Shown here piece by piece: positions 1 through 64,000 of a stretch of DNA of 64,000 nucleotides. The notes beneath the pieces were generated by a model. The model ran no database searches, was not told the origin of the DNA, and saw only the letters and a list, made by a program, of their open reading frames with translations. The DNA is from an uncultured Bacteroidota bacterium. Lineage in GTDB: Bacteria; Bacteroidota; Bacteroidia; Flavobacteriales; Flavobacteriaceae. The position numbers and the translations under genes were made by a program. The stretch is from assembly GCA_902594745.1 (NCBI GenBank), contig CACJNF010000001.1, forward strand, positions 62,001-126,000, read 5' to 3'. How positions within the stretch are numbered: position 1 is the first letter of the stretch; each line of letters starts with the position of its first letter.

Positions 1-471
1 GTAATGTACTTTGAGCATAAATATATATACAGAACTGTTTCTGAAGAGATCCCTGAGAATTATTATACTCTTGAACTAGGAAAAGCAAAGATTAGATCAA
101 TCGGTGCTGATGCAACAATAATTACATATGGATTAGGTGTTCATTGGGCTTTAGATATAATAAAATCTTTTAAAAATTATACAATTGAAATCATAGATTT
201 AAACACTCTTATCCCGTGGGATAAAGAACTGGTTTTCAATTCAATAAAGAAAACAGGTAAAGTATTACTTTTAAGTGAAGACACTCTAATTAATGGGTTT
301 ATAGGAGAAATTTCAGCTACTATTTCAGAAGAGATTTTTGAATACTTGGATGCTCCAATTATTAGAGTAGGATCTTTAGATACACCTGTTCCTTTTTCAA
401 ATAATCTTGAGAAAGCTTTCTTGTCTAACAGTAGATTAAAAGAAAAATTGGAAAAACTTTTAAAATATTAA
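1..471 (+). CDS. 2-oxoacid dehydrogenase E1 component, C-terminal part (partial at window edge)
   Basis: This is the C-terminal third of a thiamine-dependent E1 (beta or fused alpha/beta) of a branched-chain 2-oxoacid or pyruvate dehydrogenase complex, which decarboxylates the oxoacid and passes the acyl group to E2. The motif FEHKYIYR followed by a transketolase C-terminal fold (TIITYGLGVHWAL, then LLLSEDTL and RVGSLDTPVPF) is typical of the family. The frame is open at base 1, so the ORF-track ATG at base 4 is internal. The length resembles the tail of the roughly 650-residue fused E1 of Flavobacteriia, but the upstream half is not visible. The stop overlaps the next gene as TAATG. Confidence 0.85.
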   Translation, partial: VMYFEHKYIYRTVSEEIPENYYTLELGKAKIRSIGADATIITYGLGVHWALDIIKSFKNYTIEIIDLNTLIPWDKELVFNSIKKTGKVLLLSEDTLINGFIGEISATISEEIFEYLDAPIIRVGSLDTPVPFSNNLEKAFLSNSRLKEKLEKLLKY

Positions 472-926
472 TGGAATACACAAAATTATACTCTTCATTA
501 GAAAAATTAAAGGAAGAAACTACTCCTAAATGGGGTAGGATGAGCTCTTCGATGATGCTTAAACATTGTTCTGCATTTGTTGACGTATATCTTAATAAAA
601 CAAAACTTAACCCTTTTATTTTCATAGTAGGGTTTGTCTTTGGAATATTCCACAGGCTTTATCTAAAGTATATAGTTAGGTATAATGTTAAAAACTACAT
701 TAAAAATCTTCCTACACTTAAAGTATTTAATACTTATCAAAGCAAAAATCTTGATTTTGAATTTGAAAAAAATAAGCTAATCACTGACTTAAAAGAAGTA
801 GAATCCATTGATAATAAATACTTATTTAATAATTTTCATGGAGTAGTTCCTAATAAAGCATTCAAAAAGGTAGTCTACTTTCATACATCATATCATCTAT
901 ATCAATTTGATGTATATAAAACCTAA
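471..926 (+). CDS. DUF1569 (DinB-like) family protein, copy 1
   Basis: A small protein of the DUF1569/DinB-like helical-bundle superfamily. The N-terminal signature TPKWGRMSSSMMLKHC, with its conserved W-G-x-M and M-x-x-H-C, is seen directly, and a late HTSYHLYQF segment supplies a second His pair near the C-terminus. Members are thought to bind metal or thiol cofactors, but the function is unknown. It begins on the stop of the E1 gene (TAATG), so it is probably cotranscribed. A paralog lies at 3840-4283. The end overlaps the convergent mscL stop by 4 bases. Confidence 0.8.
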   Translation: MEYTKLYSSLEKLKEETTPKWGRMSSSMMLKHCSAFVDVYLNKTKLNPFIFIVGFVFGIFHRLYLKYIVRYNVKNYIKNLPTLKVFNTYQSKNLDFEFEKNKLITDLKEVESIDNKYLFNNFHGVVPNKAFKKVVYFHTSYHLYQFDVYKT

Positions 927-1366
927 TTTTTCTTTGTTAGATTTTTATTTAAATCTTTTAGTGAATCATTAATCTCTGTTAGAAGCTTTATGTTCCTTGG
1001 TGTTGAGACCTTTTTATTACTAGGGTCTTCAGCTTGTATCTTTAATTTGTTCAGAAACTTTATTACAATGAAAATTGTAAATGCTACTATCATAAAGTCT
1101 ATAAAAGTTTCAATAAAAAACCCATAATTAATAGCTACTTCTTCATTAATTATGTCACCAGAGGAGCTTAAATCTGCTTCCCTTAGAATTATCTTCTTTG
1201 AATCTATATTTAACCCATTAGAAAGTAAAGATAGAGGAGGAAGTAGTATTTGTTTAACCAGCACGTCTATAACAGAGTTAAATGAGGCTCCTATGATAAT
1301 ACCGATAGCCATTTCCATCATGTTTCCTTTTACAGCAAACTCTTTGAACTCATTGAGTAATTTCAT
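923..1366 (-). CDS. mscL: Large-conductance mechanosensitive channel MscL
   Basis: An inner-membrane channel that opens under membrane tension and releases solutes during hypo-osmotic shock. The N-terminal helix and TM1 are classic (NEFKEFAVKGNMMEMAIGII, then GASFNSVIDVLVKQILLPPL). TM2 (YGFFIETFIDFMIVAFTIF) follows a short periplasmic loop, and a charged C-terminal helix ends the protein. At 147 residues it has normal family length. It converges on the upstream DUF1569 gene, with overlapping stop codons. Confidence 0.96.
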   Translation of the reverse strand: MKLLNEFKEFAVKGNMMEMAIGIIIGASFNSVIDVLVKQILLPPLSLLSNGLNIDSKKIILREADLSSSGDIINEEVAINYGFFIETFIDFMIVAFTIFIVIKFLNKLKIQAEDPSNKKVSTPRNIKLLTEINDSLKDLNKNLTKKN

Positions 1367-1397
1367 TTTTTATATGTTTATTTATTAAATTTAACAA

Positions 1398-1802
1398 ATC
1401 AAAAGATTTTTTTTCTACATATCGTTACTATTTATAATTAGTTGCACAAAAGAAGATTCTATTGACTCAAATGCTTTTGTGTCACAAAATATGGATTTGG
1501 GTAAGAAAGCGGTAGGTGTAATTGTATCATCTCCAATCACATCTTCTTCACCAGTAACACAATACAAGCTAACAGTTGGTGCAAACCAAGGTGGATGGGT
1601 AAGTTTTGGAGAAACCTCTCTTCGACGTAGGACTGCCTTCTATATTTTTCGCCCAGCTGGAACTGAAGTAACTGTTAGTGCAGAACCAGCTGATGGATAT
1701 GTTTTCTCTGGCTGGTCTAATGGTTGGACAGCAAACCCAATAACTTTTAAGTTAAGCTCAAATATTGGCTTTTCAGCAGAATTTAAAACTACAAATGATT
1801 AA
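1398..1802 (+). CDS. InlB-repeat lipoprotein, first tandem copy, without a normal start codon
   Basis: The ORF track starts at GTG 1479, but the same frame runs upstream to about 1398 and encodes a full lipoprotein signal (KRFFFYISLLFIISC, then TKED). This matches the signals of the next two genes (MIKRLLYVSLIFILSC and MIKRLLRILIP...SC). Where those genes have CAA ATG ATT AAA AGA, this one reads CAA ATC AAA AGA, and a TAA lies one codon further upstream. It must therefore use ATC, be a decayed copy, or contain a base error. The mature part carries one InlB/Listeria-Bacteroides repeat (TVSAEPADGYVFSGWSNG). It overlaps the next gene by 8 bases. Confidence 0.6.
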   Translation: MKRFFFYISLLFIISCTKEDSIDSNAFVSQNMDLGKKAVGVIVSSPITSSSPVTQYKLTVGANQGGWVSFGETSLRRRTAFYIFRPAGTEVTVSAEPADGYVFSGWSNGWTANPITFKLSSNIGFSAEFKTTND

Positions 1803-1812
1803 AAGACTTTTA
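1733..1812 (+). repeat. Direct repeat, unit A of a 442-base tandem duplication
   Basis: The segment from the end of one InlB-repeat gene into the start of the next matches 2175-2254 without gaps at a constant offset of 442 bases. It contains two exact blocks: a 23-base one starting AAACCCAATAACTTTTAAGT (1733) and the 20-base AAATGATTAAAAGACTTTTA (1793). The gap between them aligns imperfectly. This shows that the gene and its stop/start junction were duplicated in tandem. Confidence 0.85.
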
Positions 1813-2244
1813 TACGTATCGTTAATATTTATTCTTAGTTGTTCTAAGGGAGAATTACCAGTTCCTCAAAACCTTGATACTTGGGAACCAATAATTGGTT
1901 ATAACACGCCAAAGAATTCGAATACTCAGGTAAGATATAATTTATCAGTTAACACAGTTGGATTACCTCCTGCAGTTAATCCTACTCCACCTGCTGGTCA
2001 TCACAATGGATATACTTTTGGCTACGCTGGATGGGCAAATTTAGAATACAATAACATCTTTAAGTATGGATGGGTAAGTTTTAATGAATCAATATTAGCT
2101 GGAACTGATATAATTATTACTGCAGTACCAGGTGAGGGATATGAATTTTCTGAGTGGTCTAATGGTCAAACAGTAAACCCAATAACTTTTAAGTTAAATT
2201 CAAATACAGACCTTACAGCGACATTTATTACAAGAAATGATTAA
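1795..2244 (+). CDS. InlB-repeat lipoprotein, second tandem copy
   Basis: A predicted outer-membrane or periplasmic lipoprotein of about 149 residues. I place the start at ATG 1795 rather than the track's 1765, because the protein then opens with a clean signal, MIKRLLYVSLIFILSCSKGE, with the lipobox Cys at residue 16. One divergent InlB B-repeat domain lies at the C-terminus (ITAVPGEGYEFSEWSNGQ). The start overlaps the preceding stop as ATGATTAA, and its own stop overlaps the next start in the same way. This implies translational coupling. The function is unknown; such repeats usually serve adhesion or surface scaffolding. Confidence 0.75.
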   Translation: MIKRLLYVSLIFILSCSKGELPVPQNLDTWEPIIGYNTPKNSNTQVRYNLSVNTVGLPPAVNPTPPAGHHNGYTFGYAGWANLEYNNIFKYGWVSFNESILAGTDIIITAVPGEGYEFSEWSNGQTVNPITFKLNSNTDLTATFITRND

Positions 2245-2254
2245 AAGACTTTTA
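2175..2254 (+). repeat. Direct repeat, unit B of the 442-base tandem duplication
   Basis: Second copy of the 1733-1812 segment. It again spans the end of an InlB-repeat gene and the 8-base ATGATTAA junction into the following lipoprotein. The constant offset shows no net indel between the copies across this segment. Confidence 0.85.
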
Positions 2255-3820
2255 CGCATATTAATACCATGCTTATTATTTGTAAATAGTTGTGCTAAGG
2301 ATACCACTGAGGACGACTCTTCAGTATATGTATCACCCCCTTTTAATAACTCAAATACGGAATCACCTTCAACCTCAGTCACTCAGTTTACGTTAACTGT
2401 TAATGCAGGAGAGGGGGGAAGTGTGTCAACTACTGGAGGTACATATAATGATGGAACATCAATTAGTATAGTAGCTACTGCAAGTGAAGGTTATGAATTT
2501 ATTGGATGGACTGGTTCTGAATCTTCAAGTTCAAATATTACATTGACTTTAAGCTCAAATATTACAATAAGTGCAAATTTTGAAATTGATTGTAGTTATT
2601 GGCAAACAGATATTCCTGATTGGGAACAGACATCATATGAGCTTTTTGATATATTCTACCCACAAAATTATCAAGATTTAGGTGCACTATTAAACAATCA
2701 ATGGGGAGGAGAATCAGGAGAATATGGTCTTAATGTTATAAGTGTAGATTATAATAATGATGGTTATATGGATATAATAGGTTCATATAATGATTATTCA
2801 AACTTTATTGATTATCCAAGTGATTATTATGGATATGAAAGAAAGCAACTAATAAGGTTTTATAAAGGTAGTTGTGGAGGTAATTTTGAAGTTGATGAAT
2901 TAAATGATAGTAAATTTCTTGGATTAGTTCATGGAAGAAAAATCCTCTTAGGTGACTTTAATAATGATAACTATGTAGATCTCTTTCTTCTAGGCCATGG
3001 ATATGACAAACAACCTTTCAACGGTGAGTTCAACAAAGCTTTAATGAGTAATGGAGATGGAAGTTTTTTCGATGTTGACTATCAATCTTTTGAATCTTTC
3101 TATCATGGTGGTGCCTCTGGAGATATTGATAATGATGGTGACCTTGATATTGTGGCAGTTGATGGTGGCCGAGGAAAATCACTAATATATCAAAATTTAA
3201 ATGGTCAACTTGAACCAAATGAAACTCTTATTGATCAAGCTCTTATGAATCAAATGTACAATGCGGAGCTTTTTGATATCAATAATGATGGTTTTATTGA
3301 TCTAATTGCAGGTGGACATGACTGGTCATGGGGTCAGAATTCAGAATGTGAATGGTGGGACTGTAATACTTATGATAATGCACCGTTAATTATATATGGC
3401 GATGGGATTGATTTTATAAATAATGACTTTCAGAGATTGCCTGCCTCAGGTATTGATAAACAAGGTATCGTTACTAACTTTGAGTTTTTTGATTTTGATA
3501 ATGATGGTCAGGTTGAAATTATAATAACTAGAACAGGAGATAACATGAATGAAGAGCCAGGATTAGCTTGGGATCAAACTAACTTTTACAATGATTGGTC
3601 TATACAAATTCTAAAGCTTGACGGAGAAACCTATAGGGATGCAACCTCAAATTTCATTGATATATATTCTGGCAATGAACAGTGGATAAGATTTACTAAA
3701 ATAAAAGATATTGATGATGATGGGGCTCTTGAAATGTATAATACATCTAATCCGTACAGTGATCAAGATAATTACTTAGAATGGGAGATTGCATCAAATA
3801 TGTTAATAAAGATTAATTAG
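2237..3820 (+). CDS. Lipoprotein with InlB repeat and FG-GAP/VCBS beta-propeller
   Basis: A 527-residue surface lipoprotein. The order is: signal with lipobox FVNSC (Cys 19); Ser/Thr-rich linker; one InlB-type repeat (about 47-115, VNAGEGGSVSTTGGTY... GYEFIGW); then an FG-GAP/VCBS-type propeller to the C-terminus. At least five Ca-binding-like loops are visible: DYNNDGYMDI, DFNNDNYVDL, DIDNDGDLDI, DINNDGFIDL, DFDNDGQVEI and a last DIDDDGALEM. Integrin-alpha-like propellers bind ligands or glycans, and an adhesion role is an inference. It is the last gene of the coupled tandem array and the only one with a large added domain. Confidence 0.85.
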   Translation: MIKRLLRILIPCLLFVNSCAKDTTEDDSSVYVSPPFNNSNTESPSTSVTQFTLTVNAGEGGSVSTTGGTYNDGTSISIVATASEGYEFIGWTGSESSSSNITLTLSSNITISANFEIDCSYWQTDIPDWEQTSYELFDIFYPQNYQDLGALLNNQWGGESGEYGLNVISVDYNNDGYMDIIGSYNDYSNFIDYPSDYYGYERKQLIRFYKGSCGGNFEVDELNDSKFLGLVHGRKILLGDFNNDNYVDLFLLGHGYDKQPFNGEFNKALMSNGDGSFFDVDYQSFESFYHGGASGDIDNDGDLDIVAVDGGRGKSLIYQNLNGQLEPNETLIDQALMNQMYNAELFDINNDGFIDLIAGGHDWSWGQNSECEWWDCNTYDNAPLIIYGDGIDFINNDFQRLPASGIDKQGIVTNFEFFDFDNDGQVEIIITRTGDNMNEEPGLAWDQTNFYNDWSIQILKLDGETYRDATSNFIDIYSGNEQWIRFTKIKDIDDDGALEMYNTSNPYSDQDNYLEWEIASNMLIKIN

Positions 3821-3839
3821 ATAAATTATTTAATTTCTA

Positions 3840-4283
3840 ATGCAAATAGATAAGTTAATAAACGCAATAAATAAGCTTAATAAAGATTCAAAGCCTAAAT
3901 GGGGGATAATGAATTCATCACAGATGCTATGGCATTGTAATAAATTTATAATATTCTATCTTAATGAAAAAAAATATTCTCCAAACTATAAGACATATAT
4001 TTTTGGTTCTTTACATTTATTTTATCTTAAATATATTTTGAGGTTGAACTATGAAAAATATCCGAAAAATACACGAGCATTAAAGTTTTTTGATGCAGAG
4101 CGATCAAGTAATCTAATTTTTGAAGATGAACAAAAAAAGCTTATTGAAAGCTTAAAAAAGGTTAATAATTACAATGAAAAATATTTAACTAATACATTAC
4201 ATGGTAAGGTCGACAATTGGACATTAAAAGAAGTAGTCAGAGGGCATACAGCATTTCACCTTAATCAATTCGGAGTTTATTAA
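3840..4283 (+). CDS. DUF1569 (DinB-like) family protein, copy 2
   Basis: Paralog of 471-926, and similar throughout. It shares the KPKWGIMNSSQMLWHC signature, a matching mid-region (LHLFYLKYILRLNYEKYPKN against HRLYLKYIVRYNVKNYIKN) and the final HTAFHLNQFGVY. Length is 147 against 151 residues. The two copies flank the mscL and lipoprotein-array segment, which suggests a local duplication later split by, or enclosing, the array. Function unknown. Confidence 0.8.
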   Translation: MQIDKLINAINKLNKDSKPKWGIMNSSQMLWHCNKFIIFYLNEKKYSPNYKTYIFGSLHLFYLKYILRLNYEKYPKNTRALKFFDAERSSNLIFEDEQKKLIESLKKVNNYNEKYLTNTLHGKVDNWTLKEVVRGHTAFHLNQFGVY

Positions 4284-4347
4284 TAAATGTCCTATAATTA
4301 ATATTATGTAAAACAGGATATATTATCATTAGTTTGTATATTTAAGT

Positions 4348-4662
4348 ATGATTATATCGACTACCCCTAATATTGAAGGAAAACAAGTAATTCAAGTTCT
4401 TGGAATTGCACGAGGAAATACCGTTAGATCAAGAAATGCTGCAAGGGATATTTTTGCTGCATTAAAAAATGTAGTTGGAGGTGAAATTGACGAATACACA
4501 AAATTACAAGCACAAGCAAGAGAACAAGCTATTAGCAGAATGAAAGATGATGCTAAATCTCTTGGTGCCGATGCTGTTATTAATGTTCGTATAACTACAT
4601 CAATGATAATGCAAGGATGTTCTGAAATTATGGCATATGGTACTGCAGTTAAACTTAGTTAA
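4348..4662 (+). CDS. YbjQ/UPF0145 family protein
   Basis: A 104-residue protein of the YbjQ (UPF0145, formerly 'putative heavy-metal-binding') family. Seen directly are the opening STTPNIEGKQVIQVLGIARG, the central helix and the C-terminal LGADAVINVRITTS segment. These are family hallmarks, and the length is normal. Members form pentamers with no proven activity. The stop is directly followed by the ATG of a small membrane protein (TAAATG), so the two are probably one transcript. Confidence 0.88.
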   Translation: MIISTTPNIEGKQVIQVLGIARGNTVRSRNAARDIFAALKNVVGGEIDEYTKLQAQAREQAISRMKDDAKSLGADAVINVRITTSMIMQGCSEIMAYGTAVKLS

Positions 4663-4788
4663 ATGAATGATTCTGAAATGATATTTAGCATAGTTATTTG
4701 GTTAGTCATAATAGTATCCTTGATCTATTTGCTAATCAGAAAAATTATTAAGGAGGAAAATGAAGATTTTGAAAATAGAGATTATTAA
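4663..4788 (+). CDS. Small single-TM protein (41 aa), absent from the ORF track
   Basis: The ORF begins immediately after the YbjQ stop and reads MNDSEMIFSIVIWLVIIVSL, then IYLLIRKIIKEENEDFENRDY. It has one strongly hydrophobic helix (about 7-24), a basic patch and an acidic tail, as expected for an N-out membrane anchor peptide. Adjacency to the YbjQ gene with no spacer argues that it is a real cotranscribed gene. Function unknown. Confidence 0.55.
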   Translation: MNDSEMIFSIVIWLVIIVSLIYLLIRKIIKEENEDFENRDY

Positions 4789-4800
4789 TGTAATGGATAT

Positions 4801-4832
4801 AAAAAAACCCATAATCATAATGACCATGGGTT
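4801..4832 (-). terminator. Intrinsic terminator of the lpxD-SPFH operon
   Basis: On the minus strand, AACCCAT...ATGGGTT forms a perfect 7-bp stem followed by a run of T. It lies about 20 bases beyond the SPFH stop codon and closes the seven-gene minus operon. On the plus strand the hairpin is followed only by a weak T tract, so it may act weakly for the YbjQ transcript as well. Confidence 0.8.
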
Positions 4833-4854
4833 ATTTTAGATTTAAGGTTAAATC

Positions 4855-5670
4855 TTACTGATTTCCAAGAATTATTGGAAGGCCATTTTCTCCTGAACCA
4901 ATAACAATTACTTTAGAGTTATTTGATTCAGAAAGTTTTAATGTAGCCTCTATACCCTTTTCTTGAAGAATTCTATCAGTTAATGAAGCACTTAAAATTC
5001 TGTTTGCTCTAGCTTTACCTTCAGCATCAATTCTTTGTCTCTCTGCTTCTTGCTCTGCTTTAACAAGTCTAAATTCATATTCAAGAGCTTCTTGCTCTTG
5101 TACTAGCTTTCTTTCAATACCTTCCTTTATTGCTGTAGGAAGAGTAACATCTCTTACTAAAACAGAATTTAGTTGAATATGTTGTGATAAAACATTGTCT
5201 CTAGTTTCTTCAAAGATTTCGTTTTGAATAGCATCACGTTTAGTAGAATATAATTGTTCTGGAGTATATCTACCCACAACACTTCTAGCAACTGCTCTAA
5301 TATTAGGAAGTAGAACTGAATTAAGATAATTCTCTCCTTTTGTTTGGTGCAAAAGACCTAATTCCTCATATACAGGTTGATATAATACTGATACGTCTAA
5401 ACTGATCTCAAGACCGTTAGAAGATAACACCTGCATACTCTCCATAATTTCTTGTTGTTTTACATTATAGATAACTAGTCTATTCCATGGAGCAATAATT
5501 TTAAATCCCTCACCTTTTGGTGGTTGATCTGTTACAACCCCTCCTCCTAATGTTCTAAAAAGAACACCGGCTTCACCTGATCCAATGTTTACAGAAGATC
5601 TTGAGATAAATACGATCAATAATAATGATAATAAGATAATAGGTAAACCTACATTTGGTAAATTTTTCAT
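4855..5670 (-). CDS. SPFH/Band 7 prohibitin-like membrane protein
   Basis: A 271-residue prohibitin-type SPFH protein. An N-terminal TM helix (about 8-24, LPIILLSLLLIVFI) is followed by the SPFH core (GEAGVLFRTLGGGV... NRLVIYNVKQQE; LDVSVLYQPV). A long Ala/Glu/Arg coiled coil comes next (EQEALEYEFRLVKAEQEAER). Such proteins form large ring assemblies on the inner membrane and modulate membrane proteases such as FtsH. It is the last gene of the lpxD-led operon and lies 12 bases after fabG, which fits an envelope-maintenance role. Confidence 0.88.
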   Translation of the reverse strand: MKNLPNVGLPIILLSLLLIVFISRSSVNIGSGEAGVLFRTLGGGVVTDQPPKGEGFKIIAPWNRLVIYNVKQQEIMESMQVLSSNGLEISLDVSVLYQPVYEELGLLHQTKGENYLNSVLLPNIRAVARSVVGRYTPEQLYSTKRDAIQNEIFEETRDNVLSQHIQLNSVLVRDVTLPTAIKEGIERKLVQEQEALEYEFRLVKAEQEAERQRIDAEGKARANRILSASLTDRILQEKGIEATLKLSESNNSKVIVIGSGENGLPIILGNQ

Positions 5671-5682
5671 TTAAATAATATA

Positions 5683-6429
5683 TTAAGTTAACATTCCTCC
5701 ATCAACATGGAGAACTTGACCAGTTATATAACTGGATAAATCTGATGCTAGAAAAACACATGCATTTCCAACATCACTTGGATTACCACCTCTTTTTAGT
5801 GGTATACTTTCTTTCCAGGACTTAATTACATCTTCTGGAAGAGAATCTGTCATGTCAGTTTCAATAAACCCAGGAGCAATAACATTACTTCTAATATTTC
5901 TAGACCCGAGTTCTAGTGCTACTGACTTAGAGAAACCAATAATACCAGCTTTTGAAGCTGAATAGTTTGATTGTCCAGCATTACCTTTAACACCAACAAC
6001 TGAACTAATATTTATAATTGAACCACTCCTTTGCTTTAGAAATGTTTTTATAGATGCTTTAGTTAAATTAAAAACTGACGAAAGATTAGTATTAATAACA
6101 GCATCAAAATCATCTTTTTCCATTCTCATTAGAAGGTTATCTTTCTTTATTCCAGCATTATTTACAAGAATATCAATCTTTTCAAAATCACTCAAAACAT
6201 CATCGATAAGCTTAAGAGCATCATTGTGATTTGAAGCATCACTTTTATATGCCTTTGATTTAATTCCAAGAGAGTTAAGCTCATTTTCTAAATTTACTGC
6301 AGACTCTTTAGAATTGTTATATGTAAATGCAACATTACATCCATTTTCAGCAAAAGATTTACAAATAGCTTTACCTATTCCTCTGCTTCCTCCAGTAACA
6401 ATTGCAACCTTAGAATCTAATAACTTCAT
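5683..6429 (-). CDS. fabG: 3-oxoacyl-[ACP] reductase
   Basis: A short-chain dehydrogenase that reduces 3-oxoacyl-ACP with NADPH in fatty-acid elongation. The Rossmann motif TGGSRGIG (near residue 13), NNAG, the catalytic Ser in INISSVVG and the Tyr-Lys pair in YSASK are all present. Length is 248 residues, standard for FabG. Its position beside lpxA, lpxC/fabZ and lpxD supports an acyl-chain supply role rather than a generic SDR activity. The start overlaps the sucD stop by one base. Confidence 0.92.
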   Translation of the reverse strand: MKLLDSKVAIVTGGSRGIGKAICKSFAENGCNVAFTYNNSKESAVNLENELNSLGIKSKAYKSDASNHNDALKLIDDVLSDFEKIDILVNNAGIKKDNLLMRMEKDDFDAVINTNLSSVFNLTKASIKTFLKQRSGSIINISSVVGVKGNAGQSNYSASKAGIIGFSKSVALELGSRNIRSNVIAPGFIETDMTDSLPEDVIKSWKESIPLKRGGNPSDVGNACVFLASDLSSYITGQVLHVDGGMLT

Positions 6430-7301
6430 TAGTTTAAAATTTGTTTTACAGTTTTTCCAATATCAGCAGGAGAATCAACTACAGTAATACCAGATTCTCT
6501 CATTATTCTTTTTTTAGCTTTTGCAGTATCATCTTTACCGCCAATAATCGCACCTGCATGACCCATTTTTCTACCTTTGGGAGCAGTTTCACCAGCAATG
6601 AATCCAACAACTGGTTTTTTATTTCCGTTTTCTGCAACCCATTTAGCAGCATCAATTTCTAATTGACCTCCAATTTCACCAATTAATACAATCAGATCTG
6701 TGCTTTCGTCATTCATAAAAAGCTGAACTGAATCTAGCAGAGTAGTTCCAATAATAGGATCTCCCCCTACTCCAATAGCAGTTGAAATTCCATAACCAGC
6801 TTTTACAACCTGATCAGCCGCTTCATAGGTTAATGTTCCTGACTTTGAAACAATTCCAATATTTCCCTTTTGGAAAACAAATCCTGGCATAATACCAATT
6901 TTTGCTTCTTCAGGTGTTATAATCCCAGGACAGTTAGGTCCAATAAGTCTAACATTTTTTTCCTTTATATAAGATACAACTTTAGTCATATCTGAGACAG
7001 GAATTCCTTCAGTTATCGCTACAATAGTTTTGATTCCAGACTCAGCTGCTTCCATAATAGCATCAGCAGCAAATGCAGGAGGTACAAAAATTATAGATGT
7101 ATTAATATCTTCATTAATTACGGCCTCTTGTACACTATTATAAACTGGCTTATTTAAATGTGTTGAGCCTCCTTTTCCTGGAGTAACACCACAAACAACA
7201 TTTGTACCATATTCAATCATTTGCTCAGAGTGAAAAGTACCTTCACTACCAGTAAATCCTTGAACTAAAACTTTAGAGTCCTTGTTGACTATAATGCTCA
7301 T
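6429..7301 (-). CDS. sucD: Succinyl-CoA ligase alpha subunit
   Basis: TCA-cycle enzyme subunit that binds CoA and carries the transient phosphohistidine. Clear motifs are GFTGSEGTFHSEQM (CoA binding), GPNCPGII, SKSGTLTYEA and the active-site GHAGAIIGG near the C-terminus. At 290 residues it is full length. The beta subunit (sucC) is not in the window; it is commonly unlinked in Flavobacteriia. Here it sits inside the lipid A/efp operon. Confidence 0.96.
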   Translation of the reverse strand: MSIIVNKDSKVLVQGFTGSEGTFHSEQMIEYGTNVVCGVTPGKGGSTHLNKPVYNSVQEAVINEDINTSIIFVPPAFAADAIMEAAESGIKTIVAITEGIPVSDMTKVVSYIKEKNVRLIGPNCPGIITPEEAKIGIMPGFVFQKGNIGIVSKSGTLTYEAADQVVKAGYGISTAIGVGGDPIIGTTLLDSVQLFMNDESTDLIVLIGEIGGQLEIDAAKWVAENGNKKPVVGFIAGETAPKGRKMGHAGAIIGGKDDTAKAKKRIMRESGITVVDSPADIGKTVKQILN

Positions 7302-7318
7302 CTATTTTTTTGACAAAT

Positions 7319-7882
7319 TTATTTTATTCTTTCGAGATACTGTCCTTTTTCAGTATCAATTTTCACCTTATCTCCTTCATTTATGAACAATGGAACATTT
7401 ACAACTGCGCCCGTTTCTAGAGTAGCAGGTTTAGTTGCATTTGTTGCAGTATTTCCTTTAACGCCTGGCTCAGTGTGAGTTACTTCTAAAGTAACATTTA
7501 AAGGCATGTCAACTGACAGTGGATTATTATCTTCAGTATTAATTATAATAGTAACATTCTCACCTTCTTTAAGTAAATCTGGATAGTCAATTTTTGTTTT
7601 TTCAATAGTTATCTGGTTATAATCATCATTATTCATAAAATAATAATAATCAGAATCATTGTATAAAAATTGATATTGACTAGTCATAACTTTAACTTCT
7701 TCTATTTTATGCCCTGAGGGAAATGTATTGTCAATTACTTTACCATTTGTAACACTTTTAAGTTTTGTTCTAACAAATGCTGGACCTTTTCCTGGCTTTA
7801 CATGAAGGAATTCAATTATTTTATAAATATCGTGGTTGTATTTAATACAAAGACCTTTTCTAATATCACTTGTACTTGCCAT
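7319..7882 (-). CDS. efp: Elongation factor P
   Basis: Translation factor that rescues ribosomes stalled at polyproline. Three beta-barrel domains over 187 residues are consistent with the family. The domain I loop HVKPGKGPAF has Lys (about residue 32) at its tip, the residue modified in many bacteria. A Lys-type loop suggests EpmA-like or unmodified function rather than the Arg/rhamnose type. No modification enzyme is encoded in the window. It lies 4 bases after lpxA in the operon. Confidence 0.96.
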   Translation of the reverse strand: MASTSDIRKGLCIKYNHDIYKIIEFLHVKPGKGPAFVRTKLKSVTNGKVIDNTFPSGHKIEEVKVMTSQYQFLYNDSDYYYFMNNDDYNQITIEKTKIDYPDLLKEGENVTIIINTEDNNPLSVDMPLNVTLEVTHTEPGVKGNTATNATKPATLETGAVVNVPLFINEGDKVKIDTEKGQYLERIK

Positions 7883-7885
7883 AAA

Positions 7886-8671
7886 TTAATTTTTTTGAAA
7901 GTAACCTTTCATAATTCCACGTTGAGAGTTTTCTATAAACTGAATTATTTCATCTCTTTCAGGTGTTGCATTTAATTCAGCTTGAATAATTTCCATCGCC
8001 TGAGTATTATTATATTTCTTTTGATAAAGGATTCTATAGATATTTTGAATTTCTTGAACTTTTGCACTTGTGAATCCTCTTCTTCTTAAACCAACAGAAT
8101 TAATTCCTACATATGATAATGGTTCTCTAGCAGCTTTAACAAATGGAGGTACATCTTTTCTAACCAGTGATCCACCTGCTACAAATGCATGTGATCCTAT
8201 CTTACAAAATTGATGTACTGCGACAAACCCTGAAAGAATAACATAATCACCAACAGTTATATGTCCTGCTAATGTTGAACTATTAGAGAATATACAATTA
8301 TCACCAACAAAACAATCATGAGCAACATGTGAATAGGCCATAATTAAACAATTAGAGCCTATTTTGGTTGTTCCTCTATCTTTTGTTCCTCTGTTAATAG
8401 TAACACACTCTCTTATAGTTGTGTTATCTCCAATTTCACAAAGTGACTCTTCTCCTTCAAATTTTAAATCTTGAGGCACTCCTGAAATAACTGCTCCAGG
8501 ATAAATATTACAGTTTTTACCAATTCTTGCCCCTTCCATTATAGTAACATTCGAACCTACCCAAGTCCCCTCTCCAATTTCAACATCACTACTAATTGTT
8601 GCAAATGGCTCTACAACTACATTTTTTGCAATTTTTGCTCCAGGGTGTACATATGCTAAAGGTTGATTCAT
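7886..8671 (-). CDS. lpxA: Acyl-ACP--UDP-N-acetylglucosamine O-acyltransferase
   Basis: First step of lipid A synthesis: transfers a 3-hydroxyacyl chain from ACP to the 3-OH of UDP-GlcNAc. The protein is a left-handed beta-helix of hexapeptide repeats with the catalytic His in MAYSHVAHDC, the chain-length/substrate region HQFCKIGSHAFVAGGS and a C-terminal helical domain (FTSAKVQEIQNIYRILY). Length is 261 residues, as expected. Two bases separate it from lpxC/fabZ. Confidence 0.95.
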   Translation of the reverse strand: MNQPLAYVHPGAKIAKNVVVEPFATISSDVEIGEGTWVGSNVTIMEGARIGKNCNIYPGAVISGVPQDLKFEGEESLCEIGDNTTIRECVTINRGTKDRGTTKIGSNCLIMAYSHVAHDCFVGDNCIFSNSSTLAGHITVGDYVILSGFVAVHQFCKIGSHAFVAGGSLVRKDVPPFVKAAREPLSYVGINSVGLRRRGFTSAKVQEIQNIYRILYQKKYNNTQAMEIIQAELNATPERDEIIQFIENSQRGIMKGYFQKN

Positions 8672-8673
8672 AA

Positions 8674-10074
8674 TTATGTTTTTTTAATAATTTTTGCCAT
8701 AAACTCTCCTTCACTTTTCACTTCATCTCCAACAAATGATTGTCCATACATATGAATAATTCCTCTTCTTATTGGAGATATAAGCTCTAATTTACAAATA
8801 AGTGTATCACCAGGGACAACAGGGTTCTTAAACTTACATTTATCCATCTTCATAAAAAATGTTAAATAGTTTTCTGGATCCGGAACAGTGTTAAGTACTA
8901 GAACTCCCCCAGCCTGAGCCATAAATTCAACCTGAAGTACTCCGGGCATTACTGGTGCACCAGGAAAATGTCCTTCAACCCATGATTCAGTTTCTTCAAC
9001 TTTTCTTAGACCAATAACGTGAGATTCAGATAGTTCAAGAACCTCATCAATTAATAAAAATGGTGGGCGATGAGGAATTACTTTCATAATTTGATTCGAG
9101 TCCATTAATGGCTTCTTTTCAAAATCAATTTTTGGTAATGTATTCTTTCTATCCGATTTTATCACTTCAGAGACCTTTTCAGCAAATTTAGCATTTATTG
9201 AATGACCAGGTTTTTCTGCAATAACTTTTCCTCTAATTTTCATTCCAATTAAAGCTAGATCTCCAATCACATCTAACAATTTATGCCTTGCTGCCTCATT
9301 AGGATAGTGAAGATCTAAGTTGTCTAAAATACCATTTGGTGTAACTGAAATAGAATCTTTATTAAATGCTTTCTTTAAAATATCCATATTACTTTCTGCC
9401 AAAGGCTTATCCACATATACTATAGCATTGTTTAAATCACCTCCTTTAATTAATCCATTTTCGAGCAATGTTTCTAGCTCATGTAGAAAGCTAAATGTCC
9501 TTGCTGATGAAATCTCATCCTTAAATTCACTTATATGATTTATTGATGCCTCTTGCTCACCTAAAACTTTAGTGTTATAATCAACTATTGTATTTACTTT
9601 ATAATTTTCATCTGGAATAATTGAAATCTTACTTCCAGAATCTTCACATATATATGAAATTGGTTCAGATGGAAAAAACTCCTCTCTTAAAACATTCTGT
9701 TCAACAATTTTAGCTTCTTCTAAAGCATTAATAAAGAATTTTGAAGATCCATCCATTATTGGAACCTCGGGACCATCAAGACATATAAAACAGTTATCTA
9801 TTTCTAGTCCTGTAATTGCAGCTAGGACATGCTCAGACGTATGTATTCTAAATATACCATTATCAAGATTTGTACCTCTATCAGTATTAGATATATATTT
9901 AATATGAGCATTAATTAAATTATCACCTTCAATATCTTCTCTAACAAAAACTAGACCTGTGTCAGCTGGAGCTGGTTTAAATGTAATATTTACATGTTCA
10001 CCAGTATGGAGACCTACTCCACTTAGCTTTGTTTCTTTTGAAATAGTTTTTTGGGGTACAGTTCTTCTAATCAT
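8674..10074 (-). CDS. lpxC/fabZ: Bifunctional LpxC deacetylase / FabZ dehydratase
   Basis: A natural fusion. Residues about 1-310 are UDP-3-O-acyl-GlcNAc deacetylase (KLSGVGLHTGEHV; zinc His in TSEHVLAA; catalytic Glu in GPEVPIMDGS; second zinc motif HKLLDVIGD; GHSINAKF). From about 325 to the end is 3-hydroxyacyl-ACP dehydratase (PHRPPFLLIDEV with the catalytic His; EGHFPGAPVMPGVLQVEFMA with the catalytic Glu). This fusion is characteristic of Bacteroidota and couples the committed lipid A step to fatty-acid elongation. The start overlaps the lpxD stop. Confidence 0.97.
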   Translation of the reverse strand: MIRRTVPQKTISKETKLSGVGLHTGEHVNITFKPAPADTGLVFVREDIEGDNLINAHIKYISNTDRGTNLDNGIFRIHTSEHVLAAITGLEIDNCFICLDGPEVPIMDGSSKFFINALEEAKIVEQNVLREEFFPSEPISYICEDSGSKISIIPDENYKVNTIVDYNTKVLGEQEASINHISEFKDEISSARTFSFLHELETLLENGLIKGGDLNNAIVYVDKPLAESNMDILKKAFNKDSISVTPNGILDNLDLHYPNEAARHKLLDVIGDLALIGMKIRGKVIAEKPGHSINAKFAEKVSEVIKSDRKNTLPKIDFEKKPLMDSNQIMKVIPHRPPFLLIDEVLELSESHVIGLRKVEETESWVEGHFPGAPVMPGVLQVEFMAQAGGVLVLNTVPDPENYLTFFMKMDKCKFKNPVVPGDTLICKLELISPIRRGIIHMYGQSFVGDEVKSEGEFMAKIIKKT

Positions 10075-11081
10075 TAATCTTTCTTATCTATTTTTTTTAC
10101 AATTTCTGGCAAATTCTTAAAATGAATATATGATTTGTTATAATTCATGTATGAAATTGCAGGAGTACCTGTTATTCTTGCATTACTTTCAACATCAGAT
10201 GTTACACCGGCTTGAGCTTGTATTTTGACATTATCTCCAATTTTTAAATGACCAATTATTCCAACTTGACCACCAATCATACAGTTTTTACCAATCTTTG
10301 TTGACCCAGCAATACCAGACTGAGCTGCTATAGCAGTGTTTTCACCAATTTCAACATTATGTGCAATTTGAATCTGATTGTCAAGTTTTACACCATCTTT
10401 AATAATTGTTGACCCAATAGTAGCTCTATCAATTGTAGAATTTGAACCAATTTCAACATTGTTTCCAATAACTACATTACCGGTTTGAGGTATCTTTTTA
10501 TATGTACCGTCATCATTTGGAGCAAATCCAAACCCATCAGAACCAATTGAGCAGCTTGAATGTATAATACAACTATTTCCAATTATTGTATCATTTAAAA
10601 TTTTTGTTCCAGGATAAATTTTACAATTATTTCCAATTTTAACATTATCTCCTATAAATACTTGATTATCAATAACACAATTATCACCAACTATAGAGTT
10701 TTTCCCAATAGTTGTGTAGGAACCAACATACGAACTCTTTGAAATAGTAGATGATTTATCAATATCAGATTTATCACTAATTCCAGCTCTTTTAGATTTA
10801 CCTTCATTAAATAACTCTAAAATAGTACTAAATGAAGAGTATGGATCTTTAACCTTAATAAGAGTGGTTGTTATTTTTTCTGTAGGTTCAAAATCATTTG
10901 CGACAATTGTAGCAGAGGCATCTGTAGAATAAATGAATTCAGTATACTTTGGATTAGCTAAGAATGTAAGAGAACCTTTTTTGCCCTCTTCTATTTTAGA
11001 TAACGTATTTATATCAACGTCTCTATTCCCAACTACAGTTCCATTTAATTGATCAGCAATCTGTCCAGCTGTAAAATTCAT
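10074..11081 (-). CDS. lpxD: UDP-3-O-acylglucosamine N-acyltransferase
   Basis: Third step of lipid A synthesis: N-acylation of UDP-3-O-acyl-GlcN. An N-terminal uridine-binding domain ([14 protein letters not shown]) leads into a long hexapeptide-repeat beta-helix with the catalytic His in [13 protein letters not shown]. Length is 335 residues, normal. It is the first gene of the minus operon lpxD-lpxC/fabZ-lpxA-efp-sucD-fabG-SPFH, and a -7 box lies a few bases upstream of its ATG. Confidence 0.95.
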
Positions 11082-11086
11082 ATCTG

Positions 11087-11094
11087 CAAAATTA
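11087..11094 (-). promoter_or_regulatory. -7 box (TAATTTTG) for the lpxD operon
   Basis: On the minus strand the exact Bacteroidota -7 consensus TAnnTTTG ends 5 bases before the lpxD ATG, predicting an extremely short or absent 5' leader. A clear -33 element was not found. It sits back-to-back with the tsaE promoter. Confidence 0.55.
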
Positions 11095-11113
11095 AAAAAT
11101 TATGCGAAATGCT

Positions 11114-11121
11114 TAAATTTG
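11114..11121 (+). promoter_or_regulatory. -7 box (TAAATTTG) for tsaE
   Basis: Exact TAnnTTTG consensus 10 bases upstream of the tsaE ATG. With the minus-strand box at 11087 it makes a compact divergent promoter pair within 50 bases. Confidence 0.55.
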
Positions 11122-11131
11122 TAAGGTTTTT

Positions 11132-11539
11132 ATGAAGATCAAATATCAATTAAATCAGCTCAAAGAAATATCGTTAAAAGTTACTCAGAACTTTAATAAA
11201 AAAATTGTTTTAATAAGCGGTGAAATGGGTGCAGGTAAAACTACATTGATTAAGGAAATCTTAATAGGGCTGAATGTCATTGACAATATATCAAGTCCTA
11301 CATTTTCTATAATTAATGAGTATAAAACAAAAAATAAAGATGTGATATATCATATGGATTTATACAGAATAAATAAAATTGAGGAATTAGAGGAAATCGG
11401 ATTCTTTGAGTACCTAGAATCTGGGAATTTATGTTTTGTTGAATGGGGTGAAATAATTGAGAATATGATTGGTGAAGATTATAATAAATTTAATCTCATT
11501 GAAAATGGTGATTTAAGAATACTTGAAAAATTAAAATGA
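11132..11539 (+). CDS. tsaE: tRNA t6A synthesis ATPase TsaE
   Basis: The P-loop ATPase that cycles the TsaBD complex making N6-threonylcarbamoyladenosine at tRNA position 37. Motifs seen: Walker A GEMGAGKTTLIKEIL (about 30-44), SPTFSIINEY, HMDLYRI and FVEWGE. Length is 135 residues, normal. The stop overlaps the next ATG as ATGA. Confidence 0.95.
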   Translation: MKIKYQLNQLKEISLKVTQNFNKKIVLISGEMGAGKTTLIKEILIGLNVIDNISSPTFSIINEYKTKNKDVIYHMDLYRINKIEELEEIGFFEYLESGNLCFVEWGEIIENMIGEDYNKFNLIENGDLRILEKLK

Positions 11540-11871
11540 ATTTTTTAAAAAGATTATATTACTACTCTACTGGATTTATTATTGGAATTGTTTTTCTGTT
11601 TTTTATTCTAAATGGCAAAAGAGCTTCTTGTAATTATACTCCTAATGCTCGAGTGATTGACAATATAACATCCAAAGAATTAATTATAGATTCAAACCAT
11701 GAAGGCTTCTTCAATAAAGAAGAGATAATTGAAATTCTTAATAATGGAAAGGTAATCTTTAATAAAAGTGAGCCGAACAAAGAACCTTGCGGCATGTATT
11801 ATATTAAATCAGGAGATTTCAATATAAATGTAATTAATTGCGAGAATGAAGCAACTATAATGATTAATTAG
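11536..11871 (+). CDS. Conserved membrane-anchored protein, possibly DUF4258-type
   Basis: A 111-residue protein with an N-terminal TM helix (about 9-26, YSTGFIIGIVFLFFIL). A soluble domain follows with paired Cys (ASCNYTPNARV, EPCGMYYI, VINCENEA). It resembles the small DUF4258-like protein found next to tsaE in many Flavobacteriia, a resemblance from memory only. It is coupled to tsaE by a 4-base ATGA overlap and runs 8 bases into the convergent proline dehydrogenase. Confidence 0.6.
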   Translation: MNFLKRLYYYSTGFIIGIVFLFFILNGKRASCNYTPNARVIDNITSKELIIDSNHEGFFNKEEIIEILNNGKVIFNKSEPNKEPCGMYYIKSGDFNINVINCENEATIMIN

Positions 11872-13027
11872 AACTTCTTCTTTTAAGTTCCCTCTTGATA
11901 AGTTGTAGTTCCCTCGATGTCTGACCTTTTACAGAGGTGTTTTCCTCTGCCCTTCGAATTAAATAAGGTATTACCTCCTTTATAGGCCCAAAAGGGAGAT
12001 ATTTGATTACATTATAACCTTCTTCAGCTAGATTAAATGATATGTTATCACTCATTCCATAAAGTTGACCAAACCATATTTTTGGATTATTTTTTTGCAT
12101 TTTGCCTTCTTTCATTATATCCAAAATATCATATATGCTTTTCTCGTTATGGGAGCCACAAAAAAGTGAGAAATTATCAAGATTTGATAATATAAACTTT
12201 GCTCCCTCGTTAAAATTTACATCAGTAGCATCTTTAGATTCGCATATAGGAGATTTATAGTTATGTTTTTTAGCTCTTTTATTTTCTTTCTCAATATAAG
12301 CACCCCTTACAAGTTTTATACCAATATGAAAGCTGTTTTCAATAGAAAGGTTTTTTAATTTATTTAAATAGTTTAACCTATCATGTCTGTACATTTGAGA
12401 AGTATTAAAAACAATAGTGCTTTGTTTATTATACTTGATCATCATATTTAAAACTATACCATCAATTGCTCCTTGAAACCATGATTCTTCAGCATCAACT
12501 AGGATTTTAATTTGATTTTCAAATGCTGTTTTACATATAATGTCAAATCTATCAACTATCCTATCATAAAGACCTTTCTCAAAATCTGATAATTCTTTTT
12601 CTTCCGTAACTTTATTAAGTATATCAGAGCTAGCAATAGCAGTTGGTTTAAAAACAGTAAAATCTAATATATTTTTTGAAGCAGCAAACTCAATTGACCT
12701 AATTACTTCTTTTAAAGAATCATCATAAGTTTTTTCATTCTCAAGTCCCTCGACAGAGTAATGAAGATAACTTTTAACGTTTTTATCGTTAAGTTTCTTC
12801 ACTGTCTTGAATGATTCTTGAAGATTTTCTCCTGAGCAAAATTGACGGAAAACAGTTGCTCTAACAATAAATAAAACTGGTAATTTTAATTTTAAGCTTA
12901 GTTCTAGTATGTTTTTACCAAAATTTGTAAGTGTTCTACTGGATATAACTTTGAAAAGAAAGTATGCTTTTTTTAATTCAAAATTTGATTTAAGTATGAA
13001 ACCATTTTTAGTATTGTCTAAAAGCAT
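11864..13027 (-). CDS. Proline dehydrogenase (stand-alone PRODH)
   Basis: FAD-dependent oxidation of proline to pyrroline-5-carboxylate, usually passing electrons to quinone. This is the monofunctional Bacteroidota type (387 residues) without the P5C dehydrogenase half of PutA. The FAD/substrate barrel motifs LVRGAYIEKENKRA and the C-terminal YLPFGPIKEVIPYLIRRAEE are both visible. It is divergent from aroB across a short spacer, with starts 44 bases apart. Confidence 0.93.
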   Translation of the reverse strand: MLLDNTKNGFILKSNFELKKAYFLFKVISSRTLTNFGKNILELSLKLKLPVLFIVRATVFRQFCSGENLQESFKTVKKLNDKNVKSYLHYSVEGLENEKTYDDSLKEVIRSIEFAASKNILDFTVFKPTAIASSDILNKVTEEKELSDFEKGLYDRIVDRFDIICKTAFENQIKILVDAEESWFQGAIDGIVLNMMIKYNKQSTIVFNTSQMYRHDRLNYLNKLKNLSIENSFHIGIKLVRGAYIEKENKRAKKHNYKSPICESKDATDVNFNEGAKFILSNLDNFSLFCGSHNEKSIYDILDIMKEGKMQKNNPKIWFGQLYGMSDNISFNLAEEGYNVIKYLPFGPIKEVIPYLIRRAEENTSVKGQTSRELQLIKRELKRRSSN

Positions 13028-13039
13028 AAAATAAATACC

Positions 13040-13047
13040 TAATTTTG
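13040..13047 (+). promoter_or_regulatory. -7 box (TAATTTTG) for aroB
   Basis: Exact TAnnTTTG match. It covers the TTG that the ORF track uses as the aroB start, which would then lie at or before the transcription start. This supports the ATG at 13072 as the true start. A TTG at 13014 could be a loose -33 element. Confidence 0.55.
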
Positions 13048-13071
13048 CATAAATCTAATCAAAATAAATTA

Positions 13072-14100
13072 ATGAAAGACGATCAATATTCATTACTAAA
13101 AGAAAAGATTAAATCTAACGATTTTAATAGTGTTTTTGTGCTTGTAGACGAAAACACGGATAAGTATTGCTTAGAAATTTTTATCAATAAATCTCAGATA
13201 GAAAATTATAAGAAAATAGTTATCAAATCAGGTGAGGAAAATAAAAATATTGATACATGTGTTAATATATGGAAAGAATTAAATTCACAAAAAGCAGATA
13301 GAAAATCACTTATAATAAATTTAGGAGGTGGTGTACTAACTGATATTGGTGGATTTGTTGCATCAACCTATTTAAGAGGAATAGAATTTATAAATGTTCC
13401 TACAACTTTACTTGGTATGGTAGATGCAGCACATGGTGGAAAAACTGGAATTGATTTTTTGAGTTTAAAAAACCAAATAGGAGTCTTTAGTATGCCAATG
13501 GATGTAATACTAGACTCTGTTTATCTCAAGACGCTTTCTAAAGAAGAATATTTAAATGGATATGCTGAAATATTCAAACATAGTTTTTTAACAGATTCAA
13601 GGGATCTAAACTTTAATTCATTGATTAAGCTTGATTTTTTTAATGATGTTGACTTCATAATTAATAAGTATTCGGATATAAAGAATGAAATTGTAAAAAT
13701 TGACAAATATGAATCTAATTCTAGAAAGGTTCTTAATCTTGGGCATACAATTGGGCATGCATTGGAATCTTATTCATATCTATCAAATAGTTTAGATGAA
13801 TTAAAACATGGGGAGGCAATAATAGTAGGTCTTATAACTGAATTGTATATATCAAATAAACTAAATAATTATCCTCTAGACACAGTAGATAGGCTAAAAG
13901 AAGTATCATTAAAGTATTTTAGTAGAATTAGCCTAAAAGATAGTGACTTAAAAGGTATATATGATCTTATGATTTTTGATAAAAAGAATGATAAAGGGTC
14001 TGTTAACTTCGTTCTCTTAGATAAAAGTGGAAAACCAATTATTGATCAAAAGGTGGATAATGATATCTTTATTGAAGCATTTGCCTATTACAGTCAGTAA
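13072..14100 (+). CDS. aroB: 3-dehydroquinate synthase
   Basis: Second step of the shikimate pathway, using NAD and a divalent metal. Seen: GGGVLTDIGGFVASTYLRG (NAD binding), VPTTLLGMVDAAHGGKTGID, and metal ligands in LNLGHTIGHALES and LKHGEAI. I start at ATG 13072 (342 residues, MKDDQYSLL) rather than the track's TTG 13045, because that TTG lies inside the -7 box. The stop abuts the convergent Lrp gene with no spacer. Confidence 0.95.
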   Translation: MKDDQYSLLKEKIKSNDFNSVFVLVDENTDKYCLEIFINKSQIENYKKIVIKSGEENKNIDTCVNIWKELNSQKADRKSLIINLGGGVLTDIGGFVASTYLRGIEFINVPTTLLGMVDAAHGGKTGIDFLSLKNQIGVFSMPMDVILDSVYLKTLSKEEYLNGYAEIFKHSFLTDSRDLNFNSLIKLDFFNDVDFIINKYSDIKNEIVKIDKYESNSRKVLNLGHTIGHALESYSYLSNSLDELKHGEAIIVGLITELYISNKLNNYPLDTVDRLKEVSLKYFSRISLKDSDLKGIYDLMIFDKKNDKGSVNFVLLDKSGKPIIDQKVDNDIFIEAFAYYSQ

Positions 14101-14574
14101 TTAAAGCTCCTGAAAGATATTTTTCATTAATCTTTTCTTATCATTTATGCTCTCCTCAAGCGAGATCATAGTCTCAGTTCTTAATACTCCCTCTACATCA
14201 TCAATTGAGAAGATAATTTCTCTAGCATGCTCTGTCCCCTTTGCTCTTATTTTACAGAAAATGTTGTATTTACCTGTAGTTATATGAGCCACGGTAACAT
14301 AAGGCTTTTTCTTTAACTCTTCAATTATCTCATATGTTCTTCTGGATCTATCAATCAATACACCTACATATGCAATAAAGTTATAGCCTAACATTTTATA
14401 GTCTAGTGTTAATGAGGAACCTTTAATAATTCCAAGATCTTCCATTTTTTTAACTCTAACATGTACTGTTCCTGCTGAAATAAGAAGTCTTTTAGCAATA
14501 TCAGTGAAAGGAGTTCTTGTATTATCTATTAATATATCTAGGATTCTTCTATCGACGTCGTCTAATTTTTGCAT
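14101..14574 (-). CDS. Lrp/AsnC family transcriptional regulator
   Basis: A 157-residue feast/famine regulator. The N-terminal winged helix (LDDVDRRILDILIDNTRTPF, TDIAKRLLISAGTVHVRVKKM) precedes a RAM/AsnC effector domain (TTGKYNIFCKIRAKGTEH). These proteins form octamers and respond to amino acids. The nearby proline dehydrogenase is one possible target, but this is only inference from position. It is divergent from the XRE gene across a 208-base AT-rich spacer with palindromic sites. Confidence 0.92.
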   Translation of the reverse strand: MQKLDDVDRRILDILIDNTRTPFTDIAKRLLISAGTVHVRVKKMEDLGIIKGSSLTLDYKMLGYNFIAYVGVLIDRSRRTYEIIEELKKKPYVTVAHITTGKYNIFCKIRAKGTEHAREIIFSIDDVEGVLRTETMISLEESINDKKRLMKNIFQEL

Positions 14575-14782
14575 TTTATTTGGAATTTTAGCTAAAATAT
14601 TAAATTTTTTTTAACGTTTTCTCCATTTTTATTGAATTATCTATAGCTATTTCTTAAAATCATTGATTTTATTGCGAATTTTTTTATTTAAATTTACAAT
14701 TGTTCTTTAGTTTACAATTGTAAATTATATAAATATTGTATATTGTAAATCAGTAAGTTATAAAATATAAATAAAGTATTTA
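14575..14782. other. Divergent intergenic region, lrp / xre
   Basis: The longest spacer in the window that could be confirmed gene-free. It holds no ORF, is extremely AT-rich and contains three related TTTACAAT/ATTGTAAA elements at 14693-14749, annotated separately. No exact TAnnTTTG box was found for either flanking gene. Confidence 0.6.
14693..14749. promoter_or_regulatory. Candidate operator array, palindrome TTTACAATTGTAAA
   Basis: A perfect 14-base palindrome TTTACAATTGTAAA at 14711-14724 is flanked by TTTACAATTGT at 14693-14703 (centre 18 bases upstream) and by the half-site ATTGTAAA at 14742-14749 (centre 25 bases downstream). Multiple inverted sites just upstream of an XRE gene resemble repressor operators. 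Either the XRE protein (34 bases away) or the divergent Lrp could bind. Confidence 0.55.
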
Positions 14783-15154
14783 ATGAATAAAAAAAATATA
14801 CTTAATAGAATAAAAAAAATTATATCAGATAATAATCTTAGTAATTCTGAATTTGCTGAAAAAATAGGAATTCCTAAATCATCTGTCACTCACCTACTCT
14901 CCGAGAGAAACAACCCTAGTTTAGATATAATTATTAAAATTTCAGAGACTTTTGAACACATATCTACAGATTATTTAATATTTGGCCATGAAAATGATAC
15001 AAAAACACCCTCAGAGCCTTTAAATAACCTATTTGATAATTTAGTTGAGGAAACTTCTGAAGATTCTGTTAAAGATTTTAATAATAACATAAAATCTATT
15101 ATTCTTATCTACGAAAACAATAAATTTGAACAAATTGATAAGATAAAGGATTGA
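14783..15154 (+). CDS. XRE family helix-turn-helix regulator
   Basis: A 123-residue protein with a Cro/C1-type HTH at about 8-65 (NSEFAEKIGIPKSSVTHLLSERNNPSLDIIIKISE). An acidic C-terminal half without a recognisable effector domain follows. No phage or toxin-antitoxin partner is nearby. The upstream palindromes suggest autoregulation. Its stop is embedded in the TTG start of the next gene (TTGA), so they are likely coupled. Confidence 0.85.
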   Translation: MNKKNILNRIKKIISDNNLSNSEFAEKIGIPKSSVTHLLSERNNPSLDIIIKISETFEHISTDYLIFGHENDTKTPSEPLNNLFDNLVEETSEDSVKDFNNNIKSIILIYENNKFEQIDKIKD

Positions 15155-15522
15155 AAAAGGTAATAATACTCTCATTTCTGTTTATATCATGCTATAGTGT
15201 AGAAAGAGATTGCATAGAATTTAGAACTGGATCTTTTGAATTTAGTACCTCAATAAATGATTCTATTGTTAAATCAACATTTATTAGAACTGATAATTAT
15301 GAAATAGAGCAGTTTAAAGGTGTAAAAGATTCATCTACAATAAGATGGGTTAATGAGTGTGAATTTATCTTAACAAAGATTAACCCAAAGACTAATCAAG
15401 AGAAAAGGCCAATTAGAATTAAAATTTTAAGAACTTACGGCAATTCATATGACTTTGAATACTCTCAAGTAAATAATCCTCAGAAAATAAACAGAGGTAC
15501 TGTCAATAAAATATCCGATTAA
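15151..15522 (+). CDS. Small lipoprotein next to parC
   Basis: A 123-residue predicted lipoprotein starting at TTG 15151 with signal KKVIILSFLFISC (Cys about 14). Conserved-looking features are the ERDCIEFRTGSFEF opening, an internal IRWVNECEFIL and a DFEYSQV segment. In Flavobacteriia a similar small lipoprotein often lies beside parC and is sometimes mislabelled 'DNA topoisomerase IV'; this is from memory. The convergent parC stop overlaps it within a shared TTAA. Confidence 0.65.
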   Translation: MKKVIILSFLFISCYSVERDCIEFRTGSFEFSTSINDSIVKSTFIRTDNYEIEQFKGVKDSSTIRWVNECEFILTKINPKTNQEKRPIRIKILRTYGNSYDFEYSQVNNPQKINRGTVNKISD

Positions 15523-17594
15523 AATTCAAGCTTTGTTTGACTCTCATCATCATTTGACTGAACCTGTTGCTCATCGTTGACCTCAATCTGTTTAATCTTC
15601 TTGATCTTCTCGCCTATTTTATTTTTTTCCTTGTAAGAAATTTTCCTAACGTTATATTTAGTTACAATATTCCCTTTACTGTCCCTTCCCTTAGTACTCA
15701 GATCAGCAAAATCAAGTTCCCATTTTAGTTTTTTAAGAGAAGCACGTTTTCTTAGATATACAGTTACTACATCTGCTTCATCTTTACTATTTTCTGAAAA
15801 GTATAAAACTTCAGAGGCTTCTTTTCCCTGAGTAAGATTATAGTCCTTATCTCTAATAACTCCTGACACCTTAAATCTTTTCATATATGAAGTACCATTT
15901 TTACCATCTCTATAAATAAGATTATAAACGGTCTCCTTAGATTTTGAATTAAAAAGTGATACATGTAAAATATCTCTTCCTACAAATAACTTACTATCAA
16001 CTTTAACAACCTTCATTATACCATCAGATGTAAACACAATAACATCATCAAGGTCAGAACAATCACAGACAAATTCATCCTTTTTAAGAGATGTACCAAC
16101 AAATCCCTCAGCCTTATTAACGTATAGTTTGTAATTTTTAATTGATATGGTTTTCTTATCTAGTTCATCAAACTCATCAATTTTAGTCTTTCTTTTTCTG
16201 TCTTTTCCATAATGTTTCTTTAGATGTGTAAAATATTGTATTGTGTAATCAACAAGATGATTAAGGTTATTTTTTACCTCTTCTATATTAACTTCGATGC
16301 TATCAAGCTTGTCTTTAACCTTGTCTAGATCAAATTTTGAAATTTTTCTTATTGGAATTTCGGTTAGTTTTTTAATATCATCAACTGTAACATCTTTTTT
16401 TAATTTACTTTTAAATGGATCCAAACCAGAGTCTATAGTAGACAAAACATCATCCCATGTTGTCTTTTCCTCAATATCTCTATATATTCTGTTCTCAATA
16501 AATATTCTTTCAAGTGATATGGAATGCCATTGATTTTCTAGTTCATCTAATTGAATTTCTAGTTCTTTCTTGAGTAAATCTTTAGTATTATCTGTAGATA
16601 TTTTTAATATATCTCTTACACCTAAAAATTGAGGCTTATTCTCTGATATAATGCAACATAAAGGAGAAATGGATACTTCACATTGAGTAAATGCGAATAA
16701 TGAATCAATAGTCTTTTGAATCGATGCACCAGATGGCAAATAAACTAATATTTCAACTTCAGCTGAGGTATTATCCTCAATTTTTTTGATTTTAACTTTA
16801 CCTTTTTCAGAGGCTTTAATTATTGACTCAATTAAAGATGCTGTAGTAGTTCCATAAGGTATCTCTTTTATTATTATAGTATTTTTATCGTACTTCTCTA
16901 CAGTTGCCCTTACTTTAACCCTTCCTCCTCTGTTTCCATCATTATAATTTGAAACATCAATACTACCACCAGTTTGAAAATCAGGAAAAAGTTTAAAACT
17001 TCTTCCTTTTAAGTATTTGACACTTCCATCAATTAGCTCATTAAAATTATGAGGTAGTATTTTGGTAGAAAGTCCAACAGCTATACCTTCAGCACCTTGA
17101 GCTAATAGTAATGGAAATTTTACCGGTAAATGAATAGGCTCTTTTTTTCTACCGTCATATGAAAGTTGCCAATTAGTTGTTTTTGGATTGAAAACAACCT
17201 CTAGTGCAAATTTTGATAATCTTGCTTCAATATAACGAGAAGCTGCAGCTCTATCGCCAGTATATATATTTCCCCAATTCCCTTGCATATCAATAAGCAA
17301 CTCCTTTTGCCCAACTTGAACAATTGCGTCAGATATACTTGCATCTCCGTGAGGATGATATTGCATAGTATGACCAACAATATTTGCAACTTTATTATAT
17401 CTTCCATCCTCTAAATCGAACATTGAGTGAAGAATTCTTCTTTGAACTGGTTTTAAACCATCCATTAAATCAGGAACAGCTCTCTCAAGAATTACATAGG
17501 AAGCATAATCAAGGAACCATTCCTTGTACATACCTCCAACTTTAGTTAGGTAATTTGAATCTTCTGTATTTATATTATCATTTATATCACTCAT
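15519..17594 (-). CDS. parC: DNA topoisomerase IV subunit A (GyrA/ParC family)
   Basis: The DNA-cleaving subunit of a type IIA topoisomerase that decatenates or relaxes DNA. It shows [33 protein letters not shown] and the catalytic Tyr in [16 protein letters not shown] long coiled-coil tower follows, then a short C-terminal domain. I prefer the start at 17594 ([12 protein letters not shown], 691 residues), overlapping the parE stop by 8 bases, over the track's 17606. The C-terminal region seems shorter than in many flavobacterial relatives. The absence of a GyrA-box motif and the parE partner favour Topo IV. Confidence 0.9.
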
Positions 17595-19449
17595 CAGAAT
17601 TATCATTTAGAAGATCTAGTTCGACCTTGAGGTTTTCAATAATAAACTGTTGTCTATCTGGAGTATTTTTACCCATGTAGAAACTTAAAAGATTCTCAAT
17701 TGTAGTTGAGTGGTCAATAATTACAGGATCTAACCTTATGTCATCACCGATAAAGTTTTTAAATTCATCAGGAGAAATTTCACCAAGACCTTTAAATCTA
17801 GTTATTTCAAACTTACCATTAGATGAGTTTAAAATTTCATTTTTCTCTGATTCACTGTAACAATAATGAGTTTTTTCCTTGTTTCTAACTCTAAAAATTG
17901 GTGTTTGAAGTATATAGAGATGGCCGTTCTTTATTAACTCAGGGAAGAATTGTAAAAAAAATGTTATAATCAAAAGTCTAATATGCATCCCGTCAACATC
18001 AGCATCCGTTGCAATAACAATATTATTATACCTAAGATCTTCCATGCTATTCTCTATGTTTAGAGCAGCCTGCAACAGATTAAACTCCTCATTTTCATAT
18101 ACAATTTTTTTTGTCATTCCATATGAGTTAAGAGGTTTACCTCTTAAACTAAATACAGCTTGAGTATTTACATCTCTTGATTTTGTTATAGACCCACTGG
18201 CAGAATCACCCTCTGTTATAAAAATTGTTGAGTCAAGTCTATTAGGTTTTTTTAATTCATTCAAATGAACTCTACAATCTCTTAGCTTTTTGTTGTGAAG
18301 GTTTGCTTTTTTTGCTCTTTCCCTTGCAAGTTTTCTTATACCCGATAACTCTTTTCTTTCCCTTTCAGCTTGAACAATTTTACTTTGGATAGAATCTGCA
18401 ATTTCGGGGTTTTTATGTAAATAATTATCTAAATTTTTCTTTATAAAGTCATTAATAAATACTCTTACTGACTTTAGTCCTTTACCCATTTCAGTTGATC
18501 CTAATTTGGTTTTTGTCTGTGATTCAAAAACAGGCTCCATTACTTTAATACTAATTGCAGATATTATTGATTTTCTTACATCTGATGAATCGTAGTTCTT
18601 GCCATAAAACTCTCTAATTGTTTTAACAAGTGCTTCTCTAAATGCTGCTTGATGTGTTCCACCCTGGACAGTATATTGACCATTAACAAAAGAGTAGTAT
18701 TCTTCACTGTATTGTGTTTTTGAGTGAGTTATAGCTATTTCAATATCATCACCTTTTAAATGAATAATTGGATATAAAAAATCTTGAGTATTCGACTGAT
18801 CTTCAATTAAATCTTTTAAACCAGAGTCTGAAATAAACTTAACACCATTAAGTTTTATAGTAAGTCCTGGGTTAAGATATACATAGAACTTTATCATTTT
18901 TTCTACATATTCCAACCTATATCTGAAGTTCTTAAAAATGGATTTATCAGGAGAAAACTCTACATATGTTCCGTTTTTATCATCTGAGTTGTTCATCTCT
19001 TCATTAACTAATACGCCCAATTCAAAATCAGCAGACTTACTTTTACCATCTCTTATTGATAAAACTCTAAAAGAAGAGGATAATGCGTTTACAGCTTTTG
19101 TTCCAACACCATTAAGTCCAACAGATTTCTTAAATGCTCTCGTATCATATTTACCTCCAGTATTCATTTTTGATACAACATCAACTACTTTTCCTATTGG
19201 TATACCTCTTCCATAATCTCTAACAGAAACAAGATCTTCATCAATTTTAATGTCAATAACTTTTCCTTCACCCATCACAAATTCATCTACACAATTGTCA
19301 ATAATCTCTTTAAGAAGAACATATATTCCATCATCAGGTGAAGATCCATCACCAGACTTACCAATATACATACCTGGTCTAAGCCTTATATGCTCTCTCC
19401 AGTCTAAAGATTTTATATTTTCTTCTGTATAATTTGATGTATTAGCCAT
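17587..19449 (-). CDS. parE: DNA topoisomerase IV subunit B (GyrB/ParE family)
   Basis: The ATPase/TOPRIM partner of parC. The GHKL fold is visible ([40 protein letters not shown]). TOPRIM motifs follow: [10 protein letters not shown] near residue 410 and [13 protein letters not shown]. The final [13 protein letters not shown] is also typical. At 620 residues it is full length. Order in the operon is ferredoxin-ychF-parE-parC. Confidence 0.93.
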
Positions 19450-19462
19450 TTTTATAAATATA

Positions 19463-20554
19463 CTAAATGTTAAATCTAAAGTGCATTATATCTCCGTCAG
19501 AAACAATATATTCCTTCCCTTCAAGTCTCATTTTACCTGCTTCTTTAACTTTTAACTCAGAACCTAATTCTATATAATCATTATAACTTATAACTTCAGC
19601 ACAAATAAATCCCTTCTGAAAATCAGTATGAATTTGACCTGCTGCATCATAAGCAGAATCTCCAATTTTAATTGTCCATCCTCTAACTTCTTTCTCTCCA
19701 GCGGTAAAGTAAGAATGCAGATTTAATAATTTATATGATGCTCTGATTAATTTATTTGACCCTGATTCTTCTAACCCCAAGTCATCAAGGAACATCTGTT
19801 TCTCATCTAGAGAATCAAGTTCATTAATTTCAGATTCAATCTTAGCAGAAATAATTATAACATCTGAACTTTTATCATGAACTTCTTTTTTAACCATTTC
19901 TACGTAATCATTACCATCAACGACATCTGACTCTCCTACATTACATACATAAAGGATTGGTTTAAAAGAAATAAGTTCTAAAGGCTTTATGAAATCTTTA
20001 AATTCATCTTCAGAGTAATCATCTAAGTTAACTTTAGTGCTTTCTAGGGACAATTTGACTCTTTCTAAGATTTCAATTTCTTTTTTTGCTTCATTACCAC
20101 CTGATCTTAGTGTTTTTTTTATTTTATCTAACCTCTTATCTACAATTTCAATATCTTTCATAATAAGCTCATACTCTACTACTTCTCTGTCAGACAATGG
20201 ATTAATTTTTCCATCTACGTGAACTACATTTGGGTCGTCAAAACATCTTAAAACATGAATTATGGCATCTGTTTCCCTAATATTAGACAAAAATTTATTC
20301 CCAAGACCTTCACCCTTACTTGCACCTTTAACTAAACCGGCGATATCAACAATTTTAACAGTTGTGGGAATTAACTTTTCTGGGCTTATAAGTTTATTAA
20401 GAGCATCTAATCTTTTATCAGGAACATTAACAATACTAACATTAGGGTCAATAGTACAGAATGGGTAATTCTCACTTTGAGCTTTACTTTGAGATAGACA
20501 ATTAAAAAGAGTTGATTTACCTACATTGGGTAATCCTACAATTCCTACTTTCAT
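19463..20554 (-). CDS. ychF: Redox-regulated ribosome-associated ATPase YchF (Ola1 family)
   Basis: An Obg-related P-loop protein that prefers ATP and binds ribosomes. Motifs are Walker [12 protein letters not shown] (residues 6-16), [20 protein letters not shown] (G3 region), a central coiled coil and a C-terminal TGS-like domain ([16 protein letters not shown]). Length is 363 residues, standard. Only 3 bases separate it from the ferredoxin stop, supporting one transcript. Confidence 0.96.
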
Positions 20555-20557
20555 TAA

Positions 20558-20905
20558 TTATTCATGCATAAATTTCTGTTTTGACAAGAGTTGGTTCTCT
20601 GTCTCAACATTATTTTCATCAGGCACACAGCAATCCACAGGACAAACAGCTGCGCATTGAGGCTCTTCATGAAATCCCATACACTCAGTACATTTATCAG
20701 GAACGATGAAAAAAACTTCATCTGATATTGGTGAGTTAATACTTTCGGAGTTTACCTTTTTACCGTTAGGTAAAACTACATCACCTTTTAAGTTAGTACC
20801 CTTACTGTAATCCCAGGATTCTTGACCTTCATAAATTGCATTATTTGGACATTCAGGCTCACAAGCCCCGCAATTTATACATTCGTCTGTTATAATTATT
20901 GCCAT
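20558..20905 (-). CDS. Bacterial-type 2[4Fe-4S] ferredoxin
   Basis: A 115-residue electron carrier. Cluster motif 1 is CINCGACEPECP. Cluster motif 2 is CTECMGFHEEPQCAAVCPVDCC, with the enlarged spacing typical of Allochromatium-type ferredoxins, and an insertion lies between the two. This subgroup is common in Flavobacteriia. It leads the ychF-parE-parC operon and has its own -7 box upstream. Confidence 0.93.
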   Translation of the reverse strand: MAIIITDECINCGACEPECPNNAIYEGQESWDYSKGTNLKGDVVLPNGKKVNSESINSPISDEVFFIVPDKCTECMGFHEEPQCAAVCPVDCCVPDENNVETENQLLSKQKFMHE

Positions 20906-20916
20906 ATTATTTTGTG

Positions 20917-20924
20917 CAAAAATA
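20917..20924 (-). promoter_or_regulatory. -7 box (TATTTTTG) for the ferredoxin-ychF-parE-parC operon
   Basis: Exact TAnnTTTG on the minus strand, 11 bases before the ferredoxin ATG. A TTG on the minus strand at 20950-20952 is a possible -33 element, somewhat too far. Confidence 0.5.
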
Positions 20925-21019
20925 ACATCTATTGTTTAATCTTTGTTAACAATTTTTACATAATTTAAAATTGTCTATTATTGGTTATTAACGTAGAGTT
21001 TAGATATTTGCATTGATTT

Positions 21020-22090
21020 ATGAAAAATAAAGTGCATAATTTCAGTGCTGGCCCCTCAATCCTCCCTAATATAGTTTTTGAACAAGCTTCATCGGCAATA
21101 AATGATTTTAATAACTCTGGATTGTCAATATTAGAAATTTCCCATAGGAGCAAAGATTTTATTGAAGTATTGGAGGAGGCAAGATCTATTTCACTTGATC
21201 TTGCATCATTAAATAAAGATGATTATTCTTGTCTTTTTCTTCAAGGAGGTGCAAGCATGCAATTCTTAATGGTAGCTTACAACTTTTTAAATGATAAAGC
21301 AGCTTATGTAAATACTGGAAGTTGGTCAACAAAAGCTATTAAAGAAGCAAAAATGTTTGGAGATGTAACTGAAATTGCATCTTCTGCAGATAAAAACTTC
21401 AATTATATACCTAATTTATCAACTATTAATGATGATTTTGATTATGTCCACATCACATCAAATAATACAATATTTGGAACTCAATTTCATTCATTCCCAG
21501 AGACTACCTCACCTTTATTTGCTGATATGAGTTCTGATATCTTTTCAAGAAATATTAATTTTTCAAAATTTGATTTAATATATGCAGGTGCTCAGAAGAA
21601 TCTAGGTCCTGCAGGGGTTACTATGGTTTTAATTAAAAACCAATTATTAGATATGATTAAAAGAGATGTGCCTTCCATGCTAAGCTACAAGGTTCATATT
21701 GACAAGGATAGTTCTTTTAATACTCCACCAGTTTTCTCAATTTTTTCTGTATTGATGAATTTAAGATATATTAAATCTGAGGGTTTAGATAGTATAGAGA
21801 AAAAAAATTCAGAAAAATCTAAGTTGATATATAATGAAATTGATAGAAATAAATGTTTTATTGGATTTTCAGACAATAATGATAGAAGTCATATGAATGC
21901 AACATTTAATCTAGCGGATGGTTATGATGCTGATTTATTTAAAAGCATATGCTCTGATAATAATATTTCTGGAATTAATGGACATAGATCTGTTGGAGGT
22001 TTCAGAGCTTCTATTTATAATGCACTAGATATTGAAAGTGTTAAAACTCTAATAACTTGTATGAAAGAATTTGAATCAAACTATAACTAA
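21020..22090 (+). CDS. serC: Phosphoserine aminotransferase
   Basis: PLP enzyme converting 3-phosphohydroxypyruvate to phosphoserine (serine and pyridoxine synthesis). Seen: HNFSAGPSILP at the N-terminus, FLQGGASMQF, the PLP-lysine motif YAGAQKNLGPAG and the C-terminal GHRSVGGFRASIYNA. Length is 356 residues, normal. It lies one base before serA, forming a serine operon. A near-consensus -7 box (GATATTTG) lies just upstream. Confidence 0.96.
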   Translation: MKNKVHNFSAGPSILPNIVFEQASSAINDFNNSGLSILEISHRSKDFIEVLEEARSISLDLASLNKDDYSCLFLQGGASMQFLMVAYNFLNDKAAYVNTGSWSTKAIKEAKMFGDVTEIASSADKNFNYIPNLSTINDDFDYVHITSNNTIFGTQFHSFPETTSPLFADMSSDIFSRNINFSKFDLIYAGAQKNLGPAGVTMVLIKNQLLDMIKRDVPSMLSYKVHIDKDSSFNTPPVFSIFSVLMNLRYIKSEGLDSIEKKNSEKSKLIYNEIDRNKCFIGFSDNNDRSHMNATFNLADGYDADLFKSICSDNNISGINGHRSVGGFRASIYNALDIESVKTLITCMKEFESNYN

Positions 22091-22091
22091 T

Positions 22092-23042
22092 ATGAATATA
22101 CTTGCTAATGATGGGATTTCTGAATCTGGAAAAAATAAACTAGAGGAATATGGTTTTAATGTTGATTTAACAACAGTTTCACAAGATCAACTTGTTAATT
22201 ACATAAACGAAAACTCGATTTCAACCTTATTAGTTAGAAGTGCAACACAGGTAAGAAAAGATATTATTGATAATTGTCCAAGTCTTAAGATAATTGGAAG
22301 AGGTGGTGTTGGAATGGATAACATTGATGTAGAATATGCTAAATCAAAAAATATTAATGTCATAAACACTCCAGCAGCTTCATCTAAATCAGTTGCTGAA
22401 CTAGTTTTTTCTCATCTATTTGGATGTGTAAGGTTTCTCCATGAATCCAATAGATCCATGCCTCTAGATGGTGACTCAAAGTTTAAAGAACTTAAAAAAT
22501 CATATGCTGGCGGAAGAGAATTAGCTGGTAAAAAAATAGGTATTATTGGTTTTGGTAGAATTGGTCAAGAAGTTGCTAAGATTGCTATCGGAATTGGAAT
22601 GGAAGTTGTTTTTCATGACAAATATATTGATGAAACAGTACTAGAGATTGAGTTTTTTGATGGTCAGAATATTTCATTTAATATGACTTCATCAGCATTT
22701 GAAGAGGTACTAGAAAACTCTGATTTTATTTCTGTACATATTCCTGCATCAGATAAGTATATTATAGATTCAAAAGAAATTGCCAAAATGAAAGACGGTG
22801 TTGGACTATTAAACTTATCTAGAGGAGGAATAATCAATGAAGAAGAACTTTTAAAAAATCTTGAGTCAGGTAAAATTTCATTTGCAGGTGTTGATACTTT
22901 TGAGAATGAACCTAATCCTAGTATAAAGATTTTAATGAATTCAAATGTCTCACTTACCCCTCATATAGGTGCTGCAACTGGTGAAGCTCAAGACAGAATT
23001 GGAGTTGAACTTGCTGAAAAGATTAACGAGATTTTAAATTAA
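22092..23042 (+). CDS. serA: D-3-phosphoglycerate dehydrogenase, short form without ACT domain
   Basis: First step of serine synthesis. The NAD-binding motif GIIGFGRIGQEVAKIA, the catalytic Arg region NLSRGGIINEEEL and the acid-His pair (FENEP, then LTPHIGAATGEAQ) are present. At 316 residues it lacks the C-terminal ACT domain that gives serine feedback control in E. coli. I use ATG 22092, just after the serC stop, instead of the track's 22071. Other 2-hydroxyacid dehydrogenases are excluded mainly by the serC context. Confidence 0.92.
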   Translation: MNILANDGISESGKNKLEEYGFNVDLTTVSQDQLVNYINENSISTLLVRSATQVRKDIIDNCPSLKIIGRGGVGMDNIDVEYAKSKNINVINTPAASSKSVAELVFSHLFGCVRFLHESNRSMPLDGDSKFKELKKSYAGGRELAGKKIGIIGFGRIGQEVAKIAIGIGMEVVFHDKYIDETVLEIEFFDGQNISFNMTSSAFEEVLENSDFISVHIPASDKYIIDSKEIAKMKDGVGLLNLSRGGIINEEELLKNLESGKISFAGVDTFENEPNPSIKILMNSNVSLTPHIGAATGEAQDRIGVELAEKINEILN

Positions 23043-23344
23043 TGAAAAAACTTAAAGAAAAATGGGGTATAAAATCTAATTTTCAATTAGTAATTATCCT
23101 AATTGTCTTTGCTATTACAGGATCTACAAGTGCTGCTATATCAGGCCCTACAATTGATTTCTTATTCGGAGAGATTGAGATGAATGGTTTCTTAAAGTTT
23201 ATTCTACAGCTTGTAATTATTATGCCAATTTACCAAGTACTATTGTTGTTCTTCGGGGCTGTTTTTTTTCAGTTTGACTTCTTCTTCAAGTTTATAAAAA
23301 AGTTTTTAAAACTATTTGGCTTAGGTTTTTTATTCAGAGATTAA
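23042..23344 (+). CDS. Small membrane protein, DUF6787-like
   Basis: A 100-residue protein with two strongly hydrophobic segments (about 15-37 and 53-78) and an aromatic C-terminal amphipathic tail (FFKFIKKFLKLFGLGFLF). It matches, from memory, a small Bacteroidota DUF6787-type family that often follows serA. It starts on the serA stop (TAATG). The end overlaps the convergent msrA stop by 15 bases. Confidence 0.65.
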   Translation: MKKLKEKWGIKSNFQLVIILIVFAITGSTSAAISGPTIDFLFGEIEMNGFLKFILQLVIIMPIYQVLLLFFGAVFFQFDFFFKFIKKFLKLFGLGFLFRD

Positions 23345-23857
23345 TTCTGAAAATGAAGATCTCAACTTATTTAATTTTGGATTAATCACTGCCTGACAAT
23401 ATGCATTTTCTGGGTTTTTTGTAAAATAATCATGATGATAATCTTCAGCTACAAAAAACTTTTGAATATCATTAACCTCTGTTACAATTTTATCTTTAAA
23501 AATACCTTGGCTTTCAAGTTCCTGAATAAAATTTACAATAGATGACCTTTCTTCTGGTTTGCAAAAAATAGCAGATCTATACTGAGTTCCAACATCAGCA
23601 CCTTGCCTATTTATAGATGTAGGATCATGGACAGTAAAAAAAATATTTAAAATTTGGTTTAAATCTATTGTTTTATCGTATTGTAATTCAACTACTTCAA
23701 CATGATTTGTATACCCCTCACATACTTCTTCATAAGTGGGATTATCACTTTTACCGCCCATATATCCAGGTGATGTAGAAGTGATTCCATTAACTTTTTT
23801 AAAAACCGATTCAATACACCAAAAACATCCACCTCCTAAATATATGCTACTATTCAT
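23330..23857 (-). CDS. msrA: Peptide-methionine (S)-S-oxide reductase
   Basis: Repairs methionine-S-sulfoxide in proteins. The catalytic motif GGGCFWCIESVF is at residues 8-19, followed by GYMGGKSDNPTYEEVCEGYT and a Tyr/His region VAEDYHHDYF. Length is 175 residues, normal. MsrB is not in the window. Confidence 0.96.
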   Translation of the reverse strand: MNSSIYLGGGCFWCIESVFKKVNGITSTSPGYMGGKSDNPTYEEVCEGYTNHVEVVELQYDKTIDLNQILNIFFTVHDPTSINRQGADVGTQYRSAIFCKPEERSSIVNFIQELESQGIFKDKIVTEVNDIQKFFVAEDYHHDYFTKNPENAYCQAVINPKLNKLRSSFSELISE

Positions 23858-23895
23858 TTTTAGATTTTAAACTAAAAGATTAATATTGTAAAAGT

Positions 23896-24561
23896 ATGGA
23901 ATTATTGCTATCAGCTAAAGGTATTTCAAAAAGTTTTCAAGGCAGGAAAGTTCTTGATAATATTGATATTGAAATAAAAAAATCTGAAATTATTGCAATA
24001 TCAGGTGCTTCAGGTGCAGGTAAAACTACTTTATTAAATATACTTAGTACACTTGACAAACCAGATGAAAACACTAATTCATCACTAATTATTGATGGAG
24101 AAAATATTTTTAATCTAAATAATGGTGATTTGTCCAAACTTAGAAATACAAAGATTGGATTTGTTTTTCAGTTCCATGAGTTAATTCCAGAACTAAATGT
24201 CATGGAAAACATTTGTCTCCCTGGATGGATTAAAAATGACAGCAAAGTAGCTGACAATGCAAATAACTTAATTAGCTATTTTGGTTTAGATAAATTAAAA
24301 AACAAAAAACCTAATACACTTTCTGGAGGTGAAAAGCAAAGAGCTGCAATAGCTCGTGCTATGATAAATAACCCAAAGATTATTTTTGCTGATGAACCTA
24401 CTGGTAATCTTGATTCAACAAATTCAAAGATTTTATTTGATATATTTTTTAAACTTAGAGATGATTATGATTGTTCTATTGTAATTGTAACTCATAATCC
24501 AGAAAATGCTAAAAAGTGTGATAGAAAACTTCAAATAGTTGATGGTAAAATCAAAGTTTAA
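23896..24561 (+). CDS. ABC transporter ATP-binding protein, LolD-like
   Basis: A 221-residue ATPase of the LolD/MacB class. Walker A SGASGAGKTTLLNIL, Q-loop GFVFQFHELIPELNVMEN, signature LSGGEKQRAAIARAM and Walker B FADEPTGNLDS are all intact. Such ATPases usually power lipoprotein release (LolCDE) or macrolide/peptide export. No permease gene is adjacent, so assignment to LolD proper is inferred from sequence class. The last 20 bases overlap the next gene. Confidence 0.88.
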   Translation: MELLLSAKGISKSFQGRKVLDNIDIEIKKSEIIAISGASGAGKTTLLNILSTLDKPDENTNSSLIIDGENIFNLNNGDLSKLRNTKIGFVFQFHELIPELNVMENICLPGWIKNDSKVADNANNLISYFGLDKLKNKKPNTLSGGEKQRAAIARAMINNPKIIFADEPTGNLDSTNSKILFDIFFKLRDDYDCSIVIVTHNPENAKKCDRKLQIVDGKIKV

Positions 24562-25321
24562 TATTCCAGATTTGAAAGATTTTCTAGACGAAAAATCTTA
24601 TCAATATGAGAGTCTGGAATTTATTAAAGATGACCCTATTTTAGTACCTCACTCTTTTACCAAAAAAGAAGATATTGAGATATCAGGATTTATTACATCT
24701 GTAATTTCATGGGGTAATAGAAAATCTATTATCAATAGCGCAAAGAAAATTATCGAATTCATGGATAATTCGCCTTTTGATTTTATTTTAAATCACACCA
24801 ATAAAGACTTATATAAAGAAAAAGAGTCAATTCATAGAACTTTTAATTCTACTGATTTAAATTATTTCATAGTCTCATTAAAAAGGATTTATAAAGATTA
24901 TAACGGTCTAGAAGATATATTATCAAACAATTCAAATGGAAATGATTTGCAGAAGCGTATTTCAACTTTTAAAGAGATATTCTTTAGTTTAGATCATCCA
25001 ATAAGAACTAGAAAACACCTCCCCTCACCTATTGATGGATCAAGTGCTAAAAGATTTAATATGTTTCTAAGATGGATGGTAAGATCAAATGAAAAAGGAG
25101 TAGACTTTGGCTTATGGAATAAAATTGATAAATCAGAGCTTTCACTTCCATTAGATGTTCACACAGGAAGAATTGCAAGACTTCTGGGTCTGCTTAAAAG
25201 AAACACTAACGATTCAAAAGCTGTAGAAGAAATAAATTTAAAATTAAGGGAAATGGATCCAAAAGACCCTGTAAAATATGATTTTGCTTTATTTGGATTA
25301 GGTGTGTATGAAAATTTTTAA
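24542..25321 (+). CDS. TIGR02757 (DUF2400) family protein
   Basis: A 259-residue conserved protein of unknown function. Family hallmarks seen are VPHSFTKKEDIEISGFITSV, WGNRKSIINSAKKI, RTRKHLPSPIDGSSAKRFNMFLRWMVR and LPLDVHTGRIARLLGLLKR. The last has an HhH-glycosylase-like flavour, so a nucleic-acid role is possible but unproven. I start at ATG 24542 rather than the preceding TTG. It overlaps the lolD-like gene. Confidence 0.88.
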   Translation: MVKSKFNIPDLKDFLDEKSYQYESLEFIKDDPILVPHSFTKKEDIEISGFITSVISWGNRKSIINSAKKIIEFMDNSPFDFILNHTNKDLYKEKESIHRTFNSTDLNYFIVSLKRIYKDYNGLEDILSNNSNGNDLQKRISTFKEIFFSLDHPIRTRKHLPSPIDGSSAKRFNMFLRWMVRSNEKGVDFGLWNKIDKSELSLPLDVHTGRIARLLGLLKRNTNDSKAVEEINLKLREMDPKDPVKYDFALFGLGVYENF

Positions 25322-25354
25322 TGATTTTTTTTCCATTGAATTAATAAGTTTATT

Positions 25355-25362
25355 TAATTTTG
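25355..25362 (+). promoter_or_regulatory. -7 box (TAATTTTG) for the dihydroorotase-like gene
   Basis: Exact TAnnTTTG 16 bases upstream of the ATG at 25379. A TTG at 25336 gives a 16-base spacing, close to the usual -33/-7 distance. Confidence 0.5.
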
Positions 25363-25378
25363 TTAAATTCTTTTCTAA

Positions 25379-26641
25379 ATGAGCATACTCTTAAAAGGCG
25401 CAACAATAGTAGATAATAAGAGTAATTTAAATTTCAAAATAAAAGACATTCTGATCAAAGATGGTGTTATAGTTGACATTGCAGATAACATCAAAACTAA
25501 ATCAAAAAATATTATTGATCTTAAAAACCTTCATGTTTCAAGAGGCTGGATGGATACATCAGTAAGTTTTGGAGAGCCAGGATATGAAGAAAGGGAAACT
25601 ATTTCAAATGGATTAGAAACAGCTGCATCATCAGGATTTACTTCTATATTGTTAAATCCGAATTGTGATCCGATTATTGATAATCATTCATCAATTGAAT
25701 TCTTAAAAAGAAAATCGATCGATACTACTACTCAGATATATCCAATTGGTAGCCTAACTAATAATTCAAATGGTAAAGATTTAGCTCCATTGTATGATAT
25801 GAAGGTTGCTGGAGCAGTAGCATATGGGGATTATAAACAGTCAATTAATGATTCATCACTTCTTAAAATATCATTAGAATACACCAAAACTTTTGGTGGA
25901 AGAATAATTTCATTTTCTCAGGACGAATTTCTATCAGAAAATGGAGTAATAAACGAGGGAATAGTCAGTACTCAACTTGGATTAAAAGGTGTACCTCCAA
26001 TATCAGAATCAATAAGTATTTTCAGAGATATTGAAATTTTAGAATATTCTAATGGTAAAGTTCATATTCCATATGTTAATACAAAAAAAGGAGTAGATTT
26101 AATAAGAGATGCTAAGAAAAGAAATCTAGATATTACATCTAGTGTAAGTTTAGCTCATATTACTCTTTCTGATAAAGATATTATTGATTTCAACACTAAT
26201 CTTAAACTTAATCCTCCTCTAAGAGATAATTCTGATATACAAGCACTAAAAGAAGGAATAATTGACGGAACAATTGATTTTGTTACAAGCATGCATGAAC
26301 CTATTAATGATGATTTTAAAAAGGTTGTTTTTGACGATGCAATTCCCGGGACAATTGCCTTAGAATGTGTATTTGGTCTTCTATGCAATAATTTTACATT
26401 AGAAAAGGCAATAGATATATTAACAAGAAGAAAAGATGTTTTTGAAATAGAAGATTATCCAATAGAAATTGGATCAAAGGCAGATTTGACAATTTTTAAC
26501 CCAGAAGTTAATTATGTTTTTTCAGAGAATCATATACTTTCATCTTCTAATAACTGTGCGTATTTAGATAAAAATCTAAAGGGTATTGTTTATGGGGCAA
26601 TTAATAATAATAAAGCCACATTAAATAAATTATGGACCTAG
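25379..26641 (+). CDS. Dihydroorotase-like amidohydrolase without metal ligands
   Basis: A 420-residue PyrC homolog by overall layout (SRGWMDTSVSFGEPGYEERE; LKLNPPLRDNSDIQALKEG; IDFVTSMHEP). However, the DxHxH metal motif is DTSVSF, the expected CED and second-His segments are FSQDE and HIPYVNT, and the catalytic Asp of TDHAP is Ser (TSMHEP). A classical binuclear-zinc dihydroorotase reaction therefore looks impossible. Similar degenerate homologs occur in Flavobacteriia and could be structural partners of pyrimidine enzymes or have another activity. It overlaps the next gene by 10 bases. Confidence 0.85.
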   Translation: MSILLKGATIVDNKSNLNFKIKDILIKDGVIVDIADNIKTKSKNIIDLKNLHVSRGWMDTSVSFGEPGYEERETISNGLETAASSGFTSILLNPNCDPIIDNHSSIEFLKRKSIDTTTQIYPIGSLTNNSNGKDLAPLYDMKVAGAVAYGDYKQSINDSSLLKISLEYTKTFGGRIISFSQDEFLSENGVINEGIVSTQLGLKGVPPISESISIFRDIEILEYSNGKVHIPYVNTKKGVDLIRDAKKRNLDITSSVSLAHITLSDKDIIDFNTNLKLNPPLRDNSDIQALKEGIIDGTIDFVTSMHEPINDDFKKVVFDDAIPGTIALECVFGLLCNNFTLEKAIDILTRRKDVFEIEDYPIEIGSKADLTIFNPEVNYVFSENHILSSSNNCAYLDKNLKGIVYGAINNNKATLNKLWT

Positions 26642-27273
26642 AGTATCTGATAAGAAGATCTGAAAAGTCTTCAAAACCCTCAAGTATATTTATGTTTCAT
26701 GGATATGGAAGCAATAAAGAGGATTTATTTTCACTCGAACAGTTTTTTCCTAAATCATATACTGTAGTTTCTTTTGATGCTCCAATAAGCCTTCCATTTG
26801 GTGGATATTCATGGTTTAACATAGACTATTCTGATATACTTGAGAACAATTTAGATAAAAGATATAAAGAGATAAATGAAAGTATTGAGATGATAATGAA
26901 TAATATTAATTCATTAATCGAAAAAGAGAATCTAAATAAAGAAGACGTATCAATTTTAGGCTTTAGTCAGGGTGGCAGTATATGTTGGAAATTAGGCCTA
27001 GACAATAGTTCTAATTTTAGAAGAGTTATTCCTCTTAGTTCTTTCATTCATCCTAGTTACCTTAATAATGATCTGGAATCTTATACAAATAGACTAATCT
27101 ATTGCTCACATGGGACATTAGATGACGTTATTCCTCTAGGTATTGTTGATTATCATATATTAAAACTTTCAAAAAATAATGATTTGACTTATGATAAATT
27201 TGATTCTGGTCACACAATATCTCAAGAAAATTTAATTAGCTTATTAAATTGGATTAACGATACAAGAATTTAA
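26632..27273 (+). CDS. Alpha/beta hydrolase, phospholipase/carboxylesterase type
   Basis: A 213-residue cytosolic esterase of the acyl-protein-thioesterase/YpfH class. The oxyanion region is FMFHGYGSNKED, the nucleophile elbow GFSQGGS, the Asp segment HGTLDDVIP and the catalytic His SGHTISQE. The triad looks complete. It overlaps the end of the dihydroorotase-like gene, so the two are coexpressed. Confidence 0.88.
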   Translation: MDLEYLIRRSEKSSKPSSIFMFHGYGSNKEDLFSLEQFFPKSYTVVSFDAPISLPFGGYSWFNIDYSDILENNLDKRYKEINESIEMIMNNINSLIEKENLNKEDVSILGFSQGGSICWKLGLDNSSNFRRVIPLSSFIHPSYLNNDLESYTNRLIYCSHGTLDDVIPLGIVDYHILKLSKNNDLTYDKFDSGHTISQENLISLLNWINDTRI

Positions 27274-28040
27274 TCTAATTCAACTACTAATCCATCATAG
27301 GCAAGAGTTACATTAGCTGGAAGCTTTTCACAGACCTCCTTATGGAATCCCATATTATGACTTATATGGGTAAAATATGTAGTTTTTGGGTTTATTTGAT
27401 TGATAATTTCAAACGCTTCATCAACATTCAAATGAGATGGATGTGGATCAAATCTTAAAGCATTAATGACTAAAACATCAAGATTATTTAACTTTTCTAG
27501 TTCTTCTTTTTGGATTGTCTTAACATCGGTTAGGTATGCAAAATTATTAATTCTAAAGCCTAATACTGGAAGCTTCATATGCATAGATTCAACTGGTGTT
27601 ATTGTTAAGTCTTTAATCTGAAATTTACTATTCTTGTTAATAAGATTTACTTCAAAGTCAGGTGCGCCAGGATATTTTTTAGTTGGATCAAAAATATATG
27701 CAAATCTTTCTTTTAATGAATTTAAGACTCTTTCATGAAGATAAATTGGAATCTTTCCCTGTCTAAAAAAATATGGTCGAGTATCATCAATACCAGATGT
27801 ATGATCAGCGTGCTCATGAGTGAAAACAATTGCATCAAGTTTCCTGCAATCAGCTCTTAACATTTGCTGCCTAAAGTCAGGTCCACAATCAATACTAAAG
27901 GCAATATCTCCATATTGAACTAAAATAGAGGATCTAAGTCTTTTGTCTTTTAAATCTTTACTGAAAGATACTGGATGATCACTTCCTATAACTGGAATAC
28001 CCTGTGAAGTCCCGGTTCCTAAAAAAGTTATTTTTAGCAC
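27270..28040 (-). CDS. MBL-fold metallohydrolase (PhnP/RNase Z-like)
   Basis: A 256-residue metallo-beta-lactamase-fold hydrolase. The N-terminus LKITFLGTGTSQGIPVIG and metal motif FTHEHADHTSGIDDTRPYF place it with PhnP-type phosphodiesterases. LTDVKTI and FTHISHNMGFH give the remaining ligands. The substrate (cyclic phosphodiester or nucleotide) cannot be told from sequence. It converges on the esterase gene with overlapping stops. Confidence 0.88.
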   Translation of the reverse strand: MLKITFLGTGTSQGIPVIGSDHPVSFSKDLKDKRLRSSILVQYGDIAFSIDCGPDFRQQMLRADCRKLDAIVFTHEHADHTSGIDDTRPYFFRQGKIPIYLHERVLNSLKERFAYIFDPTKKYPGAPDFEVNLINKNSKFQIKDLTITPVESMHMKLPVLGFRINNFAYLTDVKTIQKEELEKLNNLDVLVINALRFDPHPSHLNVDEAFEIINQINPKTTYFTHISHNMGFHKEVCEKLPANVTLAYDGLVVELD

Positions 28041-28103
28041 ACATAAATCTATGATAATTTATTCTTTTTATTATTTAATCTTTGTAATTTTATAAAAAAA
28101 TCG

Positions 28104-29531
28104 ATGAATATTATTCTTCCTGGAGATAAGGATTATGAATCAAGACCTTCAGTCCAGAGAAAGTCTTTAAGAATAAATCTAAACGAGAATATTTACGGAA
28201 CTTTTGTTGAAATTGGTGCTGGTCAAGAAGTAGCTAGACATTTTTATAGGGTTGGAGCTGCATCAGGAACAATTGCTAAGTCAATGAGTGCTTATGACAA
28301 GAGTTTTAGTGATAGCATATATGGTAAAGAAGAAGATAATAGGTATGTTACACAAAATAGATTGGATAAAATGCTCGCTCATGAAATGAACCTTCTTGAA
28401 AAAAGAATTTCAAGAAAAAAGTATCCAAATAAATTCTTCTTTGTTTATGCTAATACAGTTGCTACCATTGATTTTGTGAAAAAATTTAAAGGTCATGGAT
28501 GGATGGGGATTAAATTTCAAACTGACCCAAAAGATGACTATTCTGAAATTAAACTCCATTTAAGGTTTCATCAAAATGAAGCTAAGCTTCAACAAGAAAG
28601 TCTTGGTATAATGGGTGTTAATCTTATTTATGGTGCTTTTTATAAGCATAATGAGCCACTTAAGTTGATGAAATACTTATATGACCATATTGATGATCAA
28701 TCAATTGAAATTGATACTATCAATTTTAGCGGTCCACTTTTTAAAGATGTTGACAATAGATTGATAAGTCTTGAACTAGTTAGACTAGGAATGACCGATG
28801 CTGTTGTTTTTGATGAGACTGGAACTAATGTCTTACCTGCTCAAGTTTTATACAAAAAGAACATATTAACACTTCGAGGAAGCTATAGGCCAATAACTAA
28901 AGTTAACGAAGAAATGTTTAAGAAATCTCTTGAAGCATTTCTAGAGGAAAAAGGTGTCAAGAAAGAGAATACAATTGTATTACTTGAAATTACCCTCTCT
29001 AACTTAAGGTCTACAGGTGATATTGATGATAGTGACTATTTAGATCGAGCAAAACTATTATGTTCTCTAGGTCATATGGTTATGATTTCAAACTTTTCAG
29101 AGTATTATAAGCTTGTTAAATATTTAACTATGTATACAAAAAAACAACTTGGATTGACTATGGGAGTAACAAATCTTATTGAAATTTTTGATGAAAAATA
29201 TTATGATGGTGTAAAAGGAGGAATATTGGAGGCTTTTGGTAATATTTTTAAGAATAACATGAAAATATACTTATATCCTGTATTAGATAAGCAAAAAGAT
29301 ACTGTAATTGACTCTACTAACTTAAAGCTTGAAGATAATATGAAAGAATTTTATAAATACTTCAAGGTTAATGATAAGATTCGTGACTTAGAATTTAACA
29401 AAGATTATCTCAATATCTTCTCAAAAGACGTACTAAAACAAATAAAGAATAATACTCCTGGTTGGGAAGACAAACTACCAGAGGGGGTTTCCGATTTGAT
29501 AATTAAGAAAAAGATGTTTGGCTATAAGTAG
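28104..29531 (+). CDS. Conserved Bacteroidota protein of unknown function (475 aa)
   Basis: I recognise this as a well-conserved cytosolic Bacteroidota protein. Automated pipelines often label it 'TonB-dependent receptor' or 'nicotinate-nucleotide adenylyltransferase', but neither fits, because there is no signal peptide, beta-barrel or HxGH motif. Conserved stretches are NIYGTFVEIGAGQEVARHFYR, GHGWMGIKFQ, RFHQNEAKLQQESLGIMGVNL and LEAFGNIF. The mix of helical and beta segments gives no fold by eye. It stands alone, between convergent genes. Confidence 0.8.
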   Translation: MNIILPGDKDYESRPSVQRKSLRINLNENIYGTFVEIGAGQEVARHFYRVGAASGTIAKSMSAYDKSFSDSIYGKEEDNRYVTQNRLDKMLAHEMNLLEKRISRKKYPNKFFFVYANTVATIDFVKKFKGHGWMGIKFQTDPKDDYSEIKLHLRFHQNEAKLQQESLGIMGVNLIYGAFYKHNEPLKLMKYLYDHIDDQSIEIDTINFSGPLFKDVDNRLISLELVRLGMTDAVVFDETGTNVLPAQVLYKKNILTLRGSYRPITKVNEEMFKKSLEAFLEEKGVKKENTIVLLEITLSNLRSTGDIDDSDYLDRAKLLCSLGHMVMISNFSEYYKLVKYLTMYTKKQLGLTMGVTNLIEIFDEKYYDGVKGGILEAFGNIFKNNMKIYLYPVLDKQKDTVIDSTNLKLEDNMKEFYKYFKVNDKIRDLEFNKDYLNIFSKDVLKQIKNNTPGWEDKLPEGVSDLIIKKKMFGYK

Positions 29532-29978
29532 TTAATCAAGAATTTGATCAGCATGGTCTTTAGTGTTGACCTTATCAATTACTCTTTCAATAACTCCGTC
29601 TTCATCAATTATAAATGTTGTTCTAAGAACTCCTTCATATTCATTTCCTCTAAACTTTTTCTTTCCCCAAACTCCAAATGCATCAATTAATTCTCTAGAA
29701 TCATCAGCTAATAAGTTGTATTTGAATCCAAATTTATCGGCAAACTTGTTTTGCTTATCCACTGTGTCAGGACTTACTCCAATGACTTCATATCCCTGAG
29801 ATGTGAGTTTAGAATAATTATCATTTAGATTACAACTTTGAGCAGTACAACCTGGAGTATTTGCTCTTGGATAAAAGAAAAGAATAATTTTCTTTCCTTT
29901 AAAATTTGTAAGGTTAATAGTTTCACCCTTGTGGGTTGTTACATTTATATTTGGTATATTATCGCCTACTTTTAACAT
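29532..29978 (-). CDS. bcp: Thioredoxin-dependent peroxiredoxin, Bcp/PrxQ type
   Basis: Reduces hydroperoxides via a peroxidatic Cys. The motif YPRANTPGCTAQSCNLND has the peroxidatic and nearby resolving Cys typical of alpha-helix-2 PrxQ proteins. Length is 148 residues, standard. It is divergent from nth across 24 bases with its own -7 box. Confidence 0.95.
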   Translation of the reverse strand: MLKVGDNIPNINVTTHKGETINLTNFKGKKIILFFYPRANTPGCTAQSCNLNDNYSKLTSQGYEVIGVSPDTVDKQNKFADKFGFKYNLLADDSRELIDAFGVWGKKKFRGNEYEGVLRTTFIIDEDGVIERVIDKVNTKDHADQILD

Positions 29979-29989
29979 AATTTTTTTTT

Positions 29990-29997
29990 CAAAAGTA
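29990..29997 (-). promoter_or_regulatory. -7 box (TACTTTTG) for bcp
   Basis: Exact TAnnTTTG on the minus strand, 11 bases before the bcp ATG. It lies in the 24-base spacer shared with nth. Confidence 0.5.
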
Positions 29998-30002
29998 ACT
30001 AA

Positions 30003-30650
30003 ATGAAACTAAAAGAAAAAGTTGATTTCCTAATAAATAAGCTTGAGGAAATTTATCCAACTCTTGAAATCCCTTTAGATCATAAAGACCCCTATACATT
30101 GTTGATCGCTGTTCTTCTCTCTGCACAAAGTACTGATAAGAAAGTAAACGAGATAACACCTAATTTATTTAATAAGGCAGATAATCCTTATGATATGATC
30201 AAATTAACAATTGATGAAATTAGAGAGATAATTAAGCCCGTTGGCCTCTCCCCTACAAAGTCAAAAGGTATTTGGAATTTATCAAAAATATTAATTGACA
30301 AATACAATGGTAGAGTTCCAGAGGATATTAGTAAGTTGGAGGAACTTCCCTCTGTTGGTCATAAAACAGCTAGTGTAGTTGTATCTCAAGGGTTTGGACA
30401 ACCAGCATTTCCAGTTGACACTCATATACACAGGCTTATGTTTAGATGGGGATTATCAAATGGAAAAAATGTTGAAAGAACTGAAAAGGATGCTAAAAGA
30501 ATTTTTCCTAAAGAAAAATGGAATGAACTGCATTTAAGGATAATTTTTTATGGAAGGGAATATTGCCCTGCGCGAGGATGGGATATTAACAATGACATTA
30601 TAACAAAAACTATTGGTAGGAAATCAATAATTAATAAACTTATTAAGTAA
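30003..30650 (+). CDS. nth: Endonuclease III without the iron-sulfur cluster
   Basis: DNA glycosylase/AP lyase for oxidised pyrimidines. The HhH motif LPSVGHKTASVV contains the catalytic Lys, and the catalytic Asp is in FPVDTHIHRL. The C-terminal four-Cys cluster motif is gone: YGREYCPARGWDINNDIITK keeps only one Cys. The cluster-less form occurs in related Flavobacteriia, so the protein is probably functional. Length is 215 residues. Confidence 0.92.
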   Translation: MKLKEKVDFLINKLEEIYPTLEIPLDHKDPYTLLIAVLLSAQSTDKKVNEITPNLFNKADNPYDMIKLTIDEIREIIKPVGLSPTKSKGIWNLSKILIDKYNGRVPEDISKLEELPSVGHKTASVVVSQGFGQPAFPVDTHIHRLMFRWGLSNGKNVERTEKDAKRIFPKEKWNELHLRIIFYGREYCPARGWDINNDIITKTIGRKSIINKLIK

Positions 30651-30655
30651 TTTTG
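30648..30655 (+). promoter_or_regulatory. -7 box (TAATTTTG) for uvrA
   Basis: Exact TAnnTTTG overlapping the nth stop codon and 17 bases before the uvrA ATG. It gives uvrA its own promoter despite the short spacing to nth. Confidence 0.55.
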
Positions 30656-30672
30656 CATTTTTTAAAGGCTTA

Positions 30673-33453
30673 ATGAAAGATATTTCTAAGATTGACCCCA
30701 AACATAACATCATCATTAAAGGTGCAAAGCTTCATAACCTAAAGAATATTGATGTTGTAATACCTAGAAATAAATTTACAGTAGTTACTGGTTTATCAGG
30801 CTCTGGTAAATCATCATTAGCTTATGATACTCTATATGCTGAGGGACAGAGAAGGTATGTAGAAAGTTTATCATCATATGCACGTCAATTTATGGGTAAG
30901 TTAAATAAGCCAAAAGTTGATTACATAAAAGGTATATCACCTGCAATAGCTGTTGAACAAAAAATCAATACATCAAATCCAAGGTCAACTGTAGGAACTA
31001 AGACTGAGATTTATGATTACTTGAAACTATTATTTGCAAGAATTGGTAAAACATATTCTCCTGTTTCAAATAAAATTGTAAAAAAAGATTCAGTATCTGA
31101 TGTTGTTGATAAGATAATGAGCTTTGATGCTAAGACAAAGCTTCTGCTCTTATCACCAATTGAATCATCAACTAAAGAGAAGTCAAAGGAAAGAATTGAA
31201 ATACTTAAGAAACAGGGTTTTGTTAGAATTTTTAAGAAAGGTGAAATAATTGATCTTAATGATATTAATGGAAAGGAAATATTAGATTTTAATCTAGTTG
31301 TTGACAGATTAGTTGTAAAGCATGACGAAGATTTCAAATCAAGAGTTTCAGATTCTGTTCAACTTTCATTTTACGAGGGAAAAGGTGTTTGTTCTATTTA
31401 TGACATTGAGAAGGGTAAAGAAGTAACTTTTTCTAACAAATATGAGATGGATGGCATAAAATTTATTGAACCATCTATACACCTCTTTAGTTTCAACAAT
31501 CCTTTTGGTGCATGCAAAAACTGTGATGGATTTGGAGAAACAATAGGAATTGATGAAGAATTAGTAATCCCTAACAAAGCATTATCAGTATATGATGATG
31601 CAATTGCTCCCTGGAGAGGAACAGGTTTAAGGAAGTATTACATGAAATTGATTAATAATGCAGATAGCTTCAAATTTCCAATATATAAACCATATAATAA
31701 GTTATCAAAAGAAGAAATTGAAACTCTATGGAATGGGAATGAGCATTTTACAGGTATAAATAAATTCTTTAAATACTTAGAGAAAAAAAATTATAAAATT
31801 CAAAATAGAGTACTCTTATCAAGATATCGTGGTAAAACCCTATGTAACAAATGTAAAGGAAGTAGGCTTAGAGAAGAGTCCTATCATGTAAAAATAGATG
31901 GCAAAAATTTACCTGAAATATTGGCAATGCCTATTGATAAACTTGGATTGTTTTTTAAAGAAATTAAAATAAATAAAACTGACAAAGAAATATCAGCTAG
32001 AATCTTAAAAGAGATTAACAATAGAATTGACTATATGAATAATGTAGGATTAGGATACCTAACACTAAACCGAAAAGCAAATACTTTATCAGGAGGAGAA
32101 ACTCAAAGAATTAATCTAGCATCTTCTCTAGGAAGTAGTCTAGTAGGCTCAACATATATTCTAGATGAGCCATCTATTGGTCTTCATTCAAGAGATAATG
32201 ATAATCTTATTAAGATTTTAAAAAATTTAAAAGATATAGGTAACACTGTAATCGTTGTAGAACATGATGAGGAAATCATTTTATCTGCTGACCATATTGT
32301 TGATATTGGCCCAATGGCAGGATCTCTAGGAGGTGAAATAGTTGGTCAGGGAACAGTTAATCAGTTATTAGATTCTGATACACTGACATCAAAATATTTA
32401 AGGGGAGTTGAAAAAATTGAGTATCCAAGCCAAAGAAAGAAACCAGAATATTTTATAAATGTCAATGGTGCTAGAGAAAATAATTTAAAAAACATAAATG
32501 TAAAGATTCCTTTAGGTTGTCTATCAATGATTACAGGAGTGTCAGGAAGTGGAAAGTCTACATTAGTTAAGAAAATAATATATCCGGCATTGCTTAATTA
32601 TTTTAGAGATTATTCTCAAAAACCAGGAAAGTTCATTGATTTAACTGGGAATTTAAGTAAAATCAAATCTGTTCAGTTTATTGATCAGAACCCCATTGGA
32701 AGATCTTCTCGATCAAACCCTGTAACATATTTGAAAGTTTACGATGATATTAGAACGTTATATTCAAAAATACCTCAGTCTGTTTCTAAGGGCTTTAAAT
32801 CGAAATTCTTTTCATTTAACACAGATGGTGGAAGATGTGATGAATGTAAAGGAGAAGGGATTGTAAGGATAGAAATGCAGTTTATGGCAGATGTAGAGCT
32901 TGAGTGTGAAATATGTAAAGGAAAAAGATTTAAAAATGAAATTACTTCAATTAAGTATAATGGAGTTAGTATTGATATGCTATTAAATATGACTGTTGAT
33001 GATGCAATTCAATTTTTCAGAAAGTATAACCAAACGAAAATTGTCAATAAACTCCTACCCCTTCAATCAGTGGGACTTGGTTATGTTTCTTTAGGTCAGT
33101 CTTCTAATACTTTATCAGGAGGTGAAGCTCAAAGAATTAAGCTAGCCTCTTTTATTGGAAAAGGAGATCAGCTTGATAAAACTTTTTTCATTTTTGATGA
33201 ACCTACTACCGGTCTGCATTTTCATGATGTGAAAAAGCTATTAAATACATTTAATAAATTGATTAGAATGGGACATTCAATACTTGTTATTGAGCATAAC
33301 CTTGATATGATTACCTGTGCAGATCATATAATCGATCTTGGTCCAGAAGGAGGAGATAAAGGTGGGAATATTGTTGCTATGGGAACTCCAGAAGATTTAA
33401 TTAAAAGCAAAGAATCATATACCGGTAAATATCTAAGGAAAAAGATTGGATAG
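30673..33453 (+). CDS. uvrA: Excinuclease ABC subunit A
   Basis: Damage-recognition ATPase of nucleotide excision repair. Two ABC halves are seen: Walker A GLSGSGKSSLAYDT and GVSGSGKSTLVKK, with signatures LSGGETQRINLASSLG and LSGGEAQRIKLASFIG. Zinc-finger motifs are CKNCDGFGE, CNKCKGSRL and CDECKGEG...CEICKGKRF. Length is 926 residues, normal. It follows nth, so two repair genes sit together. Confidence 0.97.
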   Translation: MKDISKIDPKHNIIIKGAKLHNLKNIDVVIPRNKFTVVTGLSGSGKSSLAYDTLYAEGQRRYVESLSSYARQFMGKLNKPKVDYIKGISPAIAVEQKINTSNPRSTVGTKTEIYDYLKLLFARIGKTYSPVSNKIVKKDSVSDVVDKIMSFDAKTKLLLLSPIESSTKEKSKERIEILKKQGFVRIFKKGEIIDLNDINGKEILDFNLVVDRLVVKHDEDFKSRVSDSVQLSFYEGKGVCSIYDIEKGKEVTFSNKYEMDGIKFIEPSIHLFSFNNPFGACKNCDGFGETIGIDEELVIPNKALSVYDDAIAPWRGTGLRKYYMKLINNADSFKFPIYKPYNKLSKEEIETLWNGNEHFTGINKFFKYLEKKNYKIQNRVLLSRYRGKTLCNKCKGSRLREESYHVKIDGKNLPEILAMPIDKLGLFFKEIKINKTDKEISARILKEINNRIDYMNNVGLGYLTLNRKANTLSGGETQRINLASSLGSSLVGSTYILDEPSIGLHSRDNDNLIKILKNLKDIGNTVIVVEHDEEIILSADHIVDIGPMAGSLGGEIVGQGTVNQLLDSDTLTSKYLRGVEKIEYPSQRKKPEYFINVNGARENNLKNINVKIPLGCLSMITGVSGSGKSTLVKKIIYPALLNYFRDYSQKPGKFIDLTGNLSKIKSVQFIDQNPIGRSSRSNPVTYLKVYDDIRTLYSKIPQSVSKGFKSKFFSFNTDGGRCDECKGEGIVRIEMQFMADVELECEICKGKRFKNEITSIKYNGVSIDMLLNMTVDDAIQFFRKYNQTKIVNKLLPLQSVGLGYVSLGQSSNTLSGGEAQRIKLASFIGKGDQLDKTFFIFDEPTTGLHFHDVKKLLNTFNKLIRMGHSILVIEHNLDMITCADHIIDLGPEGGDKGGNIVAMGTPEDLIKSKESYTGKYLRKKIG

Positions 33454-33455
33454 AA

Positions 33456-34916
33456 CTACCAGTTTTTATTAAACTTATCTATAAATATATTTACGTCATC
33501 ACTCAGCCTAAAAATATATGCAGCAAGAGTATATAAAATAAATATAAGGCTAGACTTAATTATAATATTCAATAATGGCTGAAATCCTAGTTCAAGATTT
33601 GAAAATACAATATATGTCAAGATACTTAAAACTATAATTTTGATTGTATCATTGCTGTATGGATGCATCTTAAATTTAACCCTAATGAGGTAGATCTTTA
33701 GCGAGTTCATTATTGCAAGGACAATAAGAGTTGCATACGCTGCACCAATGATACCATAGTCAGTAATTAGATATATATTGAGAAATACAGCTAGTATTGA
33801 AGAAAACAGCGAAAACCAGAATGTGTAATAATAGTATTTTGAATTAGAAATAATATTATTAATACATCCTATCGACATTGTGTATAGTTTACCCAGGGAT
33901 ACAATAATTACTATTGGAATACCTATTGAATATCCATCCTGATTTAACATGTTATAAAAATCATCAAGGTTTAAATTAATCAGTAAAAAAAATAGGCTTG
34001 CTACTAAAACTAGATTCGTGGAGCTTTTCTTAAGTAAGCCTTCTAATTTTTTAAAATGCTTTTTATTAATTGCATCTGCAACTACAGGACTTAATATTTG
34101 GAACATTGCCCTGCCTGGTATTTCAATAACTGCTGCAATAAAAACTGCAACTGAATAGTATGCTACATTCTCTACAGTTAAAATGGAAGAAAGCATTGAT
34201 TTATCGATATCTAAGATTATACTTGATGCAGCTCCTGACAAAAAAATCAGCAAACAATACTTAAAGATCTCTCCAAAATCATCTTTGAAACTAATATTAA
34301 TTTTAGGTTTGATAATATAGAAAGAATATATAACTACAATTATTAATCTTAAATAGTAGCCATAAATTAAAAACAATATAAACTCTTCAAAATTTAGTAT
34401 TCCAAGAGAGTATGAAATAAGAAGAAATGATATTAGGAGTCTAGGGTATAATTCTTTTAGAAAGTTACCAAATACAGATTTAAGTTTTACTCTAAGCCAT
34501 GAATAGAAAACTTCAAAAAACGAGGTAGAAATCGCAATGAATATTATAACATAAGCATATTTTGATAGACTTTGATCACTTTGAAATAGATATTGTCTAA
34601 TTTCATCATAGTAGGCGAAAAATAGTGGAACAAAAAGTAGTATTATTATTAATGGAATTAAAACTGAAAGTGTTAGAAGACCATCTTTTTCTCTTTTTTT
34701 TGAGTATTTAGAATAGTACCTAATAACAGCATGCTGGGTTCCAAAAGATATAAATGGTTGTACGATGTTTGATATTGCTAAAAGTGCGATAACAAGACCT
34801 TGAAATGTACTACCCAGATAAGTTGGATAAAGATATAGAGTATTAAATGCTCCTATAAGAAAAGCAACCCCTATACTTATTAAATTTAAAAAAGATTGCC
34901 TTACTACTATACCCAT
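33456..34916 (-). CDS. Polysaccharide/lipid flippase, Wzx/MATE-like
   Basis: A 486-residue integral membrane protein with about 12-14 hydrophobic helices and the N-terminal pattern FLNLISIGVAFLIGAFNTLYLYPT typical of polysaccharide-export (RfbX/Wzx) flippases in the MOP superfamily. The substrate cannot be told. It follows YfhO with a 10-base overlap, so both likely work on cell-surface glycan or lipid intermediates. Confidence 0.82.
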   Translation of the reverse strand: MGIVVRQSFLNLISIGVAFLIGAFNTLYLYPTYLGSTFQGLVIALLAISNIVQPFISFGTQHAVIRYYSKYSKKREKDGLLTLSVLIPLIIILLFVPLFFAYYDEIRQYLFQSDQSLSKYAYVIIFIAISTSFFEVFYSWLRVKLKSVFGNFLKELYPRLLISFLLISYSLGILNFEEFILFLIYGYYLRLIIVVIYSFYIIKPKINISFKDDFGEIFKYCLLIFLSGAASSIILDIDKSMLSSILTVENVAYYSVAVFIAAVIEIPGRAMFQILSPVVADAINKKHFKKLEGLLKKSSTNLVLVASLFFLLINLNLDDFYNMLNQDGYSIGIPIVIIVSLGKLYTMSIGCINNIISNSKYYYYTFWFSLFSSILAVFLNIYLITDYGIIGAAYATLIVLAIMNSLKIYLIRVKFKMHPYSNDTIKIIVLSILTYIVFSNLELGFQPLLNIIIKSSLIFILYTLAAYIFRLSDDVNIFIDKFNKNW

Positions 34917-37300
34917 TTATTGTTCTTATAAACCATGTATACGATTAAACTAAAGGTAATTATAATTGTTATTATTCTAATATTTATTCCTGTTTTTACA
35001 ATGCTAGGAGAAAAATAAAAATCAATTTTATGAAACCCAGATGGAACGACCATTCCCCTAAGAATATAGTTTACATCAAAATATTCTGATTTTACATCGT
35101 CAACATATACTTCCCATCCAGATGGATAATATATTTCTGAAAACACAATTAGCTGGTCAGATAATGATTCGAACTCATAAGTTATGTGTGATGATGAGAT
35201 TTTGGTTTTTTCAATTTTAATTAGATCATCTGAGTTAAATACTTTTGAAATAGAAGATGGAACAGAATTATTTATAGATAAGGCAAGTTTACTAATATCA
35301 GTATCTTTTAATTTGATAAGTAATTCATCTGCTGAATTAACTGTTATAAGCGAGTCAACAGACCATGCGTTTCCAAGCGCATCTGGATTCTGGTATAATT
35401 GATCTTCATTATTTTCATCTTTAGCTATCAGATATTTAACATTTAAAGAATTGAACAGCTTCTCGTTATCATGAAGAGATAAATATTCATAATACTCTTG
35501 AAATCTTCTAAGTTTAGCCGCGTGATATCCATTAATAGAATTATGATAATATGAGCTACTTGCATTTGAAAGACCTGCATCAACATTGAAAACTCTATAA
35601 TCAGTTGTGTCAAGTAATATTTCATTATCTAACTCAGTCATTTGATATGTATTATATGACTTATCAATAAATAGTTCTTTATCAATGTATCTTTTATTTA
35701 CATTGAATAAGTCAATAAAAACAATTGCAAATACAATAAGAAATGTAAAGTTCCTACCAATTAGTCTATAAGATCTAAGTGTTGTAAATAGCAATATTCC
35801 AATAATAATAGCTCTTAAAACATCCTTATTGAAAATATTCTTCCTTTCCTCTAAAATCATTCCAAAAATTTCAGGTCCGTACGCATTTGAATAATAATCA
35901 TCATATAAACCAGAAAATGAAAGTGAACCTTTAAAAAGAAATAATAATACTAATGGAACTGTAAAGGCTATAAAAGTCCTATTTATGTTCTTAACATTAA
36001 AGTCCCCAAGAAATTTATGCAAACCAATAACTGAAAGAAATGGTACTGCAAACTCTATAATTATCTGAATTGAAGAAACTGCTCTAAACTTATTATAAAA
36101 TGGAAAATAATCAATAAAGAAATTTGTAAGTAATGGAAAGTTTTTACCCCATGATAGTGTTAATGATATTATGAATGATATCAATAACCACCATTTAAAA
36201 GGTCCTTTAACTATAAATAGAGATAGAATAAAAAGAAAAAACATTGATGCACCTATATAAGCAGGTGCTTCAAGAATTGGCTGATCTCCCCAATAAGTTG
36301 GAACAGATGACACAAAAGAATCTGCCTGTTTTCTTGGAACATTGTTATCAATTAAAAACTTATACAAATCTGTGTTTCTTCCAATGTCCTCTGAGGATGC
36401 TCCACCTTGAATTCTTGGAGCAATAAGATTAATACTTTCAAAAATTCCATAACTATATTGTGTTATATAATCATAGTCAAGACCGGTAGAAAGTTCTTTC
36501 TCTGTTCCGTCAGGATTTAATTTAAGCTCACTCTGAGATCTTGTTGAATATTTAGAATAATCATATGTAGAAAGAATATTTGGAGCATTTAAACCCAATG
36601 ATAATATTCCTGCAAGAGCGAATGTTCCAATATATTTTATGTATTCTTTTAAATCTTTTTTTCTATATGAGTCAATCAGGTAAACTATAACATATATACC
36701 TAATAGGATCAACATATAATATGTCATTTGATAATGATTAGCTCTTATTTGCAGTGAAATACCCAGTAAACTAACTAAGAATCCAGGTAATAGCTTATTC
36801 TGCCTCAATAGGACGAGCCCAGCAACTACTAGAGGAATATATGCTATTGCAAGAGCTTTTGTATTGTGTCCAACCTGAAGAATAATTAACAGATAAGTAG
36901 AGAAAGCAAAAGTAACAGATCCAAGAATAGCAATTCTCCATGGAATTTTTAATACCATAAGAAGAATATACATTGTGAGGAGATACAAAAATAAAGTATG
37001 AGCAGGTCTTGGAATAAATCTAAATAAAAGATGGAATGGTGATAATATATCATATGCAAACTTTGCTCCTAGTTGAAATGTTGGCATTCCACCAAAAGCA
37101 TTATCTATCCAGTATATCTCATCTGAGATATTATCTCTATTTTCTTGGATCTCTCTTGACATTGCTTCATACTGATTTATATCTGACTGATATAATTTTT
37201 TTCCATCAACAAGTGGACTATAGAATATCATAGACAATACAGCAAATCCAATTGCAGTATATAAATGAATTAGAGATTTTCTAATTAAAACTTTATTCAT
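34907..37300 (-). CDS. YfhO family membrane protein
   Basis: A protein of about 797 residues with multiple TM helices in its first two thirds, a periplasmic C-terminal beta-rich domain and a final TM helix. YfhO proteins are GT-C-like and have been linked to glycosylation of lipoteichoic acids in Firmicutes; in Bacteroidota they are common and uncharacterised. Segments seen are YQSDINQYEAMSREI, PTFQLGAKFAYDILSP and YPSGWEVYVDD. I choose ATG 37300, overlapping the DUF4834 stop as ATGAATAA, over the track's 37312. Confidence 0.85.
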   Translation of the reverse strand: MNKVLIRKSLIHLYTAIGFAVLSMIFYSPLVDGKKLYQSDINQYEAMSREIQENRDNISDEIYWIDNAFGGMPTFQLGAKFAYDILSPFHLLFRFIPRPAHTLFLYLLTMYILLMVLKIPWRIAILGSVTFAFSTYLLIILQVGHNTKALAIAYIPLVVAGLVLLRQNKLLPGFLVSLLGISLQIRANHYQMTYYMLILLGIYVIVYLIDSYRKKDLKEYIKYIGTFALAGILSLGLNAPNILSTYDYSKYSTRSQSELKLNPDGTEKELSTGLDYDYITQYSYGIFESINLIAPRIQGGASSEDIGRNTDLYKFLIDNNVPRKQADSFVSSVPTYWGDQPILEAPAYIGASMFFLFILSLFIVKGPFKWWLLISFIISLTLSWGKNFPLLTNFFIDYFPFYNKFRAVSSIQIIIEFAVPFLSVIGLHKFLGDFNVKNINRTFIAFTVPLVLLFLFKGSLSFSGLYDDYYSNAYGPEIFGMILEERKNIFNKDVLRAIIIGILLFTTLRSYRLIGRNFTFLIVFAIVFIDLFNVNKRYIDKELFIDKSYNTYQMTELDNEILLDTTDYRVFNVDAGLSNASSSYYHNSINGYHAAKLRRFQEYYEYLSLHDNEKLFNSLNVKYLIAKDENNEDQLYQNPDALGNAWSVDSLITVNSADELLIKLKDTDISKLALSINNSVPSSISKVFNSDDLIKIEKTKISSSHITYEFESLSDQLIVFSEIYYPSGWEVYVDDVKSEYFDVNYILRGMVVPSGFHKIDFYFSPSIVKTGINIRIITIIITFSLIVYMVYKNNKWV

Positions 37301-37490
37301 CGATATCCTCATAGTCTATGTATTCTCCGTATTTATCATTTGTTTTTCTCTTATTTGAGTTTGAGGATTTATTAAAATCTGTCTTTTTATTAGGCGATTT
37401 AAACATACTTGCAAATATCATTTTGAAGATAGAAGGAATTATATATCTAATTATTAGATAAATAGTCAAAAAAGCCAATAAAAACTTCAT
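37293..37490 (-). CDS. DUF4834 family small membrane protein
   Basis: A 65-residue protein with one N-terminal TM helix (FLLAFLTIYLIIRYIIPSIF), a basic middle and a YGEYIDYEDIDE acidic tail. That tail (GEYxDYEE) is the DUF4834 hallmark of Bacteroidota. It heads the DUF4834-yfhO-flippase operon with a -7 box upstream. Its stop overlaps yfhO by 8 bases. Confidence 0.8.
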   Translation of the reverse strand: MKFLLAFLTIYLIIRYIIPSIFKMIFASMFKSPNKKTDFNKSSNSNKRKTNDKYGEYIDYEDIDE

Positions 37491-37505
37491 AGTTTACGCC
37501 TTTAT

Positions 37506-37513
37506 CAAATTTA
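37506..37513 (-). promoter_or_regulatory. -7 box (TAAATTTG) for the DUF4834-yfhO operon
   Basis: Exact TAnnTTTG on the minus strand, 15 bases before the DUF4834 ATG. Confidence 0.5.
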
Positions 37514-37559
37514 ATCAAATCTTGAAAAATAACTATTTATTGGTAACTTGCTTTTTCAA

Positions 37560-38699
37560 ATGAAATCTGACTTAAACATTACCATAAAAGAAGTCATAAA
37601 TAGAGATGAATTAAAGAAATTTGTCATGTTCCCTCATACCTTATATAAAGACTCGAAATATTGGGTTGCCCCTATTATAAAGGAAGAGTTAGAAGTATTA
37701 AATAAAGAAACAAATCCTGTATTTAATAATGCGATTGCTCATTATTTCCTTGCATATAATGACGGTAAGATAGTAGGGAGAATTGCAGCATTAATAAATT
37801 GGATTGAGGTTAAAGATCTTAAGAAAAAGAAAGTAAGATTTGGATGGTTTGATTTTATAGATGATAAAAATGTATCAAAAGCTTTACTTGAGAAAGTCAT
37901 TGAGATAGGTAAGAGTAATAATCTTGAGTTCATAGAGGGACCTGTAGGGTTTTCAAATATGGATAAGGCTGGAATGTTGATCAAGGGATTTGAGAAAAAA
38001 AATACAATGATTACAATGTATAACTACTCTTACTATAAGGATCACATGAAAGCTCACGGATATAATAAGCTAGCAGAATGGGTTGAATATGAGCTTAAAA
38101 TTGCAAATTATGATGATTCGCCAGAAAAGATTAAGAAGTTTTCAGATTTGATTCTAAAAAGATATAATCTTAAGAAATTAAACTTCACATCAACTGAGCA
38201 GATTGTTCCTTATGTGGATCAAATGTTCTATTTACTTGGTAAAACATATGATAAGCTTCAAACCTTTGTTCCAATTCAGGAATATCAGATAGATTATTAT
38301 AAAAACAGATTCTTAAAGTATATAAATCCAGGTTTTATTAAATGTGTTACTGATGAGAATGACGAGCTTGTTGCATTTGCAATCACGATGCCTTCGTTTT
38401 CGAATGCGCTTAAAAAAATTAAAGGTAAGGTTGATTTAATTGGAAAATTAAGGCTTTTATATGCTAAAAACTTTAATAGTAAAGGATCTTTATATTTAAT
38501 TGGTGTAAGACCAGATTTTCAGAATAAGGGAGTAATTGCGATTTTATTTAACGAACTACAGAAATTCTATAATAAGTTTGGTATTACAGAGGTTGAAACA
38601 AACCCTGAACTTATTGAAAATACTGCTATTCAGCAACTTTGGAAGAACTACGAAAATAATCAGCATAAAAATAGAGCAACCTTTACAAAACAGATTTAA
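37560..38699 (+). CDS. GNAT-like N-acetyltransferase domain protein
   Basis: A 379-residue cytosolic protein conserved in Bacteroidota and related to GNAT acetyltransferases. Seen are FFLAYNDGKIVGRIAALIN-like core strands near residue 70, a WFDFIDD/EGPVGFSNMDKAG region, and a C-terminal GVRPDFQNKGVIAILFNEL with the acetyl-CoA pyrophosphate-binding pattern. The substrate is unknown. I start at ATG 37560 rather than the upstream TTG. Two bases separate it from mnmE. Confidence 0.72.
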   Translation: MKSDLNITIKEVINRDELKKFVMFPHTLYKDSKYWVAPIIKEELEVLNKETNPVFNNAIAHYFLAYNDGKIVGRIAALINWIEVKDLKKKKVRFGWFDFIDDKNVSKALLEKVIEIGKSNNLEFIEGPVGFSNMDKAGMLIKGFEKKNTMITMYNYSYYKDHMKAHGYNKLAEWVEYELKIANYDDSPEKIKKFSDLILKRYNLKKLNFTSTEQIVPYVDQMFYLLGKTYDKLQTFVPIQEYQIDYYKNRFLKYINPGFIKCVTDENDELVAFAITMPSFSNALKKIKGKVDLIGKLRLLYAKNFNSKGSLYLIGVRPDFQNKGVIAILFNELQKFYNKFGITEVETNPELIENTAIQQLWKNYENNQHKNRATFTKQI

Positions 38700-38701
38700 T
38701 C

Positions 38702-40099
38702 ATGTACAATGAAGGAACAATAATTGCTCTATCCTCCCCTCCTGGTTCTGGTGCAATTTCTATTATTAGATTATCAGGTAAAGATTCAATATCTAAAACT
38801 GATAAATTCTTCGAGTCTAAATCTGGAAAGAAATTAAAAGATTGTTCTGGTTACTCTATAAGCTATGGTAACTTTTTGGTTAACAAAGAAGTTCTTGATG
38901 AAGTTGTAATATCTCTTTACAAAGGACCTCACTCCTATACCGGTGAAGATGTAGTTGAGATATCTTGTCATGGTTCAAATTATATTCAACAAGAAATAAT
39001 CTCATCTTATACAAACTCTGGAGTAAGATTAGCTTCACCAGGCGAATTTACACTTAGAGCTTATTTAAATAATAAAAAAGATCTATCTCAGGCTGAGGCA
39101 GTTAGTGATTTAATTGCTTCTGAGTCAAAAGAAGCTCATAGAGTAGCAATGCAACAGATGAGAGGTGGTTATTCTAATGAGATTGAAGAGTTGAGAGAAA
39201 AATTGATTGATTTTAAGTCATTAATTGAGTTAGAACTTGATTTCTCTGAGGAAGATGTTGAATTTGCAGATAGAAAAGATTTAAAAGATCTTTTAAATAC
39301 CCTTGAGAACAAGTTATCTGGTCTAATTGAATCATTTACTTACGGAAATGTTATTAAAGAGGGAGTAACAGTTACAATTGCAGGTAAGCCTAATGCTGGT
39401 AAATCCTCACTTTTAAATGCATTAGTTAATGAAGATAAGGCTATTGTATCGGACATTCCAGGTACTACTAGGGATGCAATAGAAGATGTAACAGTTATTA
39501 ATGGAATAAAGTTCAGATTTATTGATACTGCAGGTATTAGAGAGACATCAGATAAGATTGAATCTATTGGTGTAGAAAGGGCTAAAGGAAAAATAGGCAA
39601 ATCTAGAGTACTTATATACTTATTTGATAGGTCAGATATTAGTGAAAATGAGCTTATAAATGAGGTTGAAAGCTATAAAAGAGATGATTTAAATATTTTT
39701 ATAGTGGAAAACAAAATTGATTTATTAAATAATTTAAATACAGATAGTTACAAGAATAATATAAATCAATTAATTAAGTCAACAAATATAGAATTACTCC
39801 AAATTTCAGCACTAAATCAAACAAATATTGAAGATCTTAAGAATGCTATTTCAAAAAATCTAAATCTGTCTTCTGAAAACAGTATTGTAATTACTAATTC
39901 TAGACATCTTGATGCGCTAAAAAACTCTCTTAAAGCTATTGAGTCTGTAAAAAGAGGACTAAAAGAAGGTATTTCTGGTGATTTACTCAGTATTGATCTA
40001 AATGATGCTATTATTAATATTTCTATTATTACTGGTAAAATAGATATTGATCAGGATATCTTAGGGTCAATATTCACTAAGTTCTGCATCGGTAAGTAA
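38702..40099 (+). CDS. mnmE: tRNA modification GTPase MnmE
   Basis: With MnmG, makes 5-carboxymethylaminomethyl-U34 in tRNA. The N-terminal tetrahydrofolate domain begins GTIIALSSPPGSGAISIIRLSG. A G domain sits in the middle (GKPNAGKSSLLNAL; IPGTTRDAIED; DTAGIRETSD; ENKIDLL), and the C-terminus is CIGK with the essential Cys. Length is 465 residues, normal. Confidence 0.97.
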   Translation: MYNEGTIIALSSPPGSGAISIIRLSGKDSISKTDKFFESKSGKKLKDCSGYSISYGNFLVNKEVLDEVVISLYKGPHSYTGEDVVEISCHGSNYIQQEIISSYTNSGVRLASPGEFTLRAYLNNKKDLSQAEAVSDLIASESKEAHRVAMQQMRGGYSNEIEELREKLIDFKSLIELELDFSEEDVEFADRKDLKDLLNTLENKLSGLIESFTYGNVIKEGVTVTIAGKPNAGKSSLLNALVNEDKAIVSDIPGTTRDAIEDVTVINGIKFRFIDTAGIRETSDKIESIGVERAKGKIGKSRVLIYLFDRSDISENELINEVESYKRDDLNIFIVENKIDLLNNLNTDSYKNNINQLIKSTNIELLQISALNQTNIEDLKNAISKNLNLSSENSIVITNSRHLDALKNSLKAIESVKRGLKEGISGDLLSIDLNDAIINISIITGKIDIDQDILGSIFTKFCIGK

Positions 40100-40188
40100 C
40101 TAATAATCAGTAACTTATATAGTAAATATACAACTAATTTATTAACTTCAAAATTTAATTTAGAATTTTATATTCTGATTTAAGAAGG

Positions 40189-40602
40189 TTACATTTCAAA
40201 TGGTTCTATAATAATCTCTTTTATTTCATCAAGACCAGTGAAATATCTCCAAACCATAATAATATCATTAGATTTTGCAAAATCAAACCCATTAGCAGCC
40301 CTCATATCAGATATAAGAGAAGTTTTGGTGATATAATTTACAGCGTCACTGTATGGTTCAACCTCATATACATAAACAAAATACCTATCCTGCTCATTTA
40401 AAATATTAATCATTGATATCCCCTGACCTAAATCCATAGGTAATTGATAGCGTTCTTTTAATGCAGAGATGATCCCATCAATTATTTCTCCTCTTTGATT
40501 TCTATCATTCTCAACATTAGATAACCTTTGTTCAAGAGTTGCGTTAGAAGTTGTATTCTGACAAGCAATAAATAGTAACAATATAAATAGTATTCTTTTC
40601 AT
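40189..40602 (-). CDS. Lipoprotein of unknown function (137 aa)
   Basis: Predicted lipoprotein: signal MKRILFILLLFIACQN (lipobox FIAC, Cys 14), then a coiled-coil-like stretch (TLEQRLSNVENDRNQRG) and a small alpha/beta domain ending KEIIIEPFEM. Not recognised. It starts on the stop of the preceding membrane protein (ATGA overlap), so it is the last gene of a three-gene minus-strand cassette. Confidence 0.7.
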   Translation of the reverse strand: MKRILFILLLFIACQNTTSNATLEQRLSNVENDRNQRGEIIDGIISALKERYQLPMDLGQGISMINILNEQDRYFVYVYEVEPYSDAVNYITKTSLISDMRAANGFDFAKSNDIIMVWRYFTGLDEIKEIIIEPFEM

Positions 40603-40883
40603 TTCTTTTTAGAATTAATAAACAGGTATAATAAGAGAACTAATACTCCTGTATAGATAAATGTTATTGGCTTGTAGGTTAATATATTTTCAATATGATA
40701 GTATTCTGGGTTTATAAATCTTGTCCCCCCTCCATTTTCTCTTGGAACATACCAAGTATGAGGATAAATATTATATGTAAAAAAAGGTTTAAGGACTATC
40801 ATCAAAAGCCAATACTTGAATCTACCATTAGATAAAAACAAATTCTTAAGACCAGCAGAAAGTTTTAAAAAGAAAGTCTTCAT
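40599..40883 (-). CDS. Small membrane protein (94 aa)
   Basis: Not recognised. A basic N-terminal helix (FFLKLSAGLKNLFLSNG), a first hydrophobic segment near 24-38, a loop YPHTWYVPRENGGGTRFINP and a clear C-terminal TM helix (ITFIYTGVLVLLLYLFI) are seen. It begins directly after the stop of the preceding gene (no spacer) and its stop overlaps the lipoprotein start as ATGA. Confidence 0.65.
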   Translation of the reverse strand: MKTFFLKLSAGLKNLFLSNGRFKYWLLMIVLKPFFTYNIYPHTWYVPRENGGGTRFINPEYYHIENILTYKPITFIYTGVLVLLLYLFINSKKK

Positions 40884-41204
40884 CTACTTAGCTGTTTTAT
40901 TACCGTTCTTAAATAAAAGAAAAAGATGTAATATAACCATCAACAAAACAATAATTAAAAAGGTTGGTGATTCAAAAGCTAATTCTTCAGCAAAGAGGTT
41001 TAAAACAACATATATTGTCATAACTACAGCAGAAGTAATTCTCATATCTCTACTCCACCCAATTGCTCCAGCTCTTTTATAAGCTGTAGCTGCCATTAAT
41101 GGCAAACCAACAATAAATACTACCAAAACTGTAGATAAGAGAAATCTAAGAAAGTATGTCATTCCTTTAATTGGCTCATCATCAAAGAGAAAGTATTTTT
41201 TCAT
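40884..41204 (-). CDS. Small three-TM membrane protein (106 aa), weakly DUF805-like
   Basis: Three hydrophobic helices (about 17-37, 58-74, 80-98). The segment LMAATAYKRAGAIGWSRDMR faintly recalls the RLHDxGxSGW motif of DUF805, a weak resemblance. It is first of a three-gene minus cassette and diverges from the channel-like gene across only 28 bases, so the two cassettes may share control. Confidence 0.65.
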   Translation of the reverse strand: MKKYFLFDDEPIKGMTYFLRFLLSTVLVVFIVGLPLMAATAYKRAGAIGWSRDMRITSAVVMTIYVVLNLFAEELAFESPTFLIIVLLMVILHLFLLFKNGNKTAK

Positions 41205-41232
41205 AGTTCTATTAAATTTAATAAATTATAGC

Positions 41233-42360
41233 ATGAAATTTAAATTTCTTCTTTTTTTAACTCCCTTAATTCTATTGTCATCTTGTTCAAATGATGTCAG
41301 TGAATATCAAGTAATTAACAAAAGACCTTTGTATACCCATGAATTCTTTCAAGGTGAAGGTGATATTAGCGACTCAATAATGATTCCTCAAGAATATTAT
41401 TTAGAATTAGATTTAGTTAATATCCAGGGTCTTGAAACAAATAAAGAAATTTATAGATTAGTTGGAAGCTATGCTACATACTCTAATATATTAGAACCTT
41501 ATGTAGATATAGATGGAGACACGTTATATTATCCTACTGACCAGTATATGGAACTTGTTGCACCATTTAATACCAGTGAAACATTTTATGAAAAATTAAG
41601 TGAATACCCTTTGTCACAGAGTGAAGAAGTCGTAGGTTGGGATAAAGACAGAGTATCATTAAATGATTCAATTTTCCAAAATGTTACATCATTTGATTTA
41701 AATATGTTTCACAATTGGGATTTAAGAAAATACCCTTTTGATACTCAGGAACTAAAGATTCAATTCAAATCATATACTGATACAAGTTTAGTTAGATTAA
41801 AAAACACAGAATACCTAAAGTCTTTTGAAGAAGAACAGAAACTTATAGCAGAAAATAATGACCTTCAAACTGGATTTACTGTTGACAGGATAACTTTTGA
41901 AGAAAGATTTGAAACATCACCATATTATGATGTAGCATATGATAGAAATCAAGTATGGAGCGTAGGAACATATAAAGTTCATATAACCAGAGATGGTTCT
42001 TGGATATTTGTTAAATTATTCTTTGGTGGAATCTTAGCACTTGTAATATCATGGCTTGTTTTTATTATACCTCTAAGAGACTTTGCCTCTCGAATTGAGC
42101 TTTCAATTGGAGCTGTATTTGCAGCCGTTGGTAACAAATACTTTGTTGACTCTGCTGTAGACAGTCAAGTACTAACAGTTGCAGACCTATTTAACAACAT
42201 TATAATATTTATGGTTGTTTTAAATGTAGGACTAATCATTATGAAGAGAAATGTAGCTTTTAAAAATAAGCTCATTAATGATACTCGGACTGTTTCAAGG
42301 ATCTCTATCTATACTGCATTAGTTTTATTTGGGCTATTAACGATTTATACTATTACATGA
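41233..42360 (+). CDS. Pentameric ligand-gated ion channel (Cys-loop-like) family protein with lipobox
   Basis: A 375-residue protein with the layout of prokaryotic pLGICs: a signal region; a beta-rich periplasmic domain of about 235 residues; then four TM helices (about 258-279, 286-305, 316-337, 355-373). The hallmark WDLRKYPFDTQELKIQF (162-178) matches the Cys-loop-region consensus W-x-x-x-x-Y/F-P-F-D-x-Q; the Cys pair is absent, as in other bacterial members. M1 ends SWLVFIIP, followed by a charged turn and an amphipathic M2 (RIELSIGAVFAAVG), with M3 from TVADLFNN. The signal ends LLSSC (Cys 18), a lipobox. The stop overlaps the PrsW start as ATGA. Confidence 0.75.
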   Translation: MKFKFLLFLTPLILLSSCSNDVSEYQVINKRPLYTHEFFQGEGDISDSIMIPQEYYLELDLVNIQGLETNKEIYRLVGSYATYSNILEPYVDIDGDTLYYPTDQYMELVAPFNTSETFYEKLSEYPLSQSEEVVGWDKDRVSLNDSIFQNVTSFDLNMFHNWDLRKYPFDTQELKIQFKSYTDTSLVRLKNTEYLKSFEEEQKLIAENNDLQTGFTVDRITFEERFETSPYYDVAYDRNQVWSVGTYKVHITRDGSWIFVKLFFGGILALVISWLVFIIPLRDFASRIELSIGAVFAAVGNKYFVDSAVDSQVLTVADLFNNIIIFMVVLNVGLIIMKRNVAFKNKLINDTRTVSRISIYTALVLFGLLTIYTIT

Positions 42361-42998
42361 TAGATTTAATTACATCTGCTATAATTCCTCCTTTGTTAAT
42401 TGCATTTTTCATTTACAGAAATGATTTATATGAAGTGGAGCCACATAGACTCTTGATTAAAACATTCTTTTTAGGGTTTCTAATTACAGTTCCGATGATT
42501 TTAATTGAGCTATTAACTGGAGAAATTTTTGACAATATTCTTTTATACTCGCTCTTAGGTGTTGCTTTAGTTGAAGAAGGAATAAAGTATGTAACACTTC
42601 TACTTTATAATTATAAAAAAGATGATTTTAATGAACCTTATGATGGAATAATATACTCTGTTATGTTGACAATGGGTTTTGCGTTAGTAGAAAATGTTAT
42701 GTATGTAATTCAAGGTGGTGGAGAAGTTGCAATACTTAGAATGTTCAGCGCAATACCACTTCATGCAACTTGTGGAATTATCATGGGGTATTTCTTAGGT
42801 AAAGCTAAAATGGAACATGAGAACATAGAAAAAAATAAAATTTTGGCATTAGTTATTCCAACTATAATTCACGGCTTATACAACTATTTTATTTTTATTG
42901 AAATAATAACCTTCTCCTATATAATATTAATATTTGGAGTTATTTACGGTTTAAAAGCAATAAAAATACATCAGAAAAACTCTCCATTTAAAGAATGA
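42357..42998 (+). CDS. PrsW-family glutamic intramembrane protease
   Basis: A 213-residue, roughly seven-helix membrane protease. Catalytic features are GVALVEEGIKY (E73-E74), EPYDGIIYSVMLTMGFALVEN (E112), a histidine in IPLHATCGIIMGY (H136) and a last His in TIIHGLYNYF. In Bacillus PrsW cuts the anti-sigma factor RsiW. Here the likely substrate is a neighbour, but that is inference. It overlaps both neighbours by 4 bases, so it is made with the channel-like protein and the lipoprotein. Confidence 0.85.
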   Translation: MIDLITSAIIPPLLIAFFIYRNDLYEVEPHRLLIKTFFLGFLITVPMILIELLTGEIFDNILLYSLLGVALVEEGIKYVTLLLYNYKKDDFNEPYDGIIYSVMLTMGFALVENVMYVIQGGGEVAILRMFSAIPLHATCGIIMGYFLGKAKMEHENIEKNKILALVIPTIIHGLYNYFIFIEIITFSYIILIFGVIYGLKAIKIHQKNSPFKE

Positions 42999-43639
42999 AA
43001 AGATTTTACCTTCTAATATTATTTTTAATAATTGGATGCAATAGTGAGTCTTCAAACTATACTGATATAACTACACCTGAAAGAGATATTCAGTATTATG
43101 AACTAATAGAAAGAGTAGTTGTTGATGATAATGGAACTTCTATGACAATCATGTTACCAGAATACCTTATCAAACAAGAAAGCTCTTTGCCTCAAACTAT
43201 TAATTCTTTTGAGCTATTTAATGAAGAAACAAGGATGATGGTTGCTATTGATAAGCTTGAATCCCGAAACACCCTTAATGTTTCAAATAAGGACTATATA
43301 GATGCCACAAATAAAGCGTTTACTGATGAGTGGAACTCAGACCTCGAAAAAATTGAAGAGGTTCTACCCCAGCAGATATACACTAATCTTCAAGCTGTTT
43401 CTTTTAGGGCTGACCTAAAAATAAATGATAAATATTTTTTAGAAAGGGTTTTATATTACATCGATAGTAGACTTGAAGGAACAGAGTTAGAGGGAATTAT
43501 GTCTGTTGAATATAATTACAAGACAATTCATAACAAGAGACAGTACTCTATTAATATTGTTTTTTATGGTGATTACACAATTGCAAGTCACTATGCATTT
43601 GCAAGGTCAATAGCTGGGAGTATAAAGTTTATAAATTAA
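42995..43639 (+). CDS. Lipoprotein of unknown function (214 aa), channel/PrsW operon
   Basis: Signal MKRFYLLILFLIIGC gives lipobox IIGC (Cys 15). The mature protein has a mixed alpha/beta fold like stress-tolerance or PsbP-like lipoproteins (MTIMLPEYLIKQESSLPQT; ETRMMVAIDKLESRNTL; HYAFARSIAGSIKF). The late part resembles domains in which membership in a small oxidative-stress lipoprotein family is possible, but I cannot name one. It is the last gene of a coupled cassette. Confidence 0.7.
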   Translation: MKRFYLLILFLIIGCNSESSNYTDITTPERDIQYYELIERVVVDDNGTSMTIMLPEYLIKQESSLPQTINSFELFNEETRMMVAIDKLESRNTLNVSNKDYIDATNKAFTDEWNSDLEKIEEVLPQQIYTNLQAVSFRADLKINDKYFLERVLYYIDSRLEGTELEGIMSVEYNYKTIHNKRQYSINIVFYGDYTIASHYAFARSIAGSIKFIN

Positions 43640-43646
43640 TTTTTTT

Positions 43647-44387
43647 TTAATCTATAAATGAAGCATAAAGTATTCCTTGCTCCAATAATTTGATAAACAT
43701 TTTATTTGAATAGACTTCTTTTAAATGGCCTAAACCAGTATAGAATGACCTTCCCCCATCATAAGTATGATACCAAGTAATTGGGTGATAGTCTCCATTT
43801 TCCCCGCCATAATATGACTTCTCGTCTAATTCTAAGACAACATTAATATCAGCATTTGTGTAGTTAAAGTTATACCACTCATCTTCAACCTCCCATACTG
43901 GGCTTAAATGTTTAGTGAACCTTCCATTTTCAATTTTTAAAATCTTTGCATTTGTTGTTCCTTTCGGATGAGATTTAAAATAGGCCCCGACTAAATTACC
44001 ATACCATTCCCATTCATATTCAGTATCAGATGCAGAATGAACTCCCACAAAACCTTTTCCGCTTTGTATAAATTTCTCCATTACTACTTGTTCTTCTTCC
44101 GATAGAATATCTTCAGTTGTGTTAAGAAATATCAATGTTTTTATACTTTTTAGATTACTGTAGTTAATAACACTTGAATTATCTGAATGATAAACATTAA
44201 ATCTATTTTTATCACCTAGATACTTAATTAATTTTAAACCAGCTTCAATCGAGTCATGAACCCAACCTTCTGTCTCAGTTATAACTAAAACTGAGAAGTC
44301 ATTATCATTAGAACAATTTAAACATTTTGGCTTATCATTGAGAGATAACGTTATATTGATCAATATTAAATATGTCATTAATCTCAT
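43647..44387 (-). CDS. ThuA-like domain protein, secreted
   Basis: A 246-residue protein of the ThuA (trehalose-utilisation) class I glutamine amidotransferase-like family. The N-terminal signal (MRLMTYLILINITLSL) precedes FSVLVITETEGWVHDSIEAG, GKGFVGVHSASDTEYEWEWYG, EDEWYNFNY and the terminal GGRSFYTGLGH. ThuA proteins are linked to sugar catabolism and usually fused or adjacent to dehydrogenases; none is nearby. It converges on the lipoprotein gene. Confidence 0.88.
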   Translation of the reverse strand: MRLMTYLILINITLSLNDKPKCLNCSNDNDFSVLVITETEGWVHDSIEAGLKLIKYLGDKNRFNVYHSDNSSVINYSNLKSIKTLIFLNTTEDILSEEEQVVMEKFIQSGKGFVGVHSASDTEYEWEWYGNLVGAYFKSHPKGTTNAKILKIENGRFTKHLSPVWEVEDEWYNFNYTNADINVVLELDEKSYYGGENGDYHPITWYHTYDGGRSFYTGLGHLKEVYSNKMFIKLLEQGILYASFID

Positions 44388-44406
44388 ATCTATAATCTAT
44401 TTCTAT

Positions 44407-45273
44407 TTAGCTTTTGGAAAGTCCTAATCGCCACATCAGAATTCCCCCAGTAATAAACATCCATATTGAATAGGCACCAGTTGGAAGGCCCATCTCGACA
44501 TTTTTCAGTATGGTAGTAGCAATAACAAAAGCTAATGTTCCATTTTGAATTCCACTTTCAACTGTAATTGAAATTTGACTTTTCCCTTTTATGCCAATAA
44601 CTTTCGCAGTGATATATCCAAGTGCCATCGTTGATAAATTCAGGAGTAATGTTGCCAATCCAACCTCTTTCATAGCTTGAAGGATTAAATCTTTATTAGC
44701 AATCATGACAAGTAAAAAAATAATAATAAACAGCATTGTAGAAGCAATTCTCATAGGCCTTTCCATTCTCAAGGCGAAGCCTTCATTTTTTTTGCGAATC
44801 ATCATGCCTATGGAGACAGGAATTACCGTTATTAATAGAATTTGAAGCATAGTTTCAATTATAGGAAGTTCAATGACTACATCTGTCTCTCCAGTAAAAT
44901 AAGTAATAGCTTCTGATAAAATGATCGGAATTGTAAAAACAGTAATTAGGCTTGCTAGGGCAGTTAATGTGACAGAAAGACCAATATTTCCTCTAGCTAC
45001 CTGTGTAATAAGATTACTGGTGGGGCCACCTGGACATAAAGAGAGTATTATAATTCCAATAGCCATAGATGAATCTAGATCAAACAAAAGGATAATCAAA
45101 AACCCTATTAAAGGAAGAAAGACTAGCTGATTAATCAGACCGATAAAAACTTCCTTTGGATAAGTAAAAAGTCTGGCAAAATCCTTAACTACAAGGGTAA
45201 GACCCATACCAAACATTATAATTGCTAAAGAGATTGGTAAAAAAACTTGTGTGATAATTGTTGTTGCGTCCAT
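44407..45273 (-). CDS. Bile acid:sodium symporter family transporter
   Basis: A 288-residue BASS-family inner-membrane transporter with about nine TM helices. The crossover motif LCPGGPTSNLITQVARGNIGLSVTLTAL is the family hallmark. Substrates in bacteria include pantoate, 2-keto acids and bile acids; which one applies here is unknown. It lies 19 bases before ThuA. Confidence 0.9.
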   Translation of the reverse strand: MDATTIITQVFLPISLAIIMFGMGLTLVVKDFARLFTYPKEVFIGLINQLVFLPLIGFLIILLFDLDSSMAIGIIILSLCPGGPTSNLITQVARGNIGLSVTLTALASLITVFTIPIILSEAITYFTGETDVVIELPIIETMLQILLITVIPVSIGMMIRKKNEGFALRMERPMRIASTMLFIIIFLLVMIANKDLILQAMKEVGLATLLLNLSTMALGYITAKVIGIKGKSQISITVESGIQNGTLAFVIATTILKNVEMGLPTGAYSIWMFITGGILMWRLGLSKS

Positions 45274-45305
45274 ATTGATTCAAGCTTTCATATATAATTT
45301 ATCTA

Positions 45306-45671
45306 TTATTTATTAATTAGAGCATATTTAATAAGAGTTTCTAAAGATGTATAATCTAATGTTTTCTCATGAGTTGCTTCGAGAATAACTTGAGGAGCCT
45401 TTCCAGCCTTTTCAGCTTCAACCCATCTTGAAACACAAAGGCACCATTTGTCTCCAGCCTTTAAACCTGTAAAGTTATATAGGGGTATTGGAGATATAAG
45501 ATTATTTCCCATGGATGCAGAAAAATTTAAAAATTCGTCTGTCATTATCGCACATACTGTGTGTGTGCCTGTATCTTCTGAAATAGTTCGACAATTACCA
45601 TCTCTAAAATATCCAGTCATTGGATTTGAGCAACAAATTTGTAGTTCTTGACCAAATACATTTTTTTCCAT
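45306..45671 (-). CDS. DUF2237 family protein
   Basis: A 121-residue cytosolic protein. The conserved opening NVFGQELQICCSNPMTGYFRDGNC, the TGTHTVCAIMTDEFL core and GDKWCLCVSRWVEAEKAGKAP are all DUF2237 hallmarks. Function unknown. Six Cys residues may bind metal. It may be cotranscribed with the symporter, 32 bases downstream. Confidence 0.92.
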   Translation of the reverse strand: MEKNVFGQELQICCSNPMTGYFRDGNCRTISEDTGTHTVCAIMTDEFLNFSASMGNNLISPIPLYNFTGLKAGDKWCLCVSRWVEAEKAGKAPQVILEATHEKTLDYTSLETLIKYALINK

Positions 45672-45751
45672 AATTATAAAATAAATAACCTCTGATTACT
45701 ATTTACTATGTCTAGCTTTTTACTTCACCAGAGGATTTATTAAATATAATT

Positions 45752-45777
45752 AAACCCATTACTAACAAGTAGGGTTT
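45752..45777 (-). terminator. Possible terminator hairpin after the DUF502 operon
   Basis: AAACCC-at-TACT-aaca-AGTA-GGGTTT can form a bulged stem of ten pairs about 10 bases past the 41-aa ORF stop. The T tract on the minus strand is poor, so efficiency is uncertain. Confidence 0.4.
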
Positions 45778-45788
45778 TCATTAAAAAT

Positions 45789-45914
45789 TTACTTTATAGA
45801 ATCTATTTTCTTTTCGATTCTTTCAAGTCTTTCTAGAATATTTTCAAAATAATTTTTTGCCTCAACCGGACAATTATTTAAAAAATGATCTAATAGGTCT
45901 TTATTGTTATCCAT
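45789..45914 (-). CDS. 41-aa small ORF after DUF502, absent from the ORF track
   Basis: Reads MDNNKDLLDHFLNNCPVEAK, then NYFENILERLERIEKKIDSIK: a highly charged helical, coiled-coil-like peptide. The ATG follows the DUF502 stop by one base, which supports cotranslation. Function unknown. Confidence 0.5.
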   Translation of the reverse strand: MDNNKDLLDHFLNNCPVEAKNYFENILERLERIEKKIDSIK

Positions 45915-45915
45915 A

Positions 45916-46548
45916 TTATTTCTTATTATCCCTAATTTTAACAGAATTAGGTGTCACAACACCTGCAGATATAACCAATTTAAACGCATCCTCAACACTA
46001 ATATCAAGCTCAAATGCATCTTTTTTAGGTATCAATACAAAAAAGCCCGAAGTTGGATTTGGAGTTGTTGGTACAAAGAGATTAATTAATTCTTCTCCAA
46101 TAATTGACTTCGCTTCACCTTGGTAATTTCCAGATTGAAATGCAATAACCCAGATCCCTTTATTTGGATACTGAATTAAAAATGCCTTTTTAAAGCTTTC
46201 AGATGAAGTATTTAAAACTGTATCAGACACTTTTTTTAGTATGTTATATATGTTTCGAAAACCTGGAATACTATTAAGAAGCTTTTCCCATAGTGCAACT
46301 AACCTTCGTCCTAATATATTAGTAACCAAAACTCCTGTTACAAGAATAATTATTAATAATAAGATAATACCAGATCCAGGAATAGTTGTATCTAAATTAA
46401 AAATAGCTTCTGGAAGATATTCTTGTGGAACAAGATTATTTATAAATTCTAAAAAGAATTTAATAACCACAATAGTTAAGATTAATGGTATCCAAAAAAG
46501 AAGTCCTGAAATAAGATAATTTCTTAGTCGTTTTAATATTTTTAACAT
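45916..46548 (-). CDS. DUF502 family membrane protein
   Basis: A 210-residue protein. Two N-terminal TM helices (LISGLLFWIPLILTIVVIKF; IPGSGIILLLIIILVTGVLV) precede a cytosolic or periplasmic beta-domain. The family motif NILGRRLVALWEKLLNSIPGFRNIYNILKKV is clear. DUF502 is related to plant LCV proteins and has no set function in bacteria. A 41-residue ORF follows one base after its stop. Confidence 0.9.
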   Translation of the reverse strand: MLKILKRLRNYLISGLLFWIPLILTIVVIKFFLEFINNLVPQEYLPEAIFNLDTTIPGSGIILLLIIILVTGVLVTNILGRRLVALWEKLLNSIPGFRNIYNILKKVSDTVLNTSSESFKKAFLIQYPNKGIWVIAFQSGNYQGEAKSIIGEELINLFVPTTPNPTSGFFVLIPKKDAFELDISVEDAFKLVISAGVVTPNSVKIRDNKK

Positions 46549-46591
46549 GCTTGTTTGATATATAAGTAAGGTTTTCTAAATATAAAAATAA

Positions 46592-47263
46592 TTAGATTAT
46601 GGACTCCCCATCTAAATTTGTAGTAAGAACTTCAGACATGTAGTCAAAAAATGGTCTTATTGACTCAAAATAATTAACTAGATCTTTCTGAAATTTTTCA
46701 TCCAGAATGTCTTTTTCATTTAATTTTTTAATAAAAATGAACTGCTTTTTTTTAATTAGGTCAATATACTCATGTTCACTTTTAAAGCCTTTTGGTGATG
46801 TTTTCACCTCTTCTCCCCTAATATCTCCCCAGATATCTTTAATTTTTTTTTGATTTATTATTCTTTTAAATTCTTTACCATCTATTTCTATTTCTTTTCT
46901 AATCCTAAGTAAGTCTTCTTTATTAGGATTCCAAAAGCCAACCGCTATAAAGCTTTCATCTGCAGATATTTCTAAATAATAACCTCCTCTAAGCTCAGGT
47001 TTTGATCTGTGAAATGCCATACCAATGTTTTTCTTATATGGTGTTTTATCTTTGGAAAACCTTAAGTCTCTATATATTCTAAATATTTTTAATTTCTCGA
47101 TATCATCTGAAACATTAAGAGAATCATTAACTTCTTGAGCAAATATTTTTACTTCACTTAGAATAGTATTAAAACGTTCTTTATTTTCATTAAACCAATC
47201 TCTGTTGTTATTCAACTTTAGCTCTTTTAAAAAACTGATGGTATTCTTAGGGATTGGTTGCAT
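46592..47263 (-). CDS. DUF2461 (TIGR02453) family protein
   Basis: A 223-residue conserved cytosolic protein. Hallmarks are FLKELKLNNNRDWFNENKERF, RIYRDLRFSKDKTPYKKNIGM, GYYLEISADESFIAVGFW and SPKGFKSEHEYIDLIKKKQF. Function unknown. It lies 20 bases after the 119-aa gene. Confidence 0.92.
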   Translation of the reverse strand: MQPIPKNTISFLKELKLNNNRDWFNENKERFNTILSEVKIFAQEVNDSLNVSDDIEKLKIFRIYRDLRFSKDKTPYKKNIGMAFHRSKPELRGGYYLEISADESFIAVGFWNPNKEDLLRIRKEIEIDGKEFKRIINQKKIKDIWGDIRGEEVKTSPKGFKSEHEYIDLIKKKQFIFIKKLNEKDILDEKFQKDLVNYFESIRPFFDYMSEVLTTNLDGESII

Positions 47264-47283
47264 CTAGAAATTTTATTAGTATT

Positions 47284-47643
47284 CTAATTTAGGATTATTT
47301 CTTTATAATATTTTACGAGTGCTTTTTTGTAGGCAACTACAAATTGATAATATCTATAAAGGCTTAAATCTCCAAATCTATTTAATTCATTATATGTATC
47401 ATTTTCAAAACTCTTTAATCTTTTATCTAAAATATTTTGAATTTTCTCTACACTTTTAAATAGTAGTTTTCTTGTATTATTATCATGAAGATCATTGTAA
47501 TACTTATCTATAATTCCTCTTATCTGCTTTGGAGAAAGCTCTGAATACTTCTTTTGATTACTATACTTTTCTGTATATTCTTTCTTTAACCAGTTATACT
47601 CTGAATAAACACCATTAAAGAAGACTTCAAGCAATAATATCAT
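47284..47643 (-). CDS. Helical protein of unknown function (119 aa)
   Basis: Not recognised. Lys/Tyr/Asn-rich and mostly helical, with LSPKQIRGIIDKYYNDLHDN and a terminal ALVKYYKEIILN. Its start is overlapped by the stop of a 51-aa small ORF (ATGA), so the two are likely coupled. Not a shadow, because no other frame is coding here. Confidence 0.6.
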   Translation of the reverse strand: MILLLEVFFNGVYSEYNWLKKEYTEKYSNQKKYSELSPKQIRGIIDKYYNDLHDNNTRKLLFKSVEKIQNILDKRLKSFENDTYNELNRFGDLSLYRYYQFVVAYKKALVKYYKEIILN

Positions 47644-47795
47644 CTAATAAGATATTTTTTTGCAAGTTTAATTAGCCAACCAAATTTGTAGTACATCATT
47701 TTCAATGAGTAGAACATATATGTTTTAGAATATGATAATTTTTGAATGGTTTTATTACGACCAATTAAGTAAGAAGTTCGTCTAAATATTCTCAT
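47640..47795 (-). CDS. 51-aa basic small ORF, absent from the ORF track
   Basis: Reads MRIFRRTSYLIGRNKTIQKL, then SYSKTYMFYSLKMMYYKFGW and LIKLAKKYLIR. It is strongly basic and Tyr/Met-rich with amphipathic helical potential. A -7 box lies 7 bases upstream, and the stop overlaps the next ATG as ATGA. The predicted leader is nearly absent. Function unknown. Confidence 0.5.
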   Translation of the reverse strand: MRIFRRTSYLIGRNKTIQKLSYSKTYMFYSLKMMYYKFGWLIKLAKKYLIR

Positions 47796-47802
47796 ATTAT
47801 AC

Positions 47803-47810
47803 CAAATTTA
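47803..47810 (-). promoter_or_regulatory. -7 box (TAAATTTG) for the 51-aa / 119-aa gene pair
   Basis: Exact TAnnTTTG on the minus strand, 7 bases before the 51-aa ATG, implying a nearly leaderless message or a later start codon. Confidence 0.45.
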
Positions 47811-47879
47811 TATATGATCTGTCAATTCTTATGGTTTATTGTATATTTTAAAAGATAATTAACAATTAAATTTAAAATC

Positions 47880-48713
47880 ATGAATAGATTTTATTCTTCA
47901 TTCTTGATACTATTATTTTTTTTAATTAACTCTTGTTCTAAGTCCAGTGATGCATATAATGTAATGTCTTTTAACATCAGATTAGATGTTGATAGTGATG
48001 GAGTTAACTCATGGGACAATAGAAAGCAAGAAATTGTTTCAATCATTAAAAATCAAAAAATAGATATTTTAGGAATTCAAGAGGGTCTACCTAGTCAAAT
48101 AAGCTATTTATTAGATGAATTAGATGAATATAATATGATTGGTGAAGGGAGAGATGGAGGAAATAGTGGTGAGTATTCTGCAATTTTTTACAATAATCAA
48201 AAACTAGTCTTGAATGACTCTGAGACATTTTGGTTATCAAACACACCAAACGTTCCTTCAATTGGATGGGACGCAGCATTAAACAGAATTGCTACTGTTG
48301 GAAGTTTTACAGTGTCAAAATCAAATGATAAGTTAATTATTTACAACTCTCATTTTGATCATATTGGCAAAATTGCTAGAGAAAATTCTGTAGATGTCAT
48401 ATTAAAACATGTAGATAAAAACAATTACCTTGAAAGTGCAATTGTTGTAATGGGAGATTTCAACTCTGAACCTAATGAAACTCCAATTTTAAAATTATCC
48501 GAATGGCTTAATGATTCTTTTTATGAGTTCCCAATAGAAGGACCCCATGGAACCTTTAATGGCTTTGATGTCAATAGTGAACTTAAAAATAGAATAGATT
48601 ATATTTTTACAAAAAATATTCAGATTTCAAATTACACACATGTTATGGAAAGACTCTCTAGTGGACTTTGGCCATCAGACCACCTTCCAATTGTTATTTC
48701 TTTTTCTTTCTAA
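47880..48713 (+). CDS. Endonuclease/exonuclease/phosphatase (EEP) family lipoprotein
   Basis: A 277-residue secreted lipoprotein: signal SSFLILLFFLINSC (Cys 19). The EEP fold follows with VMSFNIRLDVDSDG, ILGIQEG (metal Glu), an internal HFDHIG, GDFNSEPNETP (catalytic Asp/Asn) and SDHLPIVI (catalytic His). Flavobacterial members of this subgroup are envelope phosphatases or phosphodiesterases, and phosphate scavenging is plausible. It overlaps the end of a convergent 65-aa gene by 20 bases. Confidence 0.88.
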   Translation: MNRFYSSFLILLFFLINSCSKSSDAYNVMSFNIRLDVDSDGVNSWDNRKQEIVSIIKNQKIDILGIQEGLPSQISYLLDELDEYNMIGEGRDGGNSGEYSAIFYNNQKLVLNDSETFWLSNTPNVPSIGWDAALNRIATVGSFTVSKSNDKLIIYNSHFDHIGKIARENSVDVILKHVDKNNYLESAIVVMGDFNSEPNETPILKLSEWLNDSFYEFPIEGPHGTFNGFDVNSELKNRIDYIFTKNIQISNYTHVMERLSSGLWPSDHLPIVISFSF

Positions 48714-48891
48714 TAAATTGAAATATTATTAAATCAAGAAATAAAAATCCTAAAAATAACCATAAATACAAATCGTTGTCATCATAAAAGAAATATAAAA
48801 TACCACAAAAAATTGCAGGAAGTAAAACTATTATTTTAATAATATTGTCTTTGAATTCACCCGGGTATTCTTCTTTTTCTTCTTCTTTCAT
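48694..48891 (-). CDS. Small two-TM protein (65 aa)
   Basis: An acidic N-terminus (KEEEKEEYPGEF) precedes two hydrophobic helices (IIKIIVLLPAIFCGILYFFY and LYLWLFLGFLFLDLIIFQFI) and a final RKKKK. Not recognised. It follows the 44-aa ORF by 4 bases, so it is probably the last gene of the M28 operon. Confidence 0.55.
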   Translation of the reverse strand: MKEEEKEEYPGEFKDNIIKIIVLLPAIFCGILYFFYDDNDLYLWLFLGFLFLDLIIFQFIRKKKK

Positions 48892-48895
48892 ATTA

Positions 48896-49030
48896 TTAAT
48901 TTTTATTCAATAGTTTATTTATATTATCAATTGTAATCTTTAAAACTATTTGATGGACAGAGTCTTTTGGGTTCTTAATTTCCTCTTGCAACCTATTTAA
49001 TAAATCACCAATTGAATTCTCTTTTGTCAT
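48896..49030 (-). CDS. 44-aa small ORF coupled to the M28 peptidase, absent from the ORF track
   Basis: Reads MTKENSIGDLLNRLQEEIKN, then PKDSVHQIVLKITIDNINKL and LNKN. Soluble and helical. Its ATG overlaps the peptidase stop as ATGA, the coupling pattern used elsewhere in this window. Function unknown. Confidence 0.5.
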   Translation of the reverse strand: MTKENSIGDLLNRLQEEIKNPKDSVHQIVLKITIDNINKLLNKN

Positions 49031-51126
49031 TTACTAAGATCATTTATTAATTCATTCATTTTTAGATTTAATGAGTTTACAGCCTCTGAGTACCTAGAGT
49101 CCCACTCTTCAAGCCTATCTGATGATTTTAATGCTATTTCATATTCTAATCCTGGTAAAATCCATGCAGCATATCCACTAAATGGATCTGACGAGGCATA
49201 AAGAGATCTATACCATGAACCAAAATACATTCCTTTATCTGATATGAAACTTTTTTCTAAACCTATCAATTGTTGATTTAAGTTTGAAAGCTCTTTTTTT
49301 GAAAAATCTCCCTCTGCTAAATAAGACTGGATTTTTTGAGTTAGCTTTTCTGATGTTTGTTCAAGAGATTGAATTGCTTTTGAAGTTGAGGTAAACCCAT
49401 CAAAACCTTTATTATATAAATTAATTTTATTTTCTGCATTTGAAATATGCATTTTTAAATCTGATGCATAACGATTTAAATTATATGGAACTAAATCTCC
49501 ATTAGCCATCCTAAGAGTCATAAGTCCTGCCATATGTTCTACCATAGCTCCCATTTGAAATTCAGGATCGACAAATCTTTCATAGAACCTAAAGCTATCA
49601 TAATTGGAATGATAAACGTTTGGCCCACCTGCTCCCCCACTCATTGAAGGAACACCAACATGCATATAAAAAGCAATATGATCTGAACCACCTCCTAAGT
49701 TACCAATTGGAGGTTCATCTTGATTGTTTCTGTTCCAGAATTCATATAATGTTTGATCCGTGTATGGATATTTCACATCTTTTGAAGCTTCTACCAAGAG
49801 TTTTTTTAATGTTGGTGCTGATGAAGCTCCAAAACCTTTCCCGGATACTGCTCCATCAAAGTTCATATATACAACACCTTTAGCACTTAGTTCATCTCTC
49901 ATTTGCTCTACCCATTCAGTTGAACCAATAACACCATGCTCTTCTGCATCCCAGTGACCAATTAGAATTGATCTCTTAGGTCTATATCCTTCATCATTCA
50001 ACTTACCTAATGTTTCACTTAAACTAAGCAGCATAGCTGTTCCACTACTTGGATCTGTGGCACCAAAACCCCATGAATCAAGGTGACAACCCAAAATAAT
50101 CCATTCGTCTGGAGATTCACTTCCCTTAAGCATACCAATTACGTTGGTTGCACGAACGAAATCTATCTTTTGATCAACTTTTAACCTAACTGTAAGAGAA
50201 GAGCCTCCTTCAAGTCTATAAGTAAATGGAAGACCACCTTGCCATGAAGAGGGAACTGGATTTCCTCGCATTTGGCCTAATATTTTTTGCGCTTCACCAT
50301 ATCCTATTGGAGTAACTGGTATTGTATGCAATTGAGCATCTTTTGGATCTAATCTCTTAATCTTCTTTTTACCATCCAAGGGTAATGCTGGCTCAAAGGG
50401 AGTTAATGGGTCACCAGTAAAGTCTGTTGTTAACAATGACCCCCTTTGTATAGTAGATGAGTTATAAAATGGACCTTCTGGATATACAAGCCCTCTTGTA
50501 AAACCACTGTCTTGTGGATCAGTAAAAATAATTAAACCTGCAGCACCATTTGCCTCTGCAAATTTAGCTTTATAACCTCTAAAGTTTCCTCCATATCTTG
50601 CTATTACAATCTTTCCCTTAACTTCAACTCCAAGTTCTTTTAACTGCTCAAAATCTTGTTTTCTACCATAATTAGCATAAACAACTTCTGCAGTTACATC
50701 CCCACTTCCAGAAAAAGCATTCCAACCTTTCCAAAGCTCAGGATCCTGTGTAAATGGATCACCTGGAATTATATCTTCCTTTTGATTTAGAACATCTCTA
50801 GATGGTGTAACAATTTCTATAAGTGATTTACCTGGCTTATTTGGCAGGTATACATCATATGGATAATTAGTTACTTTGAAGCCTGCATTATCCATAACCT
50901 GTCCAATATATCTAATAACTTCAGCATTTCCCTCACTTCCTACAACATGTGGTCTTTCAGTAAGTTTCTTTAAATGCTTTTTAAAAGAAGATTTATCTAT
51001 TTTATTAGAAAATATTTCTTCTGTCTTAACTTGGTTATTCCATGAATCCGAAGAGTATCCTTCATATTGTGAATATGAAAACTGAATTGCAAAAAAAGGA
51101 ATTAGGAGGGGTATAAATTTTCTCAT
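49027..51126 (-). CDS. M28 peptidase, glutamate carboxypeptidase II (PSMA)-like
   Basis: A 699-residue secreted zinc peptidase. A signal peptide (FIPLLIPFFAIQFSYS), a PA-domain region (KGKIVIARYGGNFRGYKAKFAEANGAAGLIIF), the M28 core and a C-terminal dimerisation domain are present. Zinc ligands are seen in GCHLDSWGFGATDPSSG (His, Asp), DAEEHGVIGS (Glu-Glu), NFDGAVSG (Asp) and VYHSNYDSF (His). It probably trims peptides in the periplasm or outside the cell. A 44-residue ORF overlaps its stop. Confidence 0.93.
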   Translation of the reverse strand: MRKFIPLLIPFFAIQFSYSQYEGYSSDSWNNQVKTEEIFSNKIDKSSFKKHLKKLTERPHVVGSEGNAEVIRYIGQVMDNAGFKVTNYPYDVYLPNKPGKSLIEIVTPSRDVLNQKEDIIPGDPFTQDPELWKGWNAFSGSGDVTAEVVYANYGRKQDFEQLKELGVEVKGKIVIARYGGNFRGYKAKFAEANGAAGLIIFTDPQDSGFTRGLVYPEGPFYNSSTIQRGSLLTTDFTGDPLTPFEPALPLDGKKKIKRLDPKDAQLHTIPVTPIGYGEAQKILGQMRGNPVPSSWQGGLPFTYRLEGGSSLTVRLKVDQKIDFVRATNVIGMLKGSESPDEWIILGCHLDSWGFGATDPSSGTAMLLSLSETLGKLNDEGYRPKRSILIGHWDAEEHGVIGSTEWVEQMRDELSAKGVVYMNFDGAVSGKGFGASSAPTLKKLLVEASKDVKYPYTDQTLYEFWNRNNQDEPPIGNLGGGSDHIAFYMHVGVPSMSGGAGGPNVYHSNYDSFRFYERFVDPEFQMGAMVEHMAGLMTLRMANGDLVPYNLNRYASDLKMHISNAENKINLYNKGFDGFTSTSKAIQSLEQTSEKLTQKIQSYLAEGDFSKKELSNLNQQLIGLEKSFISDKGMYFGSWYRSLYASSDPFSGYAAWILPGLEYEIALKSSDRLEEWDSRYSEAVNSLNLKMNELINDLSK

Positions 51127-51136
51127 TGTATAATTA

Positions 51137-51541
51137 TTAATTTTTCTTTTTCTTCTTTTTTGTCTTTTTGACTCTATTTTTATTAAGTCTATTTAGAATA
51201 TTTTTTCTACTGTTAAACTCTTTCTCTGTTACAAATGTTTTGACAATTAGATTACACTGACATATGTTACTCTGGAGGATATTATTAACTACCTCTATAT
51301 ATTTCACTTGACTTGCAAGAAGCATAGGAGGGTCAACATACAACAAACCATCAACCTCCCAAGCATATGTAGTCTTTACTCCTGGAATTTTTTTGTAAAC
51401 ATCAACAAGCTGAAGGTATAGTTCATGTGGTTCAAGCCAAGTAATTTTTTCATTAAATTCTTCATCAGATACATACTTTGCTTGAGAAGATGCAATGAAT
51501 GAAATAAATAGAAAAAAATATATCAGTAGTACGTTTTTCAT
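51137..51541 (-). CDS. Secreted protein with poly-lysine tail (134 aa)
   Basis: Signal peptide LLIYFFLFISFIASSQA, a small domain (TYAWEVDGLLYVDPPMLLA) with one Cys pair (NICQCNL) and a C-terminus NRVKKTKKKKKKN. Not recognised. The Lys tail may bind acidic partners such as glycans, lipid A phosphates or nucleic acid; this is inference. It lies 10 bases before the M28 gene. Confidence 0.6.
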   Translation of the reverse strand: MKNVLLIYFFLFISFIASSQAKYVSDEEFNEKITWLEPHELYLQLVDVYKKIPGVKTTYAWEVDGLLYVDPPMLLASQVKYIEVVNNILQSNICQCNLIVKTFVTEKEFNSRKNILNRLNKNRVKKTKKKKKKN

Positions 51542-51543
51542 AT

Positions 51544-51894
51544 TTAATCTATTAGGGATAACTGCATCTTAAGCTCAACTGTCTCACCATTAACAATTAG
51601 GAATTGATCAAGAAAAGTTTTTTTACCATCATTATATAAAGTATAATAGGATTCTTCAACTGGAGATTCTATTTCTGGATAAATATATTTTTTATTATTG
51701 ACCTCCTCTGTTTTTAGGATTTTAACTGCTAAAGGTGGACGCCTTCTATATGTGAATGAGATTGAATCATTAGTTATCATAACTTTGGAGTTGAAAAGCC
51801 TGACATTAAAACCGTTTAGCTTTGTTATTCTGAATTCTTGACTTTGAGAAAAACTAGTAATAAATATTGCCAAAAGAATAAGAGCTTGCCTCAT
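51544..51894 (-). CDS. Secreted small protein (116 aa)
   Basis: Signal peptide RQALILLAIFITSFSQSQ, then a beta-rich domain (FRITKLNGFNVRLFNSKVMI; RRRPPLAVKILKTEEV). Not recognised. The spacing of 2 bases to the poly-lysine-tail gene indicates an operon leading to the M28 peptidase. Confidence 0.6.
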   Translation of the reverse strand: MRQALILLAIFITSFSQSQEFRITKLNGFNVRLFNSKVMITNDSISFTYRRRPPLAVKILKTEEVNNKKYIYPEIESPVEESYYTLYNDGKKTFLDQFLIVNGETVELKMQLSLID

Positions 51895-51931
51895 GTCACT
51901 AATTTAATAATTTTTAAATTGCTTATAACAA

Positions 51932-52360
51932 ATGAAAATAAGATTTAAAGTAATTCTGGTGATATTATTATGTGTTGGTATTTATTTGTTTAATAAATGG
52001 TTTACTGGAGACACAAAGTCAATAAATTCAGCTGATAATATTGGTAATATATCTATACTCGAATATCCTACTTTTGAAGAATTTCAGAGATGGGTAAAAA
52101 TTGATTCTCAATACATAAGAGTAAATTCTGCAAGAAGATATTTTGAAAATTTTACATCTGATGATTTTTTCACTGAAGAAAGTAATAAGAATAAATTCAA
52201 AGAAATAACTTGGTTAAAAATGACTAAATATCAAAAAAGATATTCAGAGTTAACAGACTTTTATAAAGGGTATGATACAGAATATATTGACTCAATCATC
52301 TTTACTGAATATCCTCAAATTAAAGAACTTTTAGATGATATTTTTAAATTGAACTATTAG
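51932..52360 (+). CDS. Membrane-anchored protein (142 aa), unknown
   Basis: One N-terminal TM helix (FKVILVILLCVGIYLFNKWF) anchors a soluble helical domain (SILEYPTFEEFQRWVKI; YFENFTSDDFFTEESN). Not recognised. It is transcribed alone, convergent with a small membrane gene. The leader is short (spacer of 37 bases to the divergent gene). Confidence 0.6.
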   Translation: MKIRFKVILVILLCVGIYLFNKWFTGDTKSINSADNIGNISILEYPTFEEFQRWVKIDSQYIRVNSARRYFENFTSDDFFTEESNKNKFKEITWLKMTKYQKRYSELTDFYKGYDTEYIDSIIFTEYPQIKELLDDIFKLNY

Positions 52361-52363
52361 AAT

Positions 52364-52552
52364 TTAATTATACAGTTTAACTACTAGCCAAGTTAATAGA
52401 CAAAATAATAATAGGAAAACTAGCCAGGTTAAAATTTTATTAGTCTTTCTTTTATTTGAATAATTTAACCATAGAAAAGGAATTGCTATTGCAACACAGA
52501 CTATAACTCCGAGTAATACAAGATGTAAAAACTCAAATAATATAATTTCCAT
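52364..52552 (-). CDS. Small two-TM membrane protein (62 aa)
   Basis: Two hydrophobic helices (LVLLGVIVCVAIAIPFLWL and ILTWLVFLLLFCLLTWLVV) are joined by a basic loop NYSNKRKTNK, resembling short PLDc_N-type membrane modules. It lies 15 bases after the hydrolase stop and is probably cotranscribed. Function unknown. Confidence 0.55.
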   Translation of the reverse strand: MEIILFEFLHLVLLGVIVCVAIAIPFLWLNYSNKRKTNKILTWLVFLLLFCLLTWLVVKLYN

Positions 52553-52567
52553 AATTAGTTTAAACTT

Positions 52568-53521
52568 TTACTCTTTTCTCCAAGATAATAACCAATTTAT
52601 ATTTTCCTTATCTGAATAAAAACTTTCCCAACCAGTATGACCAATTCCAGATCTTACCTTAAATGTTACCTCTGCGTCTAAAGTTCTTAACTCTTCATAC
52701 ATCTCTTTTGCTATATCAAATGAGGATACTTGATCAATATCTCCATGACTAATTAAGATTGGTATATTTTTTACTTTGTCTTTTAGTGATAAGTAGTTAT
52801 ATGGGGTGTGATGGGGAGATAAAGGCATAATAGATGCAAAAACATCAGGATATTCAGAAGCCACAATAAAGGATCCTCTTCCACCCATACTAAGTCCAGT
52901 TAAATGAACTCTTGATACATCAACACTTAAATTTGATTTAACATCTTCAATTATATCAATTATTTTTTTTGGGTCCCAATCAAATCCTAGCTTAAATGGT
53001 ACCACTAGTATATATTGATTGTCATCAGACATATAAAAAGAATTTCTTAAACCTGCTCTATATTTTAATTTACTTTGATTTCCATCAACTCCACCATGAA
53101 GAAAGACTACTAATGGATACTCTTTCTTAGAATCATAATCTTTTGGTATATCAACTATATATGAATATCCACACATCCACCTTAGATTATCATCTACATT
53201 TTCTGAAAAGTTTAATTCTGGTGGTACAAAATCATCATCAAATAAAGGATATTCACTCCATGGATCATCATTTATATTTTTCCACCAAGATGTCTTATCT
53301 GTAAAATAAAATGAATTTAATTTGTTATCCATTGTCTCATATTGGTAACCAATAAGAGCGTTAATTTTTAGAGATTTACCCTTTTCTATTTTTGGCCACA
53401 CTTTGAGCCCATTGTTAATATCTGTTTCGCTAGCAATAGTATGACATGGAGATACTTGTTGAGAATTCAGAATTGATAAACAGAATAATATTAACAGACC
53501 AGACTTAAAAATTTTCATCAT
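52568..53521 (-). CDS. Secreted alpha/beta hydrolase (esterase/peptidase-like)
   Basis: A 317-residue protein with a signal peptide (IFKSGLLILFCLSILNSQQ). An esterase core has LVVFLHGGVDGNQ, the nucleophile elbow GLSMGGRGSF, SHGDIDQVSSF (Asp) and GIGHTGWESF (His). It resembles the PHB-depolymerase/esterase-D clans with a roughly 100-residue N-terminal extension. The substrate is unknown; degradation of algal or protein ester material is an inference. Confidence 0.85.
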   Translation of the reverse strand: MMKIFKSGLLILFCLSILNSQQVSPCHTIASETDINNGLKVWPKIEKGKSLKINALIGYQYETMDNKLNSFYFTDKTSWWKNINDDPWSEYPLFDDDFVPPELNFSENVDDNLRWMCGYSYIVDIPKDYDSKKEYPLVVFLHGGVDGNQSKLKYRAGLRNSFYMSDDNQYILVVPFKLGFDWDPKKIIDIIEDVKSNLSVDVSRVHLTGLSMGGRGSFIVASEYPDVFASIMPLSPHHTPYNYLSLKDKVKNIPILISHGDIDQVSSFDIAKEMYEELRTLDAEVTFKVRSGIGHTGWESFYSDKENINWLLSWRKE

Positions 53522-53537
53522 AAATATTAATTAATTA

Positions 53538-53729
53538 CTACAATATACCCATTAAATAAAGCATAATTGCTATTACAATAAATATTATAAAACTAATTAT
53601 TGAGTTTTTATTAAAATCTGAATTGAAGGTTCCACATTTAGGACAATAATCACCAAAAAAACGAATTTTACCCCATTTAGTAGGACCAGGGAGATTATAC
53701 ATTTCAAGACATGCTTTACACTGTTTCAT
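53538..53729 (-). CDS. Zinc-ribbon membrane protein (63 aa)
   Basis: Two CxxC pairs (QCKACLEMY and YCPKCGTFN) form a small zinc ribbon, followed by one C-terminal TM helix (IISFIIFIVIAIMLYLMGIL). It looks like a tail-anchored zinc-ribbon protein. Not assigned to a named family. It sits 16 bases before the hydrolase. Confidence 0.6.
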   Translation of the reverse strand: MKQCKACLEMYNLPGPTKWGKIRFFGDYCPKCGTFNSDFNKNSIISFIIFIVIAIMLYLMGIL

Positions 53730-53753
53730 TTAGTTTTGTTCTTAAATTCATAA

Positions 53754-54119
53754 TTAAAACTTTAGTTTGTTTAAAATTTCAAAGGCAAGTTCCTTATCCT
53801 TATAATTTACAAAAATATGATCATGGTTGAAAGCAGCTACAACATTACAACTGATATTATTGTCTGATAAGGCTTTAGAAAACATAGAGGTCAAGCCTAC
53901 TGAATCTAGAGAAGAATATAAATCTAATGATATCCATGCAGCGACAAAATTATATGACATACCATATTTATTTGCAAATTCTTTTTTTAAAATTAAACTG
54001 TATTTACCGTGTTCTTTAAATAGACATAAAATATCTTCTTCATTTATTCCATCTATATTATTAGTTAAAGCAAATACATATTCGCCCTTATTTAGTTTAG
54101 GCTTTAAAAATTTATTCAT
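53754..54119 (-). CDS. ACT-domain protein (aspartokinase-like ACT_7 type)
   Basis: A 121-residue protein built from ACT modules: GEYVFALTNNIDGINEEDILC and AAWISLDLYSSLDSVGLTSMFSKALSDNNISC are typical of the two-ACT unit in CASTOR/aspartokinase C-termini. The final VVAAFNHDHIFVNYKDKELA matches ACT_7. It probably senses an amino acid, but the partner enzyme is not adjacent. Confidence 0.78.
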   Translation of the reverse strand: MNKFLKPKLNKGEYVFALTNNIDGINEEDILCLFKEHGKYSLILKKEFANKYGMSYNFVAAWISLDLYSSLDSVGLTSMFSKALSDNNISCNVVAAFNHDHIFVNYKDKELAFEILNKLKF

Positions 54120-54163
54120 ATTTCAATGATATAAAATTATTTGGAATTTTTTTAAATTTAAGT

Positions 54164-54247
54164 ATGAGATACTATTTCATTATTGGATATATTTTTATTC
54201 TTATATACTGGATTTACACTAAGCTCAAAAGAAAAGATGAAGTATAA
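54164..54247 (+). CDS. Possible 27-aa membrane peptide coupled to the 86-aa gene
   Basis: Reads MRYYFIIGYIFILIYWIYTK, then LKRKDEV: one hydrophobic helix and a basic tail. It ends inside the next gene's start (overlap 11 bases), which fits reinitiation. A short ORF of this kind can arise by chance in AT-rich DNA, so confidence is low. Confidence 0.3.
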   Translation: MRYYFIIGYIFILIYWIYTKLKRKDEV

Positions 54248-54497
54248 AATAATTGAGACAGAAAAGGGACAAAGAGAAAAAGTGTATAAGGGCAATACTA
54301 TGCTATATAAAAAGACAAAAATTGAGTATGACTCAAATATCACTGAATATGAAATGGTAGTGACATATTATGAAGCAAATATTGAATTTGGAGTATTCAA
54401 AGAAAATGAAATAGTTAAAGACGAAGAATTAAGGAAATTTCTTGAAGATGTGTTTTTGGACTATATGCTGAACAACTCTATCCCCTCTTTAGATTAA
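54237..54497 (+). CDS. Unknown protein (86 aa)
   Basis: I start at ATG 54237 (MKYKIIETEKGQREKVYKGN) rather than the track's TTG 54183, which would add a hydrophobic stretch that is better read in the overlapping 27-aa frame. The protein is soluble, beta then alpha, with a conserved-looking YYEANIEFGVFKENE. Not recognised. Convergent with the next minus gene, overlapping by 4 bases. Confidence 0.5.
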   Translation: MKYKIIETEKGQREKVYKGNTMLYKKTKIEYDSNITEYEMVVTYYEANIEFGVFKENEIVKDEELRKFLEDVFLDYMLNNSIPSLD

Positions 54498-54715
54498 ATA
54501 TTATTGTCTTTTCTCCACTGTTCATATTTTAAATAACCTTCTTCATCAGTTGTAATTCCATGAATATCCTTTTCTCCAAATCCTAGATCGGCTATTTTTT
54601 TTGTTATTTCGAATATTTTTTTCATTGTTTCTTTTCTATTATCTAAACCCTTTGTCTCTAAATGGTTATCTAATGATAATAAATATTCAAACTTTAATTT
54701 ATCTGGGATTTCCAT
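54494..54715 (-). CDS. Small helical protein (73 aa)
   Basis: The track ORF starts 32 codons too early. ATG 54715 gives MEIPDKLKFEYLLSLDNHLE, a clean helical protein ending TDEEGYLKYEQWRKDNNI. It follows the PHB-like esterase stop by 7 bases, so it is probably cotranscribed. Not recognised. Confidence 0.55.
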   Translation of the reverse strand: MEIPDKLKFEYLLSLDNHLETKGLDNRKETMKKIFEITKKIADLGFGEKDIHGITTDEEGYLKYEQWRKDNNI

Positions 54716-54722
54716 TTTATAA

Positions 54723-55676
54723 TTATTTTGAGTGTTTTGAAAAAAAGTCCCACAGTAGAGTACTTGTTTTAAAGCTATCGTCAGAACTATAGTCCCACCA
54801 GTGACCTCCATTAATCATTTTATAATGTACAACTTCACTGTTATTTTCATCTGATTCATAAGTATATTTTTCAAAATTTACATTTACAGAAGTATTATTA
54901 AACTCTGAATATACTGAAGTACTTCCTAAGTTTTCAAAAACCTCATCAGTGTTAGACTTATTATGAGATTTCCAAAAATCTAATACTTCTTCAACACTCT
55001 TAAACTCGCCCTCATTATATCCATTGTATCCAACTACCCCATCTGATGTTCCATGTATTTTTAATATTGGAACTGGTGAAGATGGATTACAGTTATCAAA
55101 TGTTTCATTAAGCATTGTTCCAGCTACATCTCCAATAGCAGCAATTATATTATCTGTATTACAGGCTAAAAAATGAGAGAACATTCCTCCGTTTGAATAG
55201 CCAATCACATAAACCCTATTTAAATCGATCATATTATCTTGGTTTATTTCATCTAATAATTCCTTAAAGAAGCCTATATCATCTGCATTGCTTTTATTTA
55301 CAAATGATCTTGATGTTGAACTAGGAGGAGCAGCATTCCAGTGAGAAGCTCCTGCTGGAAGGTTAGATCCTTGAGGATACACCAAAACTACCCCATTATT
55401 ATCTGCAATTTCAACCAGATCAGTTTGGTTAAAAAATTGTACTGCTTGACCAAAATATCCATGAAAATTAAAAATTACAGGGAGGTTTTTACGATTGCCT
55501 ATATTGGATGGAATATACAATAAGTACTCTCTGCTTGAGCCACCATGCTGAATATAATTAGTTGAAAGACCTTCATAAAAAGTGAAATTAGAGTAATCAT
55601 TCTTAGATTTATTATCCACCTCAGACTTAGAACAGCTTAGTATAAGCAACAACATTACAACAAAGATTCTCTTCAT
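54723..55676 (-). CDS. PHB-depolymerase-like / feruloyl-esterase-like lipoprotein
   Basis: A 317-residue secreted lipoprotein: signal with lipobox LILSC (Cys 15), then an alpha/beta hydrolase fold of the LpqC/PHB-depolymerase family. Motifs are PVIFNFHGYFGQAVQF, GVVLVYPQGSN, the nucleophile elbow GYSNGGMFSHFLAC, a KIHGTSDGVVGYNG (Asp) and GGHWWDYS (His). Polyester or hydroxycinnamate esters are likely substrate types. Alone with a 73-aa gene behind it. Confidence 0.87.
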   Translation of the reverse strand: MKRIFVVMLLLILSCSKSEVDNKSKNDYSNFTFYEGLSTNYIQHGGSSREYLLYIPSNIGNRKNLPVIFNFHGYFGQAVQFFNQTDLVEIADNNGVVLVYPQGSNLPAGASHWNAAPPSSTSRSFVNKSNADDIGFFKELLDEINQDNMIDLNRVYVIGYSNGGMFSHFLACNTDNIIAAIGDVAGTMLNETFDNCNPSSPVPILKIHGTSDGVVGYNGYNEGEFKSVEEVLDFWKSHNKSNTDEVFENLGSTSVYSEFNNTSVNVNFEKYTYESDENNSEVVHYKMINGGHWWDYSSDDSFKTSTLLWDFFSKHSK

Positions 55677-55693
55677 TGAAATAAAAATACTAA

Positions 55694-56464
55694 CTAAAAT
55701 TTAAGATGTCTTACAGTTTCAGCGTTGTTCTGCAATTTTCTTAATGAGTCAACACCTATCTCAATATGTTTTCTATCATATTGTTTTGAGTTAATCTCAT
55801 CTTTTTCCAAAGTTTTTACACCTTCAGGAAACATGGGAGAATCAGATACTAGAAGAAATGCACCAACAGGAATCTTATTATGAAACCCAACTGTAAAAAG
55901 AGTAGCAGTCTCCATATCAATCGCATATGCTCTAGTCTTTTTTATATAATCCTTAAATTTTTTATCATACTCCCAAACTCTTCTATTGGTAGTATAAACA
56001 GTTCCAGTCCAATAATCTGTAGTATGTTCTCTTATTGTAGTAGAGATTGCTTTTTGTAGAGCAAAAGAAGGCATTGCAGGAACTTCAGGAGGAAAGTAAT
56101 CATTGGAGGTACCATCACCTCTAATCGCTCCAATTGGAAGAATAAAGTCTCCAATATCAATTCTTTTCTTGAGCCCACCACATTTTCCTAAAAAAAGTAC
56201 AGCTTTTGGTCTTATAGCAGACAATAGATCCATGATTGTTGCTGCATTAGGACTCCCCATACCAAAATTTATTATCGTAATATTATCTGAAGTTGCTGAT
56301 GGCATATTTTTATCAATACCATGAACTCTACAGTTCATAACATCTGAAAAAATATCTACATACTTATCAAAATTTGTAAGTAAAATATACTCACCAAAAT
56401 TCTTTAGTTCAAGTCCTGTGTACCTAACTAGCCAATTATCAACAATTTCTGATTTGGTTTTCAT
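55694..56464 (-). CDS. amn: AMP nucleosidase (phosphorylase-like family)
   Basis: A 256-residue nucleoside phosphorylase-fold enzyme that splits AMP into adenine and ribose-5-phosphate. Seen: INFGMGSPNAATIMDLLS, FLGKCGGLKKRIDIGDFILPIGAIRGDG, DMETATLFTVG (substrate Glu) and LVSDSPMFPEG. It matches the short form common in Bacteroidota, lacking the long N-terminal domain of the E. coli enzyme. It has its own -7 box immediately upstream. Confidence 0.9.
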   Translation of the reverse strand: MKTKSEIVDNWLVRYTGLELKNFGEYILLTNFDKYVDIFSDVMNCRVHGIDKNMPSATSDNITIINFGMGSPNAATIMDLLSAIRPKAVLFLGKCGGLKKRIDIGDFILPIGAIRGDGTSNDYFPPEVPAMPSFALQKAISTTIREHTTDYWTGTVYTTNRRVWEYDKKFKDYIKKTRAYAIDMETATLFTVGFHNKIPVGAFLLVSDSPMFPEGVKTLEKDEINSKQYDRKHIEIGVDSLRKLQNNAETVRHLKF

Positions 56465-56468
56465 ATTA

Positions 56469-56476
56469 CAAAGTTA
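56469..56476 (-). promoter_or_regulatory. -7 box (TAACTTTG) for amn
   Basis: Exact TAnnTTTG on the minus strand, 4 bases before the amn ATG, implying a nearly leaderless transcript. A TTG at 56501-56503 (minus) is a loose -33 candidate. Confidence 0.5.
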
Positions 56477-56545
56477 GAAAATTAAGGTGACTATGAATCT
56501 CAAGGCATTTAATTCATATATTTAAGCATACTTTAAATCAATAAA

Positions 56546-57034
56546 ATGAGAAACATTTATATTTTAATTACAGCTCTAACCTTTATTTCTTGTGATTTAG
56601 GTGATAGTTATTCTGGATTTGTTCAGGATAACGATCCTAAATCAGAGATTGTGGTTAAACTTGCTGATTCATACCTGGCAGGTAATTTTGATATCGCAAG
56701 AGACTATTTTACACCTGATGGTAAGCACCTATTTAATAATCTTGAATTTGATGTAGATGGAATTATTGAAGGATACAACTCACATTCTTTAATTTTTAAA
56801 GACATCAAGCATAACGACAGAGAGGTTTATACGGGGTACTTTACAGATGGTTCTGTTGAAACTTTTCATGATTTTAACTGGTCTGCAACATCTATAATTA
56901 CTGGCAAGGAATACAACTATCCATGTCACTGTAGATGGGTTTGGGATGGAGATAAAATTGCTAGTACTACATGTTATGTAGACCCAGCTGCAATTTTTGA
57001 AGAAGCTGCTATTTATGCAGAAAGTCAGAACTAA
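56546..57034 (+). CDS. NTF2/SnoaL-like lipoprotein (162 aa)
   Basis: Lipoprotein signal ITALTFISC (Cys 16), then an NTF2-like cone fold: LADSYLAGNFDIARDYFTPDG (helices) and CHCRWVWDGDKIASTTCYVDP (sheet). It is a distant relative of 63002-63520 in the same window. Such proteins bind small ligands; function unknown. A strong terminator follows directly. Confidence 0.75.
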   Translation: MRNIYILITALTFISCDLGDSYSGFVQDNDPKSEIVVKLADSYLAGNFDIARDYFTPDGKHLFNNLEFDVDGIIEGYNSHSLIFKDIKHNDREVYTGYFTDGSVETFHDFNWSATSIITGKEYNYPCHCRWVWDGDKIASTTCYVDPAAIFEEAAIYAESQN

Positions 57035-57051
57035 TTTTTAGTTAGCAGAAT

Positions 57052-57080
57052 AAAAAAAGCCCTTTGATAGGGCTTTTTTT
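57052..57080. terminator. Bidirectional intrinsic terminator
   Basis: AAAAAAAGCCCT - TTGAT - AGGGCTTTTTTT: a perfect 12-bp stem with a T tract on either strand. It lies between the convergent NTF2-like and three-TM genes and serves both. Confidence 0.92.
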
Positions 57081-57098
57081 TATCATAAAATTTTATTT

Positions 57099-57524
57099 CT
57101 ATTTATTTTGAAGATTACCCCAAACACCTGCAATAACCATTAAACCAAAGGTCACAATAAATAATATTGCAGCTGGCTCTGGTGAAAATGGAATTGGTAG
57201 ACCATCCGAAACTGTATATCCAATGAATTCTATCCAGTTCTCTGAAAGTGGTGTTAATTCCATTCCATTTGATTGCAGCTCAGAAAGCCTGTAAGATTGG
57301 GCTAATTGGTTAGAATATAAAAAGGAGAAAACGTTATATCCATAAAAAACAGAACATAATCCAAAGATTGTAACAAATATCTTCCCTAACATATTTGCAT
57401 TATTTTCCCTCTGATATCTAATAAGTCTAAATGTTATAAAGATTAGACCTACAAAACCAAGCATATAAATTGCGTTTTGTATAAAGTTTAGTTGTGCGTA
57501 GTTTAAAATTTCGATTTCACTCAT
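57099..57524 (-). CDS. Three-TM membrane protein (141 aa)
   Basis: Three hydrophobic helices (YMLGFVGLIFITFRLI; MLGKIFVTIFGLCSVFYGYNVF; PAAILFIVTFGLMVIAGVWG) with a Gln/Ser-rich periplasmic loop. Not recognised. It ends at the strong terminator and has no neighbour within an operon distance except the cyclase-like gene 58 bases away on the same strand. Confidence 0.65.
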   Translation of the reverse strand: MSEIEILNYAQLNFIQNAIYMLGFVGLIFITFRLIRYQRENNANMLGKIFVTIFGLCSVFYGYNVFSFLYSNQLAQSYRLSELQSNGMELTPLSENWIEFIGYTVSDGLPIPFSPEPAAILFIVTFGLMVIAGVWGNLQNK

Positions 57525-57581
57525 AATAAATTGATTTATATGAATTTAATTAATATTAATTACTAGATATTAAAAAGTTAT

Positions 57582-58556
57582 TCACTTAATAAGCATTTCA
57601 TATTTTCCAGCTACTTCAATGCCCGCAGATTTACCTATATCTTTTACTAAAACTATTTTTTTCTTTTTATCATATAATTCTACCTCAATACTAGCTCTCA
57701 TACTCTCATCAATTCTTCCATCCATAAATCCAGATATAGGAGCAGCAAGTGTAGTTGCTTTTTCTCTATGAGCAAAGATTTTCAGTAAATATGAGCTATT
57801 CTCCATTTCAATTTTAACTTTATCAATAGATATTTCACACTTATTTACTTTAGTGCCATTATATGTGGTGAACTCAATTAAATTATCATCAATTAATACA
57901 CCAGCAATATGACCAATAAAAGAACTTCTCATCCAAGGTATGATTGCAATTGATGATTTTAAAGAAATTTTAGATTTTGAGAAATGATTACTCTGCATCC
58001 ATACATAAGCTTTGGGAAACGAATGTCCCCAATCTTTTTCCATGTAACCTTTTCCTTTGTTAAAGGAAATATCTTCATTATTATATTTTAAAGATCCTAA
58101 AATATCATGATCCATACTTACAATACCATGGTAACATTCCATGAATGGGATAAATGAATATGGTCCCATAATACCAGGTGAAAGAAAGGAGTTTGACCAT
58201 GGAGACAAATTTCTAAATTTTAGATCTCCTTTTATATTTGGCAAATCAAGTGAAATTTCATCTCTACTAAAATAGTTCTTACCTATTTTAAGACTATGTC
58301 TTTTAGGTGTTGGTTTAAATTCATCAGCTTTAAATTTATGATATTTTGCAATGTTATTAATACCATCCAAAACCTGAATGAAGGATTGTTTATTTCCATT
58401 TTCATCCATTGCAATCCCTGGTATAATAGCAAAAGCACTAGTTTGTGACTCATTTACAATTTTATAATACCAACCTTCAAAAAATCTTTTACTTCTCCCC
58501 CAACCATGATAAACATGAGGATTCCATATAGCATGTATTCTTAGTAATTGATTCAA
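57582..58556 (-). CDS. Tocopherol-cyclase-like protein
   Basis: A 324-residue protein of the tocopherol cyclase-like family (PF14249). The N-terminal motif SKRFFEGWYYKIV and the central EKDWGHSFPKAYVWMQSNHF are the family's two best signatures. Plant and cyanobacterial VTE1/SlpA close the chromanol ring of tocopherol. Heterotrophic bacteria carry homologs of unknown substrate, and no tocopherol genes are in this window. It is divergent from the isochorismatase gene. Confidence 0.87.
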   Translation of the reverse strand: MNQLLRIHAIWNPHVYHGWGRSKRFFEGWYYKIVNESQTSAFAIIPGIAMDENGNKQSFIQVLDGINNIAKYHKFKADEFKPTPKRHSLKIGKNYFSRDEISLDLPNIKGDLKFRNLSPWSNSFLSPGIMGPYSFIPFMECYHGIVSMDHDILGSLKYNNEDISFNKGKGYMEKDWGHSFPKAYVWMQSNHFSKSKISLKSSIAIIPWMRSSFIGHIAGVLIDDNLIEFTTYNGTKVNKCEISIDKVKIEMENSSYLLKIFAHREKATTLAAPISGFMDGRIDESMRASIEVELYDKKKKIVLVKDIGKSAGIEVAGKYEMLIK

Positions 58557-58602
58557 TTTATATATATTTAGATTAAGTTATAAAAACAATTCATTTTTCG
58601 TT

Positions 58603-59172
58603 TTGGAATTTAAAAATAAAAAACCTGCATTACTTTTAGTAGATATACAAAAAGCATTTCTTGACAAAGACTATCCTGGAAATAAAAGAAATAATCTTGA
58701 CGCGGAGTTAATCTGCGGAAAAATTTTAAAAAAATGGAGAGAGCTTGGTTTGAAAGTAATTCATGTACGACATAGCTCAACTAACCCCGAGTCTATGCTT
58801 CATGAATCAAAACCTGGATTTGAATTCAACGATCATGTGAAACCAATAAATGATGAAATGGTACTGACAAAAAAAGTGAACAGTGCATTTATAGGTACTG
58901 GTTTGAATGAGATATTAAAAAAATCAAAAATTGAAACTATAGTAATTGTTGGGATGACAACAAATCATTGTATCTCAACAACAGTTAGAATGTCTGGTAA
59001 TCTGGGATATGAAACTTATTTAATCTCAGATTCAACAGCATGCTTCAATACTATAGGTTTAGATGGAAAAGAAATTGACTGTAATGTGATATATAACTCA
59101 GCAATGGCAAGCTTGAAAAATGAGTTTGCCGAGATTATAAATTCAAAAGAACTTTTTAGTTTAGTAACTTAA
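58603..59172 (+). CDS. Isochorismatase-family cysteine hydrolase
   Basis: A 189-residue cysteine hydrolase. Catalytic Asp in LLLVDIQKAFL, Lys in TKKVNSAFIG and Cys in VGMTTNHCISTTVR make a complete triad. The only plausible start is TTG 58603, as the Asp motif lies only ten residues later and no ATG precedes it. The substrate class (nicotinamidase, ureidoacrylate or maleamate type) is uncertain. Confidence 0.9.
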   Translation: MEFKNKKPALLLVDIQKAFLDKDYPGNKRNNLDAELICGKILKKWRELGLKVIHVRHSSTNPESMLHESKPGFEFNDHVKPINDEMVLTKKVNSAFIGTGLNEILKKSKIETIVIVGMTTNHCISTTVRMSGNLGYETYLISDSTACFNTIGLDGKEIDCNVIYNSAMASLKNEFAEIINSKELFSLVT

Positions 59173-59181
59173 TTTTTAAGA

Positions 59182-59724
59182 TCAATCAAGATCAAGATTT
59201 GAACATTTTGAAAAAGTTGTATCAACAGTATTTCTTGACTTGAACAACCAGCTATCCTTTGCCTTGTAAAAGGTTTCTTTATTAATCTCCTCAGCTATAA
59301 TTTGAGTACCGTTAGCAAGATTGTATGTTACTCTCAAAGGATTTTTTTGAATAATTTCATATTTAACTTTATGATCCTTCAAATCATAGATTTTTCCATA
59401 CTTTACATCTGCTTCAACTACTTTTGAGGTGTGCTTTATAATACTCATTTGATACCATGCATTGAAAATTGTACAAGTTTCAGTATTGTCAACAAAGTAC
59501 ATGACGGTGTGACCTTTATCTGGGCCAAAGTTTTTCACAAAAGCATATTCTGATGGATCAACTTGATCAATTGATTTGTTTAATGACTCAATAAGATCAA
59601 CTCTAACAAAGACTTTACCATCTACCTGATCGTAAAATAAAGATATATCCTCTTTTGAACATGATATGGTAAACAGAGAGAGAACAATTGTTAAACAAAT
59701 ATTATATAGTTTAATCATGTTCAA
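59182..59724 (-). CDS. Lipoprotein of unknown function (180 aa)
   Basis: Signal CLTIVLSLFTISC gives a lipobox (Cys 22). The beta-rich mature part has conserved-looking VMYFVDNTETCTIFNAWYQM and KNPLRVTYNLANGTQI segments. Not recognised. The start could also be the second Met, two codons later. It converges on the isochorismatase gene. Confidence 0.65.
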   Translation of the reverse strand: MNMIKLYNICLTIVLSLFTISCSKEDISLFYDQVDGKVFVRVDLIESLNKSIDQVDPSEYAFVKNFGPDKGHTVMYFVDNTETCTIFNAWYQMSIIKHTSKVVEADVKYGKIYDLKDHKVKYEIIQKNPLRVTYNLANGTQIIAEEINKETFYKAKDSWLFKSRNTVDTTFSKCSNLDLD

Positions 59725-59806
59725 AACTATAAATAAATTAAATTATTATATCTTAACAAAAAGCTAATTAATAATTAAAAACTACTATACATATTTAATA
59801 ACATTG

Positions 59807-61006
59807 ATGCTTGCTGCAGAATCAATTTATATTCTTCCATATGTATTAGCAAGAGTCTTTAGACCTACATTTCTTGATGTATTTAATTTAACCAATCTTG
59901 AATTAGGTGGTTTGTTCTCCATATATGGTGTTGTTGCATTCTTTTCATATTTGTATGGAGGTGTTCTGGCAGATAGATATTCACCTAGAAAATTATTGTC
60001 TATTTCTTTAATTTTTACCTCCCTTGGTGGGTTAATTATGATGACATACCCTTCATATCTTATAATGCAGTTACTTTTTGCATACTGGGGTTTTACAACA
60101 GTATTTATTTTCTGGGCACCAATGCTGAAAGCAACTAGAGCAATTGGAGGTGTCAAAATGCAAGGAAAAACATTTAGCTTTCTTGATGGAGGTAGAGGTG
60201 TTGTAGCGTCATCTATAGGTTTAATTGGAGTTTTAATTTTTTCAATTTTAATTACAGAAGATGTTTCATCACTTACTTTATCTGAAAAACAAGAAGTATT
60301 TAAGTATGTAATTGGAGCATCATCATTAATAGTTTTTATAATTGGAATAGTTGTGTATACATATCTAAAGATTGAATTAAAAGATGATGAGAAAATAGGA
60401 AATATTAAAAGTCTTTTAGAACTAGCTAAATTAAAGTCTGTTTGGTTGATTTCATTTATAATTCTATGTGCGTATATGGGGTATAAAATTACAGATGTAT
60501 ATTCTCTATATGCATCTGATGTTATGAAGTTTGATGAGATAGATGCTGCAAGAGTTGGTGCCTTACAACAATACCTTAGACCTATTGTATGTATAAGTGT
60601 AGCTTTTTTTACTGATAAAAATGGTAATATAAATAATATCCTAATTGGATTCCTTGTTATGATGCTTGGATCTATTCTATTTGCAAGTGGACTAATTAAG
60701 GTATCTATGAATATTCTATTTATTATTTCACTGATTATAGTAGCAACTGGTACATATGCAATTAGAGGTCTTTATTTCTCTATTCTTAAAGATGGTAAGA
60801 TTCCTTACATACTATCTGGAACTGCAATCGGATTAATCTCAATAGTAGGGTATTCTCCTGATATTTTTGCAACACCTTTGTATGGATATTTACTTGATAA
60901 CTTTCCAGGCATTAGAGGGCATCAATATGTGTATTTAATATTGTTTATATCATCTATTGTTGGAATTTATGTAAGTTTGAAATTCAAAAAACTTAACAAC
61001 TTATGA
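59807..61006 (+). CDS. MFS transporter (start uncertain)
   Basis: A major-facilitator transporter of about 399 residues with 12 TM helices. The loop 2-3 motif GGVLADRYSPRKLL and helix-4 region are typical, and the repeated FDEIDAARVGALQQYLRP resembles nucleoside/nitrate-type members. The frame continues upstream of the ATG as KNYYTYLITLM, homologous in style to the expected first helix, but the only in-frame start there is the TTG at 59804, next to the ATG. The true start may therefore be non-standard or the protein may be slightly short. It overlaps the rhodanese gene. Confidence 0.8.
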   Translation: MLAAESIYILPYVLARVFRPTFLDVFNLTNLELGGLFSIYGVVAFFSYLYGGVLADRYSPRKLLSISLIFTSLGGLIMMTYPSYLIMQLLFAYWGFTTVFIFWAPMLKATRAIGGVKMQGKTFSFLDGGRGVVASSIGLIGVLIFSILITEDVSSLTLSEKQEVFKYVIGASSLIVFIIGIVVYTYLKIELKDDEKIGNIKSLLELAKLKSVWLISFIILCAYMGYKITDVYSLYASDVMKFDEIDAARVGALQQYLRPIVCISVAFFTDKNGNINNILIGFLVMMLGSILFASGLIKVSMNILFIISLIIVATGTYAIRGLYFSILKDGKIPYILSGTAIGLISIVGYSPDIFATPLYGYLLDNFPGIRGHQYVYLILFISSIVGIYVSLKFKKLNNL

Positions 61007-61359
61007 TGGAAATTATAATATCAAACTGGTGGATAATTTTATTGCTTATTGGACTTTTCGTAATAGTTCTAAAATATGCGAAAGGTAATAAGAAAGACTA
61101 TAAAGATTTGTTAGATCAAGGGGCAATTATTATTGATGTAAGAACAGAGTCTGAGTATAAATCAGGGCATATAAAGAATTCAATAAACGTCCCCTTAAAA
61201 GATTTAACCTATCGAATTAATGAATTTGATAAAAAGGATAATATAGTAACTGTTTGTGCTGTTGGCATTAGGGCTGAATCTGCAAAAAAATTTTTTGAAT
61301 CTAGAGGCTATAATGTCGCTAATGGAGGTAGATGGACAAATCTCAAGGATTTAAGTTAA
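61003..61359 (+). CDS. Membrane-anchored rhodanese-domain protein
   Basis: A 118-residue protein: N-terminal TM helix (WWIILLLIGLFVIVLKYA), then a rhodanese domain with IIDVRTESEYKSGHIKNSINVPL and the active-site loop VCAVGIRAES (catalytic Cys). It probably transfers sulfur or acts in redox at the membrane. It overlaps the MFS stop by 4 bases (ATGA) and its stop meets the amidase start (TAATG), so all three are translated together. Confidence 0.85.
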   Translation: MMEIIISNWWIILLLIGLFVIVLKYAKGNKKDYKDLLDQGAIIIDVRTESEYKSGHIKNSINVPLKDLTYRINEFDKKDNIVTVCAVGIRAESAKKFFESRGYNVANGGRWTNLKDLS

Positions 61360-62981
61360 TGAAAAGATATTTCTTATTTTTAATATTGATACTTTCTTGT
61401 AATGAGAGTCAAATTATTTATTGGGAGAATTATGATGAAACCGATGAATTAATTAAAAATTCTGATCATGAAATAACAAGGATGAGGTATAAGAGAATCC
61501 AGTCTATTTCAAATGATAAAAATGAGATTTTTAAACCATTCCATTCTTTTATTAAGTCATATGATAAAAAATTTTATAATTCAATTAAAGGACACATACT
61601 GAATAAGGATATATCATACATTCAAAGTAAGATAGATGAAGACTTATTTGGGTATGAAGATCTTGTCAAATTTTTTATTTATAGAATTTATAAATATGAA
61701 ATGAACAAGGACTTGTACTTAAATTCTATAATATCTCTTAACCCCAATATTATTTTACAAGCAAGAGAATTAGATAGAAATAAATCTGATAACCCATTGT
61801 ATGGAATTCCAATACTTGTAAAAGATAATATAAATGTTGTGGATATGGTTACATCTGCCGGCGCATCTGTTTTCAAGAATAATTTAGTTAATAATGATGC
61901 AACAGTAATCAAAAATTTAAAGAAGAATAATGTATTAATATTAGGAAAGCTGAATATGAGTGAATGGGCGTATTACTTTTGTAGACCCTGCCCAGTAGGC
62001 TATAGTTCTCTTGGTGGACAGACTCTTAACCCATATGGAAGAAAAATATTTGAGTCAGGAGGATCTAGCTCAGGAAGTGGTGTTTCAATTGCAGCTAGTT
62101 TTGCTGTAGCTTCTCTTGGATCTGAAACTTCAGGTTCAATTTTATCACCATCATCAAAGAACTCTTTAGTTGGACTAAAGCCTACTATAGGTAATATAAG
62201 TAGAAGTGGAATAGTTCCAATATCTAGCTTCTATGATACTTCTGGACCAATGACTAGTAATGTTTTAGATAATGCTATTATTTATAATTCAATGATTGGA
62301 TTTGATCAATCTGATGAACTTAGCAAAGAGTCAAGTATAATTAATTTACAAGAAATGCAAAACTTTGAATCATCAGATGTTGTGATTGGCTTCTCCTCAA
62401 GATATTTATCAGATTCTTTATTTATGTCTACAGTAAATGATTTAAAATCTATTGGAGTAAACAATATATCATATACTCAATCCAATAGTTCACTTCCATA
62501 CTTTAGAGGAATTTTAACTTCAGATATGAAAAGAGATTTACCTAGATATATTGGTCAATACGCAAATGAAAACATTGTTGTAAAAAATGTTTCTGATATA
62601 GTAAAATTTAATAATCAAGATACCATTACTCATGCTCCTTACAATCAATATATTTTTAACGAGATTGTAAATGATAAAGTTTCTGACAATGAGCTTGAAG
62701 AGATGAAAAAATCAACAAAGATCAATGCAACAAAAGTCTTAAATGAATTAATGACCAGTTATAATTTTGATGTATTTGTTTCTGTAGACAATAGCATGGC
62801 AGGTATTGCTGCAGCAGCACATTTCCCTGCCTTGTCAGTTCCAATGGGCTACAGAGAGAATGGTGAGCCGTCAAATATTACATTTATTACAAGGTCTAAT
62901 AATGAGCAACTTTTATATAATGTAGCATATCTATTTGAGAAAAATTTTAAGAGAAGAGAAGCACCTGAAAATTATAATTAA
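61359..62981 (+). CDS. Amidase-signature lipoprotein
   Basis: Start ATG 61359 gives a signal MKRYFLFLILILSC (lipobox LILSC, Cys 14), so I drop the track's nine extra residues. The mature part is an amidase-signature enzyme: Lys in GIPILVKDN (about 155), cis-Ser in GGSSSGSG and nucleophile Ser in GSETSGSILSP. Note TSGS in place of the usual TGGS, and Leu where Arg is common. It hydrolyses an amide, perhaps a peptide or peptidoglycan amide; the substrate is unknown. Confidence 0.85.
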   Translation: MKRYFLFLILILSCNESQIIYWENYDETDELIKNSDHEITRMRYKRIQSISNDKNEIFKPFHSFIKSYDKKFYNSIKGHILNKDISYIQSKIDEDLFGYEDLVKFFIYRIYKYEMNKDLYLNSIISLNPNIILQARELDRNKSDNPLYGIPILVKDNINVVDMVTSAGASVFKNNLVNNDATVIKNLKKNNVLILGKLNMSEWAYYFCRPCPVGYSSLGGQTLNPYGRKIFESGGSSSGSGVSIAASFAVASLGSETSGSILSPSSKNSLVGLKPTIGNISRSGIVPISSFYDTSGPMTSNVLDNAIIYNSMIGFDQSDELSKESSIINLQEMQNFESSDVVIGFSSRYLSDSLFMSTVNDLKSIGVNNISYTQSNSSLPYFRGILTSDMKRDLPRYIGQYANENIVVKNVSDIVKFNNQDTITHAPYNQYIFNEIVNDKVSDNELEEMKKSTKINATKVLNELMTSYNFDVFVSVDNSMAGIAAAAHFPALSVPMGYRENGEPSNITFITRSNNEQLLYNVAYLFEKNFKRREAPENYN

Positions 62982-63001
62982 CTTTAATAAAAATAATTAC
63001 A

Positions 63002-63520
63002 ATGAAAAACATATATATACTTTTATTATCAATTTGCATGATTTCACTATCATGTGAAACACCAGATACGTCACCTCAAGTAATTGGTTTTACAACTAGT
63101 GAAGAGGGTAAAACTGATGTAGTTGCTGGTCCAGATGACATTAATGCAGTCTGGGAATCATATATTGATGCTCATAACTCCAGAGATACAGAGGGAATTA
63201 GAGCTCTAAATGCCGAAAATTTTTCAGCTTATGGTCCTGCAGGAGAAGTTGTAGAAGGTTCCGATGCACATGAAGAATTTTTAACTCAATGGTTTGAAAC
63301 AAATAACCCAAGATGGACTATTCAGTGGGCAATTTCTAATACTGGGGAAAATAACGAAGGACAAGTAGCTGATTTTGTTACAGCTGGTCATCAACTAATA
63401 TTAAATGTCGAAGGACAAGACATTACTGTTTATCAAGTTATTGATGCTATGATAAGTGATGGAAAAGTTGTAAACTTTAATGTTTATCAACAAGAGAGAG
63501 GTCAAGCTTCAAGTGAATAA
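63002..63520 (+). CDS. NTF2/SnoaL-like lipoprotein (172 aa)
   Basis: Signal LLLSICMISLSC gives a lipobox (Cys 18). NTF2-like fold: INAVWESYIDAHNSRDTEGIRALNAENFSAYG (helices), then QWFETNNPRWTIQWAISNT and a closing strand VIDAMISDGKVVNFNVYQ. It is a diverged relative of 56546-57034. Probably binds a small ligand or forms a dimeric scaffold; no catalytic residues are evident. Confidence 0.75.
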   Translation: MKNIYILLLSICMISLSCETPDTSPQVIGFTTSEEGKTDVVAGPDDINAVWESYIDAHNSRDTEGIRALNAENFSAYGPAGEVVEGSDAHEEFLTQWFETNNPRWTIQWAISNTGENNEGQVADFVTAGHQLILNVEGQDITVYQVIDAMISDGKVVNFNVYQQERGQASSE

Positions 63521-63600
63521 ATTAAATTTTATAATTTCTTTAAGAATATTCTAGGAATTTACTTATTAAATTTGGGCTCTTGACCTAGTCAAGTTAGTTA

Positions 63601-63634
63601 AAGTAAGGCCTCTTTCATTAGAGGTCTTCTACTT
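63601..63634 (+). terminator. Candidate hairpin downstream of the NTF2-like gene
   Basis: AAGTAAGGCCTCT - TTCATT - AGAGGTCTTCTACTT forms a stem with one G-U pair and a two-base bulge. It is placed about 80 bases after the stop and has no clear T tract, so it may be a terminator or an RNA element. The surrounding 63521-63698 stretch holds no other visible feature. Confidence 0.4.
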
Positions 63635-63698
63635 TACTGCTCTCCCATTATCTACTCCATCTTAGAATTTTTCATAAATTGCTATCAATCTAAACTAA

Positions 63699-63869
63699 TT
63701 GAGACAACTTTACTTGACTATATTGATAATAGCATCAATATCTTTAAATATAATATCATTAATGATAGGATTTGGGTTAATAAATGAATTTATAAACCCG
63801 TTAATTCTGTTTATAATTGGCACAACAATACTCATTTATGGTATTTTAAATTTATTATTTAGGAAATGA
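63699..63869 (+). CDS. Small two-TM protein (56 aa), absent from the ORF track
   Basis: From TTG 63699 it reads LRQLYLTILIIASISLNIIS, then LMIGFGLINEFINPLILFII and GTTILIYGILNLLFRK, two TM helices with a short loop. A later TTG (63714) would give 51 residues. Its stop overlaps the next ATG as ATGA, the coupling pattern seen elsewhere, which supports it being real. Confidence 0.4.
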   Translation: MRQLYLTILIIASISLNIISLMIGFGLINEFINPLILFIIGTTILIYGILNLLFRK

Positions 63870-64000
63870 TTAAAACCTATTACTTAATATTTAGTCTACT
63901 GTTTTTAAATTTATCATTTAGTCAAACATTTTATGATAGTAATGATCTAAAATACTATCTAGACTTTTCTAAAAAAACAGCAAATCTAAAGTTTCAAGAT
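63866..64000 (+). CDS. Secreted protein, 5' end only (partial at window edge)
   Basis: Opens with a signal peptide MIKTYYLIFSLLFLNLSFSQ, then TFYDSNDLKYYLDFSKKTAN. It runs off the window after 45 codons. Too short to assign. Coupled by ATGA to the small two-TM gene. Confidence 0.55.
   Translation, partial: MIKTYYLIFSLLFLNLSFSQTFYDSNDLKYYLDFSKKTANLKFQD

What the first reader, a model, noticed from the sequence alone, without database searches (positions are those of the whole stretch)
1398..3820. Tandem duplication that copied a stop/start junction
A constant 442-base offset links 1733-1812 with 2175-2254, including the ATGATTAA overlap in which one gene's stop contains the next gene's start. 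Duplication here multiplies a coupled gene chain, each member with its own lipobox and one InlB repeat. The last copy gained a propeller.
Basis: seen in the sequence. Interest (0 to 1): 0.6.

Follow-up and report, generated by a model that had tools for sequence, protein, structure and literature searches.

The report
Coupled lipoprotein array with non-AUG start
In small-genome marine Bacteroidetes, a run of small outer-membrane-type lipoprotein genes grows and shrinks by recombination at a shared stop/start junction, and the first gene appears to be translated although it has no ordinary start codon in any of five related species.

Summary
The 442-base repeat is real: 165 nt (1655-1819 / 2097-2261) at 79% identity, including ATGATTAA; no shuffle comes near it. 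In 25 congeneric genomes the site between mscL and a DUF1569-like gene holds 5, 4 or 3 coupled lipoprotein genes, a decayed remnant, an unrelated propeller lipoprotein, or only an 82-84 nt scar. The short genes (P1, P2, P4-P6) form one supported clade, and P1, P2 and P4 are each shared between species, so the duplications are old. 'The last copy gained a propeller' is not supported: P3's repeat lies outside that clade and P3 occurs elsewhere in other species. P3 was probably docked behind the array; its 5' end resembles P4's.

New: P1 has no ATG, GTG or TTG before its signal peptide in any of five species, yet those codons are under purifying selection (pN/pS 0.22). ATC AAA AGR is invariant. 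P4 (CTG ATT AAA AGA, three species) and one P3 (GAG ATT AAA AGG) also lack canonical starts. Best reading: translation begins at AUC/AUU-type codons and ribosomes pass down overlapping genes. Initiation and coupling are inferred, not measured.

The parts
1398..1802 (+). P1: 134-codon lipoprotein gene, one PF18998 repeat; starts ATC AAA AGA, no ATG/GTG/TTG before the signal peptide
1392..1400 (+). in-frame TAA (1392-1394), CAA, then the conserved ATC (1398-1400): only start-like codon ahead of the signal peptide
1795..2244 (+). P2: 149-aa lipoprotein gene, one PF18998 repeat, ATG start
2237..3820 (+). P3: 527-aa lipoprotein gene, one PF18998 repeat plus FG-GAP repeats (beta-propeller type)
1795..1802 (+). 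P1/P2 junction ATGATTAA, 8-nt overlap of stop and start
2237..2244 (+). P2/P3 junction ATGATTAA
1655..1819 (+). first copy of the 165-nt block repeated at offset 442
2097..2261 (+). second copy of the 165-nt block, 79% identical
1650..1790 (+). PF18998 domain of P1 (residues 85-131)
2068..2226 (+). PF18998 domain of P2 (residues 92-144)
2390..2587 (+). PF18998 domain of P3 (residues 52-117)
2588..3820 (+). C-terminal part of P3 with the FG-GAP repeats
923..1366 (-). mscL, divergent; its start codon lies 31 nt from the ATC of P1; left border of the variable site
3840..4283 (+). DUF1569-like gene b; right border of the variable site
471..926 (+). DUF1569-like gene a, paralogue of gene b, beyond mscL

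Best explanation
This is an old tandem family of small signal-peptidase-II-type lipoproteins, each with one InlB-type repeat, at a variable site between mscL and a DUF1569-like gene. Copies expand, fuse and are deleted by recombination between near-identical stop/start and signal-peptide stretches, so the overlapping junction travels with the gene ends. P3 is a separate propeller-lipoprotein lineage docked at the 3' end; in this genome it probably acquired the junction when an intervening P4-like copy was deleted. The lead gene P1 has no AUG/GUG/UUG and is most likely started at the conserved AUC, a start class normally held low by IF3; ribosomes ending P1 then reinitiate on P2 and P3 through the 8-nt overlaps. 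Shown: array, variability, phylogeny, absence of a canonical start, selection on the signal peptide. Inferred: AUC initiation, coupling, recombination route, surface location.
For: Array and repeat. Variable site in congeners: P1-P2-P4-P5-P6 in G023, P1-P2-P4-P3 in G010, P1|P2-P4-P3 across a contig break in G015, P1-P2-other propeller gene in G022; remnant in G006 whose 5' end is P1-like and rest is broken P2, ending in a junction remnant; empty scars in G016 and G008 keeping 'AATCAAA..TTTTTT' joined to 'TTTAAAGATTAA'. Short genes one clade 100/97; P1, P2, P4 each cross-species clades; P3 elsewhere. 5' end of G000 P3 is closer to P4's (41-43/60) than to the corresponding gene of G022 (28/60). 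P1 start: ATC AAA AGR in 5/5, TAA at most one codon upstream in 4/5, no ATG at all between mscL and P1 in G010 and G022. Codons 1-31, all before the first in-frame ATG, pN/pS 0.22, 0/500 column shuffles as low; variable sites by codon position 9/3/18. P1 keeps its own signal-peptide residues, so conversion from P2 does not explain this. P4 CTG ATT AAA AGA in 3/3 and G020 P3 GAG ATT AAA AGG also lack canonical starts, while nearly all other PF18998 lipoproteins surveyed have ATG/GTG/TTG in place. infC of the genus also lacks a canonical start (GTT ATA GCW ATA AGA AGA AGA in all 12 genomes read). Precedent: infC ATT/ATC and sigR GTC, the latter in a coupled pair and IF3-repressed (PMC5472188); coupling through overlaps (PMC6728339).
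Against: No expression, ribosome or proteomic data. AUC initiation is normally weak. Part of the ATC AAA conservation could serve mscL: the other strand reads TTTGAT there, and it is kept in the empty sites. The P1 promoter is not identified; only 31 nt separate it from mscL's start. Only five P1 sequences, one partial. P4 sequences are too alike to test selection. The domain tree rests on 69 columns and many forks are open.
Confidence: 0.66

Rival explanations
1. P1 and P4 are no longer translated as lipoproteins: they lost their start codons and are decaying, serving at most as recombination partners.
For: No canonical start; decayed copies and deletions do occur at this site (G006, G016, G008).
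Against: All P1 frames are open over 134 codons (65 in the partial one) in five species, with purifying selection strongest in the signal peptide (pN/pS 0.22) and 0.39 in the body; a dead gene would not keep this.
Confidence: 0.12
2. P1 is translated from the internal ATG at codon 32 as a cytosolic 103-residue protein; the upstream part is leader DNA.
For: M32 is invariant in all P1 sequences.
Against: Codons 1-31 show a strong codon-position signal (9/3/18) and keep a lipobox Cys and following Lys in every copy; the paralogues are all lipoproteins.
Confidence: 0.06
3. ATC AAA is conserved because the opposite strand carries the -33 box (TTTG) of the mscL promoter; the true P1 start is another near-cognate codon nearby, such as the ATT at codon 4.
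For: TTTGAT on the minus strand is kept in all P1 loci and in the empty sites G016 and G008; the -33 TTTG box of Bacteroidetes promoters is from general knowledge.
Against: Codon 4 is TTT in this genome; mscL of G017 lacks the motif; P4 and the G020 P3 keep ATT AAA AGR with no mscL nearby. The two roles are not exclusive.
Confidence: 0.15
4. One reading: a recent duplication multiplied one lipoprotein gene and the last copy acquired a propeller.
For: 79% identity across the junction; same order of genes.
Against: Duplications predate the species compared, and the P3 repeat is outside the short-gene clade; P3 orthologues lie at other sites (G020, G011) and a repeat-less propeller orthologue exists (G019).
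Confidence: 0.05

Closest known systems
Divergent InlB B-repeat domain proteins (Pfam PF18998, Flg_new_2)
   Same: Each of the three proteins passes the Pfam cut-off with one domain.
   Different: Stand-alone one-repeat lipoproteins in an overlapping array; no internalin leucine-rich part. Short copies carry insertions and evolve fast (P2 pN/pS up to 0.95 between subgroups).
FG-GAP / VCBS-type repeat lipoproteins of the same genus
   Same: P3 has FG-GAP repeats plus one PF18998 repeat; long lipoproteins that begin with one or more PF18998 repeats are seen across the genus.
   Different: Here it sits directly behind the short-gene array with an overlapping start.
Tandem lipoprotein arrays of other bacteria (for example staphylococcal lpl; from general knowledge)
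   Same: Paralogous lipoprotein genes in a row with variable copy number.
   Different: No sequence relation was tested; here neighbouring genes overlap by 8 nt and the lead gene lacks a canonical start.
Genes with non-canonical starts under IF3 control: infC (ATT/ATC) and Streptomyces sigR (GTC)
   Same: Conserved near-cognate start; sigR is likewise the first of a coupled pair (PMC5472188).
   Different: P1 is a lipoprotein gene in a group that makes little use of Shine-Dalgarno motifs; IF3 control has not been shown.

Membership tests
PF18998 (Flg_new_2) | score above the curated Pfam cut-off | tested here: met
   P1 30.8, P2 41.1, P3 65.4 bits against 23.6
Bacterial lipoproteins (SPase II) | N-terminal signal peptide with lipobox Cys | tested here: met
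   read in sequence, no signal-peptide predictor was run: FIISC-TK, FILSC-SK, FVNSC-AK; Cys and Lys+2 invariant among the 13 short proteins aligned
Bacterial lipoproteins (SPase II) | actual lipidation and surface exposure | not testable with these tools
   needs labelling or fractionation
FG-GAP propeller proteins | FG-GAP family repeats above cut-off (P3 only) | tested here: met
   PF13517 56.5 bits (cut-off 26.9), PF01839 31 bits (22.1)
Translationally coupled gene pairs | overlapping stop and start codons | tested here: met
   ATGATTAA at 1795-1802 and 2237-2244
Translationally coupled gene pairs | downstream translation depends on upstream translation | not testable with these tools
   needs reporters
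Genes with a non-canonical start codon | no ATG/GTG/TTG available, frame upstream of next start under selection | tested here: met
   P1 in five species; pN/pS 0.22, 0/500 shuffles
Genes with a non-canonical start codon | initiation shown at that codon and repressed by IF3 | not testable with these tools
   needs reporters or ribosome profiling

The most novel reading that the evidence does not exclude
AUU/AUC followed by AAA AGR is a working, lineage-specific start for this lipoprotein family: the AUG in front of it is dispensable and was lost in P1, P4 and one P3, while AUU/AUC stayed. The whole coupled array would then be set by start-codon fidelity (IF3), like infC in the same genomes.
Probability: 0.3. 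Interest if true: 0.65.

Novelty: new variant of a known kind. Interest (0 to 1): 0.45.

Why it matters
It shows how a coupled gene chain can be lengthened and shortened without losing coupling, because the recombining stretch is itself the stop/start junction. It also gives a small, testable set of natural genes outside infC and sigR that seem to be translated from AUC/AUU/CUG. Gene callers that allow only ATG/GTG/TTG truncate P1 and P4 and remove the lipoprotein signal (the ATG-only calls did so), so such proteins would be missed as lipoproteins.

Tried and rejected
Frameshift from a short leader ORF into P1: rejected as a general cause, no ATG between mscL and P1 in G010 and G022. Gene conversion of the P1 signal peptide from P2: P1 keeps its own residues. 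Assembly artefact: five genomes agree, at least four of them with isolate names of the single-cell type. Structure route: the AlphaFold model of P1 is confident only in the repeat (mean pLDDT 64.8) and Foldseek against the PDB gave nothing with E below 0.001, so no function is drawn from it. Viral contigs: one weak 31% match, not followed. Literature searches for InlB-repeat lipoproteins in Flavobacteria and for tandem lipoprotein arrays found nothing useful.

Full report
Observation. The window lies at G000:C1:62001-126000 of a 1.27 Mb, 16-contig genome. Congeners matched by name are uncultured Bacteroidetes isolates AG-447-E18, AG-325-M19, AG-893-B06 and AG-447-K04; their contig lengths equal those of G010, G023, G022 and G015, so I take them as the same records. 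That they are marine single-cell genomes I take from the style of the names (general knowledge). The 442-nt offset is real and far beyond chance. P1 (1398-1802), P2 (1795-2244) and P3 (2237-3820) each have a lipobox and one PF18998 repeat; P3 has FG-GAP repeats as well. The two overlaps are ATGATTAA. Homology is gene-wide: the signal peptides match at offset 397 and the repeats at 442, so P2 simply carries extra sequence between them.

The site in relatives. Order is DUF1569-like a, mscL (opposite strand), array, DUF1569-like b, ybjQ-like gene. G023 has P1-P2-P4-P5-P6 without P3. G010 has P1-P2-P4-P3. G015 has P1 at the end of one contig and P2-P4-P3 from the start of another. G022 has P1-P2 and a different propeller gene. 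G009 has a GTG-start propeller lipoprotein with two repeats at the same place. G006 has a wreck whose first bases are those of P1, whose rest is P2 with stops, and which ends with a junction remnant GATTAAAAGACTTTTATAT. G016 and G008 have only 82-84 nt, in which a P1-like 5' end is joined to TTTAAAGATTAA, like the 3' end of a short copy. I read these as deletion products, by inference from their sequence.

Age and origin of the copies. In a tree of 62 PF18998 domains all 15 short-gene domains form one group (100/97), within which P1, P2 and P4 each group across species; the four P3 domains form another group when set against the short genes. P3 orthologues occur in G020 between a prohibitin-like gene and the ybjQ-like gene, with no mscL found there, and in G011 at another position; G019 has the propeller without a repeat. 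So the propeller protein is not an outgrowth of the last copy. The first 60 nt of P3 in this genome resemble P4's start more (41-43/60) than the corresponding gene of G022 (28/60), which fits loss of a P4-like copy by recombination in the signal-peptide stretch. Synonymous distances conflict along the locus: for DUF1569a the close pairs are G000-G022 and G010-G023, for DUF1569b they are G000-G010 and G022-G023, so the locus also seems to recombine between species.

The start of P1. In G000, G010, G015, G022 and G023 no ATG, GTG or TTG precedes the signal peptide in frame; a TAA is 0-1 codon upstream in four and further upstream in G022; ATC AAA AGR is invariant. The first in-frame ATG is codon 32, after the lipobox. 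Codons 1-31 show pooled pN/pS 0.22 against 0.39 for the body, variable columns 9/3/18 by codon position, and 0 of 500 column shuffles as low. This is what a translated signal peptide shows. A survey of PF18998 ORFs in the fetched loci found canonical starts almost everywhere else; the exceptions were P1, P4 (CTG ATT AAA AGA, overlapping the P2 stop as CTGATTAA) and P3 of G020 (GAG ATT AAA AGG). One further ORF (G013, 474 codons) is ambiguous. All exceptions keep ATT/ATC AAA AGR. P4 copies are nearly identical, so selection on them could not be tested; for G020 P3 low pN/pS over the whole gene (0.16-0.19) may predate the loss of ATG. infC, the textbook gene with a non-canonical start, has none in the 12 genomes of this genus that were read.

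Mechanism. Shown: old overlapping array, variable copy number, selection on a signal peptide without a canonical start. Inferred: initiation at AUC, low and IF3-sensitive as for sigR GTC and infC (PMC5472188); reinitiation down the chain through overlaps, as known in general (PMC6728339, PMC12548453). Bacteroidetes make little use of Shine-Dalgarno motifs (PMC6728339), and the P1 start region is weakly structured (-2.1 kcal/mol for 73 nt). The proteins are probably cell-envelope lipoproteins presenting a small beta-rich domain; the ligand is unknown and the structure search gave no lead.

Caveat. The opposite strand of ATCAAA reads TTTGAT, a possible -33 box for mscL, kept in the empty sites; this could account for part of the ATC conservation, though not for selection on codons further in. 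Verdict: observation confirmed, interpretation half right; the more interesting feature is the missing start codon, with moderate confidence.

Noticed in passing
G000:C1:267284-267487 (L123) and L127-L144: infC has no ATG/GTG/TTG: GTT ATA GCW ATA AGA AGA AGA is kept in all 12 genomes read, suggesting an AUA (or nearby) start.
   Followed up: partly
window 471-926 and 3840-4283: Two DUF1569-like paralogues flank mscL and the array; their synonymous distances pair the species differently, a sign of recombination within the locus.
   Followed up: partly
window 1152-1388: An open frame antisense to mscL ends 10 nt before P1; similar frames are open in the relatives. Probably a by-product of mscL coding, but the P1 transcript may run through it.
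   Followed up: no
L112 4677-6272 (G020): P3 orthologue, 87% identical, at another site and without a canonical start; synonymous distance 0.38 against 0.67 for the nearby prohibitin-like gene, suggesting transfer between species.
   Followed up: partly
L113 6306-7649 (G019): Propeller orthologue of P3 with a signal peptide but no InlB-type repeat.
   Followed up: no
window 1367-1397: Only 31 nt separate the divergent start codons of mscL and P1, so the promoter of at least one must lie inside the other gene.
   Followed up: partly
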